From: Flavobacteriales bacterium
Lineage (GTDB): Bacteria > Bacteroidota > Bacteroidia > Flavobacteriales > UBA7430
Reading direction: 5' to 3'
Length of the DNA stretch: 64,000 bases
Assembly: GCA_022425195.1 (NCBI GenBank)
Contig: JAKMFX010000040.1
Coordinates: 62,001-126,000 of the forward strand
Positions within the stretch are counted from its first letter, which is position 1. Every line of letters begins with the position of its first letter. The translations under genes and the position numbers were made by a program. Shown here in pieces: positions 1 to 64,000 of the stretch. The notes below the pieces were generated by a model. The model did not search any database. It was not told the origin of the DNA and saw nothing but the letters and a program-made list of their open reading frames with translations.

Positions 1-488
1 AAGAAGATATGTTGGCGCACATTCCCGCCATTCAACCTGTTGCAAATAAAGACTTAAAGCGAATGGCATCGGGTTATGGATACCGCATACACCCGATTTA
101 CAAGACTCGAAAAATGCACTGGGGCATGGATTTTTCCGCTCCAAAAGGGACTCCTATTTATGCCACAGGTGATGGTGTTGTCGATAAAACAAAACGCTCC
201 AAAAGAGGGTATGGAAACCACTTGCGCATCGATCACGGTTATGGCTACAAAACTTTTTATGCACACTTGGAAAAATACATCGTCAAAAGAAAACAAAAAG
301 TTAAACGGGGAGATATCATTGGATATGTTGGAAACTCCGGTACCTCAACGGCACCTCACCTTCACTATGAAGTGATTAGAAATGACAAAAAGGTAAATCC
401 TGTAAATTATTACTTTAATGATTTGACCGCTGAAGAGTATGACATCATGCTCGAGCTTGCCTCACAAGAAAATCAATCTTTTGACTAA
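1..488 (+). CDS. M23 family metallopeptidase (5' truncated by window edge)
   Basis: The frame is open through the left edge, so the true start lies outside the window; the first Met seen is at 9. The visible part is a complete peptidase M23 (LytM) domain. It has the zinc-binding pair HWGMDF (His and Asp) and the downstream HLHYE motif, with the usual Gly-rich core between them. Family members are zinc endopeptidases that cut peptide cross-links in peptidoglycan and act in the periplasm, often on division or envelope remodelling. Bacteroidota homologues usually have an N-terminal membrane segment and coiled coil, which would be in the missing part. The stop codon is directly followed by the ATG of the MerR gene, so the two are probably co-transcribed. 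Confidence 0.9.
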   Translation, partial: EDMLAHIPAIQPVANKDLKRMASGYGYRIHPIYKTRKMHWGMDFSAPKGTPIYATGDGVVDKTKRSKRGYGNHLRIDHGYGYKTFYAHLEKYIVKRKQKVKRGDIIGYVGNSGTSTAPHLHYEVIRNDKKVNPVNYYFNDLTAEEYDIMLELASQENQSFD

Positions 489-833
489 ATGGGAACCATG
501 CCTTCAGGAGAAAAAACCATCCAAAAAATATATTATTCCATAGGTGAAGTTGCCACCATGTTTGACGTTAACAAGTCCTTGATCCGATTTTGGGAGAAGG
601 AATTTAGCATCATCAAACCAAAAAAAAATCGAAAAGGCAATCGTTTCTTTACCGAGAAAGACATTGAAAATTTTAAAATCATCTTTCACCTCGTAAAGGA
701 AAGAGGGTACACGCTTCAAGGTGCGAAAAAAAAGCTTCGAGAAAATAAAGAAGATACCATCAAAAATGTTGAGCTGGTCAATCAACTCAAAGACATTCGA
801 GCTGAATTGGTCGCGATCAGAGAAGTTCTTTAA
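489..833 (+). CDS. MerR family transcriptional regulator
   Basis: A 114-residue protein with a MerR-type winged helix-turn-helix in residues 15-85. The YYSIGEVATMF start, the VNKSLIRFWEKEF recognition region and the wing (NRKGNRFFTEKDI) are all visible. A short charged helix follows, and there is no long effector-binding domain. Small MerR proteins of this kind are DNA-binding dimers; the ligand and targets are unknown. The ATG touches the stop of the M23 peptidase gene, which implies translational coupling. The 3' end overlaps the convergent NusG-like gene by 4 bases. No metal-binding cysteines are present, so it is not a metal sensor of the classical MerR type. Confidence 0.85.
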   Translation: MGTMPSGEKTIQKIYYSIGEVATMFDVNKSLIRFWEKEFSIIKPKKNRKGNRFFTEKDIENFKIIFHLVKERGYTLQGAKKKLRENKEDTIKNVELVNQLKDIRAELVAIREVL

Positions 834-1318
834 TCACTTCGCTCCACATCTGAAACGGGTAAACGAGCAATCAGAGACATTCCCAATTGTCGAACGTTCA
901 ACACGATTTTGTTTTTGGCCTGATAAAGAACAACTCCAGTAGCTCCTTTAAGAGCCCCTTCTTTGACTTTAAGCTCCGTTCCTGGATCATATGACCTTAC
1001 ATCAACAGAATCGTAATTCCCTAAAAAGCTTTTGATCGCGATGATTTCCTCCTCCTTGACTTGCGCTACACTTCCTAGCCAAAACAAAAAACGAACCACG
1101 CCTAAAGTTTGAAGAATCGCGATTTTTTGTGAATCTGTCTCTGGAGCCTTAACAAATAGATACGATTTGAAAATGGGCTCCTCTACCCATTTTTTCCGAT
1201 CAGACCACTGCTTCAGTGTTTTCTGAAGAGGACAATAACAATCAACCCCCTGTTTCAAAAGTCTATCACGAACTTTCTTCTCGTTTCTGGGCTTTGTATA
1301 TAAAACATTCCAAGTCAA
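830..1318 (-). CDS. UpxY/NusG-like transcription antiterminator
   Basis: A 162-residue protein with a NusG N-terminal (NGN) domain starting WNVLYTKPRNEKKV and a C-terminal KOW-type region (about residues 110-150; EGALKGATGVVLYQ). This is the layout of the Bacteroidota UpxY/RfaH-like NusG paralogues. These bind RNA polymerase and favour elongation through long surface-polysaccharide operons. The housekeeping NusG is usually longer and sits beside the secE and ribosomal protein genes, which are not seen here. Its only carbohydrate neighbour is galE, divergent across an 89-base spacer. No polysaccharide cluster follows, so its target operon is probably elsewhere. It converges on the MerR gene with a 4-base overlap. 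Confidence 0.8.
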   Translation of the reverse strand: MTWNVLYTKPRNEKKVRDRLLKQGVDCYCPLQKTLKQWSDRKKWVEEPIFKSYLFVKAPETDSQKIAILQTLGVVRFLFWLGSVAQVKEEEIIAIKSFLGNYDSVDVRSYDPGTELKVKEGALKGATGVVLYQAKNKIVLNVRQLGMSLIARLPVSDVERSD

Positions 1319-1342
1319 TTATAAATCCTTTAAAAGCCGTTT

Positions 1343-1366
1343 CGTAAAAATAACACTATTTTTACG
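1343..1366. promoter_or_regulatory. 9-bp inverted repeat in the divergent antiterminator/galE spacer
   Basis: The arms CGTAAAAAT (1343-1351) and ATTTTTACG (1358-1366) are perfectly complementary around a 6-base loop. The repeat lies midway between the divergent starts at 1318 and 1408. It could be an operator for a dimeric regulator or a hairpin in the leader. No run of T follows either arm beyond the stem itself, so it is a poor terminator. The role is inferred from position only. Confidence 0.4.
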
Positions 1367-1407
1367 TTCAAATAGTATGCAATCCACATAATGCGGAATA
1401 ATCTAAA

Positions 1408-2421
1408 ATGAAGAAAAAAATACTCGTTACAGGTGGTGCTGGGTATATTGGAAGCCACACAGTTATTGCACTATGTGAAGCAGGCTTTGAACCGATAATC
1501 GCTGACAATTACTCTAACTCGGAGCCTTGGATTCTTGATCAACTCACAAAAATCACGAAAAAGAAAATAAAAAACTACACCGTAGATTGTACAGATAAAG
1601 ATGGGCTGAAAAAAGTTTTTAAGGAAGAACAAATCTATGGAGTCATTCACTTTGCGGCATATAAAGCAGTAGGTGAATCGGTTGAAAATCCCTTGAAATA
1701 CTACCAAAACAATATCGGCTCGCTAAATTGTGTTATTGAACTCATGAATGAGTACGGTGTCGAAAATTTAGTTTTCTCTTCTTCGTGTACGGTATACGGC
1801 GAGGCTGACTATTTGCCCGTAGATGAAAAACACCCCATAAAAAAGGCGGAATCTCCTTACGGTTACTCAAAACAAGTGTGTGAGACCCTAATCTCAGACT
1901 GCCTTAATTCTAACCAACTAACTCGAGCAATTACACTACGTTATTTCAACCCTGTTGGAGCGCATACATCAGGTCTGATTGGTGAGCTACCTATTGGAAC
2001 GCCAAACAACTTAGTCCCTTTCATCACTCAAACTGCAGCGGGTATCAGAAAATATCTAACCGTATTCGGGAATGATTACAAGACTGACGACGGTACCTGT
2101 ATTCGAGATTATATTCATGTGATGGATTTAGCCAACGCACATGTAAAAGCGCTAAATACCATGAGTGAAACCGGTAAATCTATCACCTTAAACGTTGGGA
2201 CGGGAAAAGGGAGTTCTGTGCTAGAGGCCGTTCAATCTTTCGAAAAAGTAAATCAGCTAAAATTAAATTATAGAATAGGTCCAAAAAGAAGTGGGGATAT
2301 AGAACAAATCTATGCTGCAACGGAACTGGCCGAAAAAACACTAAAATGGAGAACCGAATATTCTATAGACGATGCAATGAAGGATGCCTGGCGTTGGGAA
2401 AAAAACTTAGCTAATAAATAA
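1408..2421 (+). CDS. galE: UDP-glucose 4-epimerase
   Basis: A 337-residue extended short-chain dehydrogenase. The NAD-binding GGAGYIGSH motif is at residues 8-16, the catalytic Ser lies in the SSSCTVYG segment, and the Tyr/Lys pair is Y151 and K155 in YGYSK. Length and the C-terminal substrate region match GalE. It interconverts UDP-glucose and UDP-galactose in the cytoplasm and supplies precursors for surface glycans. It is a monocistronic gene between a divergent antiterminator gene and a strong terminator. A related UDP-sugar specificity (UDP-GlcNAc epimerase) cannot be excluded from sequence alone. Confidence 0.95.
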   Translation: MKKKILVTGGAGYIGSHTVIALCEAGFEPIIADNYSNSEPWILDQLTKITKKKIKNYTVDCTDKDGLKKVFKEEQIYGVIHFAAYKAVGESVENPLKYYQNNIGSLNCVIELMNEYGVENLVFSSSCTVYGEADYLPVDEKHPIKKAESPYGYSKQVCETLISDCLNSNQLTRAITLRYFNPVGAHTSGLIGELPIGTPNNLVPFITQTAAGIRKYLTVFGNDYKTDDGTCIRDYIHVMDLANAHVKALNTMSETGKSITLNVGTGKGSSVLEAVQSFEKVNQLKLNYRIGPKRSGDIEQIYAATELAEKTLKWRTEYSIDDAMKDAWRWEKNLANK

Positions 2422-2467
2422 CCCGAGCTTAAGGAGAAAATCACTTTTTATCGGACAACTCACATAT

Positions 2468-2497
2468 AAAAAAACCTCTCAATTTGAGAGGTTTTTT
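2468..2497. terminator. Bidirectional rho-independent terminator, galE/tonB
   Basis: The inverted repeat AAAACCTCTC / GAGAGGTTTT has a 5-base loop, an A-tract before it and a T-tract after it, so it can act on both strands. It lies between the end of galE (2421) and the end of the convergent tonB gene (2499). Confidence 0.85.
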
Positions 2498-2498
2498 C

Positions 2499-3197
2499 TT
2501 ATTGTAATCTAAAGTTAATTGGAACGGTAAAGCTACAAGGCACCGACTTACCTCTTTGCTTTGCTGCGATGAGCTTGGGTATGGAGTTTACCAAACGTAA
2601 AGCTTCTTTTCTTAGGTGTTTGTCTTGGCCTCTGACAACGACTGACTTTGTGATCATTCCGGTTTTATCAATGACAAACTGAACAAATATTTTTTCTGAA
2701 ATTCCCATTTCCTTGGGGATAGAAGGGTACTTAAAGTTGTTCCGTATATGCCTCATAATTCCTTGTTGAAAGCACATGTATCGCTCTTGCCTAGAGACAT
2801 CTTCACATCCAGGGAAAATAGGTTTATCTTCTACGACAGCAAAGTTAAAAACTTCATCTTCTTCTTCCTCCTCCTCAATTTCGATGATTTCGTCTTCATC
2901 CGTATCCGTCTCTTCAATCTCAAGTTCAACCTCAATCTCTACATCGTCTTCTACAATTTTAATCACCGCTGGGGGGGGCGGTGGGGGCGGTGGTGGCTTT
3001 AGCTCTCTTTGTGTTGCAGGAATCATCTCCTCATCATCAAAAGCTAACTCCATGGTCCCTAAGTCAGTTGCTGACTTTTCATAACTTTTCCATTCAAAAG
3101 CAATCAGAGAGGCCGTTATAGCGATGATTAAACCAATCTGGACAAACATGCCTCGTTTGGTTTCTAAATTCGATTTTGGATTCTTTTTGATTTCCAT
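2499..3197 (-). CDS. tonB: TonB family energy transducer
   Basis: A 232-residue protein. One N-terminal membrane segment (about residues 18-36) is followed by a periplasmic linker with a run of nine prolines (about 68-76), then a strongly acidic Asp/Glu stretch (about 82-115). The C-terminal TonB fold is about residues 125-232, with IPKEMGISEKIFVQFVI and a final VPINFRLQ. TonB couples the ExbBD proton motor to outer-membrane receptors. The linker is acidic after the proline run, where classical TonB is basic (Glu-Pro/Lys-Pro). No exbB or exbD is adjacent. It may energise receptors such as the one at 17653-21402, but nothing in the sequence ties them together. Confidence 0.88.
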   Translation of the reverse strand: MEIKKNPKSNLETKRGMFVQIGLIIAITASLIAFEWKSYEKSATDLGTMELAFDDEEMIPATQRELKPPPPPPPPPAVIKIVEDDVEIEVELEIEETDTDEDEIIEIEEEEEEDEVFNFAVVEDKPIFPGCEDVSRQERYMCFQQGIMRHIRNNFKYPSIPKEMGISEKIFVQFVIDKTGMITKSVVVRGQDKHLRKEALRLVNSIPKLIAAKQRGKSVPCSFTVPINFRLQ

Positions 3198-3238
3198 CAG
3201 TAATGGCTTAAAGCGTAAAATTAAACATTTAGCAAAGA

Positions 3239-3619
3239 TTACAAAGCCTCATGACCTTTAAAAAATTCGGCGATTAAAAGAGCCAGTAAAATGCCTCCAT
3301 TGTTTGCTATGACATCCATCAAGTCTCCATATCTAGAAGGAATCAAAATGTGTTGAATCATTTCAATACCTATACCCAGAAAATTTCCAAGAAAAAGAAC
3401 TGTAAGCCATCTGTTCAAAACAGAACCTTGTGTGAAAGAATAAGAAAGAGAAGCTACAAATAGTAATAACGATAAAAGGGCATAACAGAACAAATGCACC
3501 GCCTTATCATACAAATTAAATTCTGGCACAGAAGCAGAAGGCATTATACTCCCAAATAAAATAAGCAAGGACCAAATTATTGATGGGTACGGCGTATACC
3601 AAATCGGTCTTTTAAGCAC
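3239..3619 (-). CDS. VanZ-like membrane protein
   Basis: A 126-residue protein of four predicted membrane segments. It has the VanZ-family pattern: [12 protein letters not shown] after helix 1, [12 protein letters not shown] in helix 2, and the [28 protein letters not shown] signature before the last helix. VanZ proteins are linked to low-level teicoplanin resistance in some Firmicutes, but the wider family has no settled function. It overlaps gcvH by 8 bases and is read with it, so the pair is one transcription unit. Nothing here suggests antibiotic resistance. Confidence 0.8.
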
Positions 3620-3992
3620 TCACTAAATCTTTGTAATCCTCGGGACTGAGTAAGTCATTTAATTCCGATGGGTTTGAAACCTCTACTTTAATCATCCATC
3701 CGTTTAGGTATGGATCTGTATTGACCAGCTCAGGAGCATCCTCTAACGCTTCATTAAAAGCAACCACTTCTCCAGAGATGGGCATGAAAAGATCCGAAAC
3801 GGTTTTCACAGCTTCCACAGAACCGAAAACAGCCTCTTTTTCTACAACCTCACCTTCTGTGTCTACATCTACATATACAATATCGCCCAACTCCTTTTGA
3901 GCAAAATCTGTGATGCCGATTACAATATGATTCCCCTCAATGCGAACCCATTCATGGTCTTTTGTATACTTTAAGTCAGCAGGTATATTCAT
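3612..3992 (-). CDS. gcvH: Glycine cleavage system H protein
   Basis: A 126-residue lipoyl-carrier protein of normal family length. The lipoylated lysine is K63 in the [12 protein letters not shown] motif, preceded by the conserved YTKDHEWVR start and [16 protein letters not shown]. GcvH shuttles the aminomethyl group between the P, T and L proteins of the glycine cleavage complex; none of these is nearby. Its octanoyl transfer would be done by LipB (62292-62996) in the same window. It is the first gene of a two-gene unit with the VanZ-like gene and has a good Bacteroidota promoter just upstream. Confidence 0.96.
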
Positions 3993-4007
3993 CTATTTAT
4001 TTTTTTT

Positions 4008-4040
4008 CAAAAATACTAAAAACCTCTTGATTCTATTCAA
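4008..4040 (-). promoter_or_regulatory. Bacteroidota-type promoter of gcvH
   Basis: Read on the minus strand, TTG (4038-4040) is followed after 22 bases by TATTTTTG (4008-4015). This fits the Flavobacterium sigma-factor pattern TTG-N17-23-TAnnTTTG. The -7 element ends 16 bases before the gcvH start codon. The call is by consensus match only. Confidence 0.6.
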
Positions 4041-4152
4041 CATTATCAAATATCCTCCTCATGGAATATTCAAATACAATCGTCAAGATACTACAGCCGT
4101 ATTTTGGTATAATTTATGTGATATGAAAATCATACAATGAAACCATTCACCA

Positions 4153-4644
4153 ATGAAAAAGCTTTTAATCCTTTCAATAATGTTATTTACTGATGTCTGT
4201 TGTGTATCTCAAAATTCGACAATTCTACTTCCATCGATAAACATCAAATCTCTGGAAGGAAAAACATTGAATACCAAAGAATTTGATAACAAGGGCAAGC
4301 CTATGGTCATTGCATTTTGGGCAACATGGTGCAAACCCTGTACCAAAGAGTTAAATGCAATCTCTGATGTTTATGAACAGTGGCAAAAAGAAACAAAAGT
4401 AAAAGTGATTGCAATTTCTATTGATGATGCCAGAAATTCAAGCAAAGTGGCGCCTTATGCAAATGGGAAAGATTGGCCCTTTGAAATTTACCTAGACGAT
4501 AACAGCGATCTAAAAAGAGCGTTAAATGTCAATTCCATTCCACACACTTTCCTCTTAAATGCAAAAAAAGAAATCGTTTGGCAACACGCTTCTTATTTAG
4601 ATGGAGATGAAGAAGAACTCTATGAAGAGATCATAAAACTATAG
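4153..4644 (+). CDS. TlpA-like periplasmic thioredoxin
   Basis: A 163-residue protein with an N-terminal signal sequence (about residues 1-20) and a thioredoxin fold. The redox motif is WATWCKPC (Cys-Lys-Pro-Cys, about residues 56-63), and a cis-Pro follows in IPHTFLL. TlpA/ResA proteins reduce or isomerise disulfides in exported proteins. It is the first gene of a run of five plus-strand genes with 11, 3, -4 and -4 base spacings, ending with ubiX. Its likely clients are cysteine-containing envelope proteins such as the Omp28-like lipoprotein encoded two genes downstream, which is an inference from context. Confidence 0.88.
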   Translation: MKKLLILSIMLFTDVCCVSQNSTILLPSINIKSLEGKTLNTKEFDNKGKPMVIAFWATWCKPCTKELNAISDVYEQWQKETKVKVIAISIDDARNSSKVAPYANGKDWPFEIYLDDNSDLKRALNVNSIPHTFLLNAKKEIVWQHASYLDGDEEELYEEIIKL

Positions 4645-4655
4645 GGGTCCGTCTT

Positions 4656-6296
4656 ATGAAAAAACTACTCTTCGGACTACTTTTTTGCACAGAGCTCCTC
4701 CTTGCACAGGGCACTCAAAAGGGACAGCTCAGCGGGAATTTTGAAAGTAATTCTCAGATCTATTTCATGGATGCCGACATAGGTATTGACTCCGAAGACC
4801 TGCCGGATGAAAGATTCTTGATGAACAGCTTTGCCAACTTCACTTACACAACGAGTAACTTTAGTAGCGGTATGCGCTATGAAGCAAACCAAAATTCGCT
4901 GTTGGGATTTGACAAACGCCAGAATGGTGAGGGCATTACCTACCGTTACGCACAATTTAATAATCAAGGCTTGGATATTACCGCAGGTAATTTTTACGAA
5001 CAATTTGGCTGTGGGATGATCCTTCGCGCCTACGAAGAAAGAAGCCTGGGACACGACAATGCATTTGATGGAATCCGTTTGAAATACAGTCCATTTAAAG
5101 GGCTCTATTTAAAAGCATTAATTGGAAAACAACGATTGTTTTTTGATAAGGGAAAGGGAATCGTTAGAGGTGTAGATGGTGAAATCTCACTAAATGAATT
5201 TTTTATAGCACTGAAAGAAGTTAAAACACAGATGCTTATCGGAGGTAGTGTCGTAAGTAAGTTCCAAAAAGATTTAGACCCCATTTTCATTTTACCAGAA
5301 AATGTAGCTTCCTGGGCTGGTCGCTTTCATATTCATCACGGGAAATGGATTGTAGGCGCTGAGTATGTGCATAAATATATCGACCCTTCGGCAAGCAATA
5401 ATTTTATTTACAAAGAAGGTCAGGCTCTTTTGGCAAATGTGAGCTATTCTAAAAAAGGATTTGGTTTCTCATTGGCGGGGAAACGCATCGACAATATGAG
5501 CTTTAACGCGGATCGAAACCTAAAAGGACAAGAAGTAAGTATCAACTATTTACCCGCTCTAACAAAACAACATGCCTATACTTTAGCAACGATCTATCCT
5601 TATGGGACAATCACCAATGGAGAAATGGGGATACAAACAGAACTCAACTACAAAATCAAAAAAGGAGGATTTATAGGTGGCAAATACGGAATGGGAATTC
5701 TTGTAAATTTCTCGAATGCATACAGCATCAACAAAACACAAATTGACAAAGACACAGCTATCGGAGCATCCGGAACGATGGGCTATAACTCTGACTTCTA
5801 TAAGGTAGGGGATGAAAAATATTTTCAGGAATTCAACATCGAATTGTCACGAAAAGTGAATGGAAATCTGAAAATCACAGGGAGCTATATCAACACACAT
5901 TACAATAGCAAAATTATTGTGGGTTACGACTATTATGGAATGATCAAAGCGAATATTATTGTGTTGGAAGCGCAATACAAATTAAAGCCCAAACATTCCA
6001 TACGAACCGAAATTCAACATTTGAGCACAAAACAGCACGAAGGGAATTGGGCGATGGGATTGATTGAGCACACCGTATCTCCAAATTATTTCTTTGCCTT
6101 TCAAAACTTATATAATTACGGAAACCAAACCAAAAAAAATTACTACCCGAATGTTTCCGTAGGATACACCAAAAGGACTATGCGATTTGCCTTAGGATAC
6201 GGCAAACAAAGGCAGGGAATATTTTGTGTAGGTGGTGTTTGTCGTACGGTGCCCAAATCAAATGGAATTTCTTTGAATATCAGTTCAAGCTTTTAA
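4656..6296 (+). CDS. DUF6029 family outer-membrane protein
   Basis: A 546-residue protein with a signal peptide (LLFGLLFCTELLLAQG) and then a long series of amphipathic beta strands. I recognise the pattern of the Bacteroidota DUF6029 family: an early YEQFGCGMILRAYEERSLG segment, GFSLAGKRIDNMSF in the middle and a beta-rich C-terminus ending in Phe. It is probably an outer-membrane beta-barrel; substrate and role are unknown. It lies 11 bases after the TlpA-like gene and 3 bases before the Omp28-like gene, so the three are almost certainly co-expressed. Confidence 0.82.
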   Translation: MKKLLFGLLFCTELLLAQGTQKGQLSGNFESNSQIYFMDADIGIDSEDLPDERFLMNSFANFTYTTSNFSSGMRYEANQNSLLGFDKRQNGEGITYRYAQFNNQGLDITAGNFYEQFGCGMILRAYEERSLGHDNAFDGIRLKYSPFKGLYLKALIGKQRLFFDKGKGIVRGVDGEISLNEFFIALKEVKTQMLIGGSVVSKFQKDLDPIFILPENVASWAGRFHIHHGKWIVGAEYVHKYIDPSASNNFIYKEGQALLANVSYSKKGFGFSLAGKRIDNMSFNADRNLKGQEVSINYLPALTKQHAYTLATIYPYGTITNGEMGIQTELNYKIKKGGFIGGKYGMGILVNFSNAYSINKTQIDKDTAIGASGTMGYNSDFYKVGDEKYFQEFNIELSRKVNGNLKITGSYINTHYNSKIIVGYDYYGMIKANIIVLEAQYKLKPKHSIRTEIQHLSTKQHEGNWAMGLIEHTVSPNYFFAFQNLYNYGNQTKKNYYPNVSVGYTKRTMRFALGYGKQRQGIFCVGGVCRTVPKSNGISLNISSSF

Positions 6297-6299
6297 ACC

Positions 6300-7142
6300 A
6301 TGAGAAACTTAAAATATCTATTCGCTTTTATTGGAACATTATCCGTGATTCTCACTTCATGTGATGTCATTGAAGGTCCTTTCACAGAGGAGGCCGTTGT
6401 GGGGGAATGTCTAGAGAAATGTAAAAAAATCCTCTTAGAAGACTATACAGGGCACAAATGTGGAAATTGCCCTAGAGCCTCAGAAAAAGTGGAGGAATTA
6501 AAAAATATTTATGGCGAGCAATTGATCACCATCGCCATTCATGCTGGGTCATTCGCCGAACCCTCGGGCTCTTATTTTACAAACGATTTTAGAACAAATA
6601 CAGGAAATGAATGGGATCGACATTTTGGAATTAGTGCTGCAGGAAATCCAAAGGGTATGATCAATAGAAGTGGATACCCCGAGTCAAATCACATTTTAGA
6701 TTTTGAACAATGGACACAAGAGGTAGATAAGCATTTACAAAATAAACCCGAAGCTTATATTGATCTGGATGTGAACTACCATTCAACAACACGAAGTCTT
6801 GAAATTTTTTCTACAACTGAAATACTTCAATCCACTTCCGATGCGCTGAGCCTAAACATGATCTTGACTGAAAATAGTGTTATTGCCTACCAAAAAAATT
6901 ATGGTGCAGATCCGGAGAAAATCCCAGACTACGAACACAATCACATGATGCGAAAAAGTCTGACGGGTACTTGGGGCACTGATCTTGGTCAAAAGTATTA
7001 TGACAAGGACGATCTCATTAAAAAATCGTTTCATGTAATTCTTGACCTCGAATGGATTCCTGAAAACATGTCAGTTGTCGCATTTATCTCAAAAACAAAT
7101 AACTTTGAGCTTATTCAAGCTCAAGAAACTCCTATTAAATGA
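6300..7142 (+). CDS. Omp28-related lipoprotein
   Basis: A 280-residue protein with a lipoprotein signal (lipobox LTSC, Cys at about residue 21). It has the Omp28 family core: LLEDYTGHKCGNCPRASEKV, then a thioredoxin-like ITIAIHAGSFA strand, GNPKGMINR and a C-terminal beta region. CGNCP resembles a thioredoxin CxxC site, so a redox or disulfide function in the periplasm is plausible; Omp28 was first described as a Porphyromonas surface antigen. Overlap of its stop with the next ATG (ATGA at 7139-7142) implies translational coupling. Confidence 0.85.
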   Translation: MRNLKYLFAFIGTLSVILTSCDVIEGPFTEEAVVGECLEKCKKILLEDYTGHKCGNCPRASEKVEELKNIYGEQLITIAIHAGSFAEPSGSYFTNDFRTNTGNEWDRHFGISAAGNPKGMINRSGYPESNHILDFEQWTQEVDKHLQNKPEAYIDLDVNYHSTTRSLEIFSTTEILQSTSDALSLNMILTENSVIAYQKNYGADPEKIPDYEHNHMMRKSLTGTWGTDLGQKYYDKDDLIKKSFHVILDLEWIPENMSVVAFISKTNNFELIQAQETPIK

Positions 7143-7735
7143 AAAAAATACTCCCCCTAATTTTTAGCTTAGTTTCTTTAATTTGTCACGCCCAAAATTT
7201 TGACGCTGGACTTCTCTTTGGCTTCACCACAAGCCAGATCTCCGGTGATCAGCTCACAGGATACAATAAGCTTGGGGCCCGACTAGGAGCTTTTGTGAGC
7301 TATCCCTTACAAAAAAAGATGAATCTGCAAGTAGAAATGCAGTACATCCAAAAAGGAAGCAAGAAACCATTCGTTAAAAACAGTCCACAAACTTATTCCT
7401 TGACGCTTCACTACCTAGAAATCCCCATCACATTAAACTATAAGGTGAAGGAGGAAATCTACCTTGAATCAGGAATTGGTACAGGTTATTTATTTGCCTT
7501 TAAGGAAGAAGATGAATATGGAGACATCGGCAGTCATAAGCCAAATCGTCTCGCCATTGATTTTATTTTTGGAGCTCAATACCTCTTTAACGAAAAAACA
7601 AAAATATTACTTCGTATGGGCAATTCTATCATCCCTTTTCGAGGAGGCGCTACATGGGGTAAAGAGGTTTTCGGGAAAGGGCAATATTCTACGGTACTTT
7701 CATTAACTTTGCAACATCAAATGAATCGCCAATGA
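7139..7735 (+). CDS. Small outer-membrane beta-barrel protein (PorT/OmpA-barrel-like)
   Basis: A 198-residue protein with a signal peptide cleaved near LICHAQ. It has about eight alternating beta strands typical of the Bacteroidota porin-family barrels: FDAGLLFGFTTSQISG at the mature start, LHYLEIPITLNYK in the middle and STVLSLTLQH at the end. The LEIPI-type strand is shared with PorT-like proteins, but I would not call it PorT. It overlaps both neighbours by 4 bases. Its function is probably structural or in envelope assembly; the family is too broad to say more. Confidence 0.75.
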   Translation: MKKILPLIFSLVSLICHAQNFDAGLLFGFTTSQISGDQLTGYNKLGARLGAFVSYPLQKKMNLQVEMQYIQKGSKKPFVKNSPQTYSLTLHYLEIPITLNYKVKEEIYLESGIGTGYLFAFKEEDEYGDIGSHKPNRLAIDFIFGAQYLFNEKTKILLRMGNSIIPFRGGATWGKEVFGKGQYSTVLSLTLQHQMNRQ

Positions 7736-8292
7736 AACACAAAATCATAGTCGCCATTACAGGAGCCAGTGGCTCTATCTACGCCAAAGTTCTTTTAGAT
7801 AAGCTGGAAGCGCTAAAAAGTCAAATTGATTCCGTAGGAATTGTCATGTCTAAAAATGCTAAGGATGTATGGGAATTTGAATTGGGAAATGATTCCTATA
7901 AAAACTACCCCTTTGATTACTATGAAAAAGACGATTTCATGGCTCCTTTTGCTTCGGGATCTGCTCAATACAACACCATGATTATCGCTCCATGTTCAAT
8001 GGGCTCAATGGCTCGAATAGCAACTGGGATTTCTGATGATCTGGTCTGTCGTGCTGCAGACGTCATACTGAAAGAGCGCAGAAAACTAATTCTTATCAGT
8101 CGGGACACGCCCTTAAATTTGATTCACATCAACAATATGAAAACGATCACGGAAGCAGGTGGCGTCATCATGCCGGCAACACCTTCATTTTATAGTAAAC
8201 CCGAATCCTTTGAAGAACTTGCAGCCACAGTAATCGATAGAGCCATCGACATGTCTGGCATTTCACAAGAAAGCTACAGATGGCAGTCATAA
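7732..8292 (+). CDS. ubiX: Flavin prenyltransferase
   Basis: A 186-residue flavoprotein. The N-terminal IVAITGASGSIYAK matches the UbiX/Pad1 FMN-binding site, followed by the PCSMGSMARIATGISDDLVCRAADV and RDTPLNLIHINNM segments characteristic of the family. UbiX makes prenylated FMN, the cofactor of UbiD decarboxylases, in the cytoplasm. Its ATG overlaps the stop of the barrel gene (7732-7735), an odd partner that probably reflects operon packing rather than shared function. No ubiD homologue is in the window. No terminator is visible directly after it. Confidence 0.93.
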   Translation: MKHKIIVAITGASGSIYAKVLLDKLEALKSQIDSVGIVMSKNAKDVWEFELGNDSYKNYPFDYYEKDDFMAPFASGSAQYNTMIIAPCSMGSMARIATGISDDLVCRAADVILKERRKLILISRDTPLNLIHINNMKTITEAGGVIMPATPSFYSKPESFEELAATVIDRAIDMSGISQESYRWQS

Positions 8293-8354
8293 TTGTTGAT
8301 ATTTTTTAAAAAACTTTACCCCCCACAAGCGTAAACAAAAATTAAAAAATCCTT

Positions 8355-8362
8355 TATATTTG
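8355..8362 (+). promoter_or_regulatory. Candidate -7 element (TATATTTG) of the small gene at 8383
   Basis: TATATTTG fits TAnnTTTG and lies 20 bases before the ATG at 8383. A matching upstream TTG is not obvious. With the terminator at 8570-8609 it brackets the small gene as its own transcription unit. Confidence 0.5.
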
Positions 8363-8382
8363 GATGACTTTAAAAATGATCT

Positions 8383-8571
8383 ATGCTAGAATTTTGCAAA
8401 AACGTACTTCAGAAGGTCAGTTTTGATGACCTCTTGTTCAAAAAAGAACTAACAAAGTCATTGCAGTGGGTTAACCAAGCCGATGCCGAAAGTTTAAGAA
8501 CATGGTGTTTGGAAATGTACGGTAATAAATATGCCGACATCATTCAGCAAGCTTTTGAAAGTATTAGCTAA
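8383..8571 (+). CDS. Small helical protein, probably conserved in Bacteroidota
   Basis: A 62-residue protein starting MLEFCKNVLQKVSFDDLLF and continuing with a KELTKSLQWVNQADAES helix and a C-terminal WCLEMYGNKYADIIQQAFE segment. It is predicted to be all alpha-helical, soluble and cytoplasmic, with no signal or membrane segment. The sequence resembles short hypothetical proteins I associate with Flavobacteriia, but I know no function for them. Support for a real gene comes from a -7 promoter element just upstream and a terminator hairpin starting at its stop codon. Confidence 0.72.
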   Translation: MLEFCKNVLQKVSFDDLLFKKELTKSLQWVNQADAESLRTWCLEMYGNKYADIIQQAFESIS

Positions 8572-8609
8572 AGAGGAGATTTTTAACCTTAAATTCTTCT
8601 CTTTTTTTT
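8570..8609 (+). terminator. Terminator of the small gene
   Basis: AAAGAGGAGA (8570-8579) pairs with TCTTCTCTTT (8595-8604) as a 10-bp stem with one G-T pair. A T-run continues to 8609. It sits just before the end of the convergent ruvB gene. Confidence 0.65.
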
Positions 8610-8611
8610 GT

Positions 8612-9634
8612 CTAAAACAAATTCATTCCGTGGTCGTGGTAGACCCTTCCAAGGTGTTTATATGCCGCCTCAGTGGCCATCCTACCTCTTTGAGTTCTCA
8701 TAATATAACCCTCTTGAATTAAGTACGGTTCATAAACTTCTTCTAAGGTCGCTGCTTTCTCACTTACAGCTGTGGCAATCGTTCCCACACCTACCGGGCC
8801 GCCCTTAAATTTATCAATGATGGTTTCAAGAATCATAATATCCATCTCATCAAGTCCCTTCTTGTCTACTTTAAGTGCATCTAAGGCAATATTAGTAATC
8901 GACATGTCGATATGCCCAGTACCCTTTATCTGGGCAAAATCTCGAACTCTTCGCAACAAGGCATTTGCTATCCGAGGGGTCCCTCGACTTCTGCCTGCAA
9001 TTTCTGAAGCAGCTTCAAAGTCTATGGAGACGTCTAATATTCCCGCCGACCGATCAACAATTTTAGATAACAAATCAGGATTGTAATATTCCAATCGAGA
9101 ATTGATACCAAAACGAGCCCTTAGGGGGGCTGTAAGTAGACCCGAACGAGTGGTTGCTCCGATAAGGGTAAATGGATTCAAATGAATTTGAACGGATCGG
9201 GCGTTGGGCCCAGACTCGATCAAAATATCAATTTTGAAATCTTCCATTGCTGAATATAAGTACTCTTCTACAACAGGTGATAAACGATGTATCTCGTCAA
9301 TAAACAAAACATCACGTTCTTCAAGATTTGTCAGAAGCCCCGCTAGGTCGCCAGGCTTATCTAAAACAGGACCTGACGTAACTTTCATCCCAACCCCTAG
9401 TTCATTGGCTATGATACCTGCCAGGGTTGTTTTTCCTAAGCCGGGGGGACCATGTAAAAGAACGTGATCCAAGGCATCTCCTCTCTGATTTGAGGCAGAA
9501 ACAAAAATCTCCAAATTATCAACCACCTTCTGCTGCCCAGAAAAGTCATCAAAAGCTATCGGGCGTAACTTGATTTCAAACTCATTTTCTTCGGCACCAT
9601 GATCTTCTGAAGAAGCGTCTAAATTTTCATTCAT
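8612..9634 (-). CDS. ruvB: Holliday junction branch migration helicase RuvB
   Basis: About 340 residues from the Met at 9634. It has Walker [13 protein letters not shown], Walker [10 protein letters not shown], sensor I GATTRSG, the RARFGI arginine-finger region and the C-terminal winged helix ending [10 protein letters not shown]. RuvB hexamers drive Holliday junction migration together with RuvA; ruvA is not in the window, while ruvC is 1.3 kb away on the other strand. The frame extends ten codons upstream to 9664. However, the -7 promoter element at 9640-9647 lies inside that extension, so the start at 9634 (MNENLDASS) is preferred. Confidence 0.96.
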
Positions 9635-9639
9635 AAAAA

Positions 9640-9647
9640 CAAATGTA
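9640..9647 (-). promoter_or_regulatory. Candidate -7 element (TACATTTG) of ruvB
   Basis: On the minus strand TACATTTG fits TAnnTTTG and ends 5 bases before the chosen ATG. Transcription would start at, or within a few bases of, the start codon, giving a nearly leaderless mRNA. It supports the shorter ruvB start. Confidence 0.5.
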
Positions 9648-9721
9648 GCTAAATTAAGGGGCAAAAAGTTAACGATTTCCCAAATTATACGCTCAAACGA
9701 CGCATGATTTTCTTTAAATTA

Positions 9722-10768
9722 CTATTCTCTTACGTCTAACTTTTCTCTGAGCATGTTTCCCACCAACATGAGTGCAAAAACCAGAAACATGATGGCCAAA
9801 CCTGGAGCTAAAGCCAAATAGGCTTTATCTAAAATAATATAAGCATAGTGATTTTTTATCATTGTTCCCCATGATGGCATTGGCGCTTGTGCTCCGATTC
9901 CCAAAAAACTTAACCCTGCCTCAATCAAAATTGCAGAGGCAAAATTAGCTGCAGAAATAACGATAATAGGACCCATTACATTCGGTAGAATGTGGCGAAA
10001 CATGATTCTTAAATCTCCAAAGCCTAAAACTTTGGCGGCTTGGATGTATTCTTTTTGTTTTACACTCATCACCTGACCTCTGACCACACGAGCTACTTCG
10101 ACCCACATACTTAATCCTACTGCTATAAAAACCTGCCAAAATCCTTTACCTAAAGCCAGACTAATGGCAATAACCATCAGTAAGGTGGGTACTGACCAAA
10201 CTACATGAACAAACCACATGACTACTTTATCAACCCAAGCTCCATAAAAGCCGGAAATAAGCCCTAAAGAAATCCCAATAACTAAAGAGATAAAGACCGA
10301 AATAAAACCTACAGCCAAAGAAATACGCGTGCCTACCATCAATCTACTCAGAAGATCTCTTCCATATTTATCAGTACCTAAATAGAACTTTCTACCATAA
10401 AAAACAGTATTGATGTCTTCAGCAAACCAATGAGAGTTAGGCATTTCTTTTTGATAAAAAGAGCCAAATGGGGTGTAGTATAATTGACCATCTTTTATTT
10501 CGTAAGAACTTATAGGAACCGAAGCATAACTTTTCTTTTTACCATAGATAAGTTGGTCTAGAAATGGTGTTGGCTGCTTTGTGTGCTCATTTAACTTCAT
10601 AAATGTAACCTCAGATCCAGGCGGCAAGGTACTCAACTCCAAATGCATTTCATTGGCATAAGGGCTCTTATCAGGAGCAATAAAATATACAAATACAGCA
10701 ACCAACAAGCTGACTGCAATGATGGCAGTTCCTACAAGGCCGGGGATGTGAATTTTTTGTTGTTTCAT
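9722..10768 (-). CDS. ABC transporter permease, oligopeptide (OppC/DppC) family
   Basis: A 348-residue membrane protein. An N-terminal helix (about 10-30) is followed by a periplasmic segment of roughly 100 residues and five further helices. The LGTDKYGRDLLSRLMVGTR motif of OppC-type permeases is present. The cytoplasmic EAA loop EYIQAAKVLGFGDLRIMFRH contacts the ATPase. Its usual partners (second permease, ATPases, binding protein) are absent, so it must assemble with subunits encoded elsewhere. The periplasmic segment, rich in polar residues, is longer than in E. coli OppC. Substrate (oligopeptides or other) is not deducible. Confidence 0.87.
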   Translation of the reverse strand: MKQQKIHIPGLVGTAIIAVSLLVAVFVYFIAPDKSPYANEMHLELSTLPPGSEVTFMKLNEHTKQPTPFLDQLIYGKKKSYASVPISSYEIKDGQLYYTPFGSFYQKEMPNSHWFAEDINTVFYGRKFYLGTDKYGRDLLSRLMVGTRISLAVGFISVFISLVIGISLGLISGFYGAWVDKVVMWFVHVVWSVPTLLMVIAISLALGKGFWQVFIAVGLSMWVEVARVVRGQVMSVKQKEYIQAAKVLGFGDLRIMFRHILPNVMGPIIVISAANFASAILIEAGLSFLGIGAQAPMPSWGTMIKNHYAYIILDKAYLALAPGLAIMFLVFALMLVGNMLREKLDVRE

Positions 10769-10928
10769 TGAGAGCGAACTGCCTTAAAACTACAAAATAT
10801 ATAAGTATGGTGTACGCATCTGAGGAGCTGAAAATTGACCCGCAAGAATTACAAACCGATTAGGTATCTAGTCCTACAAAGAGTATATTTAACAACACAT
10901 AAATCAATACGGTTCAAAAAAGCCCCCA

Positions 10929-11483
10929 TTGAGTAAAGAAAAAATCATATTAGGAATTGACCCAGGAACAAGCATTATGGGTTTTGGACTTATTAAGAAA
11001 AAGGGATCCTCTTTTGAAATGATGATGATGGACGTTCTTATTCTGAATAAAATTAAAGATCCGTACCTGAAACTCCAGAAGATTTTTCAAAAAACACTAG
11101 CGATCATTGACCATTATCATCCTGATGAAGTTGCATTAGAAGCCCCATTTTTCGGTAAGAATGTTCAATCCATGTTAAAGTTAGGTCGGGCACAGGGAGT
11201 CGCCATGGCTGCCGCCCTTCAAAGGGAGGTCCCCGTGACAGAATATGCTCCCTTGAAAATAAAAAAAGCCATCACGGGAAGAGGTGCTGCTTCTAAAGAG
11301 CAAGTGGCTGGAATGCTTATGCAACTATTAAACCTCAAGGAAATGCCAAAATATTTGGATGCCACTGATGGGCTTGCGGCAGCTGTTTGTCACGGTTTAC
11401 AAAATGGCCCTGCGGGGGCAAAAAAGAGCTATTCCTCCTGGTCTAATTTCATTAATGACAATAAAAATAGGGTTGATCGATGA
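10929..11483 (+). CDS. ruvC: Crossover junction endodeoxyribonuclease RuvC (TTG start)
   Basis: A 184-residue resolvase. Catalytic acidic residues are D11 (LGIDPGT), E71 (ALEAPFFGKN), and D144 and D147 in the DATDGLAAAVCH motif. RuvC cuts Holliday junctions as a dimer after RuvAB migration. The start is TTG at 10929: the in-frame stop at 10890 leaves no ATG between, and the next internal Met (about residue 18) lies after D11, so an ATG start would lose the active site. The C-terminal 15 or so residues (SYSSWSNFINDNKNRVDR) extend past the usual family end. Confidence 0.95.
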   Translation: MSKEKIILGIDPGTSIMGFGLIKKKGSSFEMMMMDVLILNKIKDPYLKLQKIFQKTLAIIDHYHPDEVALEAPFFGKNVQSMLKLGRAQGVAMAAALQREVPVTEYAPLKIKKAITGRGAASKEQVAGMLMQLLNLKEMPKYLDATDGLAAAVCHGLQNGPAGAKKSYSSWSNFINDNKNRVDR

Positions 11484-11517
11484 TCATTGTAAATGGACAA
11501 CTAAAAAGGGACAGCTC

Positions 11518-11910
11518 TTAAAATTTCGATCGTATCCTTTCGGCAATCTCTACAAGTTCTGCAGACTCTAATTTCAATTTTGGCCTTGAAAAATTAATAT
11601 CCTCCACTGATTGTAAAGGAATTAAATGAATATGAGCATGAGGAACCTCCAAACCTATCACGGCTACTCCAACCTTCTTACATGGAATCGATTTTTCGAT
11701 GGCCTTAGCCGTTTTTTTTGCGAAAGCCCACAAATCCTTATACTCCTGATCCTCTATATCAAAAATAGAATCGGTTTCCTTTTTTGGTATCACCAAAACA
11801 TGTCCCTTAGCTAGAGGAAATACATCTAAAAAGGCTAAAAACTGGTTGGTTTCGGCAATCTTATGAGAGGGTATGTCTCCCTGAACAATCTTTGTAAACA
11901 GGCTGGCCAT
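11518..11910 (-). CDS. HIT family nucleotide-binding protein
   Basis: A 130-residue histidine-triad protein. The active-site HxHxHxx motif is visible as PHAHIHLIPL near residue 95. The N-terminal half has the typical FTKIVQGDIPSHKIAE and GHVLVIPKKETDSIFD segments. HIT proteins hydrolyse nucleoside phosphoramidates or dinucleotides; bacterial HinT-like members are ubiquitous. Its ATG overlaps the stop of greA by one base (11910), a pairing that is common in Bacteroidota, so they form a greA-HIT unit. Confidence 0.93.
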   Translation of the reverse strand: MASLFTKIVQGDIPSHKIAETNQFLAFLDVFPLAKGHVLVIPKKETDSIFDIEDQEYKDLWAFAKKTAKAIEKSIPCKKVGVAVIGLEVPHAHIHLIPLQSVEDINFSRPKLKLESAELVEIAERIRSKF

Positions 11911-12383
11911 TATCTTGATATTTCTAAAATCTCAAACTTCACTAAGCCCGCGGGCACTTGTATTTCAGCAATTTCTCCAACTTTCTTACCTAACAAGCCT
12001 GTACCTATGGGTGAATTTACTGAAATCTTCCCCGTTTTAATATCCGCCTCTGTCTCTGCCACCAAAGTGAAGGTCATTTCTGCTTTCGTATTTAAATTTT
12101 TTATTTTCACAATAGACAGCGCGAGCACCTTATCTGTGTCTAACTGGGATTCATCAATAACACGAGCACCTGAAAACATTTCTTCGAGTTTTGCGATTTT
12201 CATCTCCAGCATCCCCTGAGCTTCTTTGGCCGCATCATATTCAGCATTCTCGGAGAGATCACCTTTATCTCTAGCTTCAGCTATTTGTTGAGAGATGCTA
12301 GGTCGCTCAACAAATTTCAAATGATCTAATTCCTCTTTTAACTTCTTAAGTCCCTCTTTTGTATAATATGAAACAGTAGACAT
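11910..12383 (-). CDS. greA: Transcription elongation factor GreA
   Basis: A 157-residue protein of normal length. An N-terminal coiled coil (about residues 8-75; EGLKKLKEELDHLK and RDKGDLSENAEYDAAKEAQ) contains the acidic tip residues that reach the RNA polymerase active site. A C-terminal FKBP-like domain with SPIGTGLLGKKVGEIAEI follows. It rescues backtracked polymerase by stimulating transcript cleavage. It is first in the unit with the HIT gene and is separated from the upstream PorV-like gene by a terminator at 12412-12439. Confidence 0.96.
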   Translation of the reverse strand: MSTVSYYTKEGLKKLKEELDHLKFVERPSISQQIAEARDKGDLSENAEYDAAKEAQGMLEMKIAKLEEMFSGARVIDESQLDTDKVLALSIVKIKNLNTKAEMTFTLVAETEADIKTGKISVNSPIGTGLLGKKVGEIAEIQVPAGLVKFEILEISR

Positions 12384-12411
12384 AATAAAAAAATTTAGTT
12401 TATCTAAATAA

Positions 12412-12439
12412 CAAAAAAAGAAGACTCCATGAGTCCTCT
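12412..12439 (-). terminator. Terminator after the PorV/PorQ-like gene
   Basis: On the minus strand AGAGGACTC and GAGTCTTCT (12419-12439) form a 9-bp stem with a 3-base loop and one G-U pair, followed by a run of seven T (12412-12418 on the plus strand as A). It closes the receptor/secreted protein/barrel unit before greA. Confidence 0.75.
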
Positions 12440-12482
12440 CTTTGCAAATTTATAAATATTCCTCTAATAAAGAAGCGAATCT

Positions 12483-13538
12483 TTAAAGCGTAACTCTTAC
12501 GCCAATAGAATTTGGAGCTTGTAATGGATTTGCTGCTCTGTAAGAATAATCGATGCCAAAATGGGTCCCATTCGTCAAAGGCACCTCAAATGAGGCTCCT
12601 AAACTCAGTCCCGTAAGTGTGGATGTATGGTCGATTTTTTCATTACTCATAGTTCCTTCATGGGTGTATGCTGTTCTGAGCATAAAATGAGTTTTGTAAG
12701 CATACTCAAACCCAGAAATCAGTTGGTTTTTACTAAAGGAATTTGATACGAAATTCCCAGCTAGGGTAAAACGATGATGTTCTTCTTTATGAAAATCATA
12801 GGAACCCCCAATAGAAAGAAGAGAAGGCAACTCAAATGCTTCAACACGTAAGTCATAAGTCATTTGATAATTCTGACCATGCGCACTGGAATTGGTGTTT
12901 TTCACATCATTTCCATCCCCCTCAAATTTCATTTTAGGCCCCACATTTTTAAGCGTTATTCCAAATTTAATTTCTTGATGGTCACCCGCCACGTATTGTA
13001 CACCTGCATCTAGTGAAATTCCCGATGCTTTTAAATCTGGGATGGACTCGGAAATAATTCGCACAGTCGCTCCACATGAGATATTATCCGTAAATTTTTT
13101 CGCATAGGAGAACCCTGCATTCATGTAGGATGGCGAGTACGACCCTCCTGTTCCTTCAGGTAATTCCGTGGTTGTTACATCAATGGCTCCAAAGTTCATA
13201 GACATAAAAGTTAGCGCAAGAACTGCTTCATCATCTATGGTTTTGGCAACGCCAAAAGCATTGATTTTGATATCTGCCCACCAAGAGGTATTCGAAAATA
13301 TCAATTCGATATTTTTAGTGGTAGCCAAACCGGCAACATTCACAAAAGTAGCCTCAATACCGGATACAGAAGCAGTATTTACCCCACCCCAACCCGAGGA
13401 TCTCGCCCAAGGATTAATCAGCAATTCTGTAGCACCTGCTTGTCCTGAACGTTGTTCATTCCCCGCTATAAGATCATTGGCATGCAAAGACACGATCAAG
13501 ACCAATACTTGCAGAACATTTCTAATACCTTTATTCAT
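12483..13538 (-). CDS. PorV/PorQ family outer-membrane barrel
   Basis: About 351 residues from the Met at 13538 (MNKGIRNVLQ), with a signal peptide ending near ANDLIAG. The mature start QAGATELLINPWARSSGWGG with NTASVSGIEATFVNVAGLA is the hallmark of the PorV/PorQ (FadL-related) family. A beta-barrel ending RVTL follows. PorV is the shuttle protein that hands type IX secretion cargo from the translocon to the attachment complex, and paralogues often sit beside individual cargo genes. It is the last gene in a unit after the 1350-residue secreted protein, which suggests a dedicated role for that cargo. Three upstream codons (MIC) are also in frame. Confidence 0.85.
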   Translation of the reverse strand: MNKGIRNVLQVLVLIVSLHANDLIAGNEQRSGQAGATELLINPWARSSGWGGVNTASVSGIEATFVNVAGLATTKNIELIFSNTSWWADIKINAFGVAKTIDDEAVLALTFMSMNFGAIDVTTTELPEGTGGSYSPSYMNAGFSYAKKFTDNISCGATVRIISESIPDLKASGISLDAGVQYVAGDHQEIKFGITLKNVGPKMKFEGDGNDVKNTNSSAHGQNYQMTYDLRVEAFELPSLLSIGGSYDFHKEEHHRFTLAGNFVSNSFSKNQLISGFEYAYKTHFMLRTAYTHEGTMSNEKIDHTSTLTGLSLGASFEVPLTNGTHFGIDYSYRAANPLQAPNSIGVRVTL

Positions 13539-13573
13539 ACATATCATCCTATGAAATTTTTAGTTTACAGCTA

Positions 13574-16500
13574 TTAAAATGAATCCAAATCAATAGGTCT
13601 TAGTGCACCAAACCACTTTACTACTTTTTCACCCTTTTCATGCGCATCCACATGTATGATATAAACTCCTGATGAAATCGATACACCATAATCATTTTTA
13701 AGATCCCAATCCCAACCGACTGTGTTCTGTTCACTATCGAGCTTCACCTGTCGAACTAAAGTTCCAGAAACATTATAAATGGAGATTTTACAAATCTTTG
13801 GTAGGTTCGTAATTCGCACTCGGTGATCTAACTGATCTTTCTCATAATTATTAGATCCATAGTAAGGGTTTGGCACAACACGTATGAGGTCTAGAGCCTT
13901 TCGAGCCACATCCACATCCTTCGTAACGGTTTGAATATCTTTCGTATTAAACTTCATTTGCAAGCCCCCGTCATCGTCGGAGCTACCAGTCTGCTCGCAT
14001 AGACTACCTTCCATTTCGTACCTCTGATATGGTTTAGATACTCGCAATTTTATCTCAACATCTGATGACAACATAGTAGTGTTTTTGGCAAGAAGAGGAA
14101 TTGATACCCAAGCCACTTCTCTGAACACCTCCCGCTTGTATCTTATACTGTTCATCTTGGTTAATTTTGAATATAAAGGGTTTTGTTTTTCGTCTGGACC
14201 AGCATAGGTGTTTTTCATCACATACACGTAGTGTCTTCCACCAAAAATCACATCAAACGAATCGTCAGCATTAAACTTGATGCTCGCTAGAGAGTCTCCT
14301 TCCGTTAATGTTGAAGTAGGATTCCACATCATATCGGAACCATTATCATCGGGATGTGAGGAGGATTCCCCAAACATCAGATTCAATCTTGACCCTTTCT
14401 CAAGATCTAATGCATATCCAGGGAACCAGGAAAAACCTTGAGTTCCAGAGTCATCCGCATTCCCATCCTTATCAACAGAGGGCTCAGACTTCATATACAA
14501 TCGGTTTGAACCCGATTGGGTTTCAATCACCGGGCAGCGAGTCCACAGAGATTGATCGCTGGTGAATACGATATCTACAGATGGAAGATCCTTCAACTTA
14601 TTTAACGTCTGGAATGACTTGTATGCGGGAGAATGCTCAAAAGCTCCGGACATACCATCAACACCCACCAAACGATAGGGAGCCCATGCACCATTCAAAA
14701 TACCTTCGAAAGCCTCTCCATCATCTAAACCCTTATGATCTACAGTATCTACCCCAGACCTAATCCAATTGTTATGACTAATATAAGCCTGGTTTCCCAT
14801 GGAAAAATAATCGTTATCATAAACGTAATCCAACCAATCTGAATCATCAGCTTTTAAGATTGAAGCACTCAAAAAACCATTATCTGAGTTTTTATCATCC
14901 CCGAAACGCCCTACCTCTTCTCCGTTTTCAATCGCAAGCGACAAGCCCCATTCAGGAATGAGTTGTTCGTTATTGACTTCAATCGTTTGTTCAGCATATA
15001 CCGTATCTCCTAAAGTACTGTTTACGAGTATCCACTGCCGAGGCAGAATATATGAACTTGAATCTGCAACGAGAAATAAAGTATCATTCAGCTCAACATT
15101 CATCTTAAATATAAACTCGGTATTCTCAGGAACATTTAAAGGGTCTACCACTGTTATATTTACAGGGCCCGTATTTTCAGCATAAGTGGTGTTTGGATCA
15201 CAAAATTCTGATAAAATGATCGCTTTAGTTTCTGGAGTAAACTCCAAACTCATCCCTCCATTACCAATTCCTTTGAGACGTGTCAAAGAAGGGATGGTTC
15301 CATAACTCACATTCTGAAGTGTACCGTCTGCCTCTGCATCAGGCCTGTGAGGTATGACTGAATATTGTTTTATGTTTTTTCTACCCGCCAAAAAAGGCTT
15401 TTTCTGTCCTTTAAAACTGGGCGCATAGAGATTACTGGCATCGGGCACTTGATCAGGAGCATAGGCCAAATACTGATTATAGGCGTAAGCAATTGCTGTG
15501 TAATAATAGGTTTTGTGATTTACCAGCGTACGATTCCCAACAGCAAACAAATCTTCGGTTATCGATACAGAGTGTTTAATCCCCTGATTCATACTTCCTA
15601 CATCTTCAAGGGTCATGTCCTTTGGAATGCTCGCCTGTAAATCTTGACTGTATTCGAAATTTATAAGCCTTGAAATGGGGTGATCCGTTTCTTCACTCGT
15701 TATTTCCCCCGCTATGGTCCGGTAATTTTTCACATCAGATTGAAAAACCAATCGAGCTTTGTCGACATTATAAATATCAGAAGCAGTAACGGTTTCATCT
15801 CTTAATTGGAAAATTTGGTATCCCTCAAAAACATATTCATTATCGTAAGGGAGTGTCTGTAAGCTGTCGTAATATCCAATGATGTTTACTTCATCTACCT
15901 CTACGTATTCTTCCTTGTAATTGTTTGAATTGAAATCGTTAGAAATCATTACAACCAACTCTTGATCTAACTCTTGTATCGTCAAATCTGGTGCATCAGG
16001 TCCATCTAAAACCTCAAAACACACGTCAAATAATTTTTGTGCTTTGTCATCTGCGATGAGCATTTGCTCTACAGAAGCCCAGGCGCCTCCTTGGCTTGCG
16101 CGTGCCCATACGACCCCAGTCGTAACATTATTCACCGCTCCGGGCTCTAATGTAAAAGGCCCAGCTGATTGTACGAAACGTCTGTCATCTGGAACATTTC
16201 CAGCGGACTGCTCCGTCCAAGATTGCCCCTGAAACTTAGGATCACTATCGCCTGGAAACATAAAATCACATGCAACATTTGAAGGGTTTGTTCCGTCACC
16301 ACCATAGGTCATTGACGAGCCATCTTTCCATATACCTCTGAGATAATTATAAAAGTCAGATGCTATATCTGGCTCTCCGTTGGTCACATTGGTATTTCTG
16401 TTGTAATAGACAAACTTAGACATGGTAATTTGTTCCCCAGCTTCATCTATAATCCCATTTCGGTTGTTGTCGACCCCATCGTCTTCATCAGCCAAAGGAC

Positions 16501-17626
16501 CTCTAAAAAAGTCGACCCCAATCGCAGGTGGATTTGCTCCATACCCTTTCGCTCCCTCATCATCTTCGTCACCATTGTAACAATAACCTAGGCCCCTTGA
16601 TACGTCGCAACCAACAAAGTCATCATCATAGTTTCCAAGGTCTGGATCCACAAACTGTCCAAACCAAGTTTCATTCAAGGCGCTATGAGAACGGTTGATG
16701 ATTCTGTAATTGTAAAAAGTCATGTTGTTGATTTCGTCATTGGTAGAAAACGCAAAAGCTTGGGCTTGGATTTCTAACCCAATAGCTGAAGCTGAGCCGG
16801 ATGCCGTATGGGTGTTCCCTGCGTCGTTATATACCCACCATAAAGTTTGATCTCCAAACAACATGTCATCTTCTTTACAATTGAGGGCTCCATCCAAATT
16901 ATACTCTGGATGATCTCCTGCTAGTGGATTATATTTCCCATCGCCATCCACATCTCGAAAAGGAGCTAATGTTTCAAGACTGTAATATGGCGTACTTGCG
17001 ACAAGAGTATCTTTACCAGAAAAAGCATTAGAAAAGTCATCACTGCTTCGATTTCCTGGATAGTTGAGTATTGAAGATGGAATGATATAATCTGGATAAT
17101 CAACTGACTTCTTATCCGAATTCCACCAGCCCACAAAGTCTTCTACATCACTCCTTAGTAGCACAAAATGCTCATCGTACTTGGCACAAACAGAGGCATC
17201 AGTTTTTCCATAATTGGAATTGGGAAGGCCATCGGAAGTTAAACGAACATTGTCGAGCGGTCCGGGCCAGAAATCATCACCACTACTTCGATACGTCTGT
17301 GCAGCTACCTTAAGTTGATTGTTATCATCCTTACCTCCAATCCAAAGAGCGCCCGCAAATAAAGAATGTTTTCCTGAGCCTATAGGAATTTCATATCGGG
17401 CATCTCCTTGTAAATCCCACCACATGTCTCCACCATTCATGATGGATGTCCTCACATTGTTGACATCTAGCAAGGTGGTTGATGTACCAGACGCACAATT
17501 GTAAGAGAAGTTCTGTACAGAACTTTTTGATTTTTTTTCTTTATCGCGTACAGGTTCTTTTGCCTGAATAGCTATTGCTGGCGCAAACAAGAAAACAAAC
17601 AAAATCTTTTTAATTATCTTTTTCAT
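13574..17626 (-). CDS. Giant secreted protein with FlgD/T9SS-like C-terminal domain
   Basis: A 1350-residue protein with a signal peptide (about 1-22). The N-terminal part is rich in Trp, Asp and Gly, with calcium-loop-like repeats (DVDGDGKYNP near residue 224; DDGVDNNRNGIIDE near 386). Beta-rich repeats follow. The C-terminus (about 1255-1350) has VVPNPYYGSNNYE, ISIYNVSGTLVRQ and SSGVYIIHVDAHEKGEKVV. This resembles the FlgD-like/type A sorting fold of type IX secretion cargo, but with a distinct final KWFGALRPIDLDSF tail. I recognise the same architecture from other Bacteroidota but know no function. It lies between its receptor-like and PorV-like neighbours with 26- and 35-base gaps, one operon. 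Confidence 0.8.
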   Translation of the reverse strand: MKKIIKKILFVFLFAPAIAIQAKEPVRDKEKKSKSSVQNFSYNCASGTSTTLLDVNNVRTSIMNGGDMWWDLQGDARYEIPIGSGKHSLFAGALWIGGKDDNNQLKVAAQTYRSSGDDFWPGPLDNVRLTSDGLPNSNYGKTDASVCAKYDEHFVLLRSDVEDFVGWWNSDKKSVDYPDYIIPSSILNYPGNRSSDDFSNAFSGKDTLVASTPYYSLETLAPFRDVDGDGKYNPLAGDHPEYNLDGALNCKEDDMLFGDQTLWWVYNDAGNTHTASGSASAIGLEIQAQAFAFSTNDEINNMTFYNYRIINRSHSALNETWFGQFVDPDLGNYDDDFVGCDVSRGLGYCYNGDEDDEGAKGYGANPPAIGVDFFRGPLADEDDGVDNNRNGIIDEAGEQITMSKFVYYNRNTNVTNGEPDIASDFYNYLRGIWKDGSSMTYGGDGTNPSNVACDFMFPGDSDPKFQGQSWTEQSAGNVPDDRRFVQSAGPFTLEPGAVNNVTTGVVWARASQGGAWASVEQMLIADDKAQKLFDVCFEVLDGPDAPDLTIQELDQELVVMISNDFNSNNYKEEYVEVDEVNIIGYYDSLQTLPYDNEYVFEGYQIFQLRDETVTASDIYNVDKARLVFQSDVKNYRTIAGEITSEETDHPISRLINFEYSQDLQASIPKDMTLEDVGSMNQGIKHSVSITEDLFAVGNRTLVNHKTYYYTAIAYAYNQYLAYAPDQVPDASNLYAPSFKGQKKPFLAGRKNIKQYSVIPHRPDAEADGTLQNVSYGTIPSLTRLKGIGNGGMSLEFTPETKAIILSEFCDPNTTYAENTGPVNITVVDPLNVPENTEFIFKMNVELNDTLFLVADSSSYILPRQWILVNSTLGDTVYAEQTIEVNNEQLIPEWGLSLAIENGEEVGRFGDDKNSDNGFLSASILKADDSDWLDYVYDNDYFSMGNQAYISHNNWIRSGVDTVDHKGLDDGEAFEGILNGAWAPYRLVGVDGMSGAFEHSPAYKSFQTLNKLKDLPSVDIVFTSDQSLWTRCPVIETQSGSNRLYMKSEPSVDKDGNADDSGTQGFSWFPGYALDLEKGSRLNLMFGESSSHPDDNGSDMMWNPTSTLTEGDSLASIKFNADDSFDVIFGGRHYVYVMKNTYAGPDEKQNPLYSKLTKMNSIRYKREVFREVAWVSIPLLAKNTTMLSSDVEIKLRVSKPYQRYEMEGSLCEQTGSSDDDGGLQMKFNTKDIQTVTKDVDVARKALDLIRVVPNPYYGSNNYEKDQLDHRVRITNLPKICKISIYNVSGTLVRQVKLDSEQNTVGWDWDLKNDYGVSISSGVYIIHVDAHEKGEKVVKWFGALRPIDLDSF

Positions 17627-17652
17627 GTTTCTGATATTACTAACTGTCTAGA

Positions 17653-20600
17653 TTAAAAGTCAATGGTAACTCCCAAACGAACAGTTCTAGGTCGATTGTA
17701 GTGAGCCGGATTGTTTAACTTCAAGCTGTATAAATCAACAAATGAGTTTGGATCCGTCTCTTTCTGAATGGCATCCTTACCTGCGGCACTTGTCAAATAA
17801 CCATCATCATCTGCATTCCCTGTGTATCTATACACTTTTATGACATTCTTCGTGTTTAAAAGATTTTGAACCAATAGATACACGTTTACGGATGTCTGTT
17901 TTTGATTTTCTGGATCACCCCATTGCAGGTCAAATTGTTTATTTATTCTCATGTCAAGTCGATATGTCCAAGGCAAACGAGACCCATTGATACTCCCATC
18001 TAGAGAAGTTCTACCCCCACCTTCTACAAGGACGGTCTTGGCTTCAGTCATTTGTCTGGTATAGGGTGTTCCTGAGCCAGCAGTAGCTAACAAATTAACT
18101 CCCATGTTTGCAAATAATTGCTTTCCGTACCAAAGAGGTCCACTGTAGTGATTTCCCGATCCGTAACGAAAATCTATACTTGCCGTTAGGCTATGACGCT
18201 GGTCATAATCTAAGGGTAATGTTGTTCTTAAATTGGGCTGTGATGAGTTTACGATGTTTGCCCCCGAGGTAGATGAAGAACCAGACCCATCTGCAAATTG
18301 CATGGTGTAATTAGCATTCAAACTCAAATTTTTCGTTCGACGCATCTCGTAAGCGAGAGATAATCCTTTGACCGTACCAAAATCGATATTTCCATAGGTT
18401 GTGTAACTTATTGGAAAAGCATAATTAATTTTCGTGAACTGAATCATATCTCGCATTTCCTTATAAAATGCATTGATGGTCAATGCAGAACTGGAAGACA
18501 AGGTTTGTTTGAATCCCACCTCAAAATTGGTCGTTTTCTGTGGTTTTAAATTAGGATTATTTAAGTTCTGAGAGTTGGATTTATAGGCCAAGAACAAATA
18601 ATCCATCGGGTCTAATGCATTTTTACTTGGTGGTCGCTGAGACAAAACATCGTAGTACGCATAAAACATGGCTTCATCGGAAATAGGGAAATTGAAAGAA
18701 ATCCTAGGCATTATGGTTACCTGGGGCTTATAATCTTCAAAAGCATTTGCGCTTAACCCTTTGTTTAATGGGTCACTATTCCTCAAAGCTTCAGGGTCTG
18801 CCAACATAGGCAATACCCCTTTCGACACATTAAGAACTTCAGGGTCAGTAATTGGAAGGCCACTGGCATCATACCAATCATCTCCTTTTCTATACCCCGT
18901 AATGGAGGTAACATTTGTGTTGTCGTCTACGTAAACCACATAGTCATCTCCTATGTTAGACGGATGGTTAAAATCAGATACTTCACCCGCCGTCATGACT
19001 TCATAAATAGAGTACTTGTCTTTTAGCACTTCCTGGTTTGCATCGTATATATCTACGCGAACTCCTACATTGAAGACTAGATCTTCAAAAGCAAATTTGT
19101 CTTGTATGTAAAAGGCTGCATATATGGGTTGAAATGCACCTATTTCACGTTTGTGATTCTCCGCTGAATCCTTTCCATTAAGAAACTCATTCATCCCGGG
19201 TTGCACTCCATCAAGCCTGTTCCCGTAATGATCATATCCCATCCAAGAAGCGTAACCTCTTCCATAACGAGACCCTCCATCCATCAGTTCATCAGGAGTG
19301 AACATATTCATATTCAAATCATCTGGTGCATAGGAGTGAATGTCGACAAGATCCTCGCGATTGATGCCATGAGCTTGTCTGAAGCTTTTCGCAAAATTTG
19401 ACATGTTCTCGTACTGATAAGAATGTGATTGGCTGAGGAGGGTTCCATTCAAAGAATCTAAACCGGAAAACACATACGCCCCTTCAAACTGGTCTATGTA
19501 ATTATTCACATTCTTGTCAGCTATTCCCCAAAGACCTAAAGGGTTCACATTGTAATATCGATCATCTCTTTTTTCATATTCAAACCCAACCTGTATGGCA
19601 TGGTGATTCACATCGGCTGAAAAAGAACCTGTAATTCTAAATTGACTGTCATCAATCTTTGTGTAACCATCGTATTCCCTACCAGCATTAAAGAAAATAG
19701 AATATACATTTTCCGAACGAGCACCATTAATTAGGGCTCCAGATCCTCTAATTTCTTCTAGAGAGGTCACCGATTGATCTCCCATAAAGTCAAAATAAGA
19801 TTGCGTATAGTTCTCTGCAAGAGGATTGAAACCACCACGATCAAATGTAAAATCAGAAATCATGTCATTACTTAATTCAAAGTTTGGTGATTTGATATTC
19901 GCTGCTCCATCAATAACAAGCGTGCTGGTTTTAGCACCAAACAGGGTGTCGTTAGGAGATATGTTATATAGAGAATCAATCCCTATAATATTGATGGTAT
20001 GATCTTCGTTAGCCCATTCATCAGGAGTCACAATAGTTCCCTTTCTCTGGGGTGTAAATTTTCCTATGTAACCATAATGGAATAATTTGTCTTGATGGTT
20101 GGCGTCCTGTCGAACTTTATTATCCTTTGAATAATCTGCTTGTAGTGTGATGAATGCATTTTTTATAGATGCATTAGAGGACTCATCATTAGCGCCGAAA
20201 CTATGCTGAAAACGCCCGTAGACTCTCCATGATTGGTCAATATATTCTGGATTATTTCCCGAGTTAAACAAACTGTAATCATATACGGACTGTCGAGAGT
20301 TAGAATTTGAAAAGTTACCACCCAAAGAAAAATTCGTTTTTAAATTCGGTTTAAAATCTATTTTACCTTGAAGGCTACTATTTCCTTTGGCAACATTCTG
20401 CCTCACGTCAATTCTTTCTATGTCTTTCGTCGTGATAAACTCTGCGGCTCTCTCAGACGCAATACTCCCATTATTGGAGCTAAAAATCAGAGGGTTTTCC
20501 TGAAGGTTTTGCATCACACCATCCTTAAGCTTATAAGCTCCTACAGCAGACGGATTAGGGTCTTTCAATGACTCATACTCTCCTGATAAGAAAAACCCCA

Positions 20601-21402
20601 AGACAGATTTACCGGAGTCATTTTTCTTTAATGGACCCGAAACATTAAAACTAAGAAGATTGTTGCCGTAAGGGTCTAGACCTTCAGAGCTACTCAACTC
20701 AATTCCTCCAAAAAAATCATTGGATGGACCACGAGTAGTGATGCTAATTACACCACCAGTAGCATCTCCGTATGACGCTGGCAAACCTCCAGTAATAACT
20801 GTCATCTGTTCAATGGAGGCCTTTGGGATTTTATTTGAAGATCTTACTTTTATGCCATCGATATAGAAAAAAGTCGCATCATCACGTGAACCACGTACAT
20901 TAAGAGCTCCCCCTTCATCTTTTTGAAAAATCCCTGCCGTCTGGGCTGCGACTGACTGAATGTTACGCGTCGGAAGCGACATAATTTCTTCCTTAGATCT
21001 TGTCGCACCAGAGACATCAGGATCAATTAAGGGAATAACGTATTCGATAAGTTCAACTTCTCCTAACACTTCAGCCTCCACTTTGAGCTCGGCATTCAAA
21101 AAGGTAATTTTGTTAGAGGACACAAGAACTTCAGTAATTTGCTGGGTGGCAAAACCAATGAAAGAAACTTTCAATGTATAAAGGCCTGGGTTGATTGGTT
21201 TAATGGTGTAATTCCCATCAAAATCAGCTACCGAACCCCCAATGACCGCTCCATCGGAAAACAGGACAACGTTAGCCATAGGAACGGGCTCCCCGCTTTT
21301 ATATTCTGAAATCGTCCCTTTTAAAGTTCCCGATTGTGACTGCCCGAAAGCGAATGACGATGCCAAGAGAAATACAATCGCGACAAATAAGTTCTGAAAC
21401 AT
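17653..21402 (-). CDS. TonB-dependent receptor with carboxypeptidase-regulatory-like domain
   Basis: A 1249-residue outer-membrane protein. It has a signal peptide (about 1-20, FAFGQ) and a CarboxypepD-reg-like beta sandwich (about 22-110; GTLKGTISEYKSGEPVPMANV). A plug domain follows (about 125-240; TRNIQSVAAQTAGIFQKDEGG and GGLPASYGDATGGVISITTRG). The long 22-strand-type barrel ends RPRTVRLGVTIDF. The SusC signature is absent and no susD partner follows, so it is not a typical glycan-uptake SusCD pair. The gene is first in a unit with the giant secreted protein and a PorV-like barrel. It may serve export or surface assembly rather than nutrient import, which is inference from the neighbours. 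Confidence 0.9.
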   Translation of the reverse strand: MFQNLFVAIVFLLASSFAFGQSQSGTLKGTISEYKSGEPVPMANVVLFSDGAVIGGSVADFDGNYTIKPINPGLYTLKVSFIGFATQQITEVLVSSNKITFLNAELKVEAEVLGEVELIEYVIPLIDPDVSGATRSKEEIMSLPTRNIQSVAAQTAGIFQKDEGGALNVRGSRDDATFFYIDGIKVRSSNKIPKASIEQMTVITGGLPASYGDATGGVISITTRGPSNDFFGGIELSSSEGLDPYGNNLLSFNVSGPLKKNDSGKSVLGFFLSGEYESLKDPNPSAVGAYKLKDGVMQNLQENPLIFSSNNGSIASERAAEFITTKDIERIDVRQNVAKGNSSLQGKIDFKPNLKTNFSLGGNFSNSNSRQSVYDYSLFNSGNNPEYIDQSWRVYGRFQHSFGANDESSNASIKNAFITLQADYSKDNKVRQDANHQDKLFHYGYIGKFTPQRKGTIVTPDEWANEDHTINIIGIDSLYNISPNDTLFGAKTSTLVIDGAANIKSPNFELSNDMISDFTFDRGGFNPLAENYTQSYFDFMGDQSVTSLEEIRGSGALINGARSENVYSIFFNAGREYDGYTKIDDSQFRITGSFSADVNHHAIQVGFEYEKRDDRYYNVNPLGLWGIADKNVNNYIDQFEGAYVFSGLDSLNGTLLSQSHSYQYENMSNFAKSFRQAHGINREDLVDIHSYAPDDLNMNMFTPDELMDGGSRYGRGYASWMGYDHYGNRLDGVQPGMNEFLNGKDSAENHKREIGAFQPIYAAFYIQDKFAFEDLVFNVGVRVDIYDANQEVLKDKYSIYEVMTAGEVSDFNHPSNIGDDYVVYVDDNTNVTSITGYRKGDDWYDASGLPITDPEVLNVSKGVLPMLADPEALRNSDPLNKGLSANAFEDYKPQVTIMPRISFNFPISDEAMFYAYYDVLSQRPPSKNALDPMDYLFLAYKSNSQNLNNPNLKPQKTTNFEVGFKQTLSSSSALTINAFYKEMRDMIQFTKINYAFPISYTTYGNIDFGTVKGLSLAYEMRRTKNLSLNANYTMQFADGSGSSSTSGANIVNSSQPNLRTTLPLDYDQRHSLTASIDFRYGSGNHYSGPLWYGKQLFANMGVNLLATAGSGTPYTRQMTEAKTVLVEGGGRTSLDGSINGSRLPWTYRLDMRINKQFDLQWGDPENQKQTSVNVYLLVQNLLNTKNVIKVYRYTGNADDDGYLTSAAGKDAIQKETDPNSFVDLYSLKLNNPAHYNRPRTVRLGVTIDF

Positions 21403-21624
21403 AAATTTTGAATTTTTATTCCCCTGGGATTCTGCCCCTTAGATATAATAATTGTATGATAGACTTTAAATAAATTGCCTTATAATATCATAGGTAACTT
21501 TCCAATTTCCATGCCACAAAGTAAATATAAATAAAACCTTGTATTTCAGAAATATTGCTCCCTGAAATAAGTCGTGAATATAAATTTAAAACTATTAATT
21601 TGGTCCTTGAAAAATTACTGATGC

Positions 21625-22044
21625 ATGAAAAAATTACTTTTTGTTGTATTGTGCTCCTTGGCTTTCATGACCTGTAAAAAAGATGCTTATGATTTCCCCT
21701 ATGCACGCGTAAATTTTGAGGGGATATATCCGAGCAATCCCGTCTACAAAGGACTTCATTTTCCAGGGGGATCTGCTTCCATCAACGGAGGAGTCAATGG
21801 CATTCTTCTATTTCACGACTACTTTGACAATTACACTGCTTACGATAGAGCTTGTACGAATGATCCACTGAACAGCTGCGAACAAGTTTATAGAGATGAA
21901 GAGAACCCAAATGTACTTTCCTGCCATTGTTGTGAATCTCAGTACTTTATTTTTGACGGCAGCGTAACAAAGGGCCCAGCAAAACAAGCTTTGCATAGAT
22001 ATTCTACAAGATTTGATGGTGTGGAACTGAGGGTTTATAACTAA
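21625..22044 (+). CDS. Rieske-like lipoprotein lacking canonical ligands
   Basis: A 139-residue lipoprotein with lipobox FMTC (Cys at about residue 17). The core matches the Rieske-fold lipoproteins common in Flavobacteriia: VNGILLFHDYFDNYTAYDRAC, then LSCHCCESQYFIFDG and SVTKGPAKQALHRYSTRFDG. In true Rieske proteins the cluster is held by CxH and CxxH. Here the first site reads CTND and the second CHCCESQ, so the histidine pattern is absent or rearranged. Six cysteines remain in the mature chain. It probably keeps the fold but not a normal 2Fe-2S centre. The gene stands alone between a divergent receptor gene and a terminator. Confidence 0.65.
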   Translation: MKKLLFVVLCSLAFMTCKKDAYDFPYARVNFEGIYPSNPVYKGLHFPGGSASINGGVNGILLFHDYFDNYTAYDRACTNDPLNSCEQVYRDEENPNVLSCHCCESQYFIFDGSVTKGPAKQALHRYSTRFDGVELRVYN

Positions 22045-22080
22045 GCGAAGTAAATCGAAAACCATGGGTAAGATCATAAA

Positions 22081-22103
22081 AAAAGCGCCTTTCGGCGCTT
22101 TTT
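22081..22103. terminator. Bidirectional terminator, Rieske-like gene/ahcY
   Basis: AAAAGCGCC and GGCGCTTTT form a 9-bp stem around TTTC, with further A and T on the flanks. The GC-rich centre makes it strong in both directions between convergent genes. Confidence 0.9.
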
Positions 22104-22122
22104 TGTGTTTGATGTCTATTTT

Positions 22123-23439
22123 TTAGTATCGGTAATACTCGGGCTTGTAAGGACCTTGAACAGACACACTAATATAGTCTGCCTGATCTTGGCTTAGTTC
22201 ATCAAGCTCAACGCCAAGTTTCGCAAGATGTAATCTTGCCACCTTCTCGTCTAGATGTTTTGGTAAGGTGTAAACCTTATTCTCATATTTATCGGAATCC
22301 AACCAAAGTTCAAGTTGCGCAAGAGTTTGGTTGGCAAAAGAGTTTGACATCACAAAAGACGGATGACCTGTAGCACAACCTAAGTTCACTAAACGGCCCT
22401 CGGCCAATAAGATAATATCCTTTCCTTTAATAGTATATTGGTCCACTTGAGGTTTGATTTCCACTTTTGTAGAACCGTGATTGTCATTTAACCAAGCCAC
22501 ATCGATTTCATTGTCGAAATGTCCAATGTTACAAACAATCGCTTTGTCTTTCATCGCTTCAAAATGACGACCAACAATGATGTCTTTATTTCCGGTGGTC
22601 GTTACAACAATATCCGCTTCTGCAACGGCATCATCCATCTTCTTCACCTCAAAACCTTCCATGGCTGCCTGAAGGGCACATATAGGGTCTATTTCTGTTA
22701 CGATAACGCGAGCACCAGCTGCCTGTAATGACTGAGCAGATCCTTTACCCACATCCCCATAGCCTGCCACAACGGCAACTTTACCTGCAATCATGACGTC
22801 TGTAGCACGGCGGATCCCGTCTACAAGAGATTCACGACAACCGTATTTATTGTCAAACTTCGATTTGGTCACTGAATCATTCACATTGATGGCAGGTACG
22901 TGAAGCGTTCCATTCTTCTGACGCTCGTACAACCTGTGAACTCCCGTGGTGGTCTCTTCAGACAAACCTTTGATTTCTTTCGCCAATTCTGGGAATTGAT
23001 CAAAAACCATATTCGTCAAGTCACCTCCATCATCTAAAATAAGGTTTAGTGGCTTGCGATCATCCCCGAAGAATAAAGTTTGCTCTATACACCAATCAAA
23101 TTCTTCGTCATTCATTCCCTTCCAAGCAAATACAGGGATTCCTACTGCTGCAATTGCTGCTGCTGCATGATCCTGAGTGGAAAAGATATTACATGAAGAC
23201 CATTGTACCTCTGCTCCCAAAGCCGTCAAGGTTTCAATCAAAACAGCTGTCTGAATGGTCATGTGAAGACAACCTGCAATTCGAGCTCCCTTAAGCGGTT
23301 GGCTTCCCGCATATTCTTCACGGATAGACATCAAGCCAGGCATCTCTGCTTCGGCCAAACGTATTTCTTTTCTTCCCCAATCGGCTAAGCTTATATCCTT
23401 AACCTTGTACTGAACACTTTTCATAGTTGTAGTCCCCAT
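22123..23439 (-). CDS. ahcY: Adenosylhomocysteinase
   Basis: About 438 residues. NAD-binding [14 protein letters not shown], substrate residues in [20 protein letters not shown], and the C-terminal [10 protein letters not shown] are all typical. AhcY hydrolyses S-adenosylhomocysteine to adenosine and homocysteine, relieving product inhibition of methyltransferases. The frame is open upstream to 23475, but homologues begin near the [15 protein letters not shown] block. The Met at 23439 ([10 protein letters not shown]) is chosen, and the upstream segment contains the promoter element. A second in-frame Met at 23424 is also possible. Confidence 0.96.
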
Positions 23440-23461
23440 TTTTATAAAGTAGTTTAGATTG

Positions 23462-23469
23462 CAAAGATA
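23462..23469 (-). promoter_or_regulatory. Candidate -7 element (TATCTTTG) of ahcY
   Basis: The minus strand reads TATCTTTG, a TAnnTTTG match, 22 bases upstream of the chosen start codon. It lies downstream of the first in-frame Met at 23475 and so argues against that start. The 85-base divergent spacer also serves the phosphopantetheinyl transferase gene. Confidence 0.5.
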
Positions 23470-23524
23470 CAACAAAATTTAGTCGGAAGTCTTTCAAGTA
23501 AGATGCATATCTTTACCGACAAGG

Positions 23525-24127
23525 ATGAAACAAATATTTCATAAAATAAGCGAAAACAGAAGCCAAGTTTACGTTTGGAAGGTAGTCTCTGCATACGAAA
23601 ACCTTTTGAACCAAAGCACTTTATGCTCCGAAGAGCTTCAAGCCCTTGAGCTTATCAAAAGCAAAAAAAGAAAAATCGAATTTCTTACCACTCGAATGGC
23701 TGTAAAATCCATTTTAGGCGAAAACATTAAGCTCAAACACAAGACAACAGGACAACCTTATGTTGATGAAGAATGTCACATTTCTATTGCGCACAGCAAG
23801 AGTTTTGTGACACTCGCTGTAGGTGACCAGAGCATAGGAGTAGACATAGAACAACCCAGCGAAAAGATTGTTCAAGTTTTACCCAGAATTCTCTCAAAAA
23901 AAGAGTGGACAGAGTTCCAAAAGAATCCTTCTGAGAAAGTCGCATGCCAGCTATGGGGGGCAAAAGAAGCTACTCTCAAACTTGTTGGAGATCCAAAACT
24001 AAATTACAGAGAAGACATCTGTTTGGAGAAGATTACACCCGTAAAAATTTCAAGTAAACAACTTAAATTAAGTGTTGTATTTGAAGAAGTAGAAGGGATG
24101 GTTTTGTCGCTTGTCACAAAGCTGTAA
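23525..24127 (+). CDS. 4'-phosphopantetheinyl transferase superfamily protein
   Basis: A 200-residue protein with the Sfp/HetI-type signatures: HISIAHSKSFVTLAV, SIGVDIEQPSEKI (metal-binding Asp and Glu) and WGAKEATLKL (second acidic pair plus Lys). It transfers phosphopantetheine from CoA to carrier proteins such as AcpP (44996-45226 in this window). The HS-GVDIE to WGAKEA spacing and the 200-residue length are normal for Sfp-like enzymes, longer than AcpS. The start at 23525 is the first ATG after the divergent ahcY promoter region. The gene converges on ribF with an 11-base gap and no visible terminator. Confidence 0.87.
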   Translation: MKQIFHKISENRSQVYVWKVVSAYENLLNQSTLCSEELQALELIKSKKRKIEFLTTRMAVKSILGENIKLKHKTTGQPYVDEECHISIAHSKSFVTLAVGDQSIGVDIEQPSEKIVQVLPRILSKKEWTEFQKNPSEKVACQLWGAKEATLKLVGDPKLNYREDICLEKITPVKISSKQLKLSVVFEEVEGMVLSLVTKL

Positions 24128-24138
24128 AGGTTTATTAC

Positions 24139-25074
24139 TTACCTATCTTTGGCAGATTGTCGATTTAGTAGCGCTGCCCTATCCTTCACAAGCTGACTTT
24201 TGAGGGCGTCTAAACTTTCAAATTTTTGTTCTTTTCGTATCCAGTCATCAAAAAAGATAACCAAACGCTCCCCATAGATATCCTCATCAAAGTTGATGAC
24301 ATGAACCTCTATTGTTTTCTCGGAACCATCTATCGTAGGTCTAACCCCAATATTTAGCATTCCCGTATACTCCTTATCTCGGACCAAGACTCGGACCGCA
24401 TAAACGCCATTTGCAGGGATTAGTTTGTGTGAATCAACCACTTTGATATTTGCCGTCGGAAAACCAATTTTGTGGCCCAAATGATTTCCTTTGACAACAA
24501 TTCCAGACAAGCAAAAGTCGTGGGTAAGATACGCTCTAGCGGTTTTAACATCACCCGATTCCAGAGCTTTCCGAATTTTGGTAGAGCTCACAGATACTTC
24601 TTCAACATCTTGCGCAGATATTTCCTCTACCTGAAATCCATATAAAGGCCCAAACTCTTTAAGGTGCTCAAAGCTACCCTCACGATTGCGGCCGAAATGA
24701 TGGTTATATCCGATAACCAATCGACGGGTTCCAAGCTTATTTACCAGTATGTCCCGAACAAATTCTACAGAGGATAAACGTGAGAATTCTCTTGAAAATG
24801 GGTGAATAATTAAGTGATCGATACCCGCCTGCCTTAATCGTTCTATTTTTTCATTTTTGGAGGAAATGAGTTTAAGGCTATTGTCAGAAAACAAAACAAT
24901 TCTAGGGTGGGGAGAAAATGTCAACAAAACGGTCTCACCATCAATCGTATTTGCAATCTTACGCAGTCGATTAATGATTTTTAAATGTCCGAGATGAACA
25001 CCATCAAAAGTTCCGGTAGTCACAACAGCATTCTTTACTTTTTTAAATGCTTCTATAGAATGGTATATTTTCAC
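24139..25074 (-). CDS. ribF: Bifunctional riboflavin kinase/FAD synthetase
   Basis: A 311-residue two-domain enzyme. The N-terminal FMN adenylyltransferase domain has VVTTGTFDGVHLGHLKII (HxGH nucleotidyl-transferase site) and VIGYNHHFGRNREG. The C-terminal riboflavin kinase domain has GNHLGHKIGFPTANI and NGVYAVRV and ends in a helical tail. It makes FMN and then FAD in the cytoplasm. UbiX (7732-8292) uses its FMN product. It is divergent from atpD with a 175-base spacer. Length is normal for the family. Confidence 0.95.
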   Translation of the reverse strand: MKIYHSIEAFKKVKNAVVTTGTFDGVHLGHLKIINRLRKIANTIDGETVLLTFSPHPRIVLFSDNSLKLISSKNEKIERLRQAGIDHLIIHPFSREFSRLSSVEFVRDILVNKLGTRRLVIGYNHHFGRNREGSFEHLKEFGPLYGFQVEEISAQDVEEVSVSSTKIRKALESGDVKTARAYLTHDFCLSGIVVKGNHLGHKIGFPTANIKVVDSHKLIPANGVYAVRVLVRDKEYTGMLNIGVRPTIDGSEKTIEVHVINFDEDIYGERLVIFFDDWIRKEQKFESLDALKSQLVKDRAALLNRQSAKDR

Positions 25075-25195
25075 AGACAGAAATCTAAGGATGTTATTCT
25101 CAGTAACTAAAGACCATATGGCCCAGGTCCAAAAGTGATACCAAAATTAGTAAAATAAAAAAAGGGAAGACTATATCCAATTAAATAAAATTCGA

Positions 25196-26761
<1,566 letters not shown>

Positions 26762-26771
26762 ACAAATTATA

Positions 26772-27008
26772 ATGGTCGTAGAAATTATTACACCCGACGC
26801 AAAACTATTTGAAGGTGAAGTCAAATCTATCAAGCTTCCAGGCGCTAATGGTGGATTTGAGATTTTGAATAATCACGCGCCAATCATTTCAACTTTAACA
26901 GCTGGTAAAATTTCAATTGCATTGGACCAAGGTCAAAATAAATCTTTTGAAATTCAAGGAGGCGTTATTGAAATGCAAAACAATAAAATTATCGTTTTGG
27001 CTGACTAA
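26772..27008 (+). CDS. atpC: ATP synthase F1 subunit epsilon (short form)
   Basis: A 78-residue protein carrying only the N-terminal beta-sandwich of epsilon: EIITPDAKLFEGEVKSIKLP, then GANGGFEILNNHAPIISTL and a final EMQNNKIIVLAD. E. coli epsilon is about 139 residues, and its C-terminal two-helix hairpin, which can block rotation, is missing here. Short epsilon subunits are found in Bacteroidota. The gene follows atpD by 10 bases and ends just before a strong terminator, so the short length is not due to a frameshift visible in the window. Confidence 0.93.
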   Translation: MVVEIITPDAKLFEGEVKSIKLPGANGGFEILNNHAPIISTLTAGKISIALDQGQNKSFEIQGGVIEMQNNKIIVLAD

Positions 27009-27031
27009 GCCGTTCGAAATATAAAAAAAGG

Positions 27032-27060
27032 AAGGGGCTCAACAAAGCCCCTTTTTTTGT
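27032..27060 (+). terminator. Terminator of atpDC
   Basis: AAGGGGC and GCCCCTT form a 7-bp stem with an 8-base loop and a run of seven T. It separates atpC from the bioF promoter. Confidence 0.9.
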
Positions 27061-27072
27061 GTCTAAGATTTT

Positions 27073-27080
27073 TATCTTTG
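27073..27080 (+). promoter_or_regulatory. Candidate -7 element (TATCTTTG) of bioFDA
   Basis: TATCTTTG fits TAnnTTTG and ends 10 bases before the bioF ATG, predicting a very short leader. It directly follows the atpC terminator. No BirA-type inverted operator is visible around it. Confidence 0.55.
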
Positions 27081-27090
27081 TAGCACGCTG

Positions 27091-28197
27091 ATGAACCATT
27101 CAATTTTAAAAAAAATACGAAATAAACTCTCAAACAGAGAAGAGCAAAACAGTCTCAGATCTCTGAGAGATAATTCCAGCCTTGTTGACTTTTGTTCAAA
27201 TGATTATTTAGGATTTGCAAACTCGCTACCTGTTAAACAATCAAAACAACAAGGCGCCACAGGGTCTAGACTCATTAGCGGCAACTCTAATCAATTTGAA
27301 AGCTTAGAACAAAAAATTGCCAATTTTCACAATGCTGATTCGGGCTTAATTTTCAACTCAGGATACGACGCCAATATTGGGCTGTTTTCGTGCATTGCAG
27401 ACAAAGGAGATACCATTATCTATGATCAGTATATCCATGCCAGCATAAGAGATGGAATTCGTCTTTCCAATGCCCGTTCGTTTTCTTTCGAGCACAATAA
27501 TCTTCTTTCTTTGGAGAAAAAGCTAGAACAAGCTGATGGACATATTTTAGTCGCTATCGAATCTGTATATTCTATGGATGGCGATTTAGCCCCACTTGAG
27601 GAAATTATTGAAGTATGTGAAAAACATAAAGCTCATGTCATATTAGATGAGGCACATGCAACAGGTGTCATAGGCAAAAAGGGATTGGGTTTGGCACAAG
27701 AGTTAGGTGTAGCATCAAAATTATTTGCACGTGTTCACACCTTTGGGAAAGCCATGGGGTGCCACGGGGCTATTATACTTGGGTCAAAGGATCTAAAAAG
27801 CTATTTGGTAAATTTTGCGCGATCTTTTATCTACACCACTGCACTTTCTGAACACAGCTTAAATTCTATAGAAAGTGCATATGAAAAACTTAACAATGCA
27901 GAAGAAATCATTAGGCAACTGCATCAAAACATCACTTTGTTTCAATCTTTACTTTCAAAAAATCTGCAATCTAAATTAATTCCAAGCTCGAGTCCTATTC
28001 AGTGCTTGTTGGTTTCGGGAAATGATCATGTTAAAAAAGTAGAGTCCGAATTACAAACAAAGGGATTTGATATTCGCGCCATACTCCACCCTACAGTTCC
28101 CAAAGGGAAGGAAAGGCTTCGGGTATGCATTCACAGTTTTAATACGCCTGAAGAACTAAAAACCTGTGTAAGTCAATTAGAAAAACTAATCGTATGA
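27091..28197 (+). CDS. bioF: 8-amino-7-oxononanoate synthase
   Basis: A 368-residue PLP enzyme of the alpha-oxoamine synthase family. FCSNDYLGFAN opens the fold, GATGSRLISGNS and ESVYSMDGDLAPL follow, and ILDEAHATGVIG precedes the PLP lysine in HTFGKAMGCHGA. It condenses pimeloyl-ACP (or CoA) with alanine to begin the biotin ring assembly. KBL or serine palmitoyltransferase are alternatives within the fold, but the neighbours bioD and bioA settle the call. Its stop overlaps the bioD ATG (28194-28197). Confidence 0.93.
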   Translation: MNHSILKKIRNKLSNREEQNSLRSLRDNSSLVDFCSNDYLGFANSLPVKQSKQQGATGSRLISGNSNQFESLEQKIANFHNADSGLIFNSGYDANIGLFSCIADKGDTIIYDQYIHASIRDGIRLSNARSFSFEHNNLLSLEKKLEQADGHILVAIESVYSMDGDLAPLEEIIEVCEKHKAHVILDEAHATGVIGKKGLGLAQELGVASKLFARVHTFGKAMGCHGAIILGSKDLKSYLVNFARSFIYTTALSEHSLNSIESAYEKLNNAEEIIRQLHQNITLFQSLLSKNLQSKLIPSSSPIQCLLVSGNDHVKKVESELQTKGFDIRAILHPTVPKGKERLRVCIHSFNTPEELKTCVSQLEKLIV

Positions 28198-28811
28198 AAC
28201 GATATTTTATAACCGGTATTGGTACGGAAGTTGGGAAAACCGTCGCATCAGCGATCATTACACAAGCTTTAGAGGCTGACTATTGGAAGCCCATACAAGC
28301 AGGCGAACTTGATCAGAGCGATTCTCTGAAAGTTGAGCGCCTTATTGATAACAATCAGTCTGTATTTCATCCGGAATCCTACCGTTTAAATCAGCCTATG
28401 TCTCCCCATGCAGCGGCAGCAAGAGATGGTGTTGAAATAGACCTTTCTTGTGTAAAAACCCCTGAAACAAAAAACCATCTGGTTATTGAGGGTGCGGGAG
28501 GCTTACTTGTGCCGCTAAACGATAGGGACACCATTCTTGACCTTATCGAAGCACTCAATGCTGAAGTCATTTTGGTCTCTCGCCATTATTTGGGAAGTAT
28601 CAATCATACGCTCATGAGTGTTGAAGTCCTAAAACAAAGGAATCTCACCATCAAAGGGATTTTGTTCAATGGCAATGAAAACAAAGACACTGAATCGATT
28701 ATTGCTAAGATGAGTGGACTTGAAATATTGGGGAGAATTGACGAATTGAATCAACTGGATAAAAGTCACATACTTTCTGAAGCAAAAAAATTGAAGAATC
28801 GCTTACTTTAA
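28194..28811 (+). CDS. bioD: Dethiobiotin synthase
   Basis: A 205-residue P-loop protein. The Walker A-like TGIGTEVGKTVAS is at residues 7-19, YWKPIQAGE carries the substrate lysine, and VIEGAGGLLVPL is the dethiobiotin synthetase signature. It closes the ureido ring of dethiobiotin using CO2 and ATP. Its start overlaps bioF by 4 bases and bioA follows after 25 bases. The final biotin synthase BioB and the BioC/BioH acyl steps are not in the window. Confidence 0.93.
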   Translation: MKRYFITGIGTEVGKTVASAIITQALEADYWKPIQAGELDQSDSLKVERLIDNNQSVFHPESYRLNQPMSPHAAAARDGVEIDLSCVKTPETKNHLVIEGAGGLLVPLNDRDTILDLIEALNAEVILVSRHYLGSINHTLMSVEVLKQRNLTIKGILFNGNENKDTESIIAKMSGLEILGRIDELNQLDKSHILSEAKKLKNRLL

Positions 28812-28836
28812 ATGTTAATTACTGATCGTCTGTAAT

Positions 28837-30108
28837 ATGAATCTGGTAGAAAAAGATCAAAAATACATTTGGCACCCCTTCACACAAATGAAGACGTCTG
28901 GACCAGCACTCCCCATAGTCAAAGGAGAAGGTACGTTACTCACCGATGAATCAGGCAAAAGCTACATCGATGCCATCTCTTCTTGGTGGGTAAATCTTCA
29001 CGGCCACAGCCATCCCTACATTGCCCAAAAAGTATTTGAGCAAATGCAAAAACTAGAACACGTTGTTTTTGCTGGATTCACCCATCAACCCGCTGTTGAT
29101 TTATGTGAGAAGCTTTCAAGACATCTACCGGACAACCAAGCCAAATTTTTCTTTTCAGGTGATGGTTCTTCTGCGGTAGAAATCGCACTAAAGATGAGCG
29201 TCCAATACTGGAAGAATAAAGGCGAAAATAAAACTCGATTTGTGGCTCTAGAAGGTGCTTATCACGGAGAAACCTTCGGTGCCATGTCTGCAGGTGCCAG
29301 AAGCATTTTCTCTGCTCACTTTTCAGACATGCTTTTTGAAAGTACGCACATCCCCTTTCCAAAAGAGGAACAGGCAGCCATTCAAAGTCTGAAAACTGAA
29401 ATCGCTAAAGGTGATGTAGCCGCTTTCATATTTGAACCACTCGTTCAGGGGGCTGCAGGAATGAGAATGTACGATGCAAGTACCTTAAACAAACTCATAC
29501 AGATTTGTAAAAAAGCGGGAGTGCTATGTATCGCCGATGAAGTAATGACAGGATTTGGTAGAACAGGAACCACTTTTGCCGTTAATCAAATTGAAGCAAA
29601 ACCCGATTTCATATGCATGTCTAAAGGCCTTTCCGGAGGAACCTTACCCCTTTCTTTGACCAGTTGCACACAAGACATCTACGAAGCCTTCTTGGGAGAT
29701 GACATTCACAAAGCCTTTTTACACGGCCATTCATTCACAGGAAACCCAATAGGATGCACAGCGGCTCTAGCAAGCCTGGAGTTACTTGAGAAAAAAGAAT
29801 GTCGTGAAGCCATTGAAAAAATTACGGAAAATCACAAAGCATTTACAGAACAGCTTGGTGCACTAAAAGTCATCGAAGAAATACGCCAAACGGGCACCAT
29901 TCTGGCCATAGAATTGAAAAGTGATCGCTCGGGTTATGCGAGTAAAATTCGCCAAAAATTATATGACGATTTTCTAAAACGGGGTGTATTGCTGAGGCCT
30001 CTGGGCAACGTCATTTATATTTTACCTCCCTATTGCATTCAAGAAAAGGAACTAAAGAAAGTTTACGAAGTCATCCAAGAAAAACTGATCGAATTGTCTC
30101 AAAATTAA
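28837..30108 (+). CDS. bioA: Adenosylmethionine-8-amino-7-oxononanoate aminotransferase
   Basis: A 423-residue class III aminotransferase. The opening IWHPFTQMKT is characteristic of BioA, SSWWVNLHGHSHPYI follows, the cofactor Asp lies in CIADEVMTGFGRTG, and the PLP lysine is in CMSKGLSGG. It transfers an amino group from S-adenosylmethionine to the bioF product. It ends 5 bases before the convergent secreted-protein gene with no hairpin between them, so transcripts probably overlap at their 3' ends. The product supports biotin-dependent enzymes such as the partner of the carboxylase at 34093. Confidence 0.95.
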   Translation: MNLVEKDQKYIWHPFTQMKTSGPALPIVKGEGTLLTDESGKSYIDAISSWWVNLHGHSHPYIAQKVFEQMQKLEHVVFAGFTHQPAVDLCEKLSRHLPDNQAKFFFSGDGSSAVEIALKMSVQYWKNKGENKTRFVALEGAYHGETFGAMSAGARSIFSAHFSDMLFESTHIPFPKEEQAAIQSLKTEIAKGDVAAFIFEPLVQGAAGMRMYDASTLNKLIQICKKAGVLCIADEVMTGFGRTGTTFAVNQIEAKPDFICMSKGLSGGTLPLSLTSCTQDIYEAFLGDDIHKAFLHGHSFTGNPIGCTAALASLELLEKKECREAIEKITENHKAFTEQLGALKVIEEIRQTGTILAIELKSDRSGYASKIRQKLYDDFLKRGVLLRPLGNVIYILPPYCIQEKELKKVYEVIQEKLIELSQN

Positions 30109-30113
30109 AGATA

Positions 30114-32156
30114 TTAGCGATACAGTTGAACTGCTCCTTTGTAAACCTCTTCTTGTTTCGTGACTTTATTTCCCACTTTAAGAACATAAAAGTAGGCCCC
30201 ATTGGGTAGCTCATCGTTTTGATGCGTGGACTGACCGTCCCACATACTTCCATCAATCCCGTAAGACCCATTCCGGTATACCTCGACTCCCCAACGGTTA
30301 AAAATACTCATATTGCTGTAGGAGTAGTACTCCTCAGTTAGATCCGTTATTGTAAAGAAATCATTGTCACCATCACCATTTGGAGTAATTACATTTGATA
30401 CGCTTAGATCTTCCATGAAGAGGATGTTGAATGCAATCGTCGTATCACAGCCTGTGTAAGCTAGAAGGTAATCCCCATACTCATCAACCCTAAATGTTGT
30501 TTCAAGTGAATCTTCTGAATCAAAGCGACCCTCATTACCGGTCGTGACCCATTGACCATCATCAGCCCATGACTTGGCTTTTACAAGTGTTTCCATGTCA
30601 TCACGAACCAAAGACTCATAAGTCAACTCAGCTACCTTCTGAGTAAACTCTATATCTAGAGTATCTGATGTCTCACAAATCAAATCAGTGAACTTCAATT
30701 GATATGGGCCAAATTCTTTCACAAAAAAACCAGGCTTATACCATCTATCATCCCTTAAAAAATTATAACCCACTTGATCAGTCATCACTTCCCACAACAC
30801 ACTGTCTTGATCTAAGAATCTGCTCCCTTTTAGGTCTACCTTCTTGTCACAAAACTCTATATTGTTTGAAGCAGCTAAAGGCCCTGTAAAAACATCAAGC
30901 TCAAACTCTTTTTGGTAATCACATCCATGATTATCAACAACCGTCATCACATAAGTATGAAGACCCGAAGTTGTTGGATGAAGGACCAATTGAGTAGAAT
31001 CAGTATCCGGATATAAAATTGATGAAGGCTCTTGTGGACAATCCCATGTAAAATCAATGATCTTTGCATTATTCAATTCAGTTTCGCCTTCAATGTTGAT
31101 AAACAGATTCCAACTGCAAATAAACCCATTATCTTCTTCCAAATAATCCGTGATAGTCAGGGTCCAATCTCCATTCACGGGTGAACCGTTAAACCCTGAA
31201 AAATCTTGAGCGGGTTTATAAGCCCCCGATATCATAGATTTGCCGACATTTCCCATACTATCAATACTGTTTGTCGTATTCTCGAGAGAACTAGTAATAA
31301 TATCAAACTGCGGATCCATAGACCAACAATACTCCCAACAATCTCCAGCTTTAATGGTGTCCTGTGAAAGATAATCGTTATCGTTAGGTACCCCCAACCA
31401 ATAGTTGTCAGTTGTGGTTCCCATGTCGTCAAACAGCTGAACTTTTTTACCGTTTGGTGAAGTCAATGCCATTTCTAAGTCCCCCAAATAAGAGTGTTCA
31501 ATATTGACACATACTTTGATGGAGTCTCCAACTCCAAGAACAGTCATTTCATCAAAACCAGACACATTAAAATTAGTTTTGTAAACAGCCCCCGAACCAT
31601 CGGGCAAATAAATTCCATCTCCAAAACTTTCTCCGCCCACTTCATTCCATGAAATCGGTTGATAAAAATTGGTTAAGGAATCTCCGCTCGTATACCCCGG
31701 TATAATGGTAATCGTATCTGATGCACATACCTTTAACAGTTCGGGTACAAGACTCCTACCATCTTCATAGTACAATTGCGAGGCCTCTACCCCCGGATTA
31801 TCAAAAATTACCTTCAAAGAATCATATGCTACACAACCATTTTTATCGACAGCACGCAGACGAAGGGGATAGGTGCCTAGCTTAGAAAATTTATAGGTCA
31901 GTGATTTTTGGTTAGATAGTTCAAACTCTTTAACTCCTGTTGGCAAAGTATCCAAATAGGTCCATTCAAACAAAGAATCATTTTGAGAATTACTGGTTAT
32001 TGCATCCAAGTCAAAGTCATAACACGCATCCAATTCACCAATAGGGTTGATCCAATCACTTGACTCAATCTTTACAGAAAACTGACACGTATCATTATCC
32101 TGAGCTGAGAGATTCAGTGCATAAAATGCTATAAAAAGAAAGAGTATTTTTTTCAT
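30114..32156 (-). CDS. Secreted protein with P-domain-like region and type B (CHU_C) gliding/T9SS C-terminus
   Basis: A 680-residue protein with a signal peptide (about 1-19, ALNLSAQ). A PKD-like segment is near residues 80-120. A proprotein-convertase P-domain-like beta sandwich follows (about 195-355; NIEHSYLGDLEMALTSPNG and NGDWTLTITDYLEEDNG). A second PKD-like segment (HTYVMTVVDNHGCDY) comes next. The C-terminal gliding-motility-associated CHU_C domain (about 590-680) has NVITPNGDGDNDFF, IFNRWGVEVYRN and PNGAYFYVLKV. Such type B tails direct export through type IX secretion. It is an exported, probably surface or soluble protein with no visible catalytic domain. It stands alone, divergent from lepA. 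Confidence 0.87.
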   Translation of the reverse strand: MKKILFLFIAFYALNLSAQDNDTCQFSVKIESSDWINPIGELDACYDFDLDAITSNSQNDSLFEWTYLDTLPTGVKEFELSNQKSLTYKFSKLGTYPLRLRAVDKNGCVAYDSLKVIFDNPGVEASQLYYEDGRSLVPELLKVCASDTITIIPGYTSGDSLTNFYQPISWNEVGGESFGDGIYLPDGSGAVYKTNFNVSGFDEMTVLGVGDSIKVCVNIEHSYLGDLEMALTSPNGKKVQLFDDMGTTTDNYWLGVPNDNDYLSQDTIKAGDCWEYCWSMDPQFDIITSSLENTTNSIDSMGNVGKSMISGAYKPAQDFSGFNGSPVNGDWTLTITDYLEEDNGFICSWNLFINIEGETELNNAKIIDFTWDCPQEPSSILYPDTDSTQLVLHPTTSGLHTYVMTVVDNHGCDYQKEFELDVFTGPLAASNNIEFCDKKVDLKGSRFLDQDSVLWEVMTDQVGYNFLRDDRWYKPGFFVKEFGPYQLKFTDLICETSDTLDIEFTQKVAELTYESLVRDDMETLVKAKSWADDGQWVTTGNEGRFDSEDSLETTFRVDEYGDYLLAYTGCDTTIAFNILFMEDLSVSNVITPNGDGDNDFFTITDLTEEYYSYSNMSIFNRWGVEVYRNGSYGIDGSMWDGQSTHQNDELPNGAYFYVLKVGNKVTKQEEVYKGAVQLYR

Positions 32157-32276
32157 ATTCCTATACTACACTTCGCTTGTTTTGGTAAAAGTCGTAAAAT
32201 TAAATTGACGCAACAAAGTGGACAAATATAACTTTTTTTAACTGCTGTAGCAATTTAGTATTTGCCCCAAATAGCT

Positions 32277-32284
32277 TAGTTTTG
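32277..32284 (+). promoter_or_regulatory. Candidate -7 element (TAGTTTTG) of lepA
   Basis: TAGTTTTG fits TAnnTTTG and ends 5 bases before the lepA ATG, so the mRNA would begin at or next to the start codon. No well-spaced TTG is seen upstream. Confidence 0.45.
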
Positions 32285-32289
32285 CAGTA

Positions 32290-34083
32290 ATGAAACAAGA
32301 AAACATTCGCAACTTTTGCATCATTGCACATATCGACCATGGGAAGAGCACACTGGCCGACAGACTTTTGGAACACACCCAAACAGTAACTGAACGAGAA
32401 TCTCAAAATCAGCTCTTGGATAATATGGACCTCGAGCGTGAACGAGGAATAACCATCAAGAGCCATGCCATTCAAATGGAGTTTCTTCACAAGGAAACCA
32501 CCTACAGGCTTAACTTGATTGACACGCCCGGCCACGTTGATTTCTCCTATGAAGTTTCTCGTTCTATTGCTGCCTGTGAAGGCGCCTTGTTAATTGTAGA
32601 TGCTGCACAAGGGATACAGGCACAAACCATATCCAACTTATATTTAGCTCTTGAGAATGACTTGGAAATCATTCCCGTTCTCAATAAAATTGATTTACCC
32701 AGCGCAAATCCTGAGGAGGTAAAAGATCAAATTATAGATTTGATTGGATGTGAGGCTGAAGAAATCATCCCTGCCAGCGCCAAAACAGGTGTAGGTATTC
32801 AAGAAATATTAGAAGCTATTGTAGATCGGGTTTCATCGCCTAAGGGTGACGAAAATGCTCCGCTACAAGCCCTAATCTTCGACTCTGTGTTCAACCCTTT
32901 TCGTGGGATTGAAGCGTATTTTAAAGTGGTCAACGGAAGGATCCGAAAAGGAGACAAGGTAAAATTCTTTGCGACCGGAAAGGAATATTTCGCCGATGAA
33001 ATTGGTGCTTTAAAGCTAGATCAAGAACCTCGTAAAGAAATCAAATCGGGAGATGTGGGTTACATCATTTCAGGGATCAAAGTAGCCAATGAAGTAAAGG
33101 TGGGAGATACCATCACACATACGGAATCTCCTTGCGACAAACCTATTGAAGGTTTTGAAGACGTAAAGCCCATGGTTTTTGCGGGAATATATCCTGTGGA
33201 CACAGAAGATTATGAGGAACTTCGAACCTCTATGGAGAAATTACAATTAAACGATGCCTCTCTTACTTTTGAACCTGAATCCTCTGCGGCATTAGGCTTT
33301 GGTTTCCGCTGTGGATTTCTGGGAATGCTTCACATGGAGATCATTCAAGAACGCCTGGAAAGAGAGTTTGACATGACTGTCATCACCACGGTACCGAACG
33401 TATCTTACTATTCTTACTCCAAAAAAGACGAAAAACTATTGGTCAACAACCCTTCGGACCTTCCAGATCCGTCTGTCATTGAAAAGGTAGAAGAGCCTTA
33501 TATTTCGTCTCAAATCATTACCAAGTCTGAATATATAGGAGCCATCATTACTTTGTGTATTGAAAAACGAGGGGTACTTAAAAATCAAGTTTACCTTTCT
33601 ACAGAGCGCGTCGAATTGAGCTTTGAATTGCCACTCGCTGAAATAGTATTTGACTTCTATGATCGTTTAAAAACGATTTCTAGAGGTTATGCATCCTTTG
33701 ACTATCAACCTATTGGATATCAACAGTCAAACTTGGTCAAAATGGACATTCTGTTGAATGGAGATCAAGTGGATGCCCTATCTGCTTTAATCCACAGAGA
33801 CAACGCACATAATATCGGCAAAAAAATATGCGTCAAACTACGTGAACTGATTCCTAGACAACAATTTGACATTGCCATACAAGCAGCTATTGGAGCGAAA
33901 ATCATCTCTCGAGAAACCGTAAAAGCCCTACGTAAAGATGTAACCGCGAAATGCTACGGAGGTGATATTTCCCGAAAACGAAAGTTATTAGAAAAGCAGA
34001 AAAAGGGGAAAAAGAGAATGCGTCAAGTGGGGAATGTAGAGATTCCACAGTCTGCTTTTATGGCAGTTCTGAAACTCGATTAA
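32290..34083 (+). CDS. lepA: Elongation factor 4 (LepA)
   Basis: A 597-residue translational GTPase of normal length. G1 is [15 protein letters not shown]3 [15 protein letters not shown] and G4 NKIDLPSA. The EF-G-like domains follow, and the LepA-specific C-terminal domain ends [16 protein letters not shown]. LepA acts on the ribosome during initiation and under ionic stress. Nine bases separate it from the carboxylase gene, and purD follows directly, so lepA-carboxylase-purD probably form one transcript. Confidence 0.96.
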
Positions 34084-34092
34084 ATCTGCACC

Positions 34093-35634
34093 ATGAAAAA
34101 TAAAATAAAAATACTTAATGAAAAAATAGAAGAAGCCCACAAAGGGGGCGGTGATGATAGAATTAATGCACAACACAGTAAAGGAAAATTAACCGCTCGA
34201 GAGCGCTTACATTTTCTTTTGGACGAGGGCTCTTTCGAAGAAATTGGGATGTTGGTCACGCACCGATCTACAAATTTTGACTTGGCAAAACAAAAATTCC
34301 TAGGCGATGGAGTGGTCACTGGATACGGTAACATTAACAATCGATTGGTTTATGTATTTGCTCAAGACTTCACGGTGATGGGAGGCTCTTTAGCCGAAGC
34401 TCATGCGGAGAAGATTTGTAAAGTTATGGACCTCGCCATGAAAAATGGTGCTCCCATCATCGGCTTGAATGATTCGGGTGGCGCTCGTATTCAAGAAGGC
34501 GTAGTTTCATTAGGGGGCTATGCAGATATTTTTTACAAAAATACGCAAGCTTCAGGAGTCATTCCTCAGCTTTCAGCCATCATGGGGCCCTGTGCGGGAG
34601 GTGCTGTTTACTCTCCTGCCCTAACAGACTTCATCATGATGGTGGAAAACACCTCCTATATGTTTGTTACGGGACCTAACGTCGTAAAAACTGTCACGCA
34701 TGAAGAAGTAAGCTCGGAAGAGTTGGGCGGGGCATCAACACATTCCTCCAAATCGGGAGTCGCACATTTTTCGTGTGCGAATGAAATCACCTTGATTGAA
34801 GAACTTAAAACACTCCTATCCTACCTCCCCCAAAACTGTGAAGAGCAGGCGCCTGCGACTTCTTACACTTTATCTGATGAATGCAGAGATGTCTTGAACG
34901 ATCTCATTCCTGAAAACCCCAATCAGCCCTATAATATTAGGGAAGTTATTGAAGGAATTGTGGACGCAGACTCTTTCTTTGAAGTTCATAAAAATTATGC
35001 CGAAAACATCATTTGTGGTTTTGCTCGATTAGGGGGGAAATCAATTGGAGTGGTGGCAAATCAGCCTGCTTTTTTAGCTGGAGTTCTAAATATTGAAGCG
35101 TCTAAAAAAGGAGCCCGTTTTGTTCGGTTCTGTGACTGTTTTAACATACCTCTTTTGGTGTTAGAAGACGTTCCAGGGTTTTTACCCGGTACCGATCAAG
35201 AATGGAATGGAATCATTACACACGGAGCAAAACTTCTGTATGCCTTTGCAGAGGCTACCGTTCCACGGATCACCGTTATCACAAGAAAAGCCTACGGTGG
35301 TGCTTATGATGTCATGAACTCAAAACATATTGGCGCAGACATGAATTATGCTTGGCCGTCGGCAGAAATTGCAGTCATGGGGGCAAAAGGAGCCGCTGAA
35401 ATCATCTTCAAAAAAGAAATTCAACAAGCGGATGACCAAGAAGCCAAATGGAAAGATAAAGAGCAAGAATACGCCGACATGTTTGCCAACCCATACAATG
35501 CCGCAGCACGTGGTTATGTAGATGAAGTTATTGAACCTGCGCAAACACGTATCAAATTGATGAAAGCATTTACCATGCTAGAGAATAAAGTAGCATCACT
35601 ACCAAAAAAGAAACACGGAAATATCCCACTATAA
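34093..35634 (+). CDS. Acyl-CoA carboxylase carboxyltransferase (beta) subunit
   Basis: A 513-residue biotin-dependent carboxyltransferase with two crotonase-fold halves. The first has [20 protein letters not shown] and [14 protein letters not shown]; the second has [21 protein letters not shown] and [13 protein letters not shown]. Closest matches by eye are propionyl-CoA/methylmalonyl-CoA-type subunits rather than AccD. It moves CO2 from carboxybiotin to propionyl- or acetyl-CoA and needs a biotin carboxylase/carrier subunit encoded elsewhere. bioFDA lies 4 kb upstream, an expected metabolic link but probably coincidental. The exact acyl-CoA substrate cannot be set from sequence. Confidence 0.9.
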
Positions 35635-35635
35635 G

Positions 35636-36907
35636 ATGAATGTACTCATATTAGGTTCCGGGGGTCGCGAACATACCTTCGCCTGGAAATTATCGCAAAG
35701 CCCATTATTAAAAAAACTCTACATAGCCCCTGGTAATGCAGGGACAGGCAATTTGGGTGAAAACATAAATGTCAATGCTGACGACTTTCCTGCCGTAAAA
35801 TCAATCTGTTTGGAGAAAGATATTAATCTGGTCGTGGTCGGACCTGAAGATCCTTTGGTTAAGGGGATTCACGATTTCTTTTTGGCAGATACTGAGCTCA
35901 AAGACATCCCCGTAATTGGTCCTCAGAAAGCAGGTGCAGAACTCGAAGGCTCTAAAGATTTTGCCAAGGAATTCTTATTCCGTCACAACATTCCGACAGC
36001 AGCCTACCAAACCTTTACCTCTGAGGATCTAGACCAAGGTTATGCCTTTCTAGAAACTCTAAAGGCCCCCTATGTCCTTAAAGCAGACGGTCTGGCAGCA
36101 GGGAAAGGAGTGCTTATCCTTGACTCTATAGACGAAGCAAAAGCTGAGTTAAAAGAGATGCTTACTGAGGCTAAGTTTGGAGCCGCAAGTGCCAAGGTAG
36201 TCATTGAAGAATTTTTAGATGGCATCGAACTTTCTGTTTTTGTTTTAACCGATGGAAACAGCTACAAGGTCCTACCTACTGCAAAAGACTACAAGCGAAT
36301 TGGAGAAGGTGACACAGGATTAAACACAGGGGGAATGGGCGCCATTTCTCCGGTTCCTTTTGCTGACGATATTTTGATGCGAAAAATTGAAGATCGCATT
36401 GTAAAACCGACCGTTGAAGGGCTCAAAAAAGACAAGCTTCCCTATAAAGGATTCATCTTTATTGGACTGATAAAAGTAGACAACGAGCCTATTGTTATTG
36501 AATATAATGTGAGAATGGGTGACCCCGAAACCGAAGCCGTTTTACCTCGAATCAAATCAGATCTTCTTGAATTATTTCAGGCTGTAGGAGAAGGTAAATT
36601 AGATCAAAAAACACTGGAATTAGACCCTAGATTTGCCACAACGGTCATGATGGTGTCTGGCGGTTACCCTGAAGCTTATGAAAAAGGGAAAGTCATGTCG
36701 GGCATAGATACTGTTAAAGATTCTATAGTCTTTCATGCGGGAACAAAACAAGTCGGTGCCGAAGTTCAAACCAACGGCGGACGGGTCATGGCTTTAACTT
36801 CTTTTGGAGATTCTATAAACGAAGCCCTGGCTAAATCATTTGCCAATGCCGAAAAGGTAAACTTTGATGGCAAATACTACCGAACGGATATAGGTTTTGA
36901 CTTGTAA
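35636..36907 (+). CDS. purD: Phosphoribosylamine-glycine ligase
   Basis: A 423-residue ATP-grasp enzyme of standard length. The N-terminal VLILGSGGREHTFAWKL, ATP-grasp ADGLAAGKGVLI, and the C-terminal YNVRMGDPETEAVLPRI and GYPEAYEKG motifs are intact. It makes glycinamide ribonucleotide in purine synthesis; the next pathway enzyme, PurN, is at 44303-44866. The start follows the carboxylase stop with one base between, so translation is probably coupled. Confidence 0.96.
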   Translation: MNVLILGSGGREHTFAWKLSQSPLLKKLYIAPGNAGTGNLGENINVNADDFPAVKSICLEKDINLVVVGPEDPLVKGIHDFFLADTELKDIPVIGPQKAGAELEGSKDFAKEFLFRHNIPTAAYQTFTSEDLDQGYAFLETLKAPYVLKADGLAAGKGVLILDSIDEAKAELKEMLTEAKFGAASAKVVIEEFLDGIELSVFVLTDGNSYKVLPTAKDYKRIGEGDTGLNTGGMGAISPVPFADDILMRKIEDRIVKPTVEGLKKDKLPYKGFIFIGLIKVDNEPIVIEYNVRMGDPETEAVLPRIKSDLLELFQAVGEGKLDQKTLELDPRFATTVMMVSGGYPEAYEKGKVMSGIDTVKDSIVFHAGTKQVGAEVQTNGGRVMALTSFGDSINEALAKSFANAEKVNFDGKYYRTDIGFDL

Positions 36908-36927
36908 TTATCTTACCAAGACTAACT

Positions 36928-37218
36928 TTAATGCGTTTTATTCTTTTTACTTTTTAGGTAAAGCTCTTGTTGTTTGAACAAAAAGCGTCTTTCGTAGAGC
37001 GAGGCCAGACAAGAATGAAGTAAGACAGATGCAGCAGCAGGGGCCATTAACCATTTGGAAAAGTTAATGTCAAAAATGTATAAGCCAGCGACTAAAATGA
37101 TAAAAACATCAAACACATAAGTGATGGCTTTCGTGCCTTTTATCTTTTTATGATTTTGCTGAATTTTCTCCTCTAGCTCCTGTAAACTGATGTTTTTTAT
37201 TGCATCTGATGGGTTCAT
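36928..37218 (-). CDS. Small two-helix membrane protein, unknown
   Basis: A 96-residue protein I do not recognise by function. A charged N-terminal helix (about 1-28; SLQELEEKIQQNHKKIKG) is followed by two hydrophobic segments (about 30-50 and 55-72). A basic C-terminal helix ending KSKKNKTH completes it. This suggests an inner-membrane hairpin with both ends in the cytoplasm. It starts 50 bases from the divergent MmcQ/YjbR gene and converges on purD. Length and composition are consistent with a real gene. Confidence 0.65.
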   Translation of the reverse strand: MNPSDAIKNISLQELEEKIQQNHKKIKGTKAITYVFDVFIILVAGLYIFDINFSKWLMAPAAASVLLHSCLASLYERRFLFKQQELYLKSKKNKTH

Positions 37219-37268
37219 AATTCGAAATTTAGTCCTTAAATTTAAAAATAATCTTCAAAAAATAAAGC

Positions 37269-37628
37269 GTGGACATCGAAAGTATTAGAGGGTATTGCCT
37301 TTTAAAAAAGTCAACAACTGAGGGATTGCCCTTTGGTGATAGCACTTTAGTCTTTAAAGTTGCTGAGAAAATATTTGCAGCAACAAATCTAAACGATTGT
37401 CCTTTGCGCATTACCCTGAAATGCAATCCGGAGAAAGCCATTGAGCTACGAGAGCGTTATCAGTCAATTATTCCTGGATATCACTCAAACAAAAAACACT
37501 GGAACACAGTCGAAATAAATGGTGAAATCCCAAAAGAAATGCTTTTTAAACTCATTGACCACTCCTATCATCTTGTCGTCGATAAACTTTCAAAAAAAAC
37601 AAAAGAGCAATATTCATTAATCTTTTAA
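37269..37628 (+). CDS. MmcQ/YjbR family protein (GTG start)
   Basis: A 119-residue protein with the MmcQ/YjbR fold: DIESIRGYCLLKKSTTEGLP at the start, then FKVAEKIFAATNL, ITLKCNPEKAIELRE, and the C-terminal KHWNTVEINGEIP and LIDHSYHLVVDKL motifs. These proteins resemble small DNA-binding domains in fold, but their role is unsettled. GTG at 37269 is the only usable start near the family N-terminus, because an in-frame stop lies two codons upstream (37263). Confidence 0.87.
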   Translation: MDIESIRGYCLLKKSTTEGLPFGDSTLVFKVAEKIFAATNLNDCPLRITLKCNPEKAIELRERYQSIIPGYHSNKKHWNTVEINGEIPKEMLFKLIDHSYHLVVDKLSKKTKEQYSLIF

Positions 37629-37711
37629 AAACTATGGCAAAGATCAGCTGGATAAAGAGGGATCTTTTATTTCTGCGCTTTTGAAAATAAACCCTTGACA
37701 TCTAAATAGAA

Positions 37712-39670
37712 ATGACGAAATTTGAAGCGATGAATAAAAGCCAAAACTATTGCAAGAGCCTTACGGCGTATCAAAGGTACAAGAGTCATGAGGTTCGAGT
37801 AGGCACTCTGGGTATAGGTGGAGATAATCCTATCCGACTACAGTCCATGACGACCACAGACACCATGGATACGGAGGCTACTGTCGCCCAATCCATTCGG
37901 ATGATTGAGGCCGGTTGTGAGTTGGTACGCATTACCGCTCCGAGTAAAAAAGAAGCTGAAAATCTCCGTAACATAAAAAATGAACTTTTAAAAAAGGGAT
38001 ACAACACTCCTTTGGTCGCTGACATACATTTCACCCCAACAGCTGCGGAGATCGCCGCTAGGATTGTCGAAAAAGTTCGAGTAAATCCAGGGAATTATGC
38101 AGACAAAAAGAAGTTTCAGGAGCTGGACTATACAGAGGATAGTTATCAAGCCGAATTAGATCGCATCGAAAAACGCTTTACACCTCTAGTGAAAATTTGC
38201 AAGGAAGAAGGAACTGCTATGCGAATTGGGACCAATCACGGGTCTCTTTCCGACAGAATCTTAAGCCGATACGGAGATACCCCTCTTGGAATGGTAGAAT
38301 CAGCCCTAGAATTTTTGCGAATTTGTATGTCTTTGGACTACCACCAGGTAATCATTTCAATGAAAGCCAGTAATCCACAAGTCATGGTTCAAGCCTACCG
38401 CTTACTTATTCATAAGATGCAGGCTGAACAAATGAGCTACCCCCTTCACCTTGGTGTTACTGAAGCAGGTGAAGGAGAAGATGGAAGAATAAAATCAGCG
38501 GTAGGTATAGGCACCCTTCTTGAAGACGGAATCGGAGATACCGTTCGAGTTTCACTCACTGAGGAACCTGAATTTGAAATTCCCGTTGCCAAAACATTAG
38601 TAGATCGCTATTCAAAAAGGCTCCCTCATACTGAAATTAAATCGATAGATGAAAACACCATCAACCCTTTTGATTACCAGAAAAGACTCACAACGGAAGT
38701 CTTCAACATCGGAGGTAAAAACGTTCCAATTGTCATCGCCGACTTACACAAAAAGAAAAAAATAAATCCTGCAAGCCTTTTTACTCTAGGTTATCATTAT
38801 TCTGTTCCACTTGACAAATGGAACATTGCAGACATGGCTTGTGACTATATATTTGCCGGAGACAATGTTATTGATTTTGCCATTCCCGGAACTTTAGGTA
38901 TTATCTATAATTACCCTACTTGGACCAAAAATAAAGGAGAGCGTTGCTATCCTTTGATAGACGCAAAAACTTATTTAAACGATTTGGATCTGTCTGCCGA
39001 CATCATCTTTATCCGTACAGATTTGTCTGAAGTAAATCAAGAATTCATTTCCCAGCTTAATGGAGACTCCCGGGCGATTTTAATCATTGAAACCAATAAC
39101 AATCACGGAATGGCGGAGCAACGCAGGTTGGTCATAGAATTGATGAATTCAGACTGCAAAACACCTGTGATCATTGGCAGAAACTACAAAGATTTATCGG
39201 AAGAAGAATTTCAACTTCATGCTTCAACAGATCTTGGCGCACTCTTACTTGATGGGATTGGCGACGGGACCTGTATTCAAGCTGACAACTGCGGGAGTGA
39301 TGAAATGAAAATGCAAACGGCCTTTGGAATCCTTCAAGCTACCAGAACACGTATTTCTAAAACTGAATACATCTCCTGCCCAAGTTGTGGTAGAACACTT
39401 TTTGACCTTCAAGAAACCACGGCAAAAATCCGAACCAAAACGAGTCATTTGAAAGGCTTGAAAATCGGTATTATGGGCTGTATCGTTAATGGACCAGGGG
39501 AAATGGCTGATGCTGACTATGGTTACGTGGGAACTGGAATTGGAAAGATTACCTTGTACAAAGAAAAAGAAGTCGTTCAGCGAAACATCGCCTCAGCTGC
39601 GGCGGTTGATGCGCTTATTGATCTGATAAAAGAGCATGGTGATTGGATCGAACCCGAGAAAAGCCTATAA
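37712..39670 (+). CDS. ispG: (E)-4-hydroxy-3-methylbut-2-enyl-diphosphate synthase, long form
   Basis: A 652-residue IspG/GcpE. The N-terminal TIM barrel begins SHEVRVGTLGIGG with RLQSMTTTDTMD. The C-terminal iron-sulfur domain carries cluster ligands in YISCPSCGRTLFDL (about residue 556) and IMGCIVNGPGEMADADYG (about 589). Between them lies an extra domain of about 250 residues, typical of the plant/Chlamydia/Bacteroidota form and absent from the 370-residue E. coli enzyme. It performs the penultimate MEP-pathway step to isoprenoids. The start at 37712 is used; an in-frame Met at 37730 is possible. Confidence 0.94.
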   Translation: MTKFEAMNKSQNYCKSLTAYQRYKSHEVRVGTLGIGGDNPIRLQSMTTTDTMDTEATVAQSIRMIEAGCELVRITAPSKKEAENLRNIKNELLKKGYNTPLVADIHFTPTAAEIAARIVEKVRVNPGNYADKKKFQELDYTEDSYQAELDRIEKRFTPLVKICKEEGTAMRIGTNHGSLSDRILSRYGDTPLGMVESALEFLRICMSLDYHQVIISMKASNPQVMVQAYRLLIHKMQAEQMSYPLHLGVTEAGEGEDGRIKSAVGIGTLLEDGIGDTVRVSLTEEPEFEIPVAKTLVDRYSKRLPHTEIKSIDENTINPFDYQKRLTTEVFNIGGKNVPIVIADLHKKKKINPASLFTLGYHYSVPLDKWNIADMACDYIFAGDNVIDFAIPGTLGIIYNYPTWTKNKGERCYPLIDAKTYLNDLDLSADIIFIRTDLSEVNQEFISQLNGDSRAILIIETNNNHGMAEQRRLVIELMNSDCKTPVIIGRNYKDLSEEEFQLHASTDLGALLLDGIGDGTCIQADNCGSDEMKMQTAFGILQATRTRISKTEYISCPSCGRTLFDLQETTAKIRTKTSHLKGLKIGIMGCIVNGPGEMADADYGYVGTGIGKITLYKEKEVVQRNIASAAAVDALIDLIKEHGDWIEPEKSL

Positions 39671-39838
39671 AGCGTCGTACATACAAACCTCTTTTAAAAA
39701 ATCAACACGATATCCTATCTCATTGGGGGTCACCTTCAAATGATACTTCATTCTAAGGTAACGACAAATCAACGCTCTCTTGTGTACTCGATTTTTGCGT
39801 TTAGCTAAGGCAATCACATTTGTTATGCGGTCATTCAT
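39665..39838 (-). CDS. Small basic 57-residue ORF antisense to the ispG stop
   Basis: An open frame of 57 codons reading MNDRITNVIALAKRKNRVHK at the start and ending KEVCMYDAL. The peptide is basic, likely helical, and has an AAAGGA sequence 12 bases before its ATG. It fills most of the otherwise empty space after ispG and overlaps the ispG stop by 6 bases. I do not recognise the family. Evidence is limited to the length, a sensible composition and gap-filling position, so the call is tentative. Confidence 0.42.
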   Translation of the reverse strand: MNDRITNVIALAKRKNRVHKRALICRYLRMKYHLKVTPNEIGYRVDFLKEVCMYDAL

Positions 39839-40070
39839 AATTGTATTTATTCCTTTCTAACGATATCATCCAAAACTTATGCCAAATTAGGTAACTAGCT
39901 ATTTACCAGGGGTCCGAATTGATACTTGCAGTTATTCTCGAAGCTTGAAAAAGGAGAAAATAGCAAAAAACTATGGGCTTAAACGGCTTGATGAAATAAA
40001 TATAACCTACTGAAAAACAGGCTATTTTGCTTATTTTACCTATATTTGTTTTAACCAATCTCCACGAACC
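39839..40070. other. Intergenic region with promoter for the cysteine-rich gene
   Basis: 232 bases without a gene. The only clear element is TATATTTG at 40041-40048, a TAnnTTTG match, 22 bases before the ATG at 40071. A TTTG at 40026-40029 is too close to be its -33 partner. I see no terminator, RNA gene or strong hairpin in the remainder. Confidence 0.45.
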
Positions 40071-43000
40071 ATGAATCAAATTAAATCGTTGAGTTCTACA
40101 AAGTTATTTGGATTCTTGTTTGCGTTAACCCTTATTGCAAATGGCTTTACCTCTTCTAATGTAATAGCACAAAGCAGAAGTCTTGTGGAGATAGGTTCCG
40201 AATTTTCAAAATCATTTCTTCTCGAATCATACACCCATGGAGTTTCAGACCTTCCTATTTGGTCTGTGGGAGAATTTCCAGAATGGGCTGAGGCATCAAT
40301 CATAACAGAAATTATTGAAGAGGAGAATGACTTTGATAACATCATAAATTATTACCTCAACATTTCAGGAACTCCTGAAGATTCTAATTTAGGAGAATAT
40401 CTAATTACAGCAAACCTCACCAATCCGTGGACAGGAGATGTCCTTGAAGTCATTGAAACAATATTTGAGGTCATTGAAACCGAAAATTGTATTTGCACCG
40501 CCGAATATGACCCCGTATGTGGAGCCGATGGAAAAACCTACAGTAATACTTGTTTTGCTAGCTGCAAAGGGGTAGAAATTGTTTCAGAAAGAGCATGTAA
40601 CACAAACACATTAGGCTGTCAAGTTGAAGATAAACTTTATGGCTTTGGTGAAAGTTTCAACATCGAATGCAACAGCTGTTTTTGTAGTCAAGGTCCTGAT
40701 GGATTCGGACATATAGGATGCACAGAAATGGCGTGCCAAGAGGGCTGTTATGACGACGAAAAAAACCATTATGAAGAAGGTGAGAATTGGAATACAGATG
40801 CCTGTACCACCTGTTTCTGCGAAAATGGAGATATCGTTTGTGCATCCATAATGTGTATGGAGCCTTATTGTGATAATCCAATCTACTCTGATGACACGTG
40901 CTGCCCCACATGCCCTATTGAAGAAGGTTGCTATGACGAGACCGAAACCTACTTCAATAATGGCGAGGAATGGAAAGTAGACGATTGTACTTTTTGCTTT
41001 TGTGAGCAAGGAGATGTCATCTGCGCCATTGTTGATTGTGCTCAACCCAATTGCGAAAACCCCATATACAAAGAAGGAGAATGCTGTCCCATATGTCCTG
41101 ACGAAACCAGTTGTTTCGATGAATCAGGTTCTTATTATGAAAATGGTATGGAATGGAGTTTAGACAATTGTACTTTTTGCTTCTGCGAGCAAGGAGATAT
41201 TCTGTGCGAAGCACTGGCTTGCCAGGAACCTAACTGTGAAAATCCAATTTACACAGACGGGCAATGTTGCCCTACCTGTACAAGTACTTGTGAAAACAAA
41301 TTCGATGAACTGATCCATTATGGTGAACTTTTTGGCGTAAACGACTGTGATGTTGCTATAGCTGCTATTGAAATGTTCGGATTAAGTTGCCAAACAGACT
41401 TATCTCAATACGGCTATTTGTTGGGTATTGAACTCGATGATAAGATCACTTTAGCTGAATTTTGTCCGTGCTCATGTGAAGAAATTGGTGAGAATCCAAA
41501 TTGCCTAGATGACAGCGAACCCAATTACAACCCTTCATTAGCTTTGGAGCCTTGTATAGATCCCTGTGCCGTGGTGGATTGTATGCCAGGATATACTTGC
41601 ATTAATGGAGATTGTGTAGGCCCTGTAGAGCCGGGATGTTTCGCAGAAGACGGCCTGCTGTACGCACTAGGATCCGTATTTGAGGACGAATGTAAAAACT
41701 GTTTTTGTGAATTGATGTCAGACCCTTTAAAGGGCGAATGGGTATGCGAACAGAATGTGGATTGCTATGATTGCAATGACCTGCCCTGTCCTAACGGAAC
41801 TTTCTGCGAAAGCGGTGAATGTATCCCGCACGATGTTACAGATTTCGGGTGCAATAAGGACGACGAATGGTACGCATTTGGAACTGAAATGGAGCAAGGC
41901 TGTAACCATTGTATTTGCCTCCCTGGCTTTAATCCTTATGCCGATGGTTTTTGGACCTGTACCAAAATGGCTTGTGAAGGTTGCACAGACAAGAATGCTA
42001 CAAATTACGATGAATACGCCAACATAGACGACAATTCCTGTGAATACGATTGCACTAACGCTGTTTGTTGTATGGCAATGACGGCAAGTTGCCTGGCTTG
42101 CACAGAATGTATGAGCGTAGAAGAATACTGTCAATTAAATCCTGATACTCAAGGCTGCCCTGTTACTGGGTGTACAGACCCCTCTGCTGTTAACTACAAC
42201 ACAAATGCTGACCTAGACGACAATTCCTGTGAATATCCACAAGAGCCTGATTGGGACTTTGTGGTAACTGGCAACAACCACACTTTAATATTACCCGAAG
42301 ATTTAATCAGCGAGTTGCTGTCTGGAAGTTCTCTGGAAGACGGTGATAAAGTGGGCGTATTCTTTGATGACAATGGTGAGTTGATTTGTGCTGGTTATAC
42401 CACCTGGAACGGATCAACAACAATTATCCCTGCACAGGGAGACGACTTAACCACTGACGTCAAAGATGGATTTAGCATTGGTGAAAGTTTCCAATGGATG
42501 ATTTGGGACGTCTCTGAGAATTTAATCTCAAACGCAGCGGAGCGATTTACCACCTTGGGCGAGGATAATTTTGCCATTAACGGAATATCAACACTTGCAG
42601 CAATTACTGCCACACCTACAACGCGAGATCAAGAGATTCAGCTGAAAGCAGGTTGGAACATGTTCTCTACTTACGTGAAAAAGCATGATATGAAAATTAA
42701 AAACATTTTTCATCAGTTTGCACAACATGTAGTCATAGCAAAAAACAACTTTGGACATGCCTATCTTCCAGAATGGGATTTTGATGGCATCGACAATATG
42801 ATTCCGGGGCATGCTTATCAAACAAAACTGACGGCTGACAATACACTTCACATTGAAGGTGAATACACGAAACCAGAAAAGCATCCAATCACACTTACTG
42901 AAGGATGGAATATGATTGGTTATTTAAGAACCGAAGACGCTACTACAATAAATGTATTTGAGGGTATTGACGATTTGGTCATCGTTAAAGACAACACCGG

Positions 43001-43766
43001 TATGGCTTACCTCCCTGAATTTAACTTTGACGGGATCGGAATGATGACGGCTGGACAAGGGTACCAAGTAAAGGTAGGCTCAGAGCAAGTATTACAATAC
43101 CGCTCTGATGCCTATGAATACAGGCGAGTCCCAACAACACACAACCTGAAGCTCAATCACTTCAGCCAACCCATGAACACCGGCTCCAATATGAGTCTGG
43201 TACTGCCTGAAGAAGCATGGGCGAATAAACCCATGAACTTCGATGAAATAGCCGTTTACGACGAAAAAGGCTTGCTGGTGGGAGCGATGCCGTATCAAAA
43301 TGGCAATATGGTAATGCCGATTTACGGGAATGATGATTTTAGTGACTCAAAAGATGGCTTGTACAAAAACGAGCATTTCAAAATGGTTATTTGGTCTGCG
43401 AAAACAGGCGCTAAAACGGATGTTACAGCAACATGGGAAGATTCAAAGTCGAACTTTCAAAAGGATGAGATTGCCTATGCATCTCAACTGGATTTCGTTA
43501 ATGAATTAAAGCAACTACATTCTGTAAAATTATTCCCTAATCCCACGGGTAGCCAAACCGAACTTCAAGCAGTTCTCAGCCAAGATGATGAACTTAAGAT
43601 TTCCATCTTCAACCTTATTGGTAAACAAGTATTCCATACTTCAAGGGGTCACCAAAAGGGTCTTATTCACCAAGTTCTTGAAATCGACTATTTGCCTGCT
43701 GGTTCCTATATTTTACAACTGGAAACAACGACTGAGCTCGTCAATAAAAGTTTAATCGTAAAATAA
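40071..43766 (+). CDS. Secreted cysteine-rich protein: Kazal + VWFC-like repeats + T9SS type A tail
   Basis: A 1231-residue protein with a signal peptide ending near SNVIAQS. A Kazal-type inhibitor domain spans C140-C176 (YDPVCGADGKTYSNTC). Three tandem von Willebrand C/chordin-like repeats begin at C226, C287 and C348, each ending CCPxC, with divergent half-repeats before and after. An EGF-like CMPGYTCINGDC motif and two GCTDxxAxNY repeats (about 637-662, 700-722) follow. Two GWNM repeats sit inside a duplicated beta domain (about 745-1140). The type A sorting domain (about 1148-1231, VKLFPNPTG to KSLIVK) sends it out by type IX secretion. Probable surface adhesin or protease inhibitor; function is not known. 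Confidence 0.85.
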   Translation: MNQIKSLSSTKLFGFLFALTLIANGFTSSNVIAQSRSLVEIGSEFSKSFLLESYTHGVSDLPIWSVGEFPEWAEASIITEIIEEENDFDNIINYYLNISGTPEDSNLGEYLITANLTNPWTGDVLEVIETIFEVIETENCICTAEYDPVCGADGKTYSNTCFASCKGVEIVSERACNTNTLGCQVEDKLYGFGESFNIECNSCFCSQGPDGFGHIGCTEMACQEGCYDDEKNHYEEGENWNTDACTTCFCENGDIVCASIMCMEPYCDNPIYSDDTCCPTCPIEEGCYDETETYFNNGEEWKVDDCTFCFCEQGDVICAIVDCAQPNCENPIYKEGECCPICPDETSCFDESGSYYENGMEWSLDNCTFCFCEQGDILCEALACQEPNCENPIYTDGQCCPTCTSTCENKFDELIHYGELFGVNDCDVAIAAIEMFGLSCQTDLSQYGYLLGIELDDKITLAEFCPCSCEEIGENPNCLDDSEPNYNPSLALEPCIDPCAVVDCMPGYTCINGDCVGPVEPGCFAEDGLLYALGSVFEDECKNCFCELMSDPLKGEWVCEQNVDCYDCNDLPCPNGTFCESGECIPHDVTDFGCNKDDEWYAFGTEMEQGCNHCICLPGFNPYADGFWTCTKMACEGCTDKNATNYDEYANIDDNSCEYDCTNAVCCMAMTASCLACTECMSVEEYCQLNPDTQGCPVTGCTDPSAVNYNTNADLDDNSCEYPQEPDWDFVVTGNNHTLILPEDLISELLSGSSLEDGDKVGVFFDDNGELICAGYTTWNGSTTIIPAQGDDLTTDVKDGFSIGESFQWMIWDVSENLISNAAERFTTLGEDNFAINGISTLAAITATPTTRDQEIQLKAGWNMFSTYVKKHDMKIKNIFHQFAQHVVIAKNNFGHAYLPEWDFDGIDNMIPGHAYQTKLTADNTLHIEGEYTKPEKHPITLTEGWNMIGYLRTEDATTINVFEGIDDLVIVKDNTGMAYLPEFNFDGIGMMTAGQGYQVKVGSEQVLQYRSDAYEYRRVPTTHNLKLNHFSQPMNTGSNMSLVLPEEAWANKPMNFDEIAVYDEKGLLVGAMPYQNGNMVMPIYGNDDFSDSKDGLYKNEHFKMVIWSAKTGAKTDVTATWEDSKSNFQKDEIAYASQLDFVNELKQLHSVKLFPNPTGSQTELQAVLSQDDELKISIFNLIGKQVFHTSRGHQKGLIHQVLEIDYLPAGSYILQLETTTELVNKSLIVK
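40746..41279 (+). repeat. Three tandem 183-base VWFC-like repeats
   Basis: Units start at 40746, 40929 and 41112, an exact 183-base (61-codon) period. Each encodes C-[YF]-D-E, a TxCFCExGDxxC core and a closing CCPxC. Units 2 and 3 share the DNCTFCFCEQGD type core and a PNCENPIY segment. The cysteine pattern is fully conserved, indicating duplication with selection on disulfides. Confidence 0.85.
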
Positions 43767-43775
43767 GAAAACTAA

Positions 43776-43807
43776 AAAAACGCCACATCAAAAGATGTGG
43801 CGTTTTT
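43776..43807. terminator. Bidirectional terminator after the cysteine-rich gene
   Basis: AAAAACGCCACATC and GATGTGGCGTTTTT form a 14-bp stem with loop AAAA. It serves both the secreted-protein gene and the convergent rnhA. Confidence 0.92.
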
Positions 43808-43829
43808 GATTCGAAATCATAATTCTCAG

Positions 43830-44306
43830 TTACAATAAACCTTTGTTAGATTTCACGATCTCCTCGTAACCCTTGTCCATAGGAAGCTGTTCTTTAGAAG
43901 CAGCATGGACAGCCAGAGCGTCACAACGTTCATTTTCAGGATGATTGTTATGACCTTTAACCCATTCGAACTTGACCCGGTGTTTCTTATAAACAATCAA
44001 AAACCGCCTCCATAAATCGGGATTCTTTTTTCCTTTGAAGCCCTTCTTTACCCAGTTGAAAACCCAACCCTTTTCAACCGAATCAACTACGTATTTGGAG
44101 TCTGAAGTCACCAAAACATCAGCCCCTTCACTCTTAATGGTTTCTAAAGCAACAATAACGGCAAGAAGCTCCATTCTGTTGTTCGTTGTTAAACGAAAAC
44201 CTTGAGCCAATTCTTTGCGATGCTTTCCAGAAATCATCACAATACCATAACCGCCGGGACCGGGATTACCACTGGCAGCTCCATCCGTATATATTGCTAT
44301 TTTCAT
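43830..44306 (-). CDS. rnhA: Ribonuclease HI
   Basis: A 158-residue type 1 RNase H. Catalytic acidic residues are visible in IYTDGAASGNPGPGG (Asp), NRMELLAVI (Glu), VTSDSKYV (Asp) and ERCDALA (Asp). The basic handle region KGWVFNWVKKGFKG is present. It removes RNA from RNA-DNA hybrids such as Okazaki primers and R-loops. Its ATG overlaps the purN stop (44303-44306), making a purN-rnhA unit, a common Bacteroidota pairing. Confidence 0.95.
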   Translation of the reverse strand: MKIAIYTDGAASGNPGPGGYGIVMISGKHRKELAQGFRLTTNNRMELLAVIVALETIKSEGADVLVTSDSKYVVDSVEKGWVFNWVKKGFKGKKNPDLWRRFLIVYKKHRVKFEWVKGHNNHPENERCDALAVHAASKEQLPMDKGYEEIVKSNKGLL

Positions 44307-44866
44307 TGTATTGTGGATTCTATGACCTTAGGGAAATGAAGCGCCTCAAGCTCTTGAACTTTTGCTTGAACCAATTCAGGACTATCTTTAGATGCAATCG
44401 CACAACTGGCCTGAAATATGATTGCACCTTCATCGTAATTTTCATTCACGTAATGAATGGTGATACCGCTCTCAGTCTCTTGATTTTCAACGACTGACCT
44501 ATGAACATTCATTCCATACATCCCCTTTCCTCCATATTTAGGAAGAAGCGCAGGATGTATGTTAATGATTGCATTTGGAAAGTGTTGAATTAGATATCCT
44601 GGGATTTTAAGCAAAAAACCAGCTAATATTACAATGCTTACATTGTATTGTTTTAGAGTCTCAAGCACATTTCTACCATACTTTAGTTCCTTTGCCGAAA
44701 ATACGACAGTCTCTATCTGATGTTTTTTTGCGCGTTCGAGCACAAAAGCATCAGGGTGGTTAGAAAGGATTAAAGACACCTCAACACCCTCATTACCAGC
44801 AAAGTATTTTATAATATTCTCAGCATTAGAGCCTGAGCCTGAGGCGAAAATTGCAATTCTTTTCAT
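44303..44866 (-). CDS. purN: Phosphoribosylglycinamide formyltransferase
   Basis: A 187-residue folate-dependent transferase. The N-terminal IFASGSGSNAENII is the phosphate-binding loop, and INIHPALLPKYGGKGMYG holds the catalytic Asn-His pair. ESGITIHYVNENYDEGAII is the formyl-folate side. It formylates the PurD-pathway product GAR in purine synthesis. It is slightly short but complete compared with the usual 190-210 residues. It is divergent from acpP across a 129-base spacer that holds the acpP promoter. Confidence 0.95.
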   Translation of the reverse strand: MKRIAIFASGSGSNAENIIKYFAGNEGVEVSLILSNHPDAFVLERAKKHQIETVVFSAKELKYGRNVLETLKQYNVSIVILAGFLLKIPGYLIQHFPNAIINIHPALLPKYGGKGMYGMNVHRSVVENQETESGITIHYVNENYDEGAIIFQASCAIASKDSPELVQAKVQELEALHFPKVIESTIQ

Positions 44867-44934
44867 GGGGTAAAAGTAACTAAGATTTCATGAACATCTA
44901 ATATGACATTAGCCTAATTTCATGGGACAAAAAA

Positions 44935-44966
44935 TTTGGCTATTTTTAAGTTTATATTTTTCTTTG
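44935..44966 (+). promoter_or_regulatory. Candidate promoter of acpP-fabF-rnc
   Basis: TTTG (44935-44938), 20 bases, then TTTCTTTG (44959-44966). The spacing suits a Bacteroidota promoter; the second element has TT where TA is usual. It ends 29 bases before the acpP ATG. Confidence 0.5.
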
Positions 44967-44995
44967 CATCGAAATATTAATCAAAACTAAAAATT

Positions 44996-45226
44996 ATGGC
45001 TGACGTAGCATCTAAAGTAAAAGCTATTATTGTTGACAAACTTGGCGTTGATGAAAGCGAAGTAACTAACGAAGCAAGCTTCACAAACGACCTAGGAGCA
45101 GATTCATTAGACACGGTAGAACTAATTATGGAGTTTGAAAAAGAATTTGACATTCAAATTCCAGACGACCAAGCGGAATCCATTGCAACGGTAGGTTCAG
45201 CAATCGAGTATATCGAAAAAGCTTAA
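44996..45226 (+). CDS. acpP: Acyl carrier protein
   Basis: A 76-residue acidic four-helix protein. The phosphopantetheine serine is in [13 protein letters not shown], and the C-terminal [17 protein letters not shown] is standard. It carries growing acyl chains for fatty acid synthesis and is activated by a phosphopantetheinyl transferase (candidate at 23525-24127). It is first of acpP-fabF-rnc, a classic gene order. Confidence 0.97.
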
Positions 45227-45241
45227 TTTAACTTGAACACT

Positions 45242-46495
45242 ATGCAGCTTAAAAGAGTTGTTATCACTGGTTTAGGAGCGCTTACCCCTATTGGGAATAA
45301 TGTTTCAGACTACTGGGACGCCTTATCAAAAGGGACCAGTGGAGCTGCTCCTATTACTCGTTTTGATGCATCGAAATTTAAGACGCAGTTTGCCTGCGAA
45401 GTAAAAGACTTCAACCCTACGGATTACATTGATCGTAAGGAGGCTAGAAAACAAGACCCATACACCCAATACGCCATGGTAGCAACTGCTGAAGCCATGG
45501 AAGACTCCAAGCTAGACCTAGATCAATTAGATCCAGATCGAGCTGGTGTCATTTGGGGTTCGGGAATCGGAGGCATCAAAACCTTCTATGATGAGATTTC
45601 ATCTTTTGCGAAAGGAGAGGGTACCCCTCGATTTAATCCTTTCTTCATTCCTAAAATGATTTCCGACATTGCATGTGGGATGATCTCCATTAAATATGGA
45701 TTTCGTGGACCTAACTTTACCACGGTATCTGCATGTGCATCTTCGTCAAACGCTCTTATAGATGCGTTTAACTACATCCGTTTGGGTAAAGCTGATGTCA
45801 TCATTTCTGGCGGCTCAGAAGCAGCCGTTAATGAAGCGGGTATTGGTGGATTTAATGCCCTAAAAGCACTATCTACTAGGAATGATGATCCCGCTAAAGC
45901 TTCCAGACCCTTTGACACAGACCGAGATGGTTTCGTTTTGGGTGAAGGAGCAGGAACACTTATTCTCGAAGAATACGATCACGCAATAAAAAGAGGCGCT
46001 AAAATCTATGCTGAAGTCATGGGTGGAGGCCTTTCTGCAGATGCACACCACATTACAGCTCCACACCCTGAGGGATTGGGAGCGATTAAGGTAATGGAAA
46101 ACGCATTGGATGACGCGCAAATGAAACCTGAAGACATTGACTACATCAATGTCCACGGGACCTCTACACCACTTGGTGACATCTCCGAATCCAAAGCAAT
46201 TAAAGAAGTATATGGGCCTCATGCCTATAACTTGAACATCAGTTCGACAAAATCCATGACTGGGCATCTTTTGGGAGCCGCAGGAGCCATTGAGGCGATT
46301 GCATCGATAATGGCACTTCAAAAAGGAATCATTCCACCAACCATCAACAATGAAAATGTTGACGAAAGTCTTGACCCAAAACTGAACTTTACGCTTAATA
46401 AGGCTCAAGAAAAAAAGGTTATGGCGATTATGAGTAATACATTTGGATTTGGCGGACACAATGCTTCTATCATTTTAAAAGCATTCGAGGCGTAA
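45242..46495 (+). CDS. fabF: 3-oxoacyl-ACP synthase II
   Basis: About 417 residues. The start is the ATG at 45242 (MQLKRVVITGLGALTPIGNN), which matches the family N-terminus; an in-frame TTG at 45233 is ignored. The catalytic triad is Cys in VSACASSSNALI, His in NVHGTSTPLGD and His in MTGHLLGAAGA. It elongates acyl-ACP by Claisen condensation with malonyl-ACP. Fifteen bases separate it from acpP and 2 from rnc. Confidence 0.97.
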   Translation: MQLKRVVITGLGALTPIGNNVSDYWDALSKGTSGAAPITRFDASKFKTQFACEVKDFNPTDYIDRKEARKQDPYTQYAMVATAEAMEDSKLDLDQLDPDRAGVIWGSGIGGIKTFYDEISSFAKGEGTPRFNPFFIPKMISDIACGMISIKYGFRGPNFTTVSACASSSNALIDAFNYIRLGKADVIISGGSEAAVNEAGIGGFNALKALSTRNDDPAKASRPFDTDRDGFVLGEGAGTLILEEYDHAIKRGAKIYAEVMGGGLSADAHHITAPHPEGLGAIKVMENALDDAQMKPEDIDYINVHGTSTPLGDISESKAIKEVYGPHAYNLNISSTKSMTGHLLGAAGAIEAIASIMALQKGIIPPTINNENVDESLDPKLNFTLNKAQEKKVMAIMSNTFGFGGHNASIILKAFEA

Positions 46496-46497
46496 CA

Positions 46498-47196
46498 ATG
46501 AAATGGCTGCAAAAGCTTTTTTCCACCGCCTCTGACTCACTTACCACTGACTTAATTCCGATTCTGGGTTTTACACCCAAGAATATTGCCCTTTACCATC
46601 AAGCATTTTGCCATCGTTCTGTTGATTTTTCCAAATATGGAGACAACGAAAGACTGGAGTTTCTCGGGGACTCTATTCTAAGCACAGTAATCACTGAGTA
46701 TTTATACCATAACCTTCCCGAAAAAGACGAGGGTGTTTTAACAGATATTCGTTCAAAAATCGTCAGAAGAAAAACACTGAATGACTTGGCAAAAAAATTA
46801 GGTATTGATGTATTTGTGAAAACAAACTTAGGGATTAAAACACCACCATCGATATATGGTAATGCTTTTGAAGCTCTAATTGCTGCAATATATCTAGATA
46901 AGGGAGCCGCCATATGCAAAGCGTTCATCATTGATAAAATGATAAAACCACATTTCACACTTAATGATTTGGAGAACGAAATTAGTAGTTACAAAAAACA
47001 CTTCTTACACTGGGCACAAAAAAACAATCGAAACCACCTGTTCAAAGTAGTGGACGAAACAGGAGCCTCTCACAAAAAAAACTTTGAAATAGCTCTTTTT
47101 CTAGATGGTGAAAATATAGCAACAGGAACGGGAACATCAAAGAAAAAAGCCGAAGAAGCAGCCGCAAAATTCGCCTGTGAATCTCTTGACCTGTAA
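46498..47196 (+). CDS. rnc: Ribonuclease III
   Basis: A 232-residue enzyme. The signature NERLEFLGDSIL and the second metal-binding site NAFEALIAAIYLDKG form the catalytic dimer surface. A C-terminal double-stranded RNA-binding domain (about 165-230; GASHKKNFEIALFLDGENIA and KKKAEEAAAKFACE) follows. It processes rRNA precursors and structured mRNAs. It is third in the acpP-fabF-rnc unit. Confidence 0.95.
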   Translation: MKWLQKLFSTASDSLTTDLIPILGFTPKNIALYHQAFCHRSVDFSKYGDNERLEFLGDSILSTVITEYLYHNLPEKDEGVLTDIRSKIVRRKTLNDLAKKLGIDVFVKTNLGIKTPPSIYGNAFEALIAAIYLDKGAAICKAFIIDKMIKPHFTLNDLENEISSYKKHFLHWAQKNNRNHLFKVVDETGASHKKNFEIALFLDGENIATGTGTSKKKAEEAAAKFACESLDL

Positions 47197-47241
47197 ACGA
47201 TTTTAAACTGTTTTTTTGGCTATATTTATCGATGTTTCTAA

Positions 47242-47757
47242 ATGGGCCATTTTGAAATGACAAAAAAAAGTATTTGCATCGATTTTGAATATGATTACGA
47301 TTTTCTTTTGATCGGAATATGCAGCCCATTGAAAGACTATCAACTTTGTTATAAGTTGAACCAAGAGCTCAACGCATCATTAGGCAGAAGCGAATTTGAT
47401 ATTGCGATGAGCTATGATGACGGACTAGAGAAAGCCTATTTTTCTCTTTACGAGTATTGGAATGATCAGTATCAAAATCAATGGTATTTGATCACTAACA
47501 AATGTCAAATCGAATGTACAGACGAAAATCAAAAACAAGGAACTATATTTGACGGCTTCATTCAAAGCCGAAAAAAAGTAAAGTATTTAATCCCTGAAAA
47601 CTCAAAAGTAGACTACTACATTCAAGTACACGGAATATTTAATGAAGAAGCCAAAATATCGCTTCTCAAAAACATAAAAACGCTAGACCGAGTTGTAAGC
47701 ACTCATGAAATAGACATGATGGGCCTTCGGTCAAAGGAAAACTTAATTATCAAATGA
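47242..47757 (+). CDS. IPExxxVDY family protein
   Basis: A 171-residue protein carrying the motif that names the family, LIPENSKVDYYIQV, near residue 115. The N-terminal half (CIDFEYDYDFLLIGICSPLKDYQLCYKLN) is also typical. The family is restricted largely to Bacteroidota and has no assigned function. It is predicted cytoplasmic, acidic, with no signal sequence. Its stop overlaps the pyk ATG (47754-47757), and the rnc-IPExxxVDY-pyk order is one I associate with this phylum. An internal Met at residue 6 (MTKKSICID) is an alternative start. Confidence 0.87.
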   Translation: MGHFEMTKKSICIDFEYDYDFLLIGICSPLKDYQLCYKLNQELNASLGRSEFDIAMSYDDGLEKAYFSLYEYWNDQYQNQWYLITNKCQIECTDENQKQGTIFDGFIQSRKKVKYLIPENSKVDYYIQVHGIFNEEAKISLLKNIKTLDRVVSTHEIDMMGLRSKENLIIK

Positions 47758-49169
47758 ACAAGACTAAAATTATTGCTACGATAGGACCTGCATCTTCTGA
47801 CAAATCCGTCCTAAGAAAAATGTTTTCTGCAGGATTAAATGTGGCTCGGATCAATTTCTCTCACAGCAATCACGAGGAAGCAAAAGAAATTTACAATTGG
47901 ATTCAAGAGCTTAACGTAGAAGAAGGTCGAAACGTAGCTGTTTTGGGTGATCTTCAAGGGCCAAAATTAAGAATTGGTATCGTAAAAGCAGATCAAGTAT
48001 TGAAAAAAGGGGACAAAATCACCATCACCACAGATGAGTGCGAAGGAGATGTTTCAAAAGTATACATTACCTACCCAGAATTCCCAAAAGATGTAGCTGT
48101 GGGTGACAAAATCATGCTAGATGATGGAAAACTGATTCTCAAAGCAGAGTCTTCAAACAACAAAAATGAAGTCAAAGCAAAAGTCATTCAAGGAGGTCCT
48201 CTAAAATCCAAAAAAGGAGTTAACCTACCCAATACGAAAATTTCTTTACCCTGTCTTACGCCAAAAGATCTCGCTGATTTAGAGTGTGCTTTAGAGCTTG
48301 GGATCGAGTGGATAGGTCTGTCATTTGTGAGATCTGTAAATGACATAAAAGAACTTAAGAACATCATCGATAGCAATAACTCACCAGCAAAGATTGTTGC
48401 CAAAATAGAAAAACCAGAAGCCATTCAAGAAATTGATGCCATCATCAATGAGACCGATGCAATTATGGTAGCTCGTGGAGATTTAGGTGTTGAAGTTCCT
48501 ATGGAACGCGTACCAGCTCTTCAAAAGATGATTACACGAAAATGTATTAAATATTCTACGCCTGTGATTATTGCAACGCAGATGATGGAATCTATGATGG
48601 AAAGCTTGAGCCCAAGTAGAGCAGATGTTAACGATGTTGCAAATGCAGTACATGATCGAGTTGATGCGGTAATGTTGAGTGGAGAAACCTCAGTGGGAAC
48701 CTACCCAGTACAAGTCATCCGAGCGATGAGTAAAGTGGTGAAGAATCAAGAAAGCCACAACAACCATGAGATGGAGGAATTTTTGCCAATTGAAAAGAAA
48801 AACGATCGCTACATTTCAGACACCATATGCTTCAACGCTTGCAAGATGGCTGAACAGGTCAATGCAAAAGCAGTTATGACCATGACGCATTCTGGATACA
48901 ATGCATACAAGATCTCTAGTTTCAGACCTCCGAGTCAAATATGTATTTTCACTAACAATCGTAAAATCATGAATACCCTCAGTTTACTTTGGGGAGTTCG
49001 CGGATACTATTACGATGAATTTGTGAGTACCGACCATACCATGTCTGACATCAAAAATATCATCAAGGAAAAAGGCATCGTTAAAGATGGCGACATGGTA
49101 GTTAATATTGCGAGTATGCCTATTACCGACAAAGGTATGACAAACATGTTGAGACTAAGCCGTATTTAA
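47754..49169 (+). CDS. pyk: Pyruvate kinase
   Basis: A 471-residue glycolytic enzyme. TKIIATIGPASSD opens the barrel, NFSHSNHEEA and GDLQGPKLRIG follow. The catalytic lysine is in IVAKIEKPEAIQEI, the metal-binding Asp in AIMVARGDLGVEVP, and the regulatory-domain start in CIKYSTPVIIATQMME. It converts phosphoenolpyruvate and ADP to pyruvate and ATP. It overlaps the preceding gene by 4 bases and precedes the M42 peptidase by 6 bases. Confidence 0.96.
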   Translation: MNKTKIIATIGPASSDKSVLRKMFSAGLNVARINFSHSNHEEAKEIYNWIQELNVEEGRNVAVLGDLQGPKLRIGIVKADQVLKKGDKITITTDECEGDVSKVYITYPEFPKDVAVGDKIMLDDGKLILKAESSNNKNEVKAKVIQGGPLKSKKGVNLPNTKISLPCLTPKDLADLECALELGIEWIGLSFVRSVNDIKELKNIIDSNNSPAKIVAKIEKPEAIQEIDAIINETDAIMVARGDLGVEVPMERVPALQKMITRKCIKYSTPVIIATQMMESMMESLSPSRADVNDVANAVHDRVDAVMLSGETSVGTYPVQVIRAMSKVVKNQESHNNHEMEEFLPIEKKNDRYISDTICFNACKMAEQVNAKAVMTMTHSGYNAYKISSFRPPSQICIFTNNRKIMNTLSLLWGVRGYYYDEFVSTDHTMSDIKNIIKEKGIVKDGDMVVNIASMPITDKGMTNMLRLSRI

Positions 49170-49175
49170 AGAAGT

Positions 49176-50228
49176 ATGAAAAAACTCAACATACCTCTTC
49201 TTACCTCTGTCTGTGAAATTGCCGGAGCTCCGGGTTTTGAGCAAAGAGTTCGTGAGTTAGTTATCGACGAGATAAAGGAGTATGTTGACGATTACCGCAT
49301 CGACAACTTAGGTAATGTTATTGCTTTAAAAAAAGGGGATTCCTCTGATAAAAAGGTAATGATCGCTGCACACATGGATGAGATTGGATTCATCGTCACC
49401 CATATTGACGACCAGGGATTTGTCCGCTTTCACACCCTAGGAGGCTTCGATCCAAAAACCCTGACTGCGCAAAGAGTAATCATACACGGCAAGCAAGATC
49501 TCATTGGTGTTATGGGTTCCAAACCCATTCATGTAATGACGGCTTCTGAGCGATCAAAAGTCCCCAAAACAACAGACTACTTCATTGACCTGGGGATGTC
49601 CAAAAAAGAAGTAGAAAAATACATTTCAGTCGGAGATGCAATCACTCGACAGAGAGAGTTAATCGAAATGGGAGATTGCGTAAACTGTAAATCTATTGAC
49701 AATAGAGTTTCCGTTTTCATCCTGATTGAAACCCTCAAAAAACTCAAACGATTCCCATACGATGTACATGCTGTATTTACGGTTCAAGAAGAAGTCGGCA
49801 TTCGAGGAGCGCAGGTCTCAGCACAACAAATCCAACCCGATTTCGGATTTGGCCTAGACACGACAATAGCCTATGATGTTCCGGGCGCTGGCGGACACGA
49901 AAAAATAACAGAATTGGGGAAAGGTGCCGCGATAAAAATCATGGATTCGCAAACCATATGTGATTACAGAATGGTGCGTTATATGAAAGACCTCAGCGAG
50001 AAGAAGAAACTGAAAACTCAACTTGAGATTCTTCCTGCGGGCGGAACCGATACCATGGGAGTTCAAAGGAGTACCCCGGGTGGATCTATTGCTGGAGCAA
50101 TTTCAATTCCTACACGACACATTCACCAAGTCATTGAAATGGCAAATAAAAACGACATTCATCAGTGTATAGAATTACTCAAGGCATGTATCGAAAACCT
50201 CAACGCATACGATTGGGATTTCAAATAA
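49176..50228 (+). CDS. M42 family metallopeptidase
   Basis: A 350-residue aminopeptidase/endoglucanase-like protein. Metal ligands appear in MIAAHMDEIGFIV (His and Asp), KSIDNRVS (Asp), FTVQEEVGIRGAQ (Glu pair), GLDTTIA (Asp) and RHIHQVIE (His). M42 enzymes form large tetrahedral cytoplasmic complexes that trim peptides. It is probably co-transcribed after pyk and before the Ig-like lipoprotein gene 28 bases on. Substrate preference (acidic, hydrophobic or deblocking) cannot be told. Confidence 0.92.
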   Translation: MKKLNIPLLTSVCEIAGAPGFEQRVRELVIDEIKEYVDDYRIDNLGNVIALKKGDSSDKKVMIAAHMDEIGFIVTHIDDQGFVRFHTLGGFDPKTLTAQRVIIHGKQDLIGVMGSKPIHVMTASERSKVPKTTDYFIDLGMSKKEVEKYISVGDAITRQRELIEMGDCVNCKSIDNRVSVFILIETLKKLKRFPYDVHAVFTVQEEVGIRGAQVSAQQIQPDFGFGLDTTIAYDVPGAGGHEKITELGKGAAIKIMDSQTICDYRMVRYMKDLSEKKKLKTQLEILPAGGTDTMGVQRSTPGGSIAGAISIPTRHIHQVIEMANKNDIHQCIELLKACIENLNAYDWDFK

Positions 50229-50256
50229 GGTTTTATTTGTGAGGGCGTAAATAAAA

Positions 50257-51825
50257 ATGATAACTACAGGATACAATTTGAGGCCAATCTTAAAATATCT
50301 TTCATTTTGCTTGACAAGCATACTACTATTACAGCACTGTGCGAGCATTCAGAGTCCCTCAGGAGGCGAAAAAGATGTTGACCCACCCAAGGTCATTAGA
50401 ACCATCCCCGAGCAGAATACTCTTAACGCAAATCCTACAAGGATCGAAATTGAGTTTGATGAATATTTTGTTCAAAGAAATTTATCAAATGAATTATTGA
50501 TTTCACCTCCACTCCATGAAAACCCCATCATTTCTCAAAAAGGAAAAAGACTATTTATTGACCTACAAGAAGAACTGAATGAGAACAAAACCTATACCCT
50601 AAATTTTGGGAAAGGAATTGCAGACTTACACGAAGGTAATATTCTTGAAAGCTACAGTCTAGTATTTAGCACCGGTCCCACACTAGACTCTCTTTTTATC
50701 AAAGGGACTCTAAGTGCATGCCCCCAACAAGGTCTTCCAGAAGGACTTATTGCTGCGGCCTATGAAAAAAATAACTTGGCAAAAGATTCAACGATATTTC
50801 TAAGCAAACCCAATTACTTCAGCGTACCTAACCTAAATGGGGATTTTCATATCGAAAAGATGAAAGCTGGCAATTATGAAATCATCGCTTTTGAAGATAT
50901 TAATGGCAATTATCAGTTTGATGGCTTTCCGGAGTATATTGCGTTTCAGCCAAATACAATTGCTTTAAAAGACAGCTCAAACACCAATATGTGGCTGTTT
51001 CAAGAGGAGGAGAAGTTGAAGGTCCTAGATCAAAAAAATAAAGGGTCTTATGTCAAATGGGTATTTAACAAAAACACAGATTCCTATAAAATCGACAGCG
51101 AGCCAAGCGTCGATTTTTTAAAAAAAATGGTCAAAGACAGCCTATTCATTTGGCCAAAAGAAGCCCATAAAGATTCTATTTTATTTTTATTGAACCTTGA
51201 GGAATCTAAAGATACTGCACTATACATTTTAGATACAATCCAAAAGAATGAAATACGCATCATAAGTCCTTCAAACGATTACGTCAAAAAAGGAAGTCGT
51301 TATAAGTGCCAAACATCAGCTCCGATAACAGAAGTAATGGTTTCGAAAGTACAACTAGAATCGGAGGGCATCGCAAAAGATTTTCAGATTCACCAAACCG
51401 ATTTTGAACTTTCTTTTGAATTTGAATATGAAGAAAACCAATCCTACCAGCTTACTTTCGATGAAGGAGCATTGAAGGGATTACACCACAGTAAGAATGA
51501 CAGCACCGCCGTTTCCTTTTTCACAAAAGAAGAGAGTGCGCTTTCTGGCCTCATGATAAACCTTGAAACAGAATCTAAAGATTACTTTATCGAACTCCTG
51601 AAAAATGGTGAAGTATGTGAAAGGGTTTCTTCCGGAATGCCGCTTCGATTTAACAACCTTTTACCCGAAAATTACGAACTCCGTTTGGTCATAGATACCA
51701 ACAAAGATGGAAAATGGACGGCCGGAAACTACCTCAGAAACCTATTGCCTGAAGAAGTTTATTACTATGGTGAGGTGCTTAATTTAAGAGCCAATTGGGA
51801 ACTAGAGATTGACTGGACCCCCTAA
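50257..51825 (+). CDS. Lipoprotein with SbsA-type Ig-like domain
   Basis: A 522-residue protein with a lipoprotein signal (LLLQHCASIQSPSGG, Cys at about 28). The mature start CASIQSPSGGEKDVDPP leads into an SbsA/Big_5 Ig-like domain (about 45-135; PPKVIRTIPEQNTL and YTLNFGKGIADLHEG). Further beta-rich domains run to the end. The form is that of a widespread Bacteroidota envelope lipoprotein of unknown function. It is likely in the periplasm or outer membrane. It is last in the rnc-pyk-M42 run and converges on the amidase gene 7 bases away. Confidence 0.8.
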   Translation: MITTGYNLRPILKYLSFCLTSILLLQHCASIQSPSGGEKDVDPPKVIRTIPEQNTLNANPTRIEIEFDEYFVQRNLSNELLISPPLHENPIISQKGKRLFIDLQEELNENKTYTLNFGKGIADLHEGNILESYSLVFSTGPTLDSLFIKGTLSACPQQGLPEGLIAAAYEKNNLAKDSTIFLSKPNYFSVPNLNGDFHIEKMKAGNYEIIAFEDINGNYQFDGFPEYIAFQPNTIALKDSSNTNMWLFQEEEKLKVLDQKNKGSYVKWVFNKNTDSYKIDSEPSVDFLKKMVKDSLFIWPKEAHKDSILFLLNLEESKDTALYILDTIQKNEIRIISPSNDYVKKGSRYKCQTSAPITEVMVSKVQLESEGIAKDFQIHQTDFELSFEFEYEENQSYQLTFDEGALKGLHHSKNDSTAVSFFTKEESALSGLMINLETESKDYFIELLKNGEVCERVSSGMPLRFNNLLPENYELRLVIDTNKDGKWTAGNYLRNLLPEEVYYYGEVLNLRANWELEIDWTP

Positions 51826-51832
51826 CGGTTTG

Positions 51833-52609
51833 TTACTTCAAACTGTAATGATCCCTGTCTTCTAGAAAAGGTGCTTTTTTTCGCATTTCGGTAAGGTGAT
51901 TTTTCGACAAACTGAGTTCTACAAAACCTATTTCATTTTCGGGAGCTACAGAGATCAGTCCACCGTCAACATCGATCGCCTGAGAATGACCTGAATATTT
52001 TAGATGCTTTCCATCAGACCCTACCCTGTTCAAACCCAAAACATAGGATTGATTTTCAATGGCTCTGGCTCTTAATAAAACATCCCAAGCACCTATTCTT
52101 TTTTCAGGCCAATTGGCCACAAATAAAAGCAAATCATAGCCTTCATCATTCCTAGAAAAAACTGGAAAACGAAGATCATAACAAATCATGGGGCATATTT
52201 TCCAACCCTTATACTCTAAAATCAATCGTGAGGTTCCAGCTGTAAAATAAAGAGGCTCATCACTCAAGCTAAACAAGTGTCGTTTGTCGTAATGGAGTAC
52301 TCGTCCACTGGGCTCCACCCACAAAAATCGGTTGTAGACATTTCCACTATCTTTTACCATAATAGAACCACACAATACCGAATCCTTGCTTTCTGAGACA
52401 GATTTCATCCAAGCCATCGTATCTCCTGTCATCGTTTCAGCTAAATGGACAGACTCCACAGAAAACCCAGTCGTAAATAATTCAGGCAATAGAATGACAT
52501 CAACACCGCTAATCCCCTCCAAATAGGATTCTATCTGAGCCCTGTTATCGATTGGACTTTCCCAATGCAAATCACATTGCAACATACATATGTCTAAGCT
52601 TTCTTTCAT
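51833..52609 (-). CDS. Nitrilase-superfamily amidase (omega-amidase-like)
   Basis: A 258-residue carbon-nitrogen hydrolase. The catalytic triad is Glu in LLPELFTTGF, Lys in YDKRHLFSL and Cys in CPMICYDLRFPVF. The short single-domain form without extra extensions resembles YafV/omega-amidase, which hydrolyses alpha-ketoglutaramate or similar amides. The true substrate is not fixed by these motifs. It follows the hppA terminator on the same strand and has no co-directional partner. Confidence 0.88.
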   Translation of the reverse strand: MKESLDICMLQCDLHWESPIDNRAQIESYLEGISGVDVILLPELFTTGFSVESVHLAETMTGDTMAWMKSVSESKDSVLCGSIMVKDSGNVYNRFLWVEPSGRVLHYDKRHLFSLSDEPLYFTAGTSRLILEYKGWKICPMICYDLRFPVFSRNDEGYDLLLFVANWPEKRIGAWDVLLRARAIENQSYVLGLNRVGSDGKHLKYSGHSQAIDVDGGLISVAPENEIGFVELSLSKNHLTEMRKKAPFLEDRDHYSLK

Positions 52610-52687
52610 AATAATTCTTCAGAGTAGATGATCGAGTTACTCAAAAGTAAGCAATGTCGCTAAAACAAATGCCTCAATAATTTCAAA

Positions 52688-52721
52688 TAAAAAAACCATC
52701 TCAATTGAGATGGTTTTTTTT
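52688..52721 (-). terminator. Terminator of hppA
   Basis: A perfect palindrome, AACCATCTCAA / TTGAGATGGTT, flanked by A on the left and T on the right, with a run of T on both strands. It lies downstream of hppA on the minus strand and can work both ways. Confidence 0.88.
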
Positions 52722-52753
52722 ATTTGTTTCCCGATTGGGTATGTATGATAAAA

Positions 52754-55006
52754 CTATTCTTCTTTTACAGCTTCAATCACTAAAGTATCAGCAACCGTTT
52801 CTGAAGTTTCTTCAGCCTCGACAACCTCAATAGTATTCTCTTCCACCTCAACCTCTACGTGGTGAGCACCCACAGAAATGTGAGGGGCAATAATCAAAGA
52901 GATGATCGACATCAACTTAATCAAGATGTTCATAGAAGGGCCTGAGGTATCTTTAAATGGATCCCCAACAGTATCACCCGTTACGGAAGCTTTATGAGCT
53001 TCAGAACCTTTATATTCCATTTTACCATCGATCTCAACACCAGCTTCAAAAGACTTCTTGGCATTATCCCATGCACCACCGGCATTGTTTTGGAACATCC
53101 CCATAAGAACACCAGATACAGTTGTACCTGCTAATAAACCACCTAACATTTCAGCAGAGGAGGCGTCAGGAAATACATCTTTGAATCCAAATCCAACTAA
53201 TATTGGAGTTACTAGAGCAATTGCACCTGGTAACATCATTTCCTTAATAGATGCTTTGGTAGAAATATCTACACACTTATCGTACTCAGGTTTTGCTGTC
53301 CCTTCCATAATTCCGGGGATTTCTCTGAATTGACGACGAACCTCTGTCACCATTTCCATGGCTGCTCGACCCACTGCTGCAATAGCCAATGAAGAGAAGA
53401 TAAATGGAATCATGGCACCGATGAATAACATCGCTAAAACAGGAGCTTTAAAAATATCAATAGAGTCGATTCCTGCAATCCCTACAAAAGCTGCAAATAA
53501 AGCCAGTGCAGTAAGTGCCGCAGAAGCAATCGCAAAACCTTTACCGGCTGCTGCTGTAGTGTTACCTACTGCATCTAAGTTATCTGTACGTCCGCGGACC
53601 TCTTTCGGAAGACCGGCCATTTCCGCAATACCACCTGCATTATCTGCAATAGGACCGAAAGCATCGATAGCCAATTGCATCGCAGTGGTTGCCATCATAC
53701 CTGCAGCAGCTATAGCTACTCCATAAAGACCTGCAAAAGAATAGGAGAACATAATCCCACCTGCCAAAACTATCGTTGGCAATACGGTAGATTCCATCCC
53801 TACAGCCAATCCACCAATAATGTTGGTGGCATGACCTGTAGAAGATTGATTGATAATTGAATCAACCGGTCTTCTACCCATAGCGGTATAATACTCGGTA
53901 ATGATAGACATTAAAGCTCCTACAACAAGTCCAACTGTAATTGCCCAAAACACATCCATGGATGTGAATTCAAATCCACGAATGTTCATGGTGTCTGCCA
54001 ACATCCAATTCACTAAGAAATAAGAAGTAATCCATGTAAACACCATAGAACCCCAGTTACCCATGTTGAGCGCTTTCTGAACAGAATCTGACTCCTTACT
54101 AATACGTATCATCAAGGTTCCTAACACAGAAAAAACGATTCCTAAGCCTGCAATTACCATCGGCAATAGAACGGGTGCAATACCATCAAAAGCATCAATA
54201 GAAACAATCTCTTTACCCAATACCATCGTAGCTAAAATGGTTGCTACGTAGGAACCGAACAAGTCAGCACCCATACCGGCAACATCACCTACGTTATCAC
54301 CAACGTTATCAGCAATGGTTGCTGGGTTACGTGGATCATCTTCAGGAATTCCTGCTTCTACTTTACCTACAAGGTCAGCTCCAACATCGGCAGCTTTGGT
54401 GTAAATACCTCCACCTACACGTGCAAATAAGGCTATAGATTCAGCACCCAATGAGAAACCAGCCAATACTTCTAGGGCTTTCTCCATCTCGATACCGTTT
54501 ACATCAGCTCCTACAGATACTACGTATAAATTATAAAACACGATAAACAAAGCGCCAAGACCCAATACTGCCAAACCGGCAACACCTAATCCCATCACGG
54601 TACCACCAGTGAAAGATACTTTCAAAGCTTTTGCTAAAGAAGTACGAGCCGCTTGTGTGGTTCTCACATTTGCTTTGGTAGCTATGTTCATACCGAAGTA
54701 ACCAGCTAAGGCAGAAAATACCGCACCGATTAAGAAAGATATCGCAATGACAGGACTAGAAGTCTCCACTAAAGTTCCAGAATAAGCCAATAAAAGTCCT
54801 GAAATTACCGCAAAGTAACCCAACACTTTCCATTCTGCTTTTAAAAATGCCATGGCACCTTTAGCAATATGATCTGCTAATTCAACCATATTTTCATCAC
54901 CTGCGTCTTGTTTAGACACCCAGGCAGACTTTATAGCCATGATAACAAGCCCCAACACACCTAAGGCAGGTACTAGATAAATCAAATTATTTGTCAAAAA
55001 TTCCAT
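52754..55006 (-). CDS. hppA: Membrane-bound K+-stimulated pyrophosphatase
   Basis: A 750-residue protein with about 16 membrane helices. The active-site motifs DVGADLVGKVEAGIPEDDP and NPATIADNVGDNVGDVAG are intact. The GNTTAAAGKGFAIAS segment, with Ala where K+-independent enzymes have Lys, indicates K+ dependence. The enzyme couples pyrophosphate hydrolysis to H+ and/or Na+ export; which ion is not certain. Beyond the last helix (IAPHISVG) it has an unusual acidic tail of about 40 residues rich in Val and Glu. It is monocistronic, with its own promoter and terminator. Confidence 0.95.
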   Translation of the reverse strand: MEFLTNNLIYLVPALGVLGLVIMAIKSAWVSKQDAGDENMVELADHIAKGAMAFLKAEWKVLGYFAVISGLLLAYSGTLVETSSPVIAISFLIGAVFSALAGYFGMNIATKANVRTTQAARTSLAKALKVSFTGGTVMGLGVAGLAVLGLGALFIVFYNLYVVSVGADVNGIEMEKALEVLAGFSLGAESIALFARVGGGIYTKAADVGADLVGKVEAGIPEDDPRNPATIADNVGDNVGDVAGMGADLFGSYVATILATMVLGKEIVSIDAFDGIAPVLLPMVIAGLGIVFSVLGTLMIRISKESDSVQKALNMGNWGSMVFTWITSYFLVNWMLADTMNIRGFEFTSMDVFWAITVGLVVGALMSIITEYYTAMGRRPVDSIINQSSTGHATNIIGGLAVGMESTVLPTIVLAGGIMFSYSFAGLYGVAIAAAGMMATTAMQLAIDAFGPIADNAGGIAEMAGLPKEVRGRTDNLDAVGNTTAAAGKGFAIASAALTALALFAAFVGIAGIDSIDIFKAPVLAMLFIGAMIPFIFSSLAIAAVGRAAMEMVTEVRRQFREIPGIMEGTAKPEYDKCVDISTKASIKEMMLPGAIALVTPILVGFGFKDVFPDASSAEMLGGLLAGTTVSGVLMGMFQNNAGGAWDNAKKSFEAGVEIDGKMEYKGSEAHKASVTGDTVGDPFKDTSGPSMNILIKLMSIISLIIAPHISVGAHHVEVEVEENTIEVVEAEETSETVADTLVIEAVKEE

Positions 55007-55037
55007 TGTTTTTTTAGGATTTTGGTTAACAAGTGCG

Positions 55038-55045
55038 CAAATATA
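55038..55045 (-). promoter_or_regulatory. Candidate -7 element (TATATTTG) of hppA
   Basis: The minus strand reads TATATTTG, matching TAnnTTTG, 31 bases before the hppA start codon. An upstream TTG at the proper spacing is not evident. Confidence 0.5.
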
Positions 55046-55317
55046 AAATAAAAGTATTAAGTAAGGAGTAAATAGAGATAATAATGTGAGTGATTTAATA
55101 GGCCTGCCTATCGGGAATAAAGGCTCAAAGAAGTCAATAGGACCATCGAATAATCGAGTTTAATGACAAGTATGGAGGGCTGATTTGGGTCCGTCACATA
55201 CCTCATATTTATTTTTTGCATAAGTGTCATAGTAACACAATAATTTTATATCTTGGTCCACTGAAAGTGACCACATCAACAATAGTGGTTCATGATTGAG
55301 ATTTTAAACACACACTG
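55046..55317. other. Intergenic region upstream of the pheA leader
   Basis: 272 bases without an ORF I can support. It must hold the promoter of the leader RNA, but the best candidates (TATTTTTTG near 55210, TATCTTGG at 55249-55256) each depart from TAnnTTTG. A weak ACCAC/GTGGT hairpin lies around 55270-55290. No tRNA or other RNA gene is recognisable. Confidence 0.5.
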
Positions 55318-55371
55318 ATGAACAGATTAGAAAATACATTTAACAGCTTTTATTTTATCTACGACAGATAG
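55318..55371 (+). CDS. Leader peptide of the Phe/Tyr operon attenuator
   Basis: A 17-codon ORF encoding MNRLENTFNSFYFIYDR. Three Phe and two Tyr make up five of 17 residues, with four in the FYFIY run (codons 55348-55362). It ends in TAG exactly at the 5' arm of the antiterminator and lies 80 bases before pheA, whose product leads to Phe. The role is to sense charged tRNA-Phe and tRNA-Tyr by ribosome stalling. It is too short for a normal gene and is called on codon content and the RNA structures that follow. Confidence 0.82.
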   Translation: MNRLENTFNSFYFIYDR

Positions 55372-55416
55372 AGGCTTTTAATTGTATTTACTATTTAAAT
55401 AGAACATAGAAGCCTC
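55371..55416 (+). promoter_or_regulatory. Antiterminator hairpin of the pheA attenuator
   Basis: GAGGCTTTTA (55371-55380) pairs with TAGAAGCCTC (55407-55416) through 10 bases including one G-U. The 3' arm shares 55410-55416 with the terminator stem, so only one can form. A ribosome at the leader stop would cover the 5' arm and favour termination. One stalled on the Phe/Tyr run would leave it free. Confidence 0.78.
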
Positions 55417-55437
55417 GATAAAAACGAGGCTTTTTTT
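55410..55437 (+). terminator. Attenuator terminator in front of pheA
   Basis: AAGCCTCG (55410-55417) pairs with CGAGGCTT (55425-55432), loop ATAAAAA, followed by T up to 55437. It ends 14 bases before the pheA ATG and has no complete gene before it, so it acts on the leader transcript. Confidence 0.88.
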
Positions 55438-55451
55438 AGTTTATAGAGCGA

Positions 55452-56270
55452 ATGAAAGTAGCTATTCAAGGAGTTAAAGGATCATTTCACCACATCGTGG
55501 CTGAGCAATATTTTGGAAAAAATATTGACTTAGTAGAATGTTTGTTGTTCAGTGAAATGCCTGATAAGCTGATTGACAATAAGGCAGATGTACTCATTAT
55601 GGCTATTGAAAACTCCATTGCTGGGGCTATCTTACCAAATTACGCACTCATTGATGAATACCAACTGAATATTTGTGGAGAACACTACCTCCCTATTCAC
55701 CACAACTTAATGGGGATCAAAGGGCAGTCCATAGAAGACATAAAAGAAGTATACTCACACCCGATGGCCTTACTTCAATGTCGTAAGTTCTTTAAAAAAC
55801 ACCCGCACATTAAATTGATTGAAGACAAAGATACTGCGGAGGTTGCCAAAAGAATTGAGGAGGGGAATCTCATGGGCGTTGGTGCCATTGCAAGTAATTT
55901 AGCCGCTGAAACGTATCATTTGGAAATTTTAGCTTCAGAGATTCAAACCATTAATGAGAACGCTACACGTTTTTTCATCCTAAACAATTCAAATCCAGAC
56001 AAAAGCATTGTCGCTAACAAAGCTTCTATTAAATTTGTGGCGAATAATGATGCAGGAAGTTTAGCTGAGGTATTGAGCATCATGGCGAATCAGGGTTTAA
56101 ATTTGACAAAGATTCAATCCATGCCGATTATAGATACACCATGGAAATACGCATTTTTTGTAGATTTTATTTTTAATGACTACTCCCTATATTCGTCAGC
56201 TATGGAGGAAATAAAGGACAAAGTAGTTACACTAAAAATATTAGGTGAATACTCCAAAAGTAAACGATAA
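55452..56270 (+). CDS. pheA: Prephenate dehydratase
   Basis: A 272-residue stand-alone enzyme. The catalytic domain (about 1-180) has IQGVKGSFHHIVAEQYFG at the start and NATRFFIL (the Thr-Arg-Phe active-site motif). A C-terminal ACT domain (about 190-272; NDAGSLAEVLSIMANQG and NLTKIQSMPI) is the Phe-binding regulatory part. It turns prephenate into phenylpyruvate. It is the first structural gene of the operon and is controlled both by Phe feedback (ACT domain, from family knowledge) and, by inference, by the leader attenuator. Its stop overlaps the next ATG as TAATG. Confidence 0.94.
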   Translation: MKVAIQGVKGSFHHIVAEQYFGKNIDLVECLLFSEMPDKLIDNKADVLIMAIENSIAGAILPNYALIDEYQLNICGEHYLPIHHNLMGIKGQSIEDIKEVYSHPMALLQCRKFFKKHPHIKLIEDKDTAEVAKRIEEGNLMGVGAIASNLAAETYHLEILASEIQTINENATRFFILNNSNPDKSIVANKASIKFVANNDAGSLAEVLSIMANQGLNLTKIQSMPIIDTPWKYAFFVDFIFNDYSLYSSAMEEIKDKVVTLKILGEYSKSKR

Positions 56271-57427
56271 TGATTAAAAAAGCGGAAAGATTACAGTCTG
56301 TTACAGAATACTATTTCTCCAAGAAATTAAGAGAAGTAGCGAAGCTGCGTGCAGAAGGTAAATCCATCATCAACATGGCTATTGGTAATCCTGACTTACC
56401 GCCTCCAACAAAAGTTTTGGAAGCGATAGACAGTGCCATGAAACAGGATGGAGCTCATCAATATCAAAGCTATCAGGGGCTCCCTGAACTCAGACAGGCA
56501 ATGTCCGGTTTTTACAAAACACATTATCGGGTTTCCCTCGATCCGAATGGAGAAATATTACCACTCATGGGATCCAAGGAAGGGATCATGCATATCTCAA
56601 TGGCTTACCTGAACAAAGGAGATGGAGTTCTACTCCCAAATCCGGGATATCCTACTTATGCCTCGGTAAGTAATTTAATGCAAGCCGACCTTATTCATTA
56701 TGATTTAGATGCTTCAAACAATTGGCAACCTGACTATGAGGCGCTTGAAAGGAAAGATTTAAGTCATGTAAAAATCATGTGGTTGAATTACCCTCACATG
56801 CCGACGGGGACCTCAGCCACAAAAAAAGACTTAGAAAAAGCCATCGCATTTGCCAAAAAACATGATCTATTGATCGTTAATGACAACCCATACAGCTTCA
56901 TCCTTAATGATGAGCCACAAAGTATTTTAGCTGTTGAAGGAGCTAGAGAAGTCGCCATAGAGCTAAACTCTTTAAGTAAAACCTTCAACATGGCTGGATG
57001 GCGCGTGGGAATGGTTGTTGGAAATGCGGACATCATCAAAACCATTCTTCAGGTAAAAAGCAATATGGATTCAGGAATGTTTTTGGGCATTCAAAAAGGA
57101 GCAATTGCAGCTCTTAACAGCCCACAAAGCTGGTTTGATGAACTCAATGCCATCTACGTGAAAAGAAGAGAAATTGTTTGGCAGATATTTGATGCCCTGA
57201 ACTGCTCCTACGAAAAAGAAAATGCCGGGATGTTTGTATGGGCAAAACTACCTGAAGGGCATGAGTCTATGCAGTTTATCGATCAGCTGCTGAATGAAAA
57301 AGAGGTATTCATTACTCCGGGAACTATTTTCGGGAGTCAGGGTGAGGGTTATATAAGGGCCTCCCTTTGTATTTCTGAAAAACTATTAGAAGAAGTATTA
57401 AATCGCTTATCAACCGAAAAAAAATAA
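56270..57427 (+). CDS. Class I/II aminotransferase, probably aromatic
   Basis: A 385-residue PLP-dependent fold type I enzyme. The PLP lysine is in NSLSKTFNMAGWRVG, with NYPHMPTGTSA and NDNPYSFI upstream and a C-terminal GEGYIRASLC carrying the substrate-binding Arg. By family it could be an aspartate, LL-diaminopimelate or aromatic aminotransferase. The position between pheA and tyrA points to the last step from phenylpyruvate and 4-hydroxyphenylpyruvate to Phe and Tyr. One-base overlaps with both neighbours (TAATG) show tight coupling. Confidence 0.88.
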   Translation: MIKKAERLQSVTEYYFSKKLREVAKLRAEGKSIINMAIGNPDLPPPTKVLEAIDSAMKQDGAHQYQSYQGLPELRQAMSGFYKTHYRVSLDPNGEILPLMGSKEGIMHISMAYLNKGDGVLLPNPGYPTYASVSNLMQADLIHYDLDASNNWQPDYEALERKDLSHVKIMWLNYPHMPTGTSATKKDLEKAIAFAKKHDLLIVNDNPYSFILNDEPQSILAVEGAREVAIELNSLSKTFNMAGWRVGMVVGNADIIKTILQVKSNMDSGMFLGIQKGAIAALNSPQSWFDELNAIYVKRREIVWQIFDALNCSYEKENAGMFVWAKLPEGHESMQFIDQLLNEKEVFITPGTIFGSQGEGYIRASLCISEKLLEEVLNRLSTEKK

Positions 57428-58290
57428 TGATGGAAAAATTAGCGGTCATCGGTTTGGGTTTGATAGGAGGTTCAATGGCTTTGGATTTAAAAAAGCGACG
57501 GAATTATGAGGTGCTGGGCATAGACAAAAACCCTAATCACATCAAAAAGGCACTAGAGCTCGGAATCATAGATAGAGAGACCGACTTTTCTGAATTGGCT
57601 GATGTTTCTGTTGTCATTGTTGCCGTTCCTGTCAACAAGATTGCCGAAGTCAGTACTAAGGTGCTAGATGCCATCGGAGATGAAACCCTCGTTTTTGATG
57701 TAGGGTCTGTGAAGAACAACATCTGTGAATTCATCAAATCACATCCCAGACGAAAAAACTTCGTCGCTGCTCATCCGCTAGCGGGAACTGAGTTTTCTGG
57801 GCCTGAAGCTGCGATATCAAACTTATTTGATGAAAAAGTAGCCATCATATGTGAATCTGAAAAAACCCATTGGGAGACTCTAGATATCGCGATCAGCTTA
57901 TTCAAGCAATTGAACATGCGCATAAAAATGATGAACCCGATAGATCATGACCGACATGTGGCCTATGTCTCGCATTTGTCTCACGTGAGCGCATTCATGC
58001 TTGGTAAAACGGTACTGGAAATTGAAAAAAATGAACAAGCCATCTTTGACATGGCGAGTACCGGATTTGCATCGACCGTGCGGTTGGCAAAAAGTTCGGC
58101 AAATACCTGGACACCCATTTTCCTTGAGAACAAAGAAAATATTGTAACCTCTCTTGAAGAATACATTAAAAATTTAGTTGAATTCAAGAAATTTATCGAA
58201 TCTAACGATGACGATATGTTGAACAAAACAATGAACAATACCAATTATATCAAGACCATATTAAATGGGATAAAATCAAACGACAAGTAA
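57427..58290 (+). CDS. tyrA: Prephenate dehydrogenase
   Basis: A 287-residue NAD(P)-dependent enzyme. The Rossmann motif VIGLGLIGGSMALDL is at residues 7-21, VAAHPLAGTEFSGPEAA carries catalytic His residues, and YVSHLSHVSAFMLG follows. It oxidises prephenate to 4-hydroxyphenylpyruvate for Tyr. There is no fused chorismate mutase; that activity is supplied by the next gene. The start ATG overlaps the previous stop by one base. A second codon ATG follows at 57430, so the exact start could be one codon later. Confidence 0.93.
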   Translation: MMEKLAVIGLGLIGGSMALDLKKRRNYEVLGIDKNPNHIKKALELGIIDRETDFSELADVSVVIVAVPVNKIAEVSTKVLDAIGDETLVFDVGSVKNNICEFIKSHPRRKNFVAAHPLAGTEFSGPEAAISNLFDEKVAIICESEKTHWETLDIAISLFKQLNMRIKMMNPIDHDRHVAYVSHLSHVSAFMLGKTVLEIEKNEQAIFDMASTGFASTVRLAKSSANTWTPIFLENKENIVTSLEEYIKNLVEFKKFIESNDDDMLNKTMNNTNYIKTILNGIKSNDK

Positions 58291-58309
58291 AAACGAAAAA
58301 CAATAGAAG

Positions 58310-59386
58310 ATGGAAATAACGAAAAACAACAGAAAATGGCTAGACAGTTTGGGTTTATCACACCCGGTTGTTATTGCAGGCCCTTGTAGTGCTGAATCTG
58401 AGGAGCAAGTTTTGAAGACTGCACATGAATTGAAGAAGACAGACACCAATATTTTTAGAGCAGGTATTTGGAAACCTAGAACACGTCCCGGAGGATTTGA
58501 AGGAGTAGGTGAAAAAGGATTGCCGTGGTTACAAAAAGTCCGTGAAGAAACCGGATTCAAAGTGACTACTGAAGTTGGAAATGCAGATCACGTTGAGAAA
58601 GCGTTGAAGTATGATGTAGATATTTTATGGATTGGAGCCAGAACTACAGTAAATCCTTTTGCGGTTCAAGAAATAGCTGATGCCCTAAAAGGTGTTGACA
58701 AACCCGTATTGGTCAAAAACCCAGTGAACCCTGACTTAGCCCTTTGGCTTGGAGGTGTAGAGCGTATTAAGGCTGCAGGGATTTCTCAATTGGGTGTGAT
58801 TCACAGAGGATTCTCATCATACAAATCTCAAAACTACCGCAACAAACCAAAATGGCAAATTGCGATTGAGTTGAAAAAGGAATTCCCTGATCTTCCGCTC
58901 ATCCTAGATCCTTCTCATATTTGTGGAAGAAGAGATACCATTCTGGATGTAACTCAAACTGCTTTGGACTTAAATTATGATGGTTTCATGATTGAAACCC
59001 ACATAGACCCAGATAATGCTTGGAGTGATGCCAAACAACAAATCACACCAGGAAGGCTAAGTGAAATCACTGAAGAACTTGTGATTCGAAAGGAAAGCAG
59101 TTCAAAAGAAACATTCCAACAAAAATTGGACATCTACAGAAGTGACTTAGACATCCTAGACAACAAGCTGATTGGTTTGTTAAAAAACCGGATGGATATT
59201 TCAGAACTCATTGGAGCTTTAAAACGTGAGGAAAATGTTGCTATCCTTCAAAGTTCTAGATGGGAAGAAATCTTAACTTCTATGGTTGATGAAGCGAATA
59301 AATCAGGTTTAAATAAGGAATTTATTTCTGAAATATTTAAAGCCATTCACGTAGAATCAATCAAAATTCAACACGAAAAGAAATAA
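58310..59386 (+). CDS. Bifunctional DAHP synthase/chorismate mutase
   Basis: A 358-residue fusion. The N-terminal type I-beta DAHP synthase (about 1-260) has VIAGPCSAESEEQV, FRAGIWKPRTRPGGFEG, PVLVKNPVNPD and LILDPSHICGRRD. The C-terminal AroQ chorismate mutase (about 268-358) has FQQKLDIYRSDLDILDNKLI and LLKNRMDISELIGALK. It starts the shikimate pathway and also commits chorismate to Phe/Tyr. The mutase probably also serves as the feedback sensor, as in other AroG-AroQ fusions. It is last in the operon and followed by a strong terminator. Confidence 0.93.
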   Translation: MEITKNNRKWLDSLGLSHPVVIAGPCSAESEEQVLKTAHELKKTDTNIFRAGIWKPRTRPGGFEGVGEKGLPWLQKVREETGFKVTTEVGNADHVEKALKYDVDILWIGARTTVNPFAVQEIADALKGVDKPVLVKNPVNPDLALWLGGVERIKAAGISQLGVIHRGFSSYKSQNYRNKPKWQIAIELKKEFPDLPLILDPSHICGRRDTILDVTQTALDLNYDGFMIETHIDPDNAWSDAKQQITPGRLSEITEELVIRKESSSKETFQQKLDIYRSDLDILDNKLIGLLKNRMDISELIGALKREENVAILQSSRWEEILTSMVDEANKSGLNKEFISEIFKAIHVESIKIQHEKK

Positions 59387-59395
59387 TTCGAAAAG

Positions 59396-59423
59396 AAAAA
59401 GCCACTTGAACAAGTGGCTTTTT
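59396..59423. terminator. Bidirectional terminator, aromatic operon/lysS
   Basis: AAAAAGCCACTTG and CAAGTGGCTTTTT form a 13-bp stem with a 2-base loop and further T. It lies between the convergent ends at 59386 and 59429. Confidence 0.92.
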
Positions 59424-59428
59424 CTTTT

Positions 59429-61141
59429 TTAGTTTTCTATGAGATCGATCACGATCCCTTCTTCAGTTTTCGTTGCTTTGGTAAGCCCTAACTTCCCCAA
59501 GGTCTTTATTCCTTTATCCCATTTCTTATTACTCAACTGAGCCAAATCTTTTAACTCATTCAAATCAATGGATTTTCGCTCACTGACAATGTCATAAATT
59601 ACTTTCTCGTGCTCTTTGAGATCCATGGCAGCTTTCGTGTCAAACTTTTCAGGTCTCATTTGAGGGAAGAATAAAACCTCTTGAATGGAAGATTGGTTTG
59701 TCAATAACATGGTCAAACGATCTATTCCTATTCCCATACCCGAAGTTGGAGGCATTCCATATTCGAGAGCACGGAGGAAATCTTGATCAATAAACATGGC
59801 TTCATCGTCTCCTTTAGCCGATAAGGCCAATTGCTCCTCAAAACGCTCGCGTTGATCGATAGGATCATTAAGCTCCGAATAAGCATTGGCAATTTCCTTA
59901 CCATTGACCATTAGCTCAAAACGCTCTGTTAACTCAGGATTATCTCTATGCACCTTACACAAAGGTGACATCTCTTTTGGGTAATCCGTAATGAATGTGG
60001 GTTGTATATAATGGGGTTCACATTTCTCTCCAAAAATCTCATCAATGAGTTTTCCTTTTCCCATAGATGGGTCGATCTCAATCTCCAGACTTCTACAAGC
60101 CTCTCTTAATTGACTTTCATCCATACCGGAAATATCTACTCCCGTATGCTCTTTAATCGCATCTGTCATCGTTACGCGAGCAAAGGGTGTTTTAAAACTG
60201 ATTTGTTTATCTCCTACAACAATGTCAGTTTCCCCATTTACGTCCATCGCAACACGCTGAATCATTTGTTCGGTAAAATCCATCATCCAGTGGTAGTCTT
60301 TGTAGGCTACATAAATTTCCATAACGGTAAATTCAGGATTGTGCGTCCGATCCATTCCTTCGTTACGAAAATCTTTAGCGAACTCATACACCCCATCAAA
60401 ACCACCAACAATTAATCTTTTTAGGTACAATTCGTTGGCAATTCTTAAATAGAGAGGAATGTCAAGAGCATTGTGATGAGATATAAAAGGACGTGCCGAG
60501 GCGCCCCCAGGAATCGGCTGAAGAATGGGTGTCTCGACCTCCAAATAATCTTTTTCATTAAAGAACGCACGCATGCTATTAATGATCTTTGTTCGCTTGA
60601 TAAAGGTCTCTTTAACACCTTCATTAACGACCAAATCCACATAACGTTGCCGGTATCTGAGTTCTGGATCCGTAAATGCATCATACACCTTACCGTCATC
60701 GTCGGTTTTAACAATAGGCAAAGGTTTTAGAGATTTAGATAACAGAGTGAAGCTCTTAACCAGTAAAGAAATTTCTCCAACCTGTGTTTTAAACAACTCT
60801 CCCTCAACACCGATGAAGTCTCCCATGTCGAGCAGTTTCTTGAAAACTTCATTATAAAGCGTCTTATCTTCACCTGTACAAATTTCATCACGGTTGAAAT
60901 ACAATTGCAAACGGCCCTCAGCGTCTTGCAACTCGGCAAAGGATGCCTTCCCCATGATACGTCTACTCATCAGGCGTCCCGCGACACACACCTTTCTTGC
61001 TTCTGCAAAATTTTCTTTACAATCTTTAGTGTAAGCACTCACGTCAAAGGCGGCTGCAGGGTAAGGCTCGATTCCTAAATCTCTTAGTCTTTTAAGGGAC
61101 TCTCTTCGAACCGACTCCTGTTCTGATAACTGTATACTCAT
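59429..61141 (-). CDS. lysS: Lysyl-tRNA synthetase, class II
   Basis: A 570-residue enzyme. The OB-fold anticodon domain ([20 protein letters not shown]), motif 2 region [20 protein letters not shown] and motif 3 [13 protein letters not shown] are intact. Beyond motif 3 it carries an extra C-terminal part of about 75 residues ending [14 protein letters not shown]. This is missing from the 505-residue E. coli enzyme and frequent in Bacteroidota; it looks like a small winged helix. It charges tRNA-Lys. Promoter element directly upstream; monocistronic. Confidence 0.96.
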
Positions 61142-61156
61142 GGCTTAAAATTTGGA

Positions 61157-61164
61157 CAAATATA
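61157..61164 (-). promoter_or_regulatory. Candidate -7 element (TATATTTG) of lysS
   Basis: On the minus strand TATATTTG matches TAnnTTTG and ends 15 bases before the lysS ATG, predicting a short leader. Confidence 0.5.
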
Positions 61165-61233
61165 CCAAACTTTTGAAAGATAAATCGTTTCTTTACAGCC
61201 TGTAAAAACAGACTAACTAAAGCGTAAAATATC

Positions 61234-62220
61234 ATGAAAGATTTGATTACTGGTTTTGGAGACCAACTAAGACATGCTCTAGAAATTGGAGCCAACACTA
61301 CATTGAAGGAAAACACTAAAAAAATTGAAAGTGTTCTCATCACAGGTCTTGGAGGTTCTGGAATCGGAGGTACCATCGTCTCTGAACTTACTGCTGAGGA
61401 ATGTTCCGTTCCTGTAGCGACAAACAAAGGATATGACTTACCAGGATACATCAATGAAAATACCTTAGTCATCTGTTCTTCATTCTCTGGAAATACGGAA
61501 GAAACCATTGAGGCTTTTCACAAAGCTAAAGCTAAAAATGCTGAAATTGCTTGTGTAAGCTCGGGTGGACAATTGATCGAATTGGCCAAAGAAAACAATC
61601 TGAATTACATTCAATTGCCTTCTGGTGACTCTCCAAGAGCAATGATGGGGTATTCTATCACCCAACTTCTATACGTTTTAAACCACTACGGATTAATCAG
61701 TGACAACTTCAAGGCTGAGTTAAACAATTCCGCTGCATTGGTCGATAGTCTTCAAGAAGAAATTCAAGCGGACGCAGAAAAAATTACAGACCACTTGTAC
61801 GGAAAAATTCCTGTTGTATACGCATGTGATGGCTACCAAGGAATGGCTGTTCGATTCACACAGCAATTGGCTGAAAACTCAAAAATGGTGAGCTGGCACA
61901 ACATCATCCCAGAAATGAATCACAACGAGTTGGTAGGCTGGAGAACTAAAAACGAAGATTTAGCAGTTATCTTCTTCCGGAATGAATCGGATCACAAACG
62001 CAACCAAAAGCGTGTTGAAATCAACAATGAAGTGGTATCAAAATACACCTCATCAGTTATGGAATATTGGTCAAAAGGTGAGACCATGTATGAAAAGACC
62101 TTCTACTTAATTAATGTTGGTGACCACGCTACCTTCAACCTTTCTAAAAGAAACGGTGTGGTTGTGGAAGAAATTGATGTGATTAACTACCTTAAAGGAG
62201 AACTAGCGAAATTCCAATAG
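61234..62220 (+). CDS. Bifunctional phosphoglucose/phosphomannose isomerase family protein
   Basis: A 328-residue SIS-domain protein. The first SIS domain has VLITGLGGSGIGGTIVSEL and LVICSSFSGNTEETIEAF (Ser/Thr phosphate-binding loop). The C-terminal half has WHNIIPEMNHNELVGW, with the Glu and His of the isomerase site. This PGI/PMI group interconverts glucose-6-P, fructose-6-P and mannose-6-P. It may be the only hexose-phosphate isomerase or a mannose-pathway one; the window does not show which. It is divergent from lysS and followed 71 bases on by lipB. Confidence 0.9.
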   Translation: MKDLITGFGDQLRHALEIGANTTLKENTKKIESVLITGLGGSGIGGTIVSELTAEECSVPVATNKGYDLPGYINENTLVICSSFSGNTEETIEAFHKAKAKNAEIACVSSGGQLIELAKENNLNYIQLPSGDSPRAMMGYSITQLLYVLNHYGLISDNFKAELNNSAALVDSLQEEIQADAEKITDHLYGKIPVVYACDGYQGMAVRFTQQLAENSKMVSWHNIIPEMNHNELVGWRTKNEDLAVIFFRNESDHKRNQKRVEINNEVVSKYTSSVMEYWSKGETMYEKTFYLINVGDHATFNLSKRNGVVVEEIDVINYLKGELAKFQ

Positions 62221-62291
62221 AAATTCGCTGCCAGCGCTACATCATTTGATGTTATAAACATTGTTGGTGTCATTTTGTATCAATCATTAGT

Positions 62292-62996
62292 ATGCAAAAC
62301 GTAAAATACATCAATCTGGGTCTTATTGACTACAAAGAAGCTTGGGACTTCCAAGAAGAATTGTTCCAAGCCATTATTGATGTAAAGCGAAACAACAGAA
62401 AACGTGAAAAAGAAAAGCTTGCTTTGGAGGAAACCCAGAGCAAGCTTATTTTTTGTGAACATCCCCATGTTTTCACCCTAGGGAAAAGCGGGCAACAATC
62501 AAACCTACTGGTCAATGAGGCTCAGTTGGCCACTAAAGGCGCACGATTCTATAAGATTAACCGAGGAGGCGACATCACCTATCACGGTCCAGGACAACTG
62601 GTTGGCTATCCTATTTTTGATTTAGACAACTTCTTCACGGACATTCATAAATACCTACGCTACCTGGAAGAAGCCGTGATTCTCACCCTTGCAGAATACG
62701 GACTTCAATCCGGAAGAATTGAAGGTTCCACAGGTGTTTGGTTGGATTGGAACAATCCCAAAGCTCGAAAAATATGTGCGCTGGGAGTGCGCTCAAGCAG
62801 ATGGGTAACCATGCATGGTTTTGCCTTTAATGTAAACTCTGACCTCAACTACTTTTCCAACATCATTCCTTGCGGCATTACGGATAAGGCAGTAACATCA
62901 CTGCAAAAAGAATTGGGGAGGTCTATTGAAATGCTCGAAGTACAAACAAAGATGAAAAAACATCTGGAAGCGCTTTTTGAGATGAAATTAATTTGA
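62292..62996 (+). CDS. lipB: Lipoyl(octanoyl) transferase
   Basis: A 234-residue enzyme. RGGDITYHGPGQLVGYPIFDL is the lipoate-protein-ligase fold signature. The catalytic lysine is in ARKICALGVRSS and the acyl-bearing cysteine in NIIPCGITDKA. It moves octanoyl from ACP to the lipoyl domains of GcvH and the dehydrogenase complexes; GcvH is at 3612-3992. A stretch of charged residues (about 35-50; KRNNRKREKEK) near the N-terminus is longer than in E. coli LipB. Confidence 0.95.
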   Translation: MQNVKYINLGLIDYKEAWDFQEELFQAIIDVKRNNRKREKEKLALEETQSKLIFCEHPHVFTLGKSGQQSNLLVNEAQLATKGARFYKINRGGDITYHGPGQLVGYPIFDLDNFFTDIHKYLRYLEEAVILTLAEYGLQSGRIEGSTGVWLDWNNPKARKICALGVRSSRWVTMHGFAFNVNSDLNYFSNIIPCGITDKAVTSLQKELGRSIEMLEVQTKMKKHLEALFEMKLI

Positions 62997-63135
62997 ATAT
63001 CACGAGCTGCCTAAGTCGTTGGATTTTTGAATTGTCCTGTTTTTTTCTTAAATTGTAAGTACTCCTCTCTGATTGAGATGAATGAAAAAAACCTCTGAAA
63101 AGCGAAAAATCATCCTCAAAATTAAGAGTCCTTAT

Positions 63136-64000
63136 ATGAAACACGCCCTCCCCTTTTTCAAAGCAGTTCTACTGATTCTAATTTGTTTAAACGCATTTAT
63201 TCTTGTTAGTGGAAAAACCTATCTATATAAAGCGATAAAAATCGGTTATCTGCAAGGGAATACATCGGCGACCATTGAGGACATAGATTTTTATGATACG
63301 CGTATTGTAGAGTCCAAAATTGGCAAGCAATGGCCCAAAGGGATTGATTACAATGAAAAACAGCTGAACACAGAATTCAGGTCTCGACTTGAAAAAAATA
63401 AATCCATTGCCTTTACAGTCATCCAAAACGACAGCATACGATATGAAGAATATTGGGGAATTGGCTCAAGAACGTCCAGAACCAATTCCTTTTCTGCAGG
63501 AAAAAGTATCGTCAGTATACTTATAGGTATTGCACTTGAAGAAGGGGCCATAGATAGCCTGAATCAAAAAATAATTGATTTCATCCCCGAATATAAAAAT
63601 GTAAAATACCCTTACAACTCTGTTGTAACTGTTGAGCACCTTCTATCAATGAACTCGGGCATGGATTGGGATGAGGGTTATATAAACCCCGTTGGCATTA
63701 CAGCAGAAGCTTATCTAACCGACCAGCTTGAAGCCTTAATGCTTGAAATGAATTTTACAGAAGAACCCGGGACAAAGTGGAACTATCAGAGTGGGAATAC
63801 TCAAATTTTGGGCATGATATTGGAGCGTGCTACAGAGATGACACTCAGTGAGTATGCATCTGAAAAACTTTGGAAACCTCTTCAAGCAACAGATGACGCC
63901 GAATGGATGCTAGATGATCAAAATGGTATTGAAATTGCTTACTGTTGTTTCAACTCAAATGCACTAGACTTTGCCCGATTCGGGCATCTTTATTTGAATA
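63136..64000 (+). CDS. Serine hydrolase, class C beta-lactamase-like (3' truncated by window edge)
   Basis: 288 codons are visible and the frame runs off the right edge. An N-terminal membrane segment (about residues 5-28) precedes the beta-lactamase/transpeptidase-like fold. The nucleophile motif is S120-A-G-K123 (NSFSAGKSIVSILIG), and WNYQSGNTQILGMILER holds the Tyr motif. Family members include esterases, peptidases and penicillin-binding-like enzymes, and most are not antibiotic-resistance genes. The start at 63136 places the membrane segment at the N-terminus; an in-frame ATG at 63082 would add 18 basic residues. Confidence 0.85.
   Translation, partial: MKHALPFFKAVLLILICLNAFILVSGKTYLYKAIKIGYLQGNTSATIEDIDFYDTRIVESKIGKQWPKGIDYNEKQLNTEFRSRLEKNKSIAFTVIQNDSIRYEEYWGIGSRTSRTNSFSAGKSIVSILIGIALEEGAIDSLNQKIIDFIPEYKNVKYPYNSVVTVEHLLSMNSGMDWDEGYINPVGITAEAYLTDQLEALMLEMNFTEEPGTKWNYQSGNTQILGMILERATEMTLSEYASEKLWKPLQATDDAEWMLDDQNGIEIAYCCFNSNALDFARFGHLYLN

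Follow-up and report, generated by a model that had tools for sequence, protein, structure and literature searches.

Some components of type IX secretion systems keep their C-terminal sorting domain (CTD). PorZ remains on the barrel PorQ, and PorU on PorV, with both CTDs unprocessed, and cognate PorV-like barrels have been suggested to protect uncleaved type IX CTDs (both points are from PMC10202324). Here we describe a trio of adjacent genes that encode a TonB-dependent receptor, a giant protein, and a barrel of the PorV/PorQ family (PorVL). Most likely, the giant is a type IX secretion cargo that stays anchored on a barrel of its own and serves the receptor as a surface partner. The trio may form one uptake machine, which seems to be undescribed so far: none of the PMC papers that we consulted describes it.

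Layout of the locus

The window (the whole 64,000-nucleotide stretch of DNA that was analysed) contains the trio on the minus strand, in the order receptor, giant, PorVL, with 26-base gaps (Table 1). The first-pass annotation had given gaps of 26 and 35 bases. The first value holds; the second becomes 26 if the barrel gene starts at its first ATG, and 35 corresponds to the next in-frame ATG (MNKG..). The trio was also said to end in one terminator. A terminator-like hairpin does lie about 40 bases past the last stop codon of the trio, before greA, but by itself it says little, since the scan that detected it counted 10 sites of this kind in the actual sequence and 10.3 in shuffles. The neighbours of the trio in the window (greA, HIT, ruvC, ruvB, and SAHH, named by reading the ORFs) do not point to a nutrient.

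Table 1. Features of the trio and its downstream flank, in positions of the window
Feature	Position	Strand	Basis or remark
TonB-dependent receptor, gene 1 of the trio, 1249 aa; CarboxypepD_reg, plug, and barrel	17653..21402	-	ORF and domain models; alignment A3
Giant, probable type IX cargo, gene 2 of the trio, 1350 aa	13574..17626	-	ORF and models; alignment A1
Region near the N-terminus of the giant (about residues 44-539), predicted beta supersandwich	16010..17497	-	AF2 model m46b1796c89ec
CTD of the giant (about residues 1235-1345), predicted PorZ-like Ig fold	13592..13924	-	AF2 model mb95ca693e91c
Last ten residues of the giant (ALRPIDLDSF), in the conserved tail past the last strand	13577..13606	-	Low confidence in the monomer model
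PorVL, PorV/PorQ-family outer-membrane barrel, gene 3 of the trio, 354 aa	12483..13547	-	Models and tree
Hairpin resembling a terminator, past the trio and before greA	12415..12443	-	13 pairs, 4 G-C; site class not enriched over shuffles

All-or-none linkage across the phylum

The trio is an old, all-or-none unit, and it travels together through much of the phylum. If only loci for which both flanks are present are counted, the full trio occurs at 48 of 66 near giant loci and neither partner at 18; for the far giant loci, the corresponding numbers are 35 and 3 of 38. No giant locus in either set has a single partner. These counts uphold the earlier view of the three genes as one unit, and the check that was proposed for it, the co-occurrence of the families across genomes, favours the unit as well. 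Because the three genes recur in the same order in distant members of the phylum, the arrangement is more than chance.

The 18 near and 3 far giants with no adjacent partner are points against a complex. We considered whether lone giants break the unit and rejected this, as all 15 genomes tested keep the trio elsewhere, one of them interrupted by an apparent contig end. (Twelve of them carry one each of the 18 near partnerless loci; the other three carry L085, L086, and L095, which have too little flank for the 66-locus count.) At E ≤ 1e-100, each genome has a single receptor of the trio family, and a second giant comes immediately after it. In 14 genomes this giant is followed by PorVL, and in the 15th it is the giant that sits at the apparent contig end.

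Could the linkage have arisen without any complex, if co-expressed surface genes were kept together by co-regulation or by a stable greA-HIT neighbourhood? In most Bacteroidia loci, greA and HIT come after the trio, so this region is stable anyway. However, greA and HIT had no match in far loci L110-L143, and the trio holds together just as closely in other classes, as do its paralogous copies elsewhere. We consider this explanation very unlikely.

The giant and the receptor also co-diverge. Across 36 loci, the correlation between their tree distances is 0.935, while their correlations with the neighbouring greA are 0.65 and 0.60. Partialling out greA leaves a correlation of 0.891. If cut to the length of greA, the giant-receptor correlation is 0.764 (0.641-0.825), a range that overlaps that of giant and greA (0.412-0.685).

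The giant is a probable type IX cargo

The giant is probably type IX secretion cargo, as had been suggested: its CTD has a predicted fold like that of PorZ, and SprA is present in every genome with a giant. (In our sample of 296 genomes, SprA is found in all 110 giant-positive genomes, versus 117 of the 186 others; the window genome has SprA as well. Within the order to which the window genome belongs, no other genome of the sample had a giant match.) The N-terminus of the giant, as read from the ORF, resembles a Sec signal peptide. At the other end, the FlgD/T9SS-like tail that had been noted is visible as sub-threshold matches to FlgD_ig and Por_Secre_tail (residues 1272-1331). The score against TIGR04183 (cut-off 23 bits) was 21.8 bits by hmmscan of the protein and 26.2 bits, above the cut-off, in the genome search; the score against PF18962 was 16 bits (cut-off 27). 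The best NCBIfam match was to the PorZ model NF052228, at 27.5 bits (cut-off 260), and it was confined to the CTD, with no match to the PorZ model in the rest of the giant. The NCBIfam model for type B CTDs had no match to the giant at E ≤ 1.

The AF2 model of the CTD (mb95ca693e91c; pLDDT 84.6, pTM 0.82) predicts the C-terminal Ig-like fold of type A cargo. Among the matches listed, the closest fold is the CTD of PorZ (Z = 10.3 over 87 residues, 25% identity); PorU (Z = 8.4) and the CTDs of RemA, RemZ, and NucA trapped in the translocon (Z = 6.8-6.9) match as well.

The giant does end in the tail KWFGALRPIDLDSF, which the first-pass annotation described as an unusual extension. It is unusual for this genome: of the 30 sorting domains that we read there, those of the giant, PorU, and PorZ have the most residues after GxY (28, 25, and 22), while most other type A domains have a short end of 14-21 residues. 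It is not an oddity of one protein. Across the giant family the median is 28 residues after GxY, all 78 core giants end 27-39 residues after a conserved tyrosine, and the tail is conserved to the last residue, so we rejected the idea that KWFGALRPIDLDSF is peculiar to the giant in the window. A profile of the giant CTD otherwise matches only PorU (14.5 bits) and PorZ (11.0 bits) among the 30 domains.

The giant might be ordinary type A cargo that is handled by PorV, with PorU cleaving the CTD and either linking the giant to LPS or releasing it; PorVL and the receptor would then serve a related but separate purpose. The type A-like Ig domain fits this, all type A CTDs are said to be recognised by PorV (PMC12618676), and Porphyromonas tolerates C-terminal extension of CTDs (PMC11285876). 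But the giant is linked all-or-none to a separate PorV-family barrel, its CTD most resembles those of PorZ and PorU, both of which are retained, and its tail is conserved up to the final residue. We think that this alternative is unlikely.

In alignment A1, the giant has 60 relatives at 44-91% identity. The model of the N-terminal region (m46b1796c89ec; pLDDT 81, pTM 0.64) has a predicted supersandwich that resembles the N-domains of GH94, GH15, and GH116 enzymes (Z up to 19.3 over 252 residues). This fold is also found in amine oxidases, so it is no proof of sugar binding. Neither Foldseek nor VIA-align listed a clear match for the central part (about residues 560-1230); this region was barely probed, so newness is not implied. 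A search of PDB sequences with the whole giant gave nothing useful.

PorVL is distinct from PorV and PorQ

PorVL belongs to the PorV/PorQ family (145.6 bits against NF033709, cut-off 90), and all 51 barrels in alignment A2 match this model at E ≤ 0.001. It falls below the cut-offs of the models for PorV (70.5 bits against NF033710, cut-off 250), PorQ (82.6 bits against NF033711, cut-off 220), and PorV2. In a tree, PorVL is separate from PorQ and does not group with the 30 PorV proteins, which form a clade. Given also its all-or-none linkage to the giant, we agree with the earlier description of PorVL as a dedicated paralogue. Among the NCBIfam models, PorP/SprF had no match to PorVL at E ≤ 1, although 12 of the 51 barrels match the PorP family model weakly. 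The genome encodes PorZ, PorQ, PorU, and PorV outside of the trio (PorQ proper is on contig C24 and scores 329.1 bits).

The higher score of PorVL against PorQ than against PorV, the PorZ-like CTD, and the single trio-family receptor in each of the 15 genomes with lone giants would also fit a second attachment complex, with the giant acting like PorZ from a PorQ-like barrel to modify a glycolipid or deliver it to other surface proteins. However, the genome already has PorU, PorZ, and PorQ, the giant resembles PorZ in its CTD only, and such a complex has no need for a receptor. We consider it very unlikely.

The receptor and nutrient import

The receptor has the TonB-dependent plug (PF07715, 34.8 bits) and barrel (PF00593, 59.1 bits) expected of the receptor in a SusCD pair, along with PF13620 (52 bits); all three are above the cut-offs. 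Its 39 relatives in alignment A3 are 39-66% identical. The NCBIfam library contains SusC/RagA models, and none of these matched the receptor at E ≤ 1. The claim that the receptor lacks SusD is supported by our search of the genome, which used SusD_RagB (PF07980) alone and found no match at E ≤ 1e-6.

The first-pass annotation suggested that the trio serves the export or surface assembly of a specific cargo, as distinct from nutrient import. In such a model, the receptor would power or gate one of these processes and import nothing. PorVL is indeed dedicated, the genes of the trio are inseparable, and no nutrient genes lie next to the core trio. On the other hand, the receptor has both plug and barrel domains above the cut-offs, and 117 of the 227 SprA-positive genomes have no giant match, so type IX export does not generally need the trio. 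Also, the description "distinct from nutrient import" is not supported: the receptors of related trios in other classes have LacI/IclR/GntR regulators, GH10, GH97, and sugar ABC genes in their neighbourhood. (In two complete genomes, related trios adjoin sugar regulators, a xylanase, GH97, and sugar ABC genes.) Genomes of the G014/G041 type carry several trios. We consider the export or assembly model quite unlikely. The giants of the sugar-linked paralogous trios lack the C-terminal tail, so the core trio may have another role.

We also compared the numbers of PorV-family and SusD proteins, leaving out family f18, whose eight genomes lack SprA. Across classes, the two numbers are negatively correlated (n = 33, rho = -0.45, p = 0.008). 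Within the other classes there is no such correlation (n = 22, rho = -0.14, p = 0.53), so the relation may reflect ancestry only. As it is confounded by class, we rejected this trade-off as proof of replacement.

Proposed mechanism

We propose that the trio encodes one outer-membrane complex, with the giant retained on PorVL and partnering the receptor in uptake, and we give this a probability of about one half. The complex is suggested by the gene order, the all-or-none linkage, the co-occurrence with SprA, the kind of CTD, the separation of the barrel from PorV and PorQ, and the co-divergence of giant and receptor; from these we infer export, retention on PorVL, physical association, and a function in uptake. 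The giant would cross the inner membrane via Sec and the outer membrane via the type IX translocon (SprA). PorVL would then take up the PorZ-like CTD and the conserved tail, in place of PorV handing the CTD to the sortase PorU, so the giant would stay uncleaved and be anchored non-covalently at the surface, like PorZ on PorQ. The anchored giant, on or beside the receptor, would capture or gate a substrate that the receptor imports. The role that SusD has for SusC would be played here by a type IX cargo and its anchor barrel.

More tentatively, and at somewhat less than even odds, the trio could represent a second architecture for TonB-dependent uptake in Bacteroidota, perhaps the older one, in which a large type IX surface protein on its own PorV-family barrel replaces the SusD lipoprotein. 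Many Bacteroidia would have one conserved copy, and other classes, where SusD proteins are few or absent, would have several copies linked to sugar genes. If so, PorV-family barrels would be general anchors for uncleaved type IX cargo.

If the proposed complex exists, it would join type IX secretion and TonB-dependent uptake, which are now handled separately, and it would give a role to barrels that are annotated merely as "PorV/PorQ family protein." It would account for surface substrate capture in type IX lineages with hardly any SusD. Why some type IX CTDs stay uncleaved would become testable, with the trio as a natural and widespread case.

Comparison with known systems

In a xylan locus of Rhodothermus marinus, a TonB-dependent receptor precedes a hypothetical protein that carries a Por-type CTD, adjoining Xyn10A and LacI (PMC6987092). 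We rejected this locus as a trio: in L200 of genome G019, which judging by its similar gene order alone would correspond to it, the third gene codes for a PPIC-domain protein of 591 aa instead of a PorV-family barrel.

In Flavobacterium johnsoniae, cargo genes with type B CTDs are followed by a gene for a cognate PorP/SprF barrel that decides the destination of the cargo (PMC12618676). The trio shares this order of cargo and barrel, but the CTD of the giant is type A-like and PorVL is in the PorV/PorQ family. PorVL is in the same family (NF033709) as the canonical PorV shuttle, but it lies outside of the PorV clade, and there is one barrel per cargo gene.

As with SusC and SusD, a TonB-dependent outer-membrane receptor is genetically tied to a probable surface partner, and paralogous copies of the trio are found in sugar loci. 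Unlike SusCD, the trio has no SusD; in place of a lipoprotein it has a probable type IX cargo with its own barrel.

As proposed here for the giant and PorVL, PorZ is secreted, bears a type IX CTD, and is kept at a PorV-family barrel, PorQ (PMC10202324), and the CTD of the giant is nearest to that of PorZ in both predicted fold and sequence. The giant is not PorZ, which is encoded separately in this genome, as are PorQ, PorU, and PorV; the trio adds a TonB-dependent receptor, and the tail of the giant is longer.

Conservation of the trio

We propose that the giant protein (1350 aa) would be exported by type IX secretion, that its uncleaved C-terminal sorting domain (CTD) would be retained on the PorV/PorQ-family barrel encoded behind it (PorVL, 354 aa), and that the anchored giant would partner the TonB-dependent receptor (1249 aa) in uptake. 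We give this scheme as a whole a probability of about 0.5. The genome (1.77 Mb in 48 contigs, 99% complete) has MAGs labelled Flavobacteriales, Cryomorphaceae or Bacteroidetes as its closest named relatives.

Successive genes of the trio are spaced by 26-base gaps at both junctions, and a terminator-like hairpin lies between the trio and greA. Most of the Bacteroidia trio loci (L025-L109) have greA and a HIT-family gene behind the trio, frequently with an opposing ruvC; the core trio (the kind found in the window) has therefore long occupied this position on the chromosome. A small Cys-rich gene with a lipoprotein-like start is divergent from the trio. Relatives of its product are at a comparable position in many trio loci (27-81% identity); it has no match in Pfam, and its Cys/His spacing is reminiscent of a degenerate Rieske site.

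Features of the trio locus and of related loci. Pfam entries are from a scan of selected, hand-picked neighbours and are to be read as examples, not as frequencies.
Feature	Location	Strand	Description
Receptor	17653-21402	-	ORF, first of trio
Giant	13574-17626	-	ORF, second of trio
PorVL	12483-13547	-	ORF, PorV-family barrel, third of trio
greA and HIT-family gene	11518-12383		3' of trio; names from reading ORFs
Cys-rich gene	21625-22044	+	139 aa
Large-protein gene	L206:11100-13274		Directly after barrel, other-class core trio
Large-protein gene	L205:6488-8725		Directly after barrel, other-class core trio
Tandem giants	L051:2671-12089		Second giant behind the trio's barrel
LacI-type regulators	L176, L180, L184, L192		Pfam, paralogous trio neighbours
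IclR	L177		Pfam, paralogous trio neighbour
GntR-FCD and PfkB	L191		Pfam, paralogous trio neighbours

Scanning genome contigs with the giant gave at least 582 relatives among at least 597 candidate stretches, and we retained the best 79 loci. A trio was called, using profiles of the three proteins, if the receptor was just upstream and the barrel just downstream of the giant on the same strand. The first-pass annotation had read the three genes as one unit, and the survey bears this out. The near set (L025-L103) contains 80 giant loci, of which 66 have sufficient DNA on both flanks: 48 are trios, 18 have neither partner, and none has a single partner. The far set (L104-L143; 40 regions, all from families elsewhere in the phylum) contains 41 giant loci, and among the 38 with both flanks there are 35 trios, three with neither partner and again none with one alone; these regions were hand-picked from giant-family matches to cover a range of families and do not sample the phylum at random.

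We also searched 15 genomes that carry a partnerless giant. All have one receptor of the trio's family (E <= 1e-100) immediately before a second giant, and PorVL is behind that giant in 14 of them (E <= 1.9e-124). The remaining genome, G320, has a partially matched giant behind the receptor at an apparent contig end, and a strong PorVL was not found. Since every such genome has a receptor and a second giant elsewhere, lone giants are additional copies, which might rely on the barrel of the trio in trans, much as orphan type B cargo share one shuttle in Flavobacterium johnsoniae (PMC12618676).

The partnerless second giants are in Fluviicola/Crocinitomicaceae-like genomes (L062, L065, L074-L078, L085-L102) and have an altered tail (..AFIAMRMVDLQNI); several adjoin an apparent thymidine kinase, a murF/alr-like gene and an M28-like peptidase (names from reading). 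Most of the 15 genomes (G307-G321) have ORFs of ~510-550 aa that match the giant's N-terminal supersandwich region only, and these make up a distinct family with this domain. L083 has two giants side by side. In one relative (L043; contig C1 of genome G005), the giant and barrel frames are split into several pieces at one locus (in L043 the receptor's too), a sign that the entire unit is decaying or that sequence quality is poor. The large protein behind the barrel in L206 contains TPR repeats as well as multihaem cytochrome c motifs.

Type IX secretion and the CTD

Across 296 genomes of the phylum (>=90% complete), 110 had a giant-family match (E <= 1e-20; many partial, to distant members) and 227 had SprA. 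All 110 giant-positive genomes have SprA. The converse fails: 117 of the SprA genomes are without a giant match, and in the window's order only the window's own genome is giant-positive in this sample, although 35 there have SprA. The trio therefore does not belong to the export machinery.

The giant is conserved over its full length (44-91% identity to 60 relatives), and invariant Trp, Gly, Cys and Asp residues occur all along it. Two AlphaFold2 models were built, one of the N-terminal region and one of the CTD. The first folds the N-terminal 500 residues into a beta supersandwich whose top structural matches are N-domains of carbohydrate enzymes, including dextran dextrinase (Z 19.3, 252 residues, rmsd 3.2), cellodextrin phosphorylase and GH116; Foldseek places amine oxidases lower down the list. 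This predicted fold is no proof of function. For the last 110 residues the best structural match is the PorZ CTD (Z 10.3, 87 residues, rmsd 2.4, 25% identity), followed by peptidase Vpr (Z 8.8) and PorU (Z 8.4), with the translocon-bound CTDs of RemA, RemZ and NucA further down.

Compared with most other type A domains of the window's genome, the giant runs far beyond the GxY motif's conserved Tyr. In the 78 core giants that passed the length filter (three from same-family genomes), the median is 28 residues and all have 27-39; the last residue is Phe in 58 and Tyr in eight. Likewise, 39 of 40 far giants end 27-31 residues past the Tyr. The window's genome has 34 type A CTD matches, and most of the 30 that were given as loci and read have 14-21 residues past GxY, the longest being the giant (28), PorU (25) and PorZ (22); these figures are approximate, as the motif was unreadable in one of the 30 and the pattern misread another (44). 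PorU and PorZ, identified by their own models, were also the only other matches, both weak, to a profile of the giant's CTD among the 30. Within the modelled CTD, confidence is lowest in the tail, as might be expected if this is a binding segment dependent on a partner.

PorU and PorZ, whose CTDs are unprocessed, stay on PorV and PorQ, respectively (PMC10202324). The window's genome has three PorV-family proteins over threshold: PorV (which adjoins PorU), PorQ and PorVL. In a tree of 113 family members, 30 PorV and L173 form one clade (support 1.0), PorQ groups with L182 (0.997), and every trio barrel is outside both groups. As a single clade the trio barrels have weak support (0.373), while the core barrels, most far ones and four paralogues group with support 1.0. 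With three barrels and three long-tailed CTDs, the simplest pairing is giant with PorVL, and we consider it quite likely that the giant is a type IX cargo retained there.

Receptor and giant

The receptor has plug, barrel and CarboxypepD_reg domains. In 36 loci, tree distances correlate at r = 0.935 for giant and receptor and 0.723 for giant and PorVL, as compared to 0.648 (giant) and 0.597 (receptor) with greA, so giant and receptor co-diverge more than their neighbourhood does. With greA partialled out, the values are 0.891 (receptor) and 0.590 (PorVL). With the alignments cut to 158 columns, the values drop to 0.764 (0.641-0.825) for giant and receptor and to 0.579 (0.412-0.685) for giant and greA, so alignment length accounts for part of the contrast. 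We think it likely, if a little less so than retention on PorVL, that giant and receptor work together.

Paralogous trios

PorV-family loci were taken from two single-contig genomes of other classes, G041 (12 of its 16) and G014 (8 of its 14). The 20 comprise one PorV, one PorQ and 18 with a receptor, a CTD protein and a barrel, of which 17 keep the trio order and L181 is rearranged. A long tail is missing from their cargoes: the chain stops 19-21 residues past the Tyr in 18 of 19, always with Lys, Arg or His as the last residue. Besides the regulators in the table, L187/L203 has a solute-binding protein from an ABC importer of the sugar type directly behind the barrel and, at a greater distance, a MalK-like ATPase and GH97. 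L202 (G041) has the order LacI, trio, CBM9 protein, GH10, and L201 (G014) has the same trio-GH10 order. L189 has FG-GAP/UnbV, and several scanned neighbours had no sugar-type Pfam match. A sugar role is suggested by analogy with the paralogues, and the core trio may be exempt from it.

Median PorV-family counts are 11 outside the window's class (n = 22, leaving aside f18, a family of eight genomes without SprA) versus 3 inside (n = 11), and SusD medians are 0.5 versus 10 (41 genomes surveyed). The two counts are anticorrelated over 33 genomes (rho -0.45, p 0.008), but not within the other classes (rho -0.14, p 0.53), so ancestry could explain the trade-off.

Comparison with known systems

The single parts of the trio are of known kinds, and we found no description of the receptor-giant-PorVL combination in the literature searched. 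As first annotated, the receptor comes without SusD: PF07980 has no match in the window's genome (E <= 1e-6), so the trio is not a member of SusCD. Nor does it belong to PorZ-PorQ, as the giant and PorVL missed those equivalog cut-offs. The trio is like SusCD in its layout and would be like PorZ-PorQ in its anchoring.

Follow-up and report, generated by a model that had tools for sequence, protein, structure and literature searches.

The pheA leader of enterobacteria is Phe-specific and controls pheA alone. For Bacteroidetes/Chlorobi, some attenuators were reportedly proposed in a 2004 comparative study by Vitreschak et al., and Bacteroid-trp RNA lies before trp genes. The latter is listed as a predicted cis-regulatory RNA of Bacteroidetes (PMC2864571, table 1), and short open reading frames (ORFs) reminiscent of leader peptides have been described in Bacteroides thetaiotaomicron (PMC7366714). 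In Flavobacterium psychrophilum, passages of the main text of a 2021 transcriptome study report structured 5' elements upstream of pheA and hisG, state that these elements have no Rfam hits and are kept in other Flavobacteriaceae genera, and mention strong hints of leader-peptide attenuation ahead of operons for amino-acid biosynthesis (PMC9723704). In other taxa, the uORFC-13-1 motif accompanies Acholeplasma aroF (PMC8632094), and upstream ORFs of shikimate-pathway genes have been noted for their Phe and Tyr codons (PMC6429828).

Here, we describe the leader of a pheA operon found in a window of 64,000 nucleotides (64 kb), the whole stretch of Flavobacteriales DNA that was analyzed. This leader is very probably an attenuator of the trpL/pheL type, in which a ribosome mediates the control of transcription and both Phe and Tyr are sensed. 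The analysis establishes the parts of the element, their conservation, the coupled changes in their sequences, and a predicted thermodynamic switching between alternative structures.

Organization of the Operon

The leader precedes four genes on the + strand, which are spaced by one-base overlaps or a 19-base gap and are followed by a terminator:

55452..56270, + strand: pheA, prephenate dehydratase with an ACT domain (Pfam PF00800, E = 1.7e-56; PF01842)
56270..57427, + strand: class I/II aminotransferase, overlapping the end of pheA by one base (Pfam PF00155, E = 2.1e-68)
57427..58290, + strand: tyrA, prephenate dehydrogenase (Pfam PF02153 and PF20463)
58310..59386, + strand: DAHP synthase fused to a type II chorismate mutase, the pathway entry enzyme (Pfam PF00793, E = 2e-42; PF01817)
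59390..59429, no strand assigned: strong bidirectional terminator closing the operon (symmetric, 18-bp stem)

The bidirectional terminator separates the DAHP synthase gene from a convergent gene on the - strand, the product of which resembles lysyl-tRNA synthetase. Lutibacter oceani carries the same four kinds of genes, in the same order, behind its leader, as judged by likeness of the translations. Because of the gene order, a single leader plausibly controls all four genes, that is, the whole Phe/Tyr branch plus the entry enzyme. The operon makes Phe and Tyr, and the codons of the leader fit this product.

Leader Peptide and Upstream Signals

The following features lie upstream of, or within, the leader ORF:

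55249..55256, + strand: candidate -7 promoter element TATCTTGG, with 1 mismatch against the Bacteroidota consensus
55318..55371, + strand: leader peptide ORF of 17 codons, MNRLENTFNSFYFIYDR, with the stop codon TAG (seen in the sequence and kept in relatives)
55348..55362, + strand: regulatory codons Phe-Tyr-Phe-Ile-Tyr (TTT TAT TTT ATC TAC), read from the sequence

Translation of 55318-55371 gives MNRLENTFNSFYFIYDR followed by a stop, and the Phe-Tyr-Phe-Ile-Tyr run occupies codons 11-15, just as an earlier note on this DNA had claimed; an extra Phe at codon 8 lies outside the run. In two congeners (L002 and L003), the pheA genes of which are 93% and 85% identical, respectively, the leader peptide is identical to that of the window. 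The -7 consensus of Bacteroidota, as it is given in two papers, is TAnnTTTG (PMC9723704, PMC7366714). The TATATCTTGG of the candidate promoter is kept in both congeners, and no -33 box with suitable spacing was found upstream of the candidate element. We therefore regard TATCTTGG only tentatively as a promoter element, from which transcription might start near 55260.

Strands and Alternative Hairpins

Four strands of the leader RNA can be distinguished:

55340..55355, + strand: strand 1, holding codons 8-13 and pairing with the strand 2 region 55366-55381 in a predicted protector hairpin (minimum-energy and centroid fold)
55371..55380, + strand: strand 2, the 5' arm of the antiterminator, GAGGCTTTTA, the first base of which is the last base of the TAG stop at 55369-55371 (pairing, covariation)
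55407..55417, + strand: strand 3, the common arm, used by the antiterminator as its 3' arm (55407-55416) and by the terminator as its 5' arm (55408-55417) (pairing, covariation)
55425..55437, + strand: strand 4, the 3' arm of the intrinsic terminator, CGAGGCTTTT (55425-55434), followed by a T-run to 55437 (fold, covariation)

The antiterminator 2:3 joins 55371-55380 with 55407-55416 through 10 pairs, one of which is G-U. The terminator 3:4 joins 55408-55417 with 55425-55434, and this terminator and its T-run are located directly 5' of pheA, which starts at 55452. Thus, two features expected of an attenuator are present, namely an intrinsic terminator before the first gene and a mutually exclusive antiterminator on its 5' arm. 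The sequence agrees with the earlier note in that the stop codon overlaps the first base of the 10-bp antiterminator arm at 55371-55380 and in that GAGGCTT occurs twice, at 55371 and 55426. The terminator had likewise been placed properly, before pheA, with a T-run and an arm common to the antiterminator, but its stem is 10 bp long, with two outer pairs A-U and G-U, and not 8 bp as had been thought. Furthermore, although both the 2:3 and the 3:4 helices of that anatomy exist, strand 1 and the predicted 1:2 hairpin (55340-55355 with 55366-55381), which is part of the minimum-energy fold, had been overlooked. Since the aromatic codons can pair with 55366-55381, the leader without a ribosome is predicted to fold as 1:2 plus 3:4. 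The folding energy of the leader corresponds to z = -7.1, and none of 200 shuffles was equally stable.

Proposed Mechanism and Ribosome Geometry

In the mechanism that we propose, a ribosome would translate the 17-codon peptide as RNA polymerase is still transcribing the leader. When charged tRNA-Phe and tRNA-Tyr are plentiful, the ribosome would reach the stop at 55369-55371 and cover strand 2 (55371-55380); strands 3 and 4 would then pair, and transcription would end before pheA, at the terminator (55408-55437). When Phe or Tyr is short, the ribosome would stall at codons 11-13, or less effectively at codon 15, which would open 1:2 and free strand 2. The free strand 2 would take strand 3 before strand 4 is made, allowing read-through into the genes for PheA, the aminotransferase, TyrA, and DAHP synthase-chorismate mutase. 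If there is no translation at all, 1:2 and 3:4 would both form and transcription would stop, a situation known as superattenuation. That the leader responds to the supply of amino acids, and that all four genes are under its control, is inferred.

Switching was computed by folding the leader with the ribosome footprint removed, taking +10 or +12 as the edge of the footprint. Stalls at Phe11 to Ile14 give helix 2:3 a predicted mean pair probability of 0.99 as long as strand 4 is still missing, and of 0.65-0.89 at equilibrium once it is present. With the ribosome at the stop, the predicted 2:3 probability is 0.00 and that of the terminator is 0.95, and the terminator is also predicted at 0.95 with no ribosome. 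In this calculation, therefore, a stalled ribosome frees strand 2 and a ribosome at the stop covers it. A stall at Tyr15 yields either 2:3 or the terminator in the predicted fold, depending on whether the edge is at +10 or +12, and Tyr15 is therefore a marginal stall site in this species. From the model, most of the signal is expected to come from Phe11, Tyr12, and Phe13, with Tyr15 being borderline.

When the last aromatic codon occupies the A site, the ribosome extends about 12 nt downstream. Across 67 leaders, strand 2 starts a median of 13 nt past the last aromatic codon (interquartile range 11-15, with one outlier at -17); the start of strand 2 therefore coincides with the edge of a stalled ribosome. 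Measured from the stop codon, by contrast, its position varies between -44 and +8 in the same leaders. The idea that a ribosome at the stop masks strand 2 holds true for the window, but most relatives have their stop inside strand 2 or farther on. In those relatives the ribosome would translate into or through strand 2; the constant feature is how far strand 2 lies from the last aromatic codon.

Conservation across Bacteroidota

Homologues of pheA were sampled from relatives, from the order, and from the phylum, and a leader was called where a terminator followed an ORF that begins with ATG and has 4 or more aromatic residues within 7 codons. Such a leader and terminator were found upstream of pheA in 67 Bacteroidota loci, including that of the window itself, and the leader was present in 60 of 71 sampled pheA genes of the same type and in 15 of 18 families; because close relatives were favored in the sampling, these counts do not represent frequencies in the phylum. 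Among more distant pheA genes, none of 27 had a leader. The aromatic upstream ORF, the terminator, and the alternative pairings, for which the earlier note had advised a search in relatives, are kept upstream of pheA in many Bacteroidota families, and the wide extension of the putative pheA attenuator over many families of the phylum is well supported by these comparisons.

The leader is not found everywhere. One member of the same family (L005) has this type of pheA but no detectable leader. In three loci of one genus (L063, L064, and L065), an open frame extends right up to pheA and there is no leader; one reading is that control was lost or replaced with the change of operon. Five loci from endosymbiont-sized genomes of 0.6 Mb (L017, L018, L020, L079, and L080) have kept this pheA, and both leader and terminator are absent from them. 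The absences in this genus and in the 0.6-Mb genomes make sense in part.

Four loci from another class of the same phylum (L069, L092, L093, and L094) have this type of pheA, at 44-48% identity, together with a Phe/Tyr leader. Other genomes from the families of three of these loci (f32, f29, and f47) have a distant pheA and no leader. In these four cases the leader may have been transferred along with its gene.

Covariation was examined in an alignment of 25 leaders. Strands 2/3/4 change in concert from genus to genus, as in GAGGCT/AGCCTC/GAGGCT, GGGACT/AGTCCC/GGGACT, and AGGATT/AATCCT/AGGATT or GGGATT/AATCCC/GGGATT. Because strand 3 is common to both helices, each change in it must be matched twice. 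Changes on both sides, of the compensatory kind that had been proposed as a check on the two stems, occur in 7 of 10 pairs of helix 2:3 (slid controls, 1-4) and in 4 of 10 pairs of helix 3:4 (slid controls, 0-1), and the covariation score of helix 2:3 was reached by none of 500 shuffles. The mean score of a leader against its own strand 3 is 19.7, as compared with 12.4 against the strand 3 of unrelated relatives. For helix 1:2, 76% of the cells are paired and 7 pairs show changes on both sides, with slid controls reaching up to 9; conservation of this helix is weaker and is only partly supported by covariation. Overall, conservation upstream of pheA and compensatory changes in both stems lend support to the original reading of this leader as an attenuator of the trp/phe type.

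One might instead regard the element as a plain intergenic terminator for an upstream transcript, the aromatic ORF having arisen accidentally from U-rich sequence. The A+T content of the region is high, U-rich DNA in one frame yields Phe and Tyr codons, and aromatic short ORFs alone arise by chance about 6 times per shuffled window. However, when both strands of the 64 kb window were scanned for the combination of a short ORF that starts with ATG and has 4 or more aromatic residues within 5 codons, a terminator no more than about 110 nt away, and a correctly spaced strand-2 repeat, exactly one match to this full architecture was obtained, the pheA leader, and none was obtained in 100 dinucleotide shuffles of the whole window. 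A plain terminator needs neither the upstream ORF nor strand 2, yet both are found conserved, and the conservation in 15 families and the coupled changes in three strands also speak against it. In addition, the nearest gene upstream of the leader lies on the opposite strand, and there is therefore no upstream transcript to end here. Taken together, these observations make this explanation extremely improbable.

Amino Acids Sensed

In the 67 leaders, Phe accounts for 21.1% of the residues, Tyr for 13.6%, and Trp for 1.6%; because the leaders were selected on aromatic content, the aromatic total, including the 34.7% for Phe plus Tyr, is biased upward, but the mixture of Phe and Tyr was no condition of the selection. 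Both Phe and Tyr are present in 66 of these 67 leaders. The peptides are otherwise strongly variable, as illustrated by FYFIYDR, FYFYFYFMDKG, NNFYFFFSRS, and YFYYFSKSRG, and only the Phe/Tyr content and the distance to strand 2 are kept.

This variability bears on the possibility that the leader encodes a nascent peptide of the TnaC or ErmCL type that arrests the ribosome, perhaps with free Phe or Tyr as a ligand. The peptide is short and its C-terminal part is aromatic, and TnaC demonstrates that a free amino acid can cause arrest. However, a peptide that is free apart from its Phe/Tyr content and its distance to strand 2 points to starvation at the codons rather than to arrest by a particular peptide sequence, and arrest by an abundant amino acid would raise expression in times of plenty, which is the wrong direction for a biosynthetic operon. 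We consider an arrest peptide very unlikely. For the codon-starvation reading, combined with the mixture of Phe and Tyr, the consequence is that a shortage of either amino acid should relieve termination.

Other Leaders in the Same Genome

Upstream of hisG (at 4629 in G000:C38; L115), there is a His leader, MNLIQTHHHHHTGSQTSQG, which has five His residues and is followed by a terminator of the form AAACCCCGTTTGA-loop-TCAAACGGGGTTTTTT, with a CAAACG repeat near the end of the leader. This locus appears to be a second attenuator in the same genome. A Trp leader with two Trp codons, MENKNTNNSWWIRFR, lies on the reverse strand of G000:C47 (L117), where it is followed by a terminator-like hairpin and precedes a gene at 29174-29923, one of two chorismate-binding (trpE-like) genes. 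This leader may belong to the kind known as Bacteroid-trp. In both cases the codons agree with the pathway. No leaders were seen before the ilvD- and leuA-type genes of the genome, nor in the stretch read for a homoserine-dehydrogenase gene, which fell inside a long fused gene.

Comparison with Known Systems

At gathering score, no Rfam family, including Bacteroid-trp (RF01692) and T-box, matches anywhere in the 64 kb window. With the threshold relaxed, all matches stayed below the cut-off, the best being Phe_leader (RF01859), with 26.7 bits and E = 0.015 against a gathering cut-off of 55 bits; Trp_leader (RF00513) scored 20.8 bits against a cut-off of 41 bits.

A structured leader with a terminator before an amino-acid operon would also be compatible with a ligand-binding riboswitch or a T-box that directly recognizes Phe or uncharged tRNA, with the ORF there only incidentally. 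However, every Rfam model stays below its gathering score in the window, with Phe_leader as the best weak likeness, and beyond the aromatic codons and the three strands that switch the leader alignment shows no conserved core, so that we assign a negligible probability to direct sensing of this kind. All three alternatives, the plain terminator, the riboswitch or T-box, and the peptide-specific arrest, were rejected.

Returning to the attenuator, its operation needs a ribosome close behind RNA polymerase, and its wide conservation is thus indirect evidence of transcription-translation coupling in Bacteroidota, at least in leaders. We favor, with moderate confidence, the broader view that an old attenuator, present in much of Bacteroidota and outside Rfam, senses Phe and Tyr jointly and sets the whole branch including the entry enzyme, implying close coupling in a phylum that largely lacks Shine-Dalgarno-led initiation. 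What had been a passing remark in one transcriptome paper becomes a defined element, with a peptide, codons, three exchanging strands, and a footprint distance that recurs over many families. In addition, such leaders offer a readout of the amino acids sensed by uncultured lineages of Bacteroidota.

Among known systems, the enterobacterial pheA leader (Rfam Phe_leader, RF01859) shares with the present one its mechanism, its gene, a Phe-rich peptide, an antiterminator, and a terminator; the differences are that the codons here mix Phe and Tyr and that the operon adds tyrA and DAHP synthase. Bacteroid-trp (RF01692) differs in both its operon and its codons. The uORFC-13-1 motif and the upstream ORFs of shikimate genes likewise stand before shikimate-pathway genes, in other taxa and before other genes, and are likened here by their description (PMC8632094, PMC6429828). 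The pheA element of F. psychrophilum has the same gene and order and a transcribed, structured 5' region; the main text of that study presents neither the leader peptide nor the alternative helices nor the amino acids sensed, and its passage on the element describes no spread past Flavobacteriaceae (PMC9723704). The suggestion that such leaders are little described in this phylum must therefore be qualified, since passages of that study report the pheA element (PMC9723704) and Bacteroid-trp has been listed (PMC2864571). Overall, the mechanism is a known one and its pheA case had already been glimpsed, and what is added here is the mechanism in full together with its spread.
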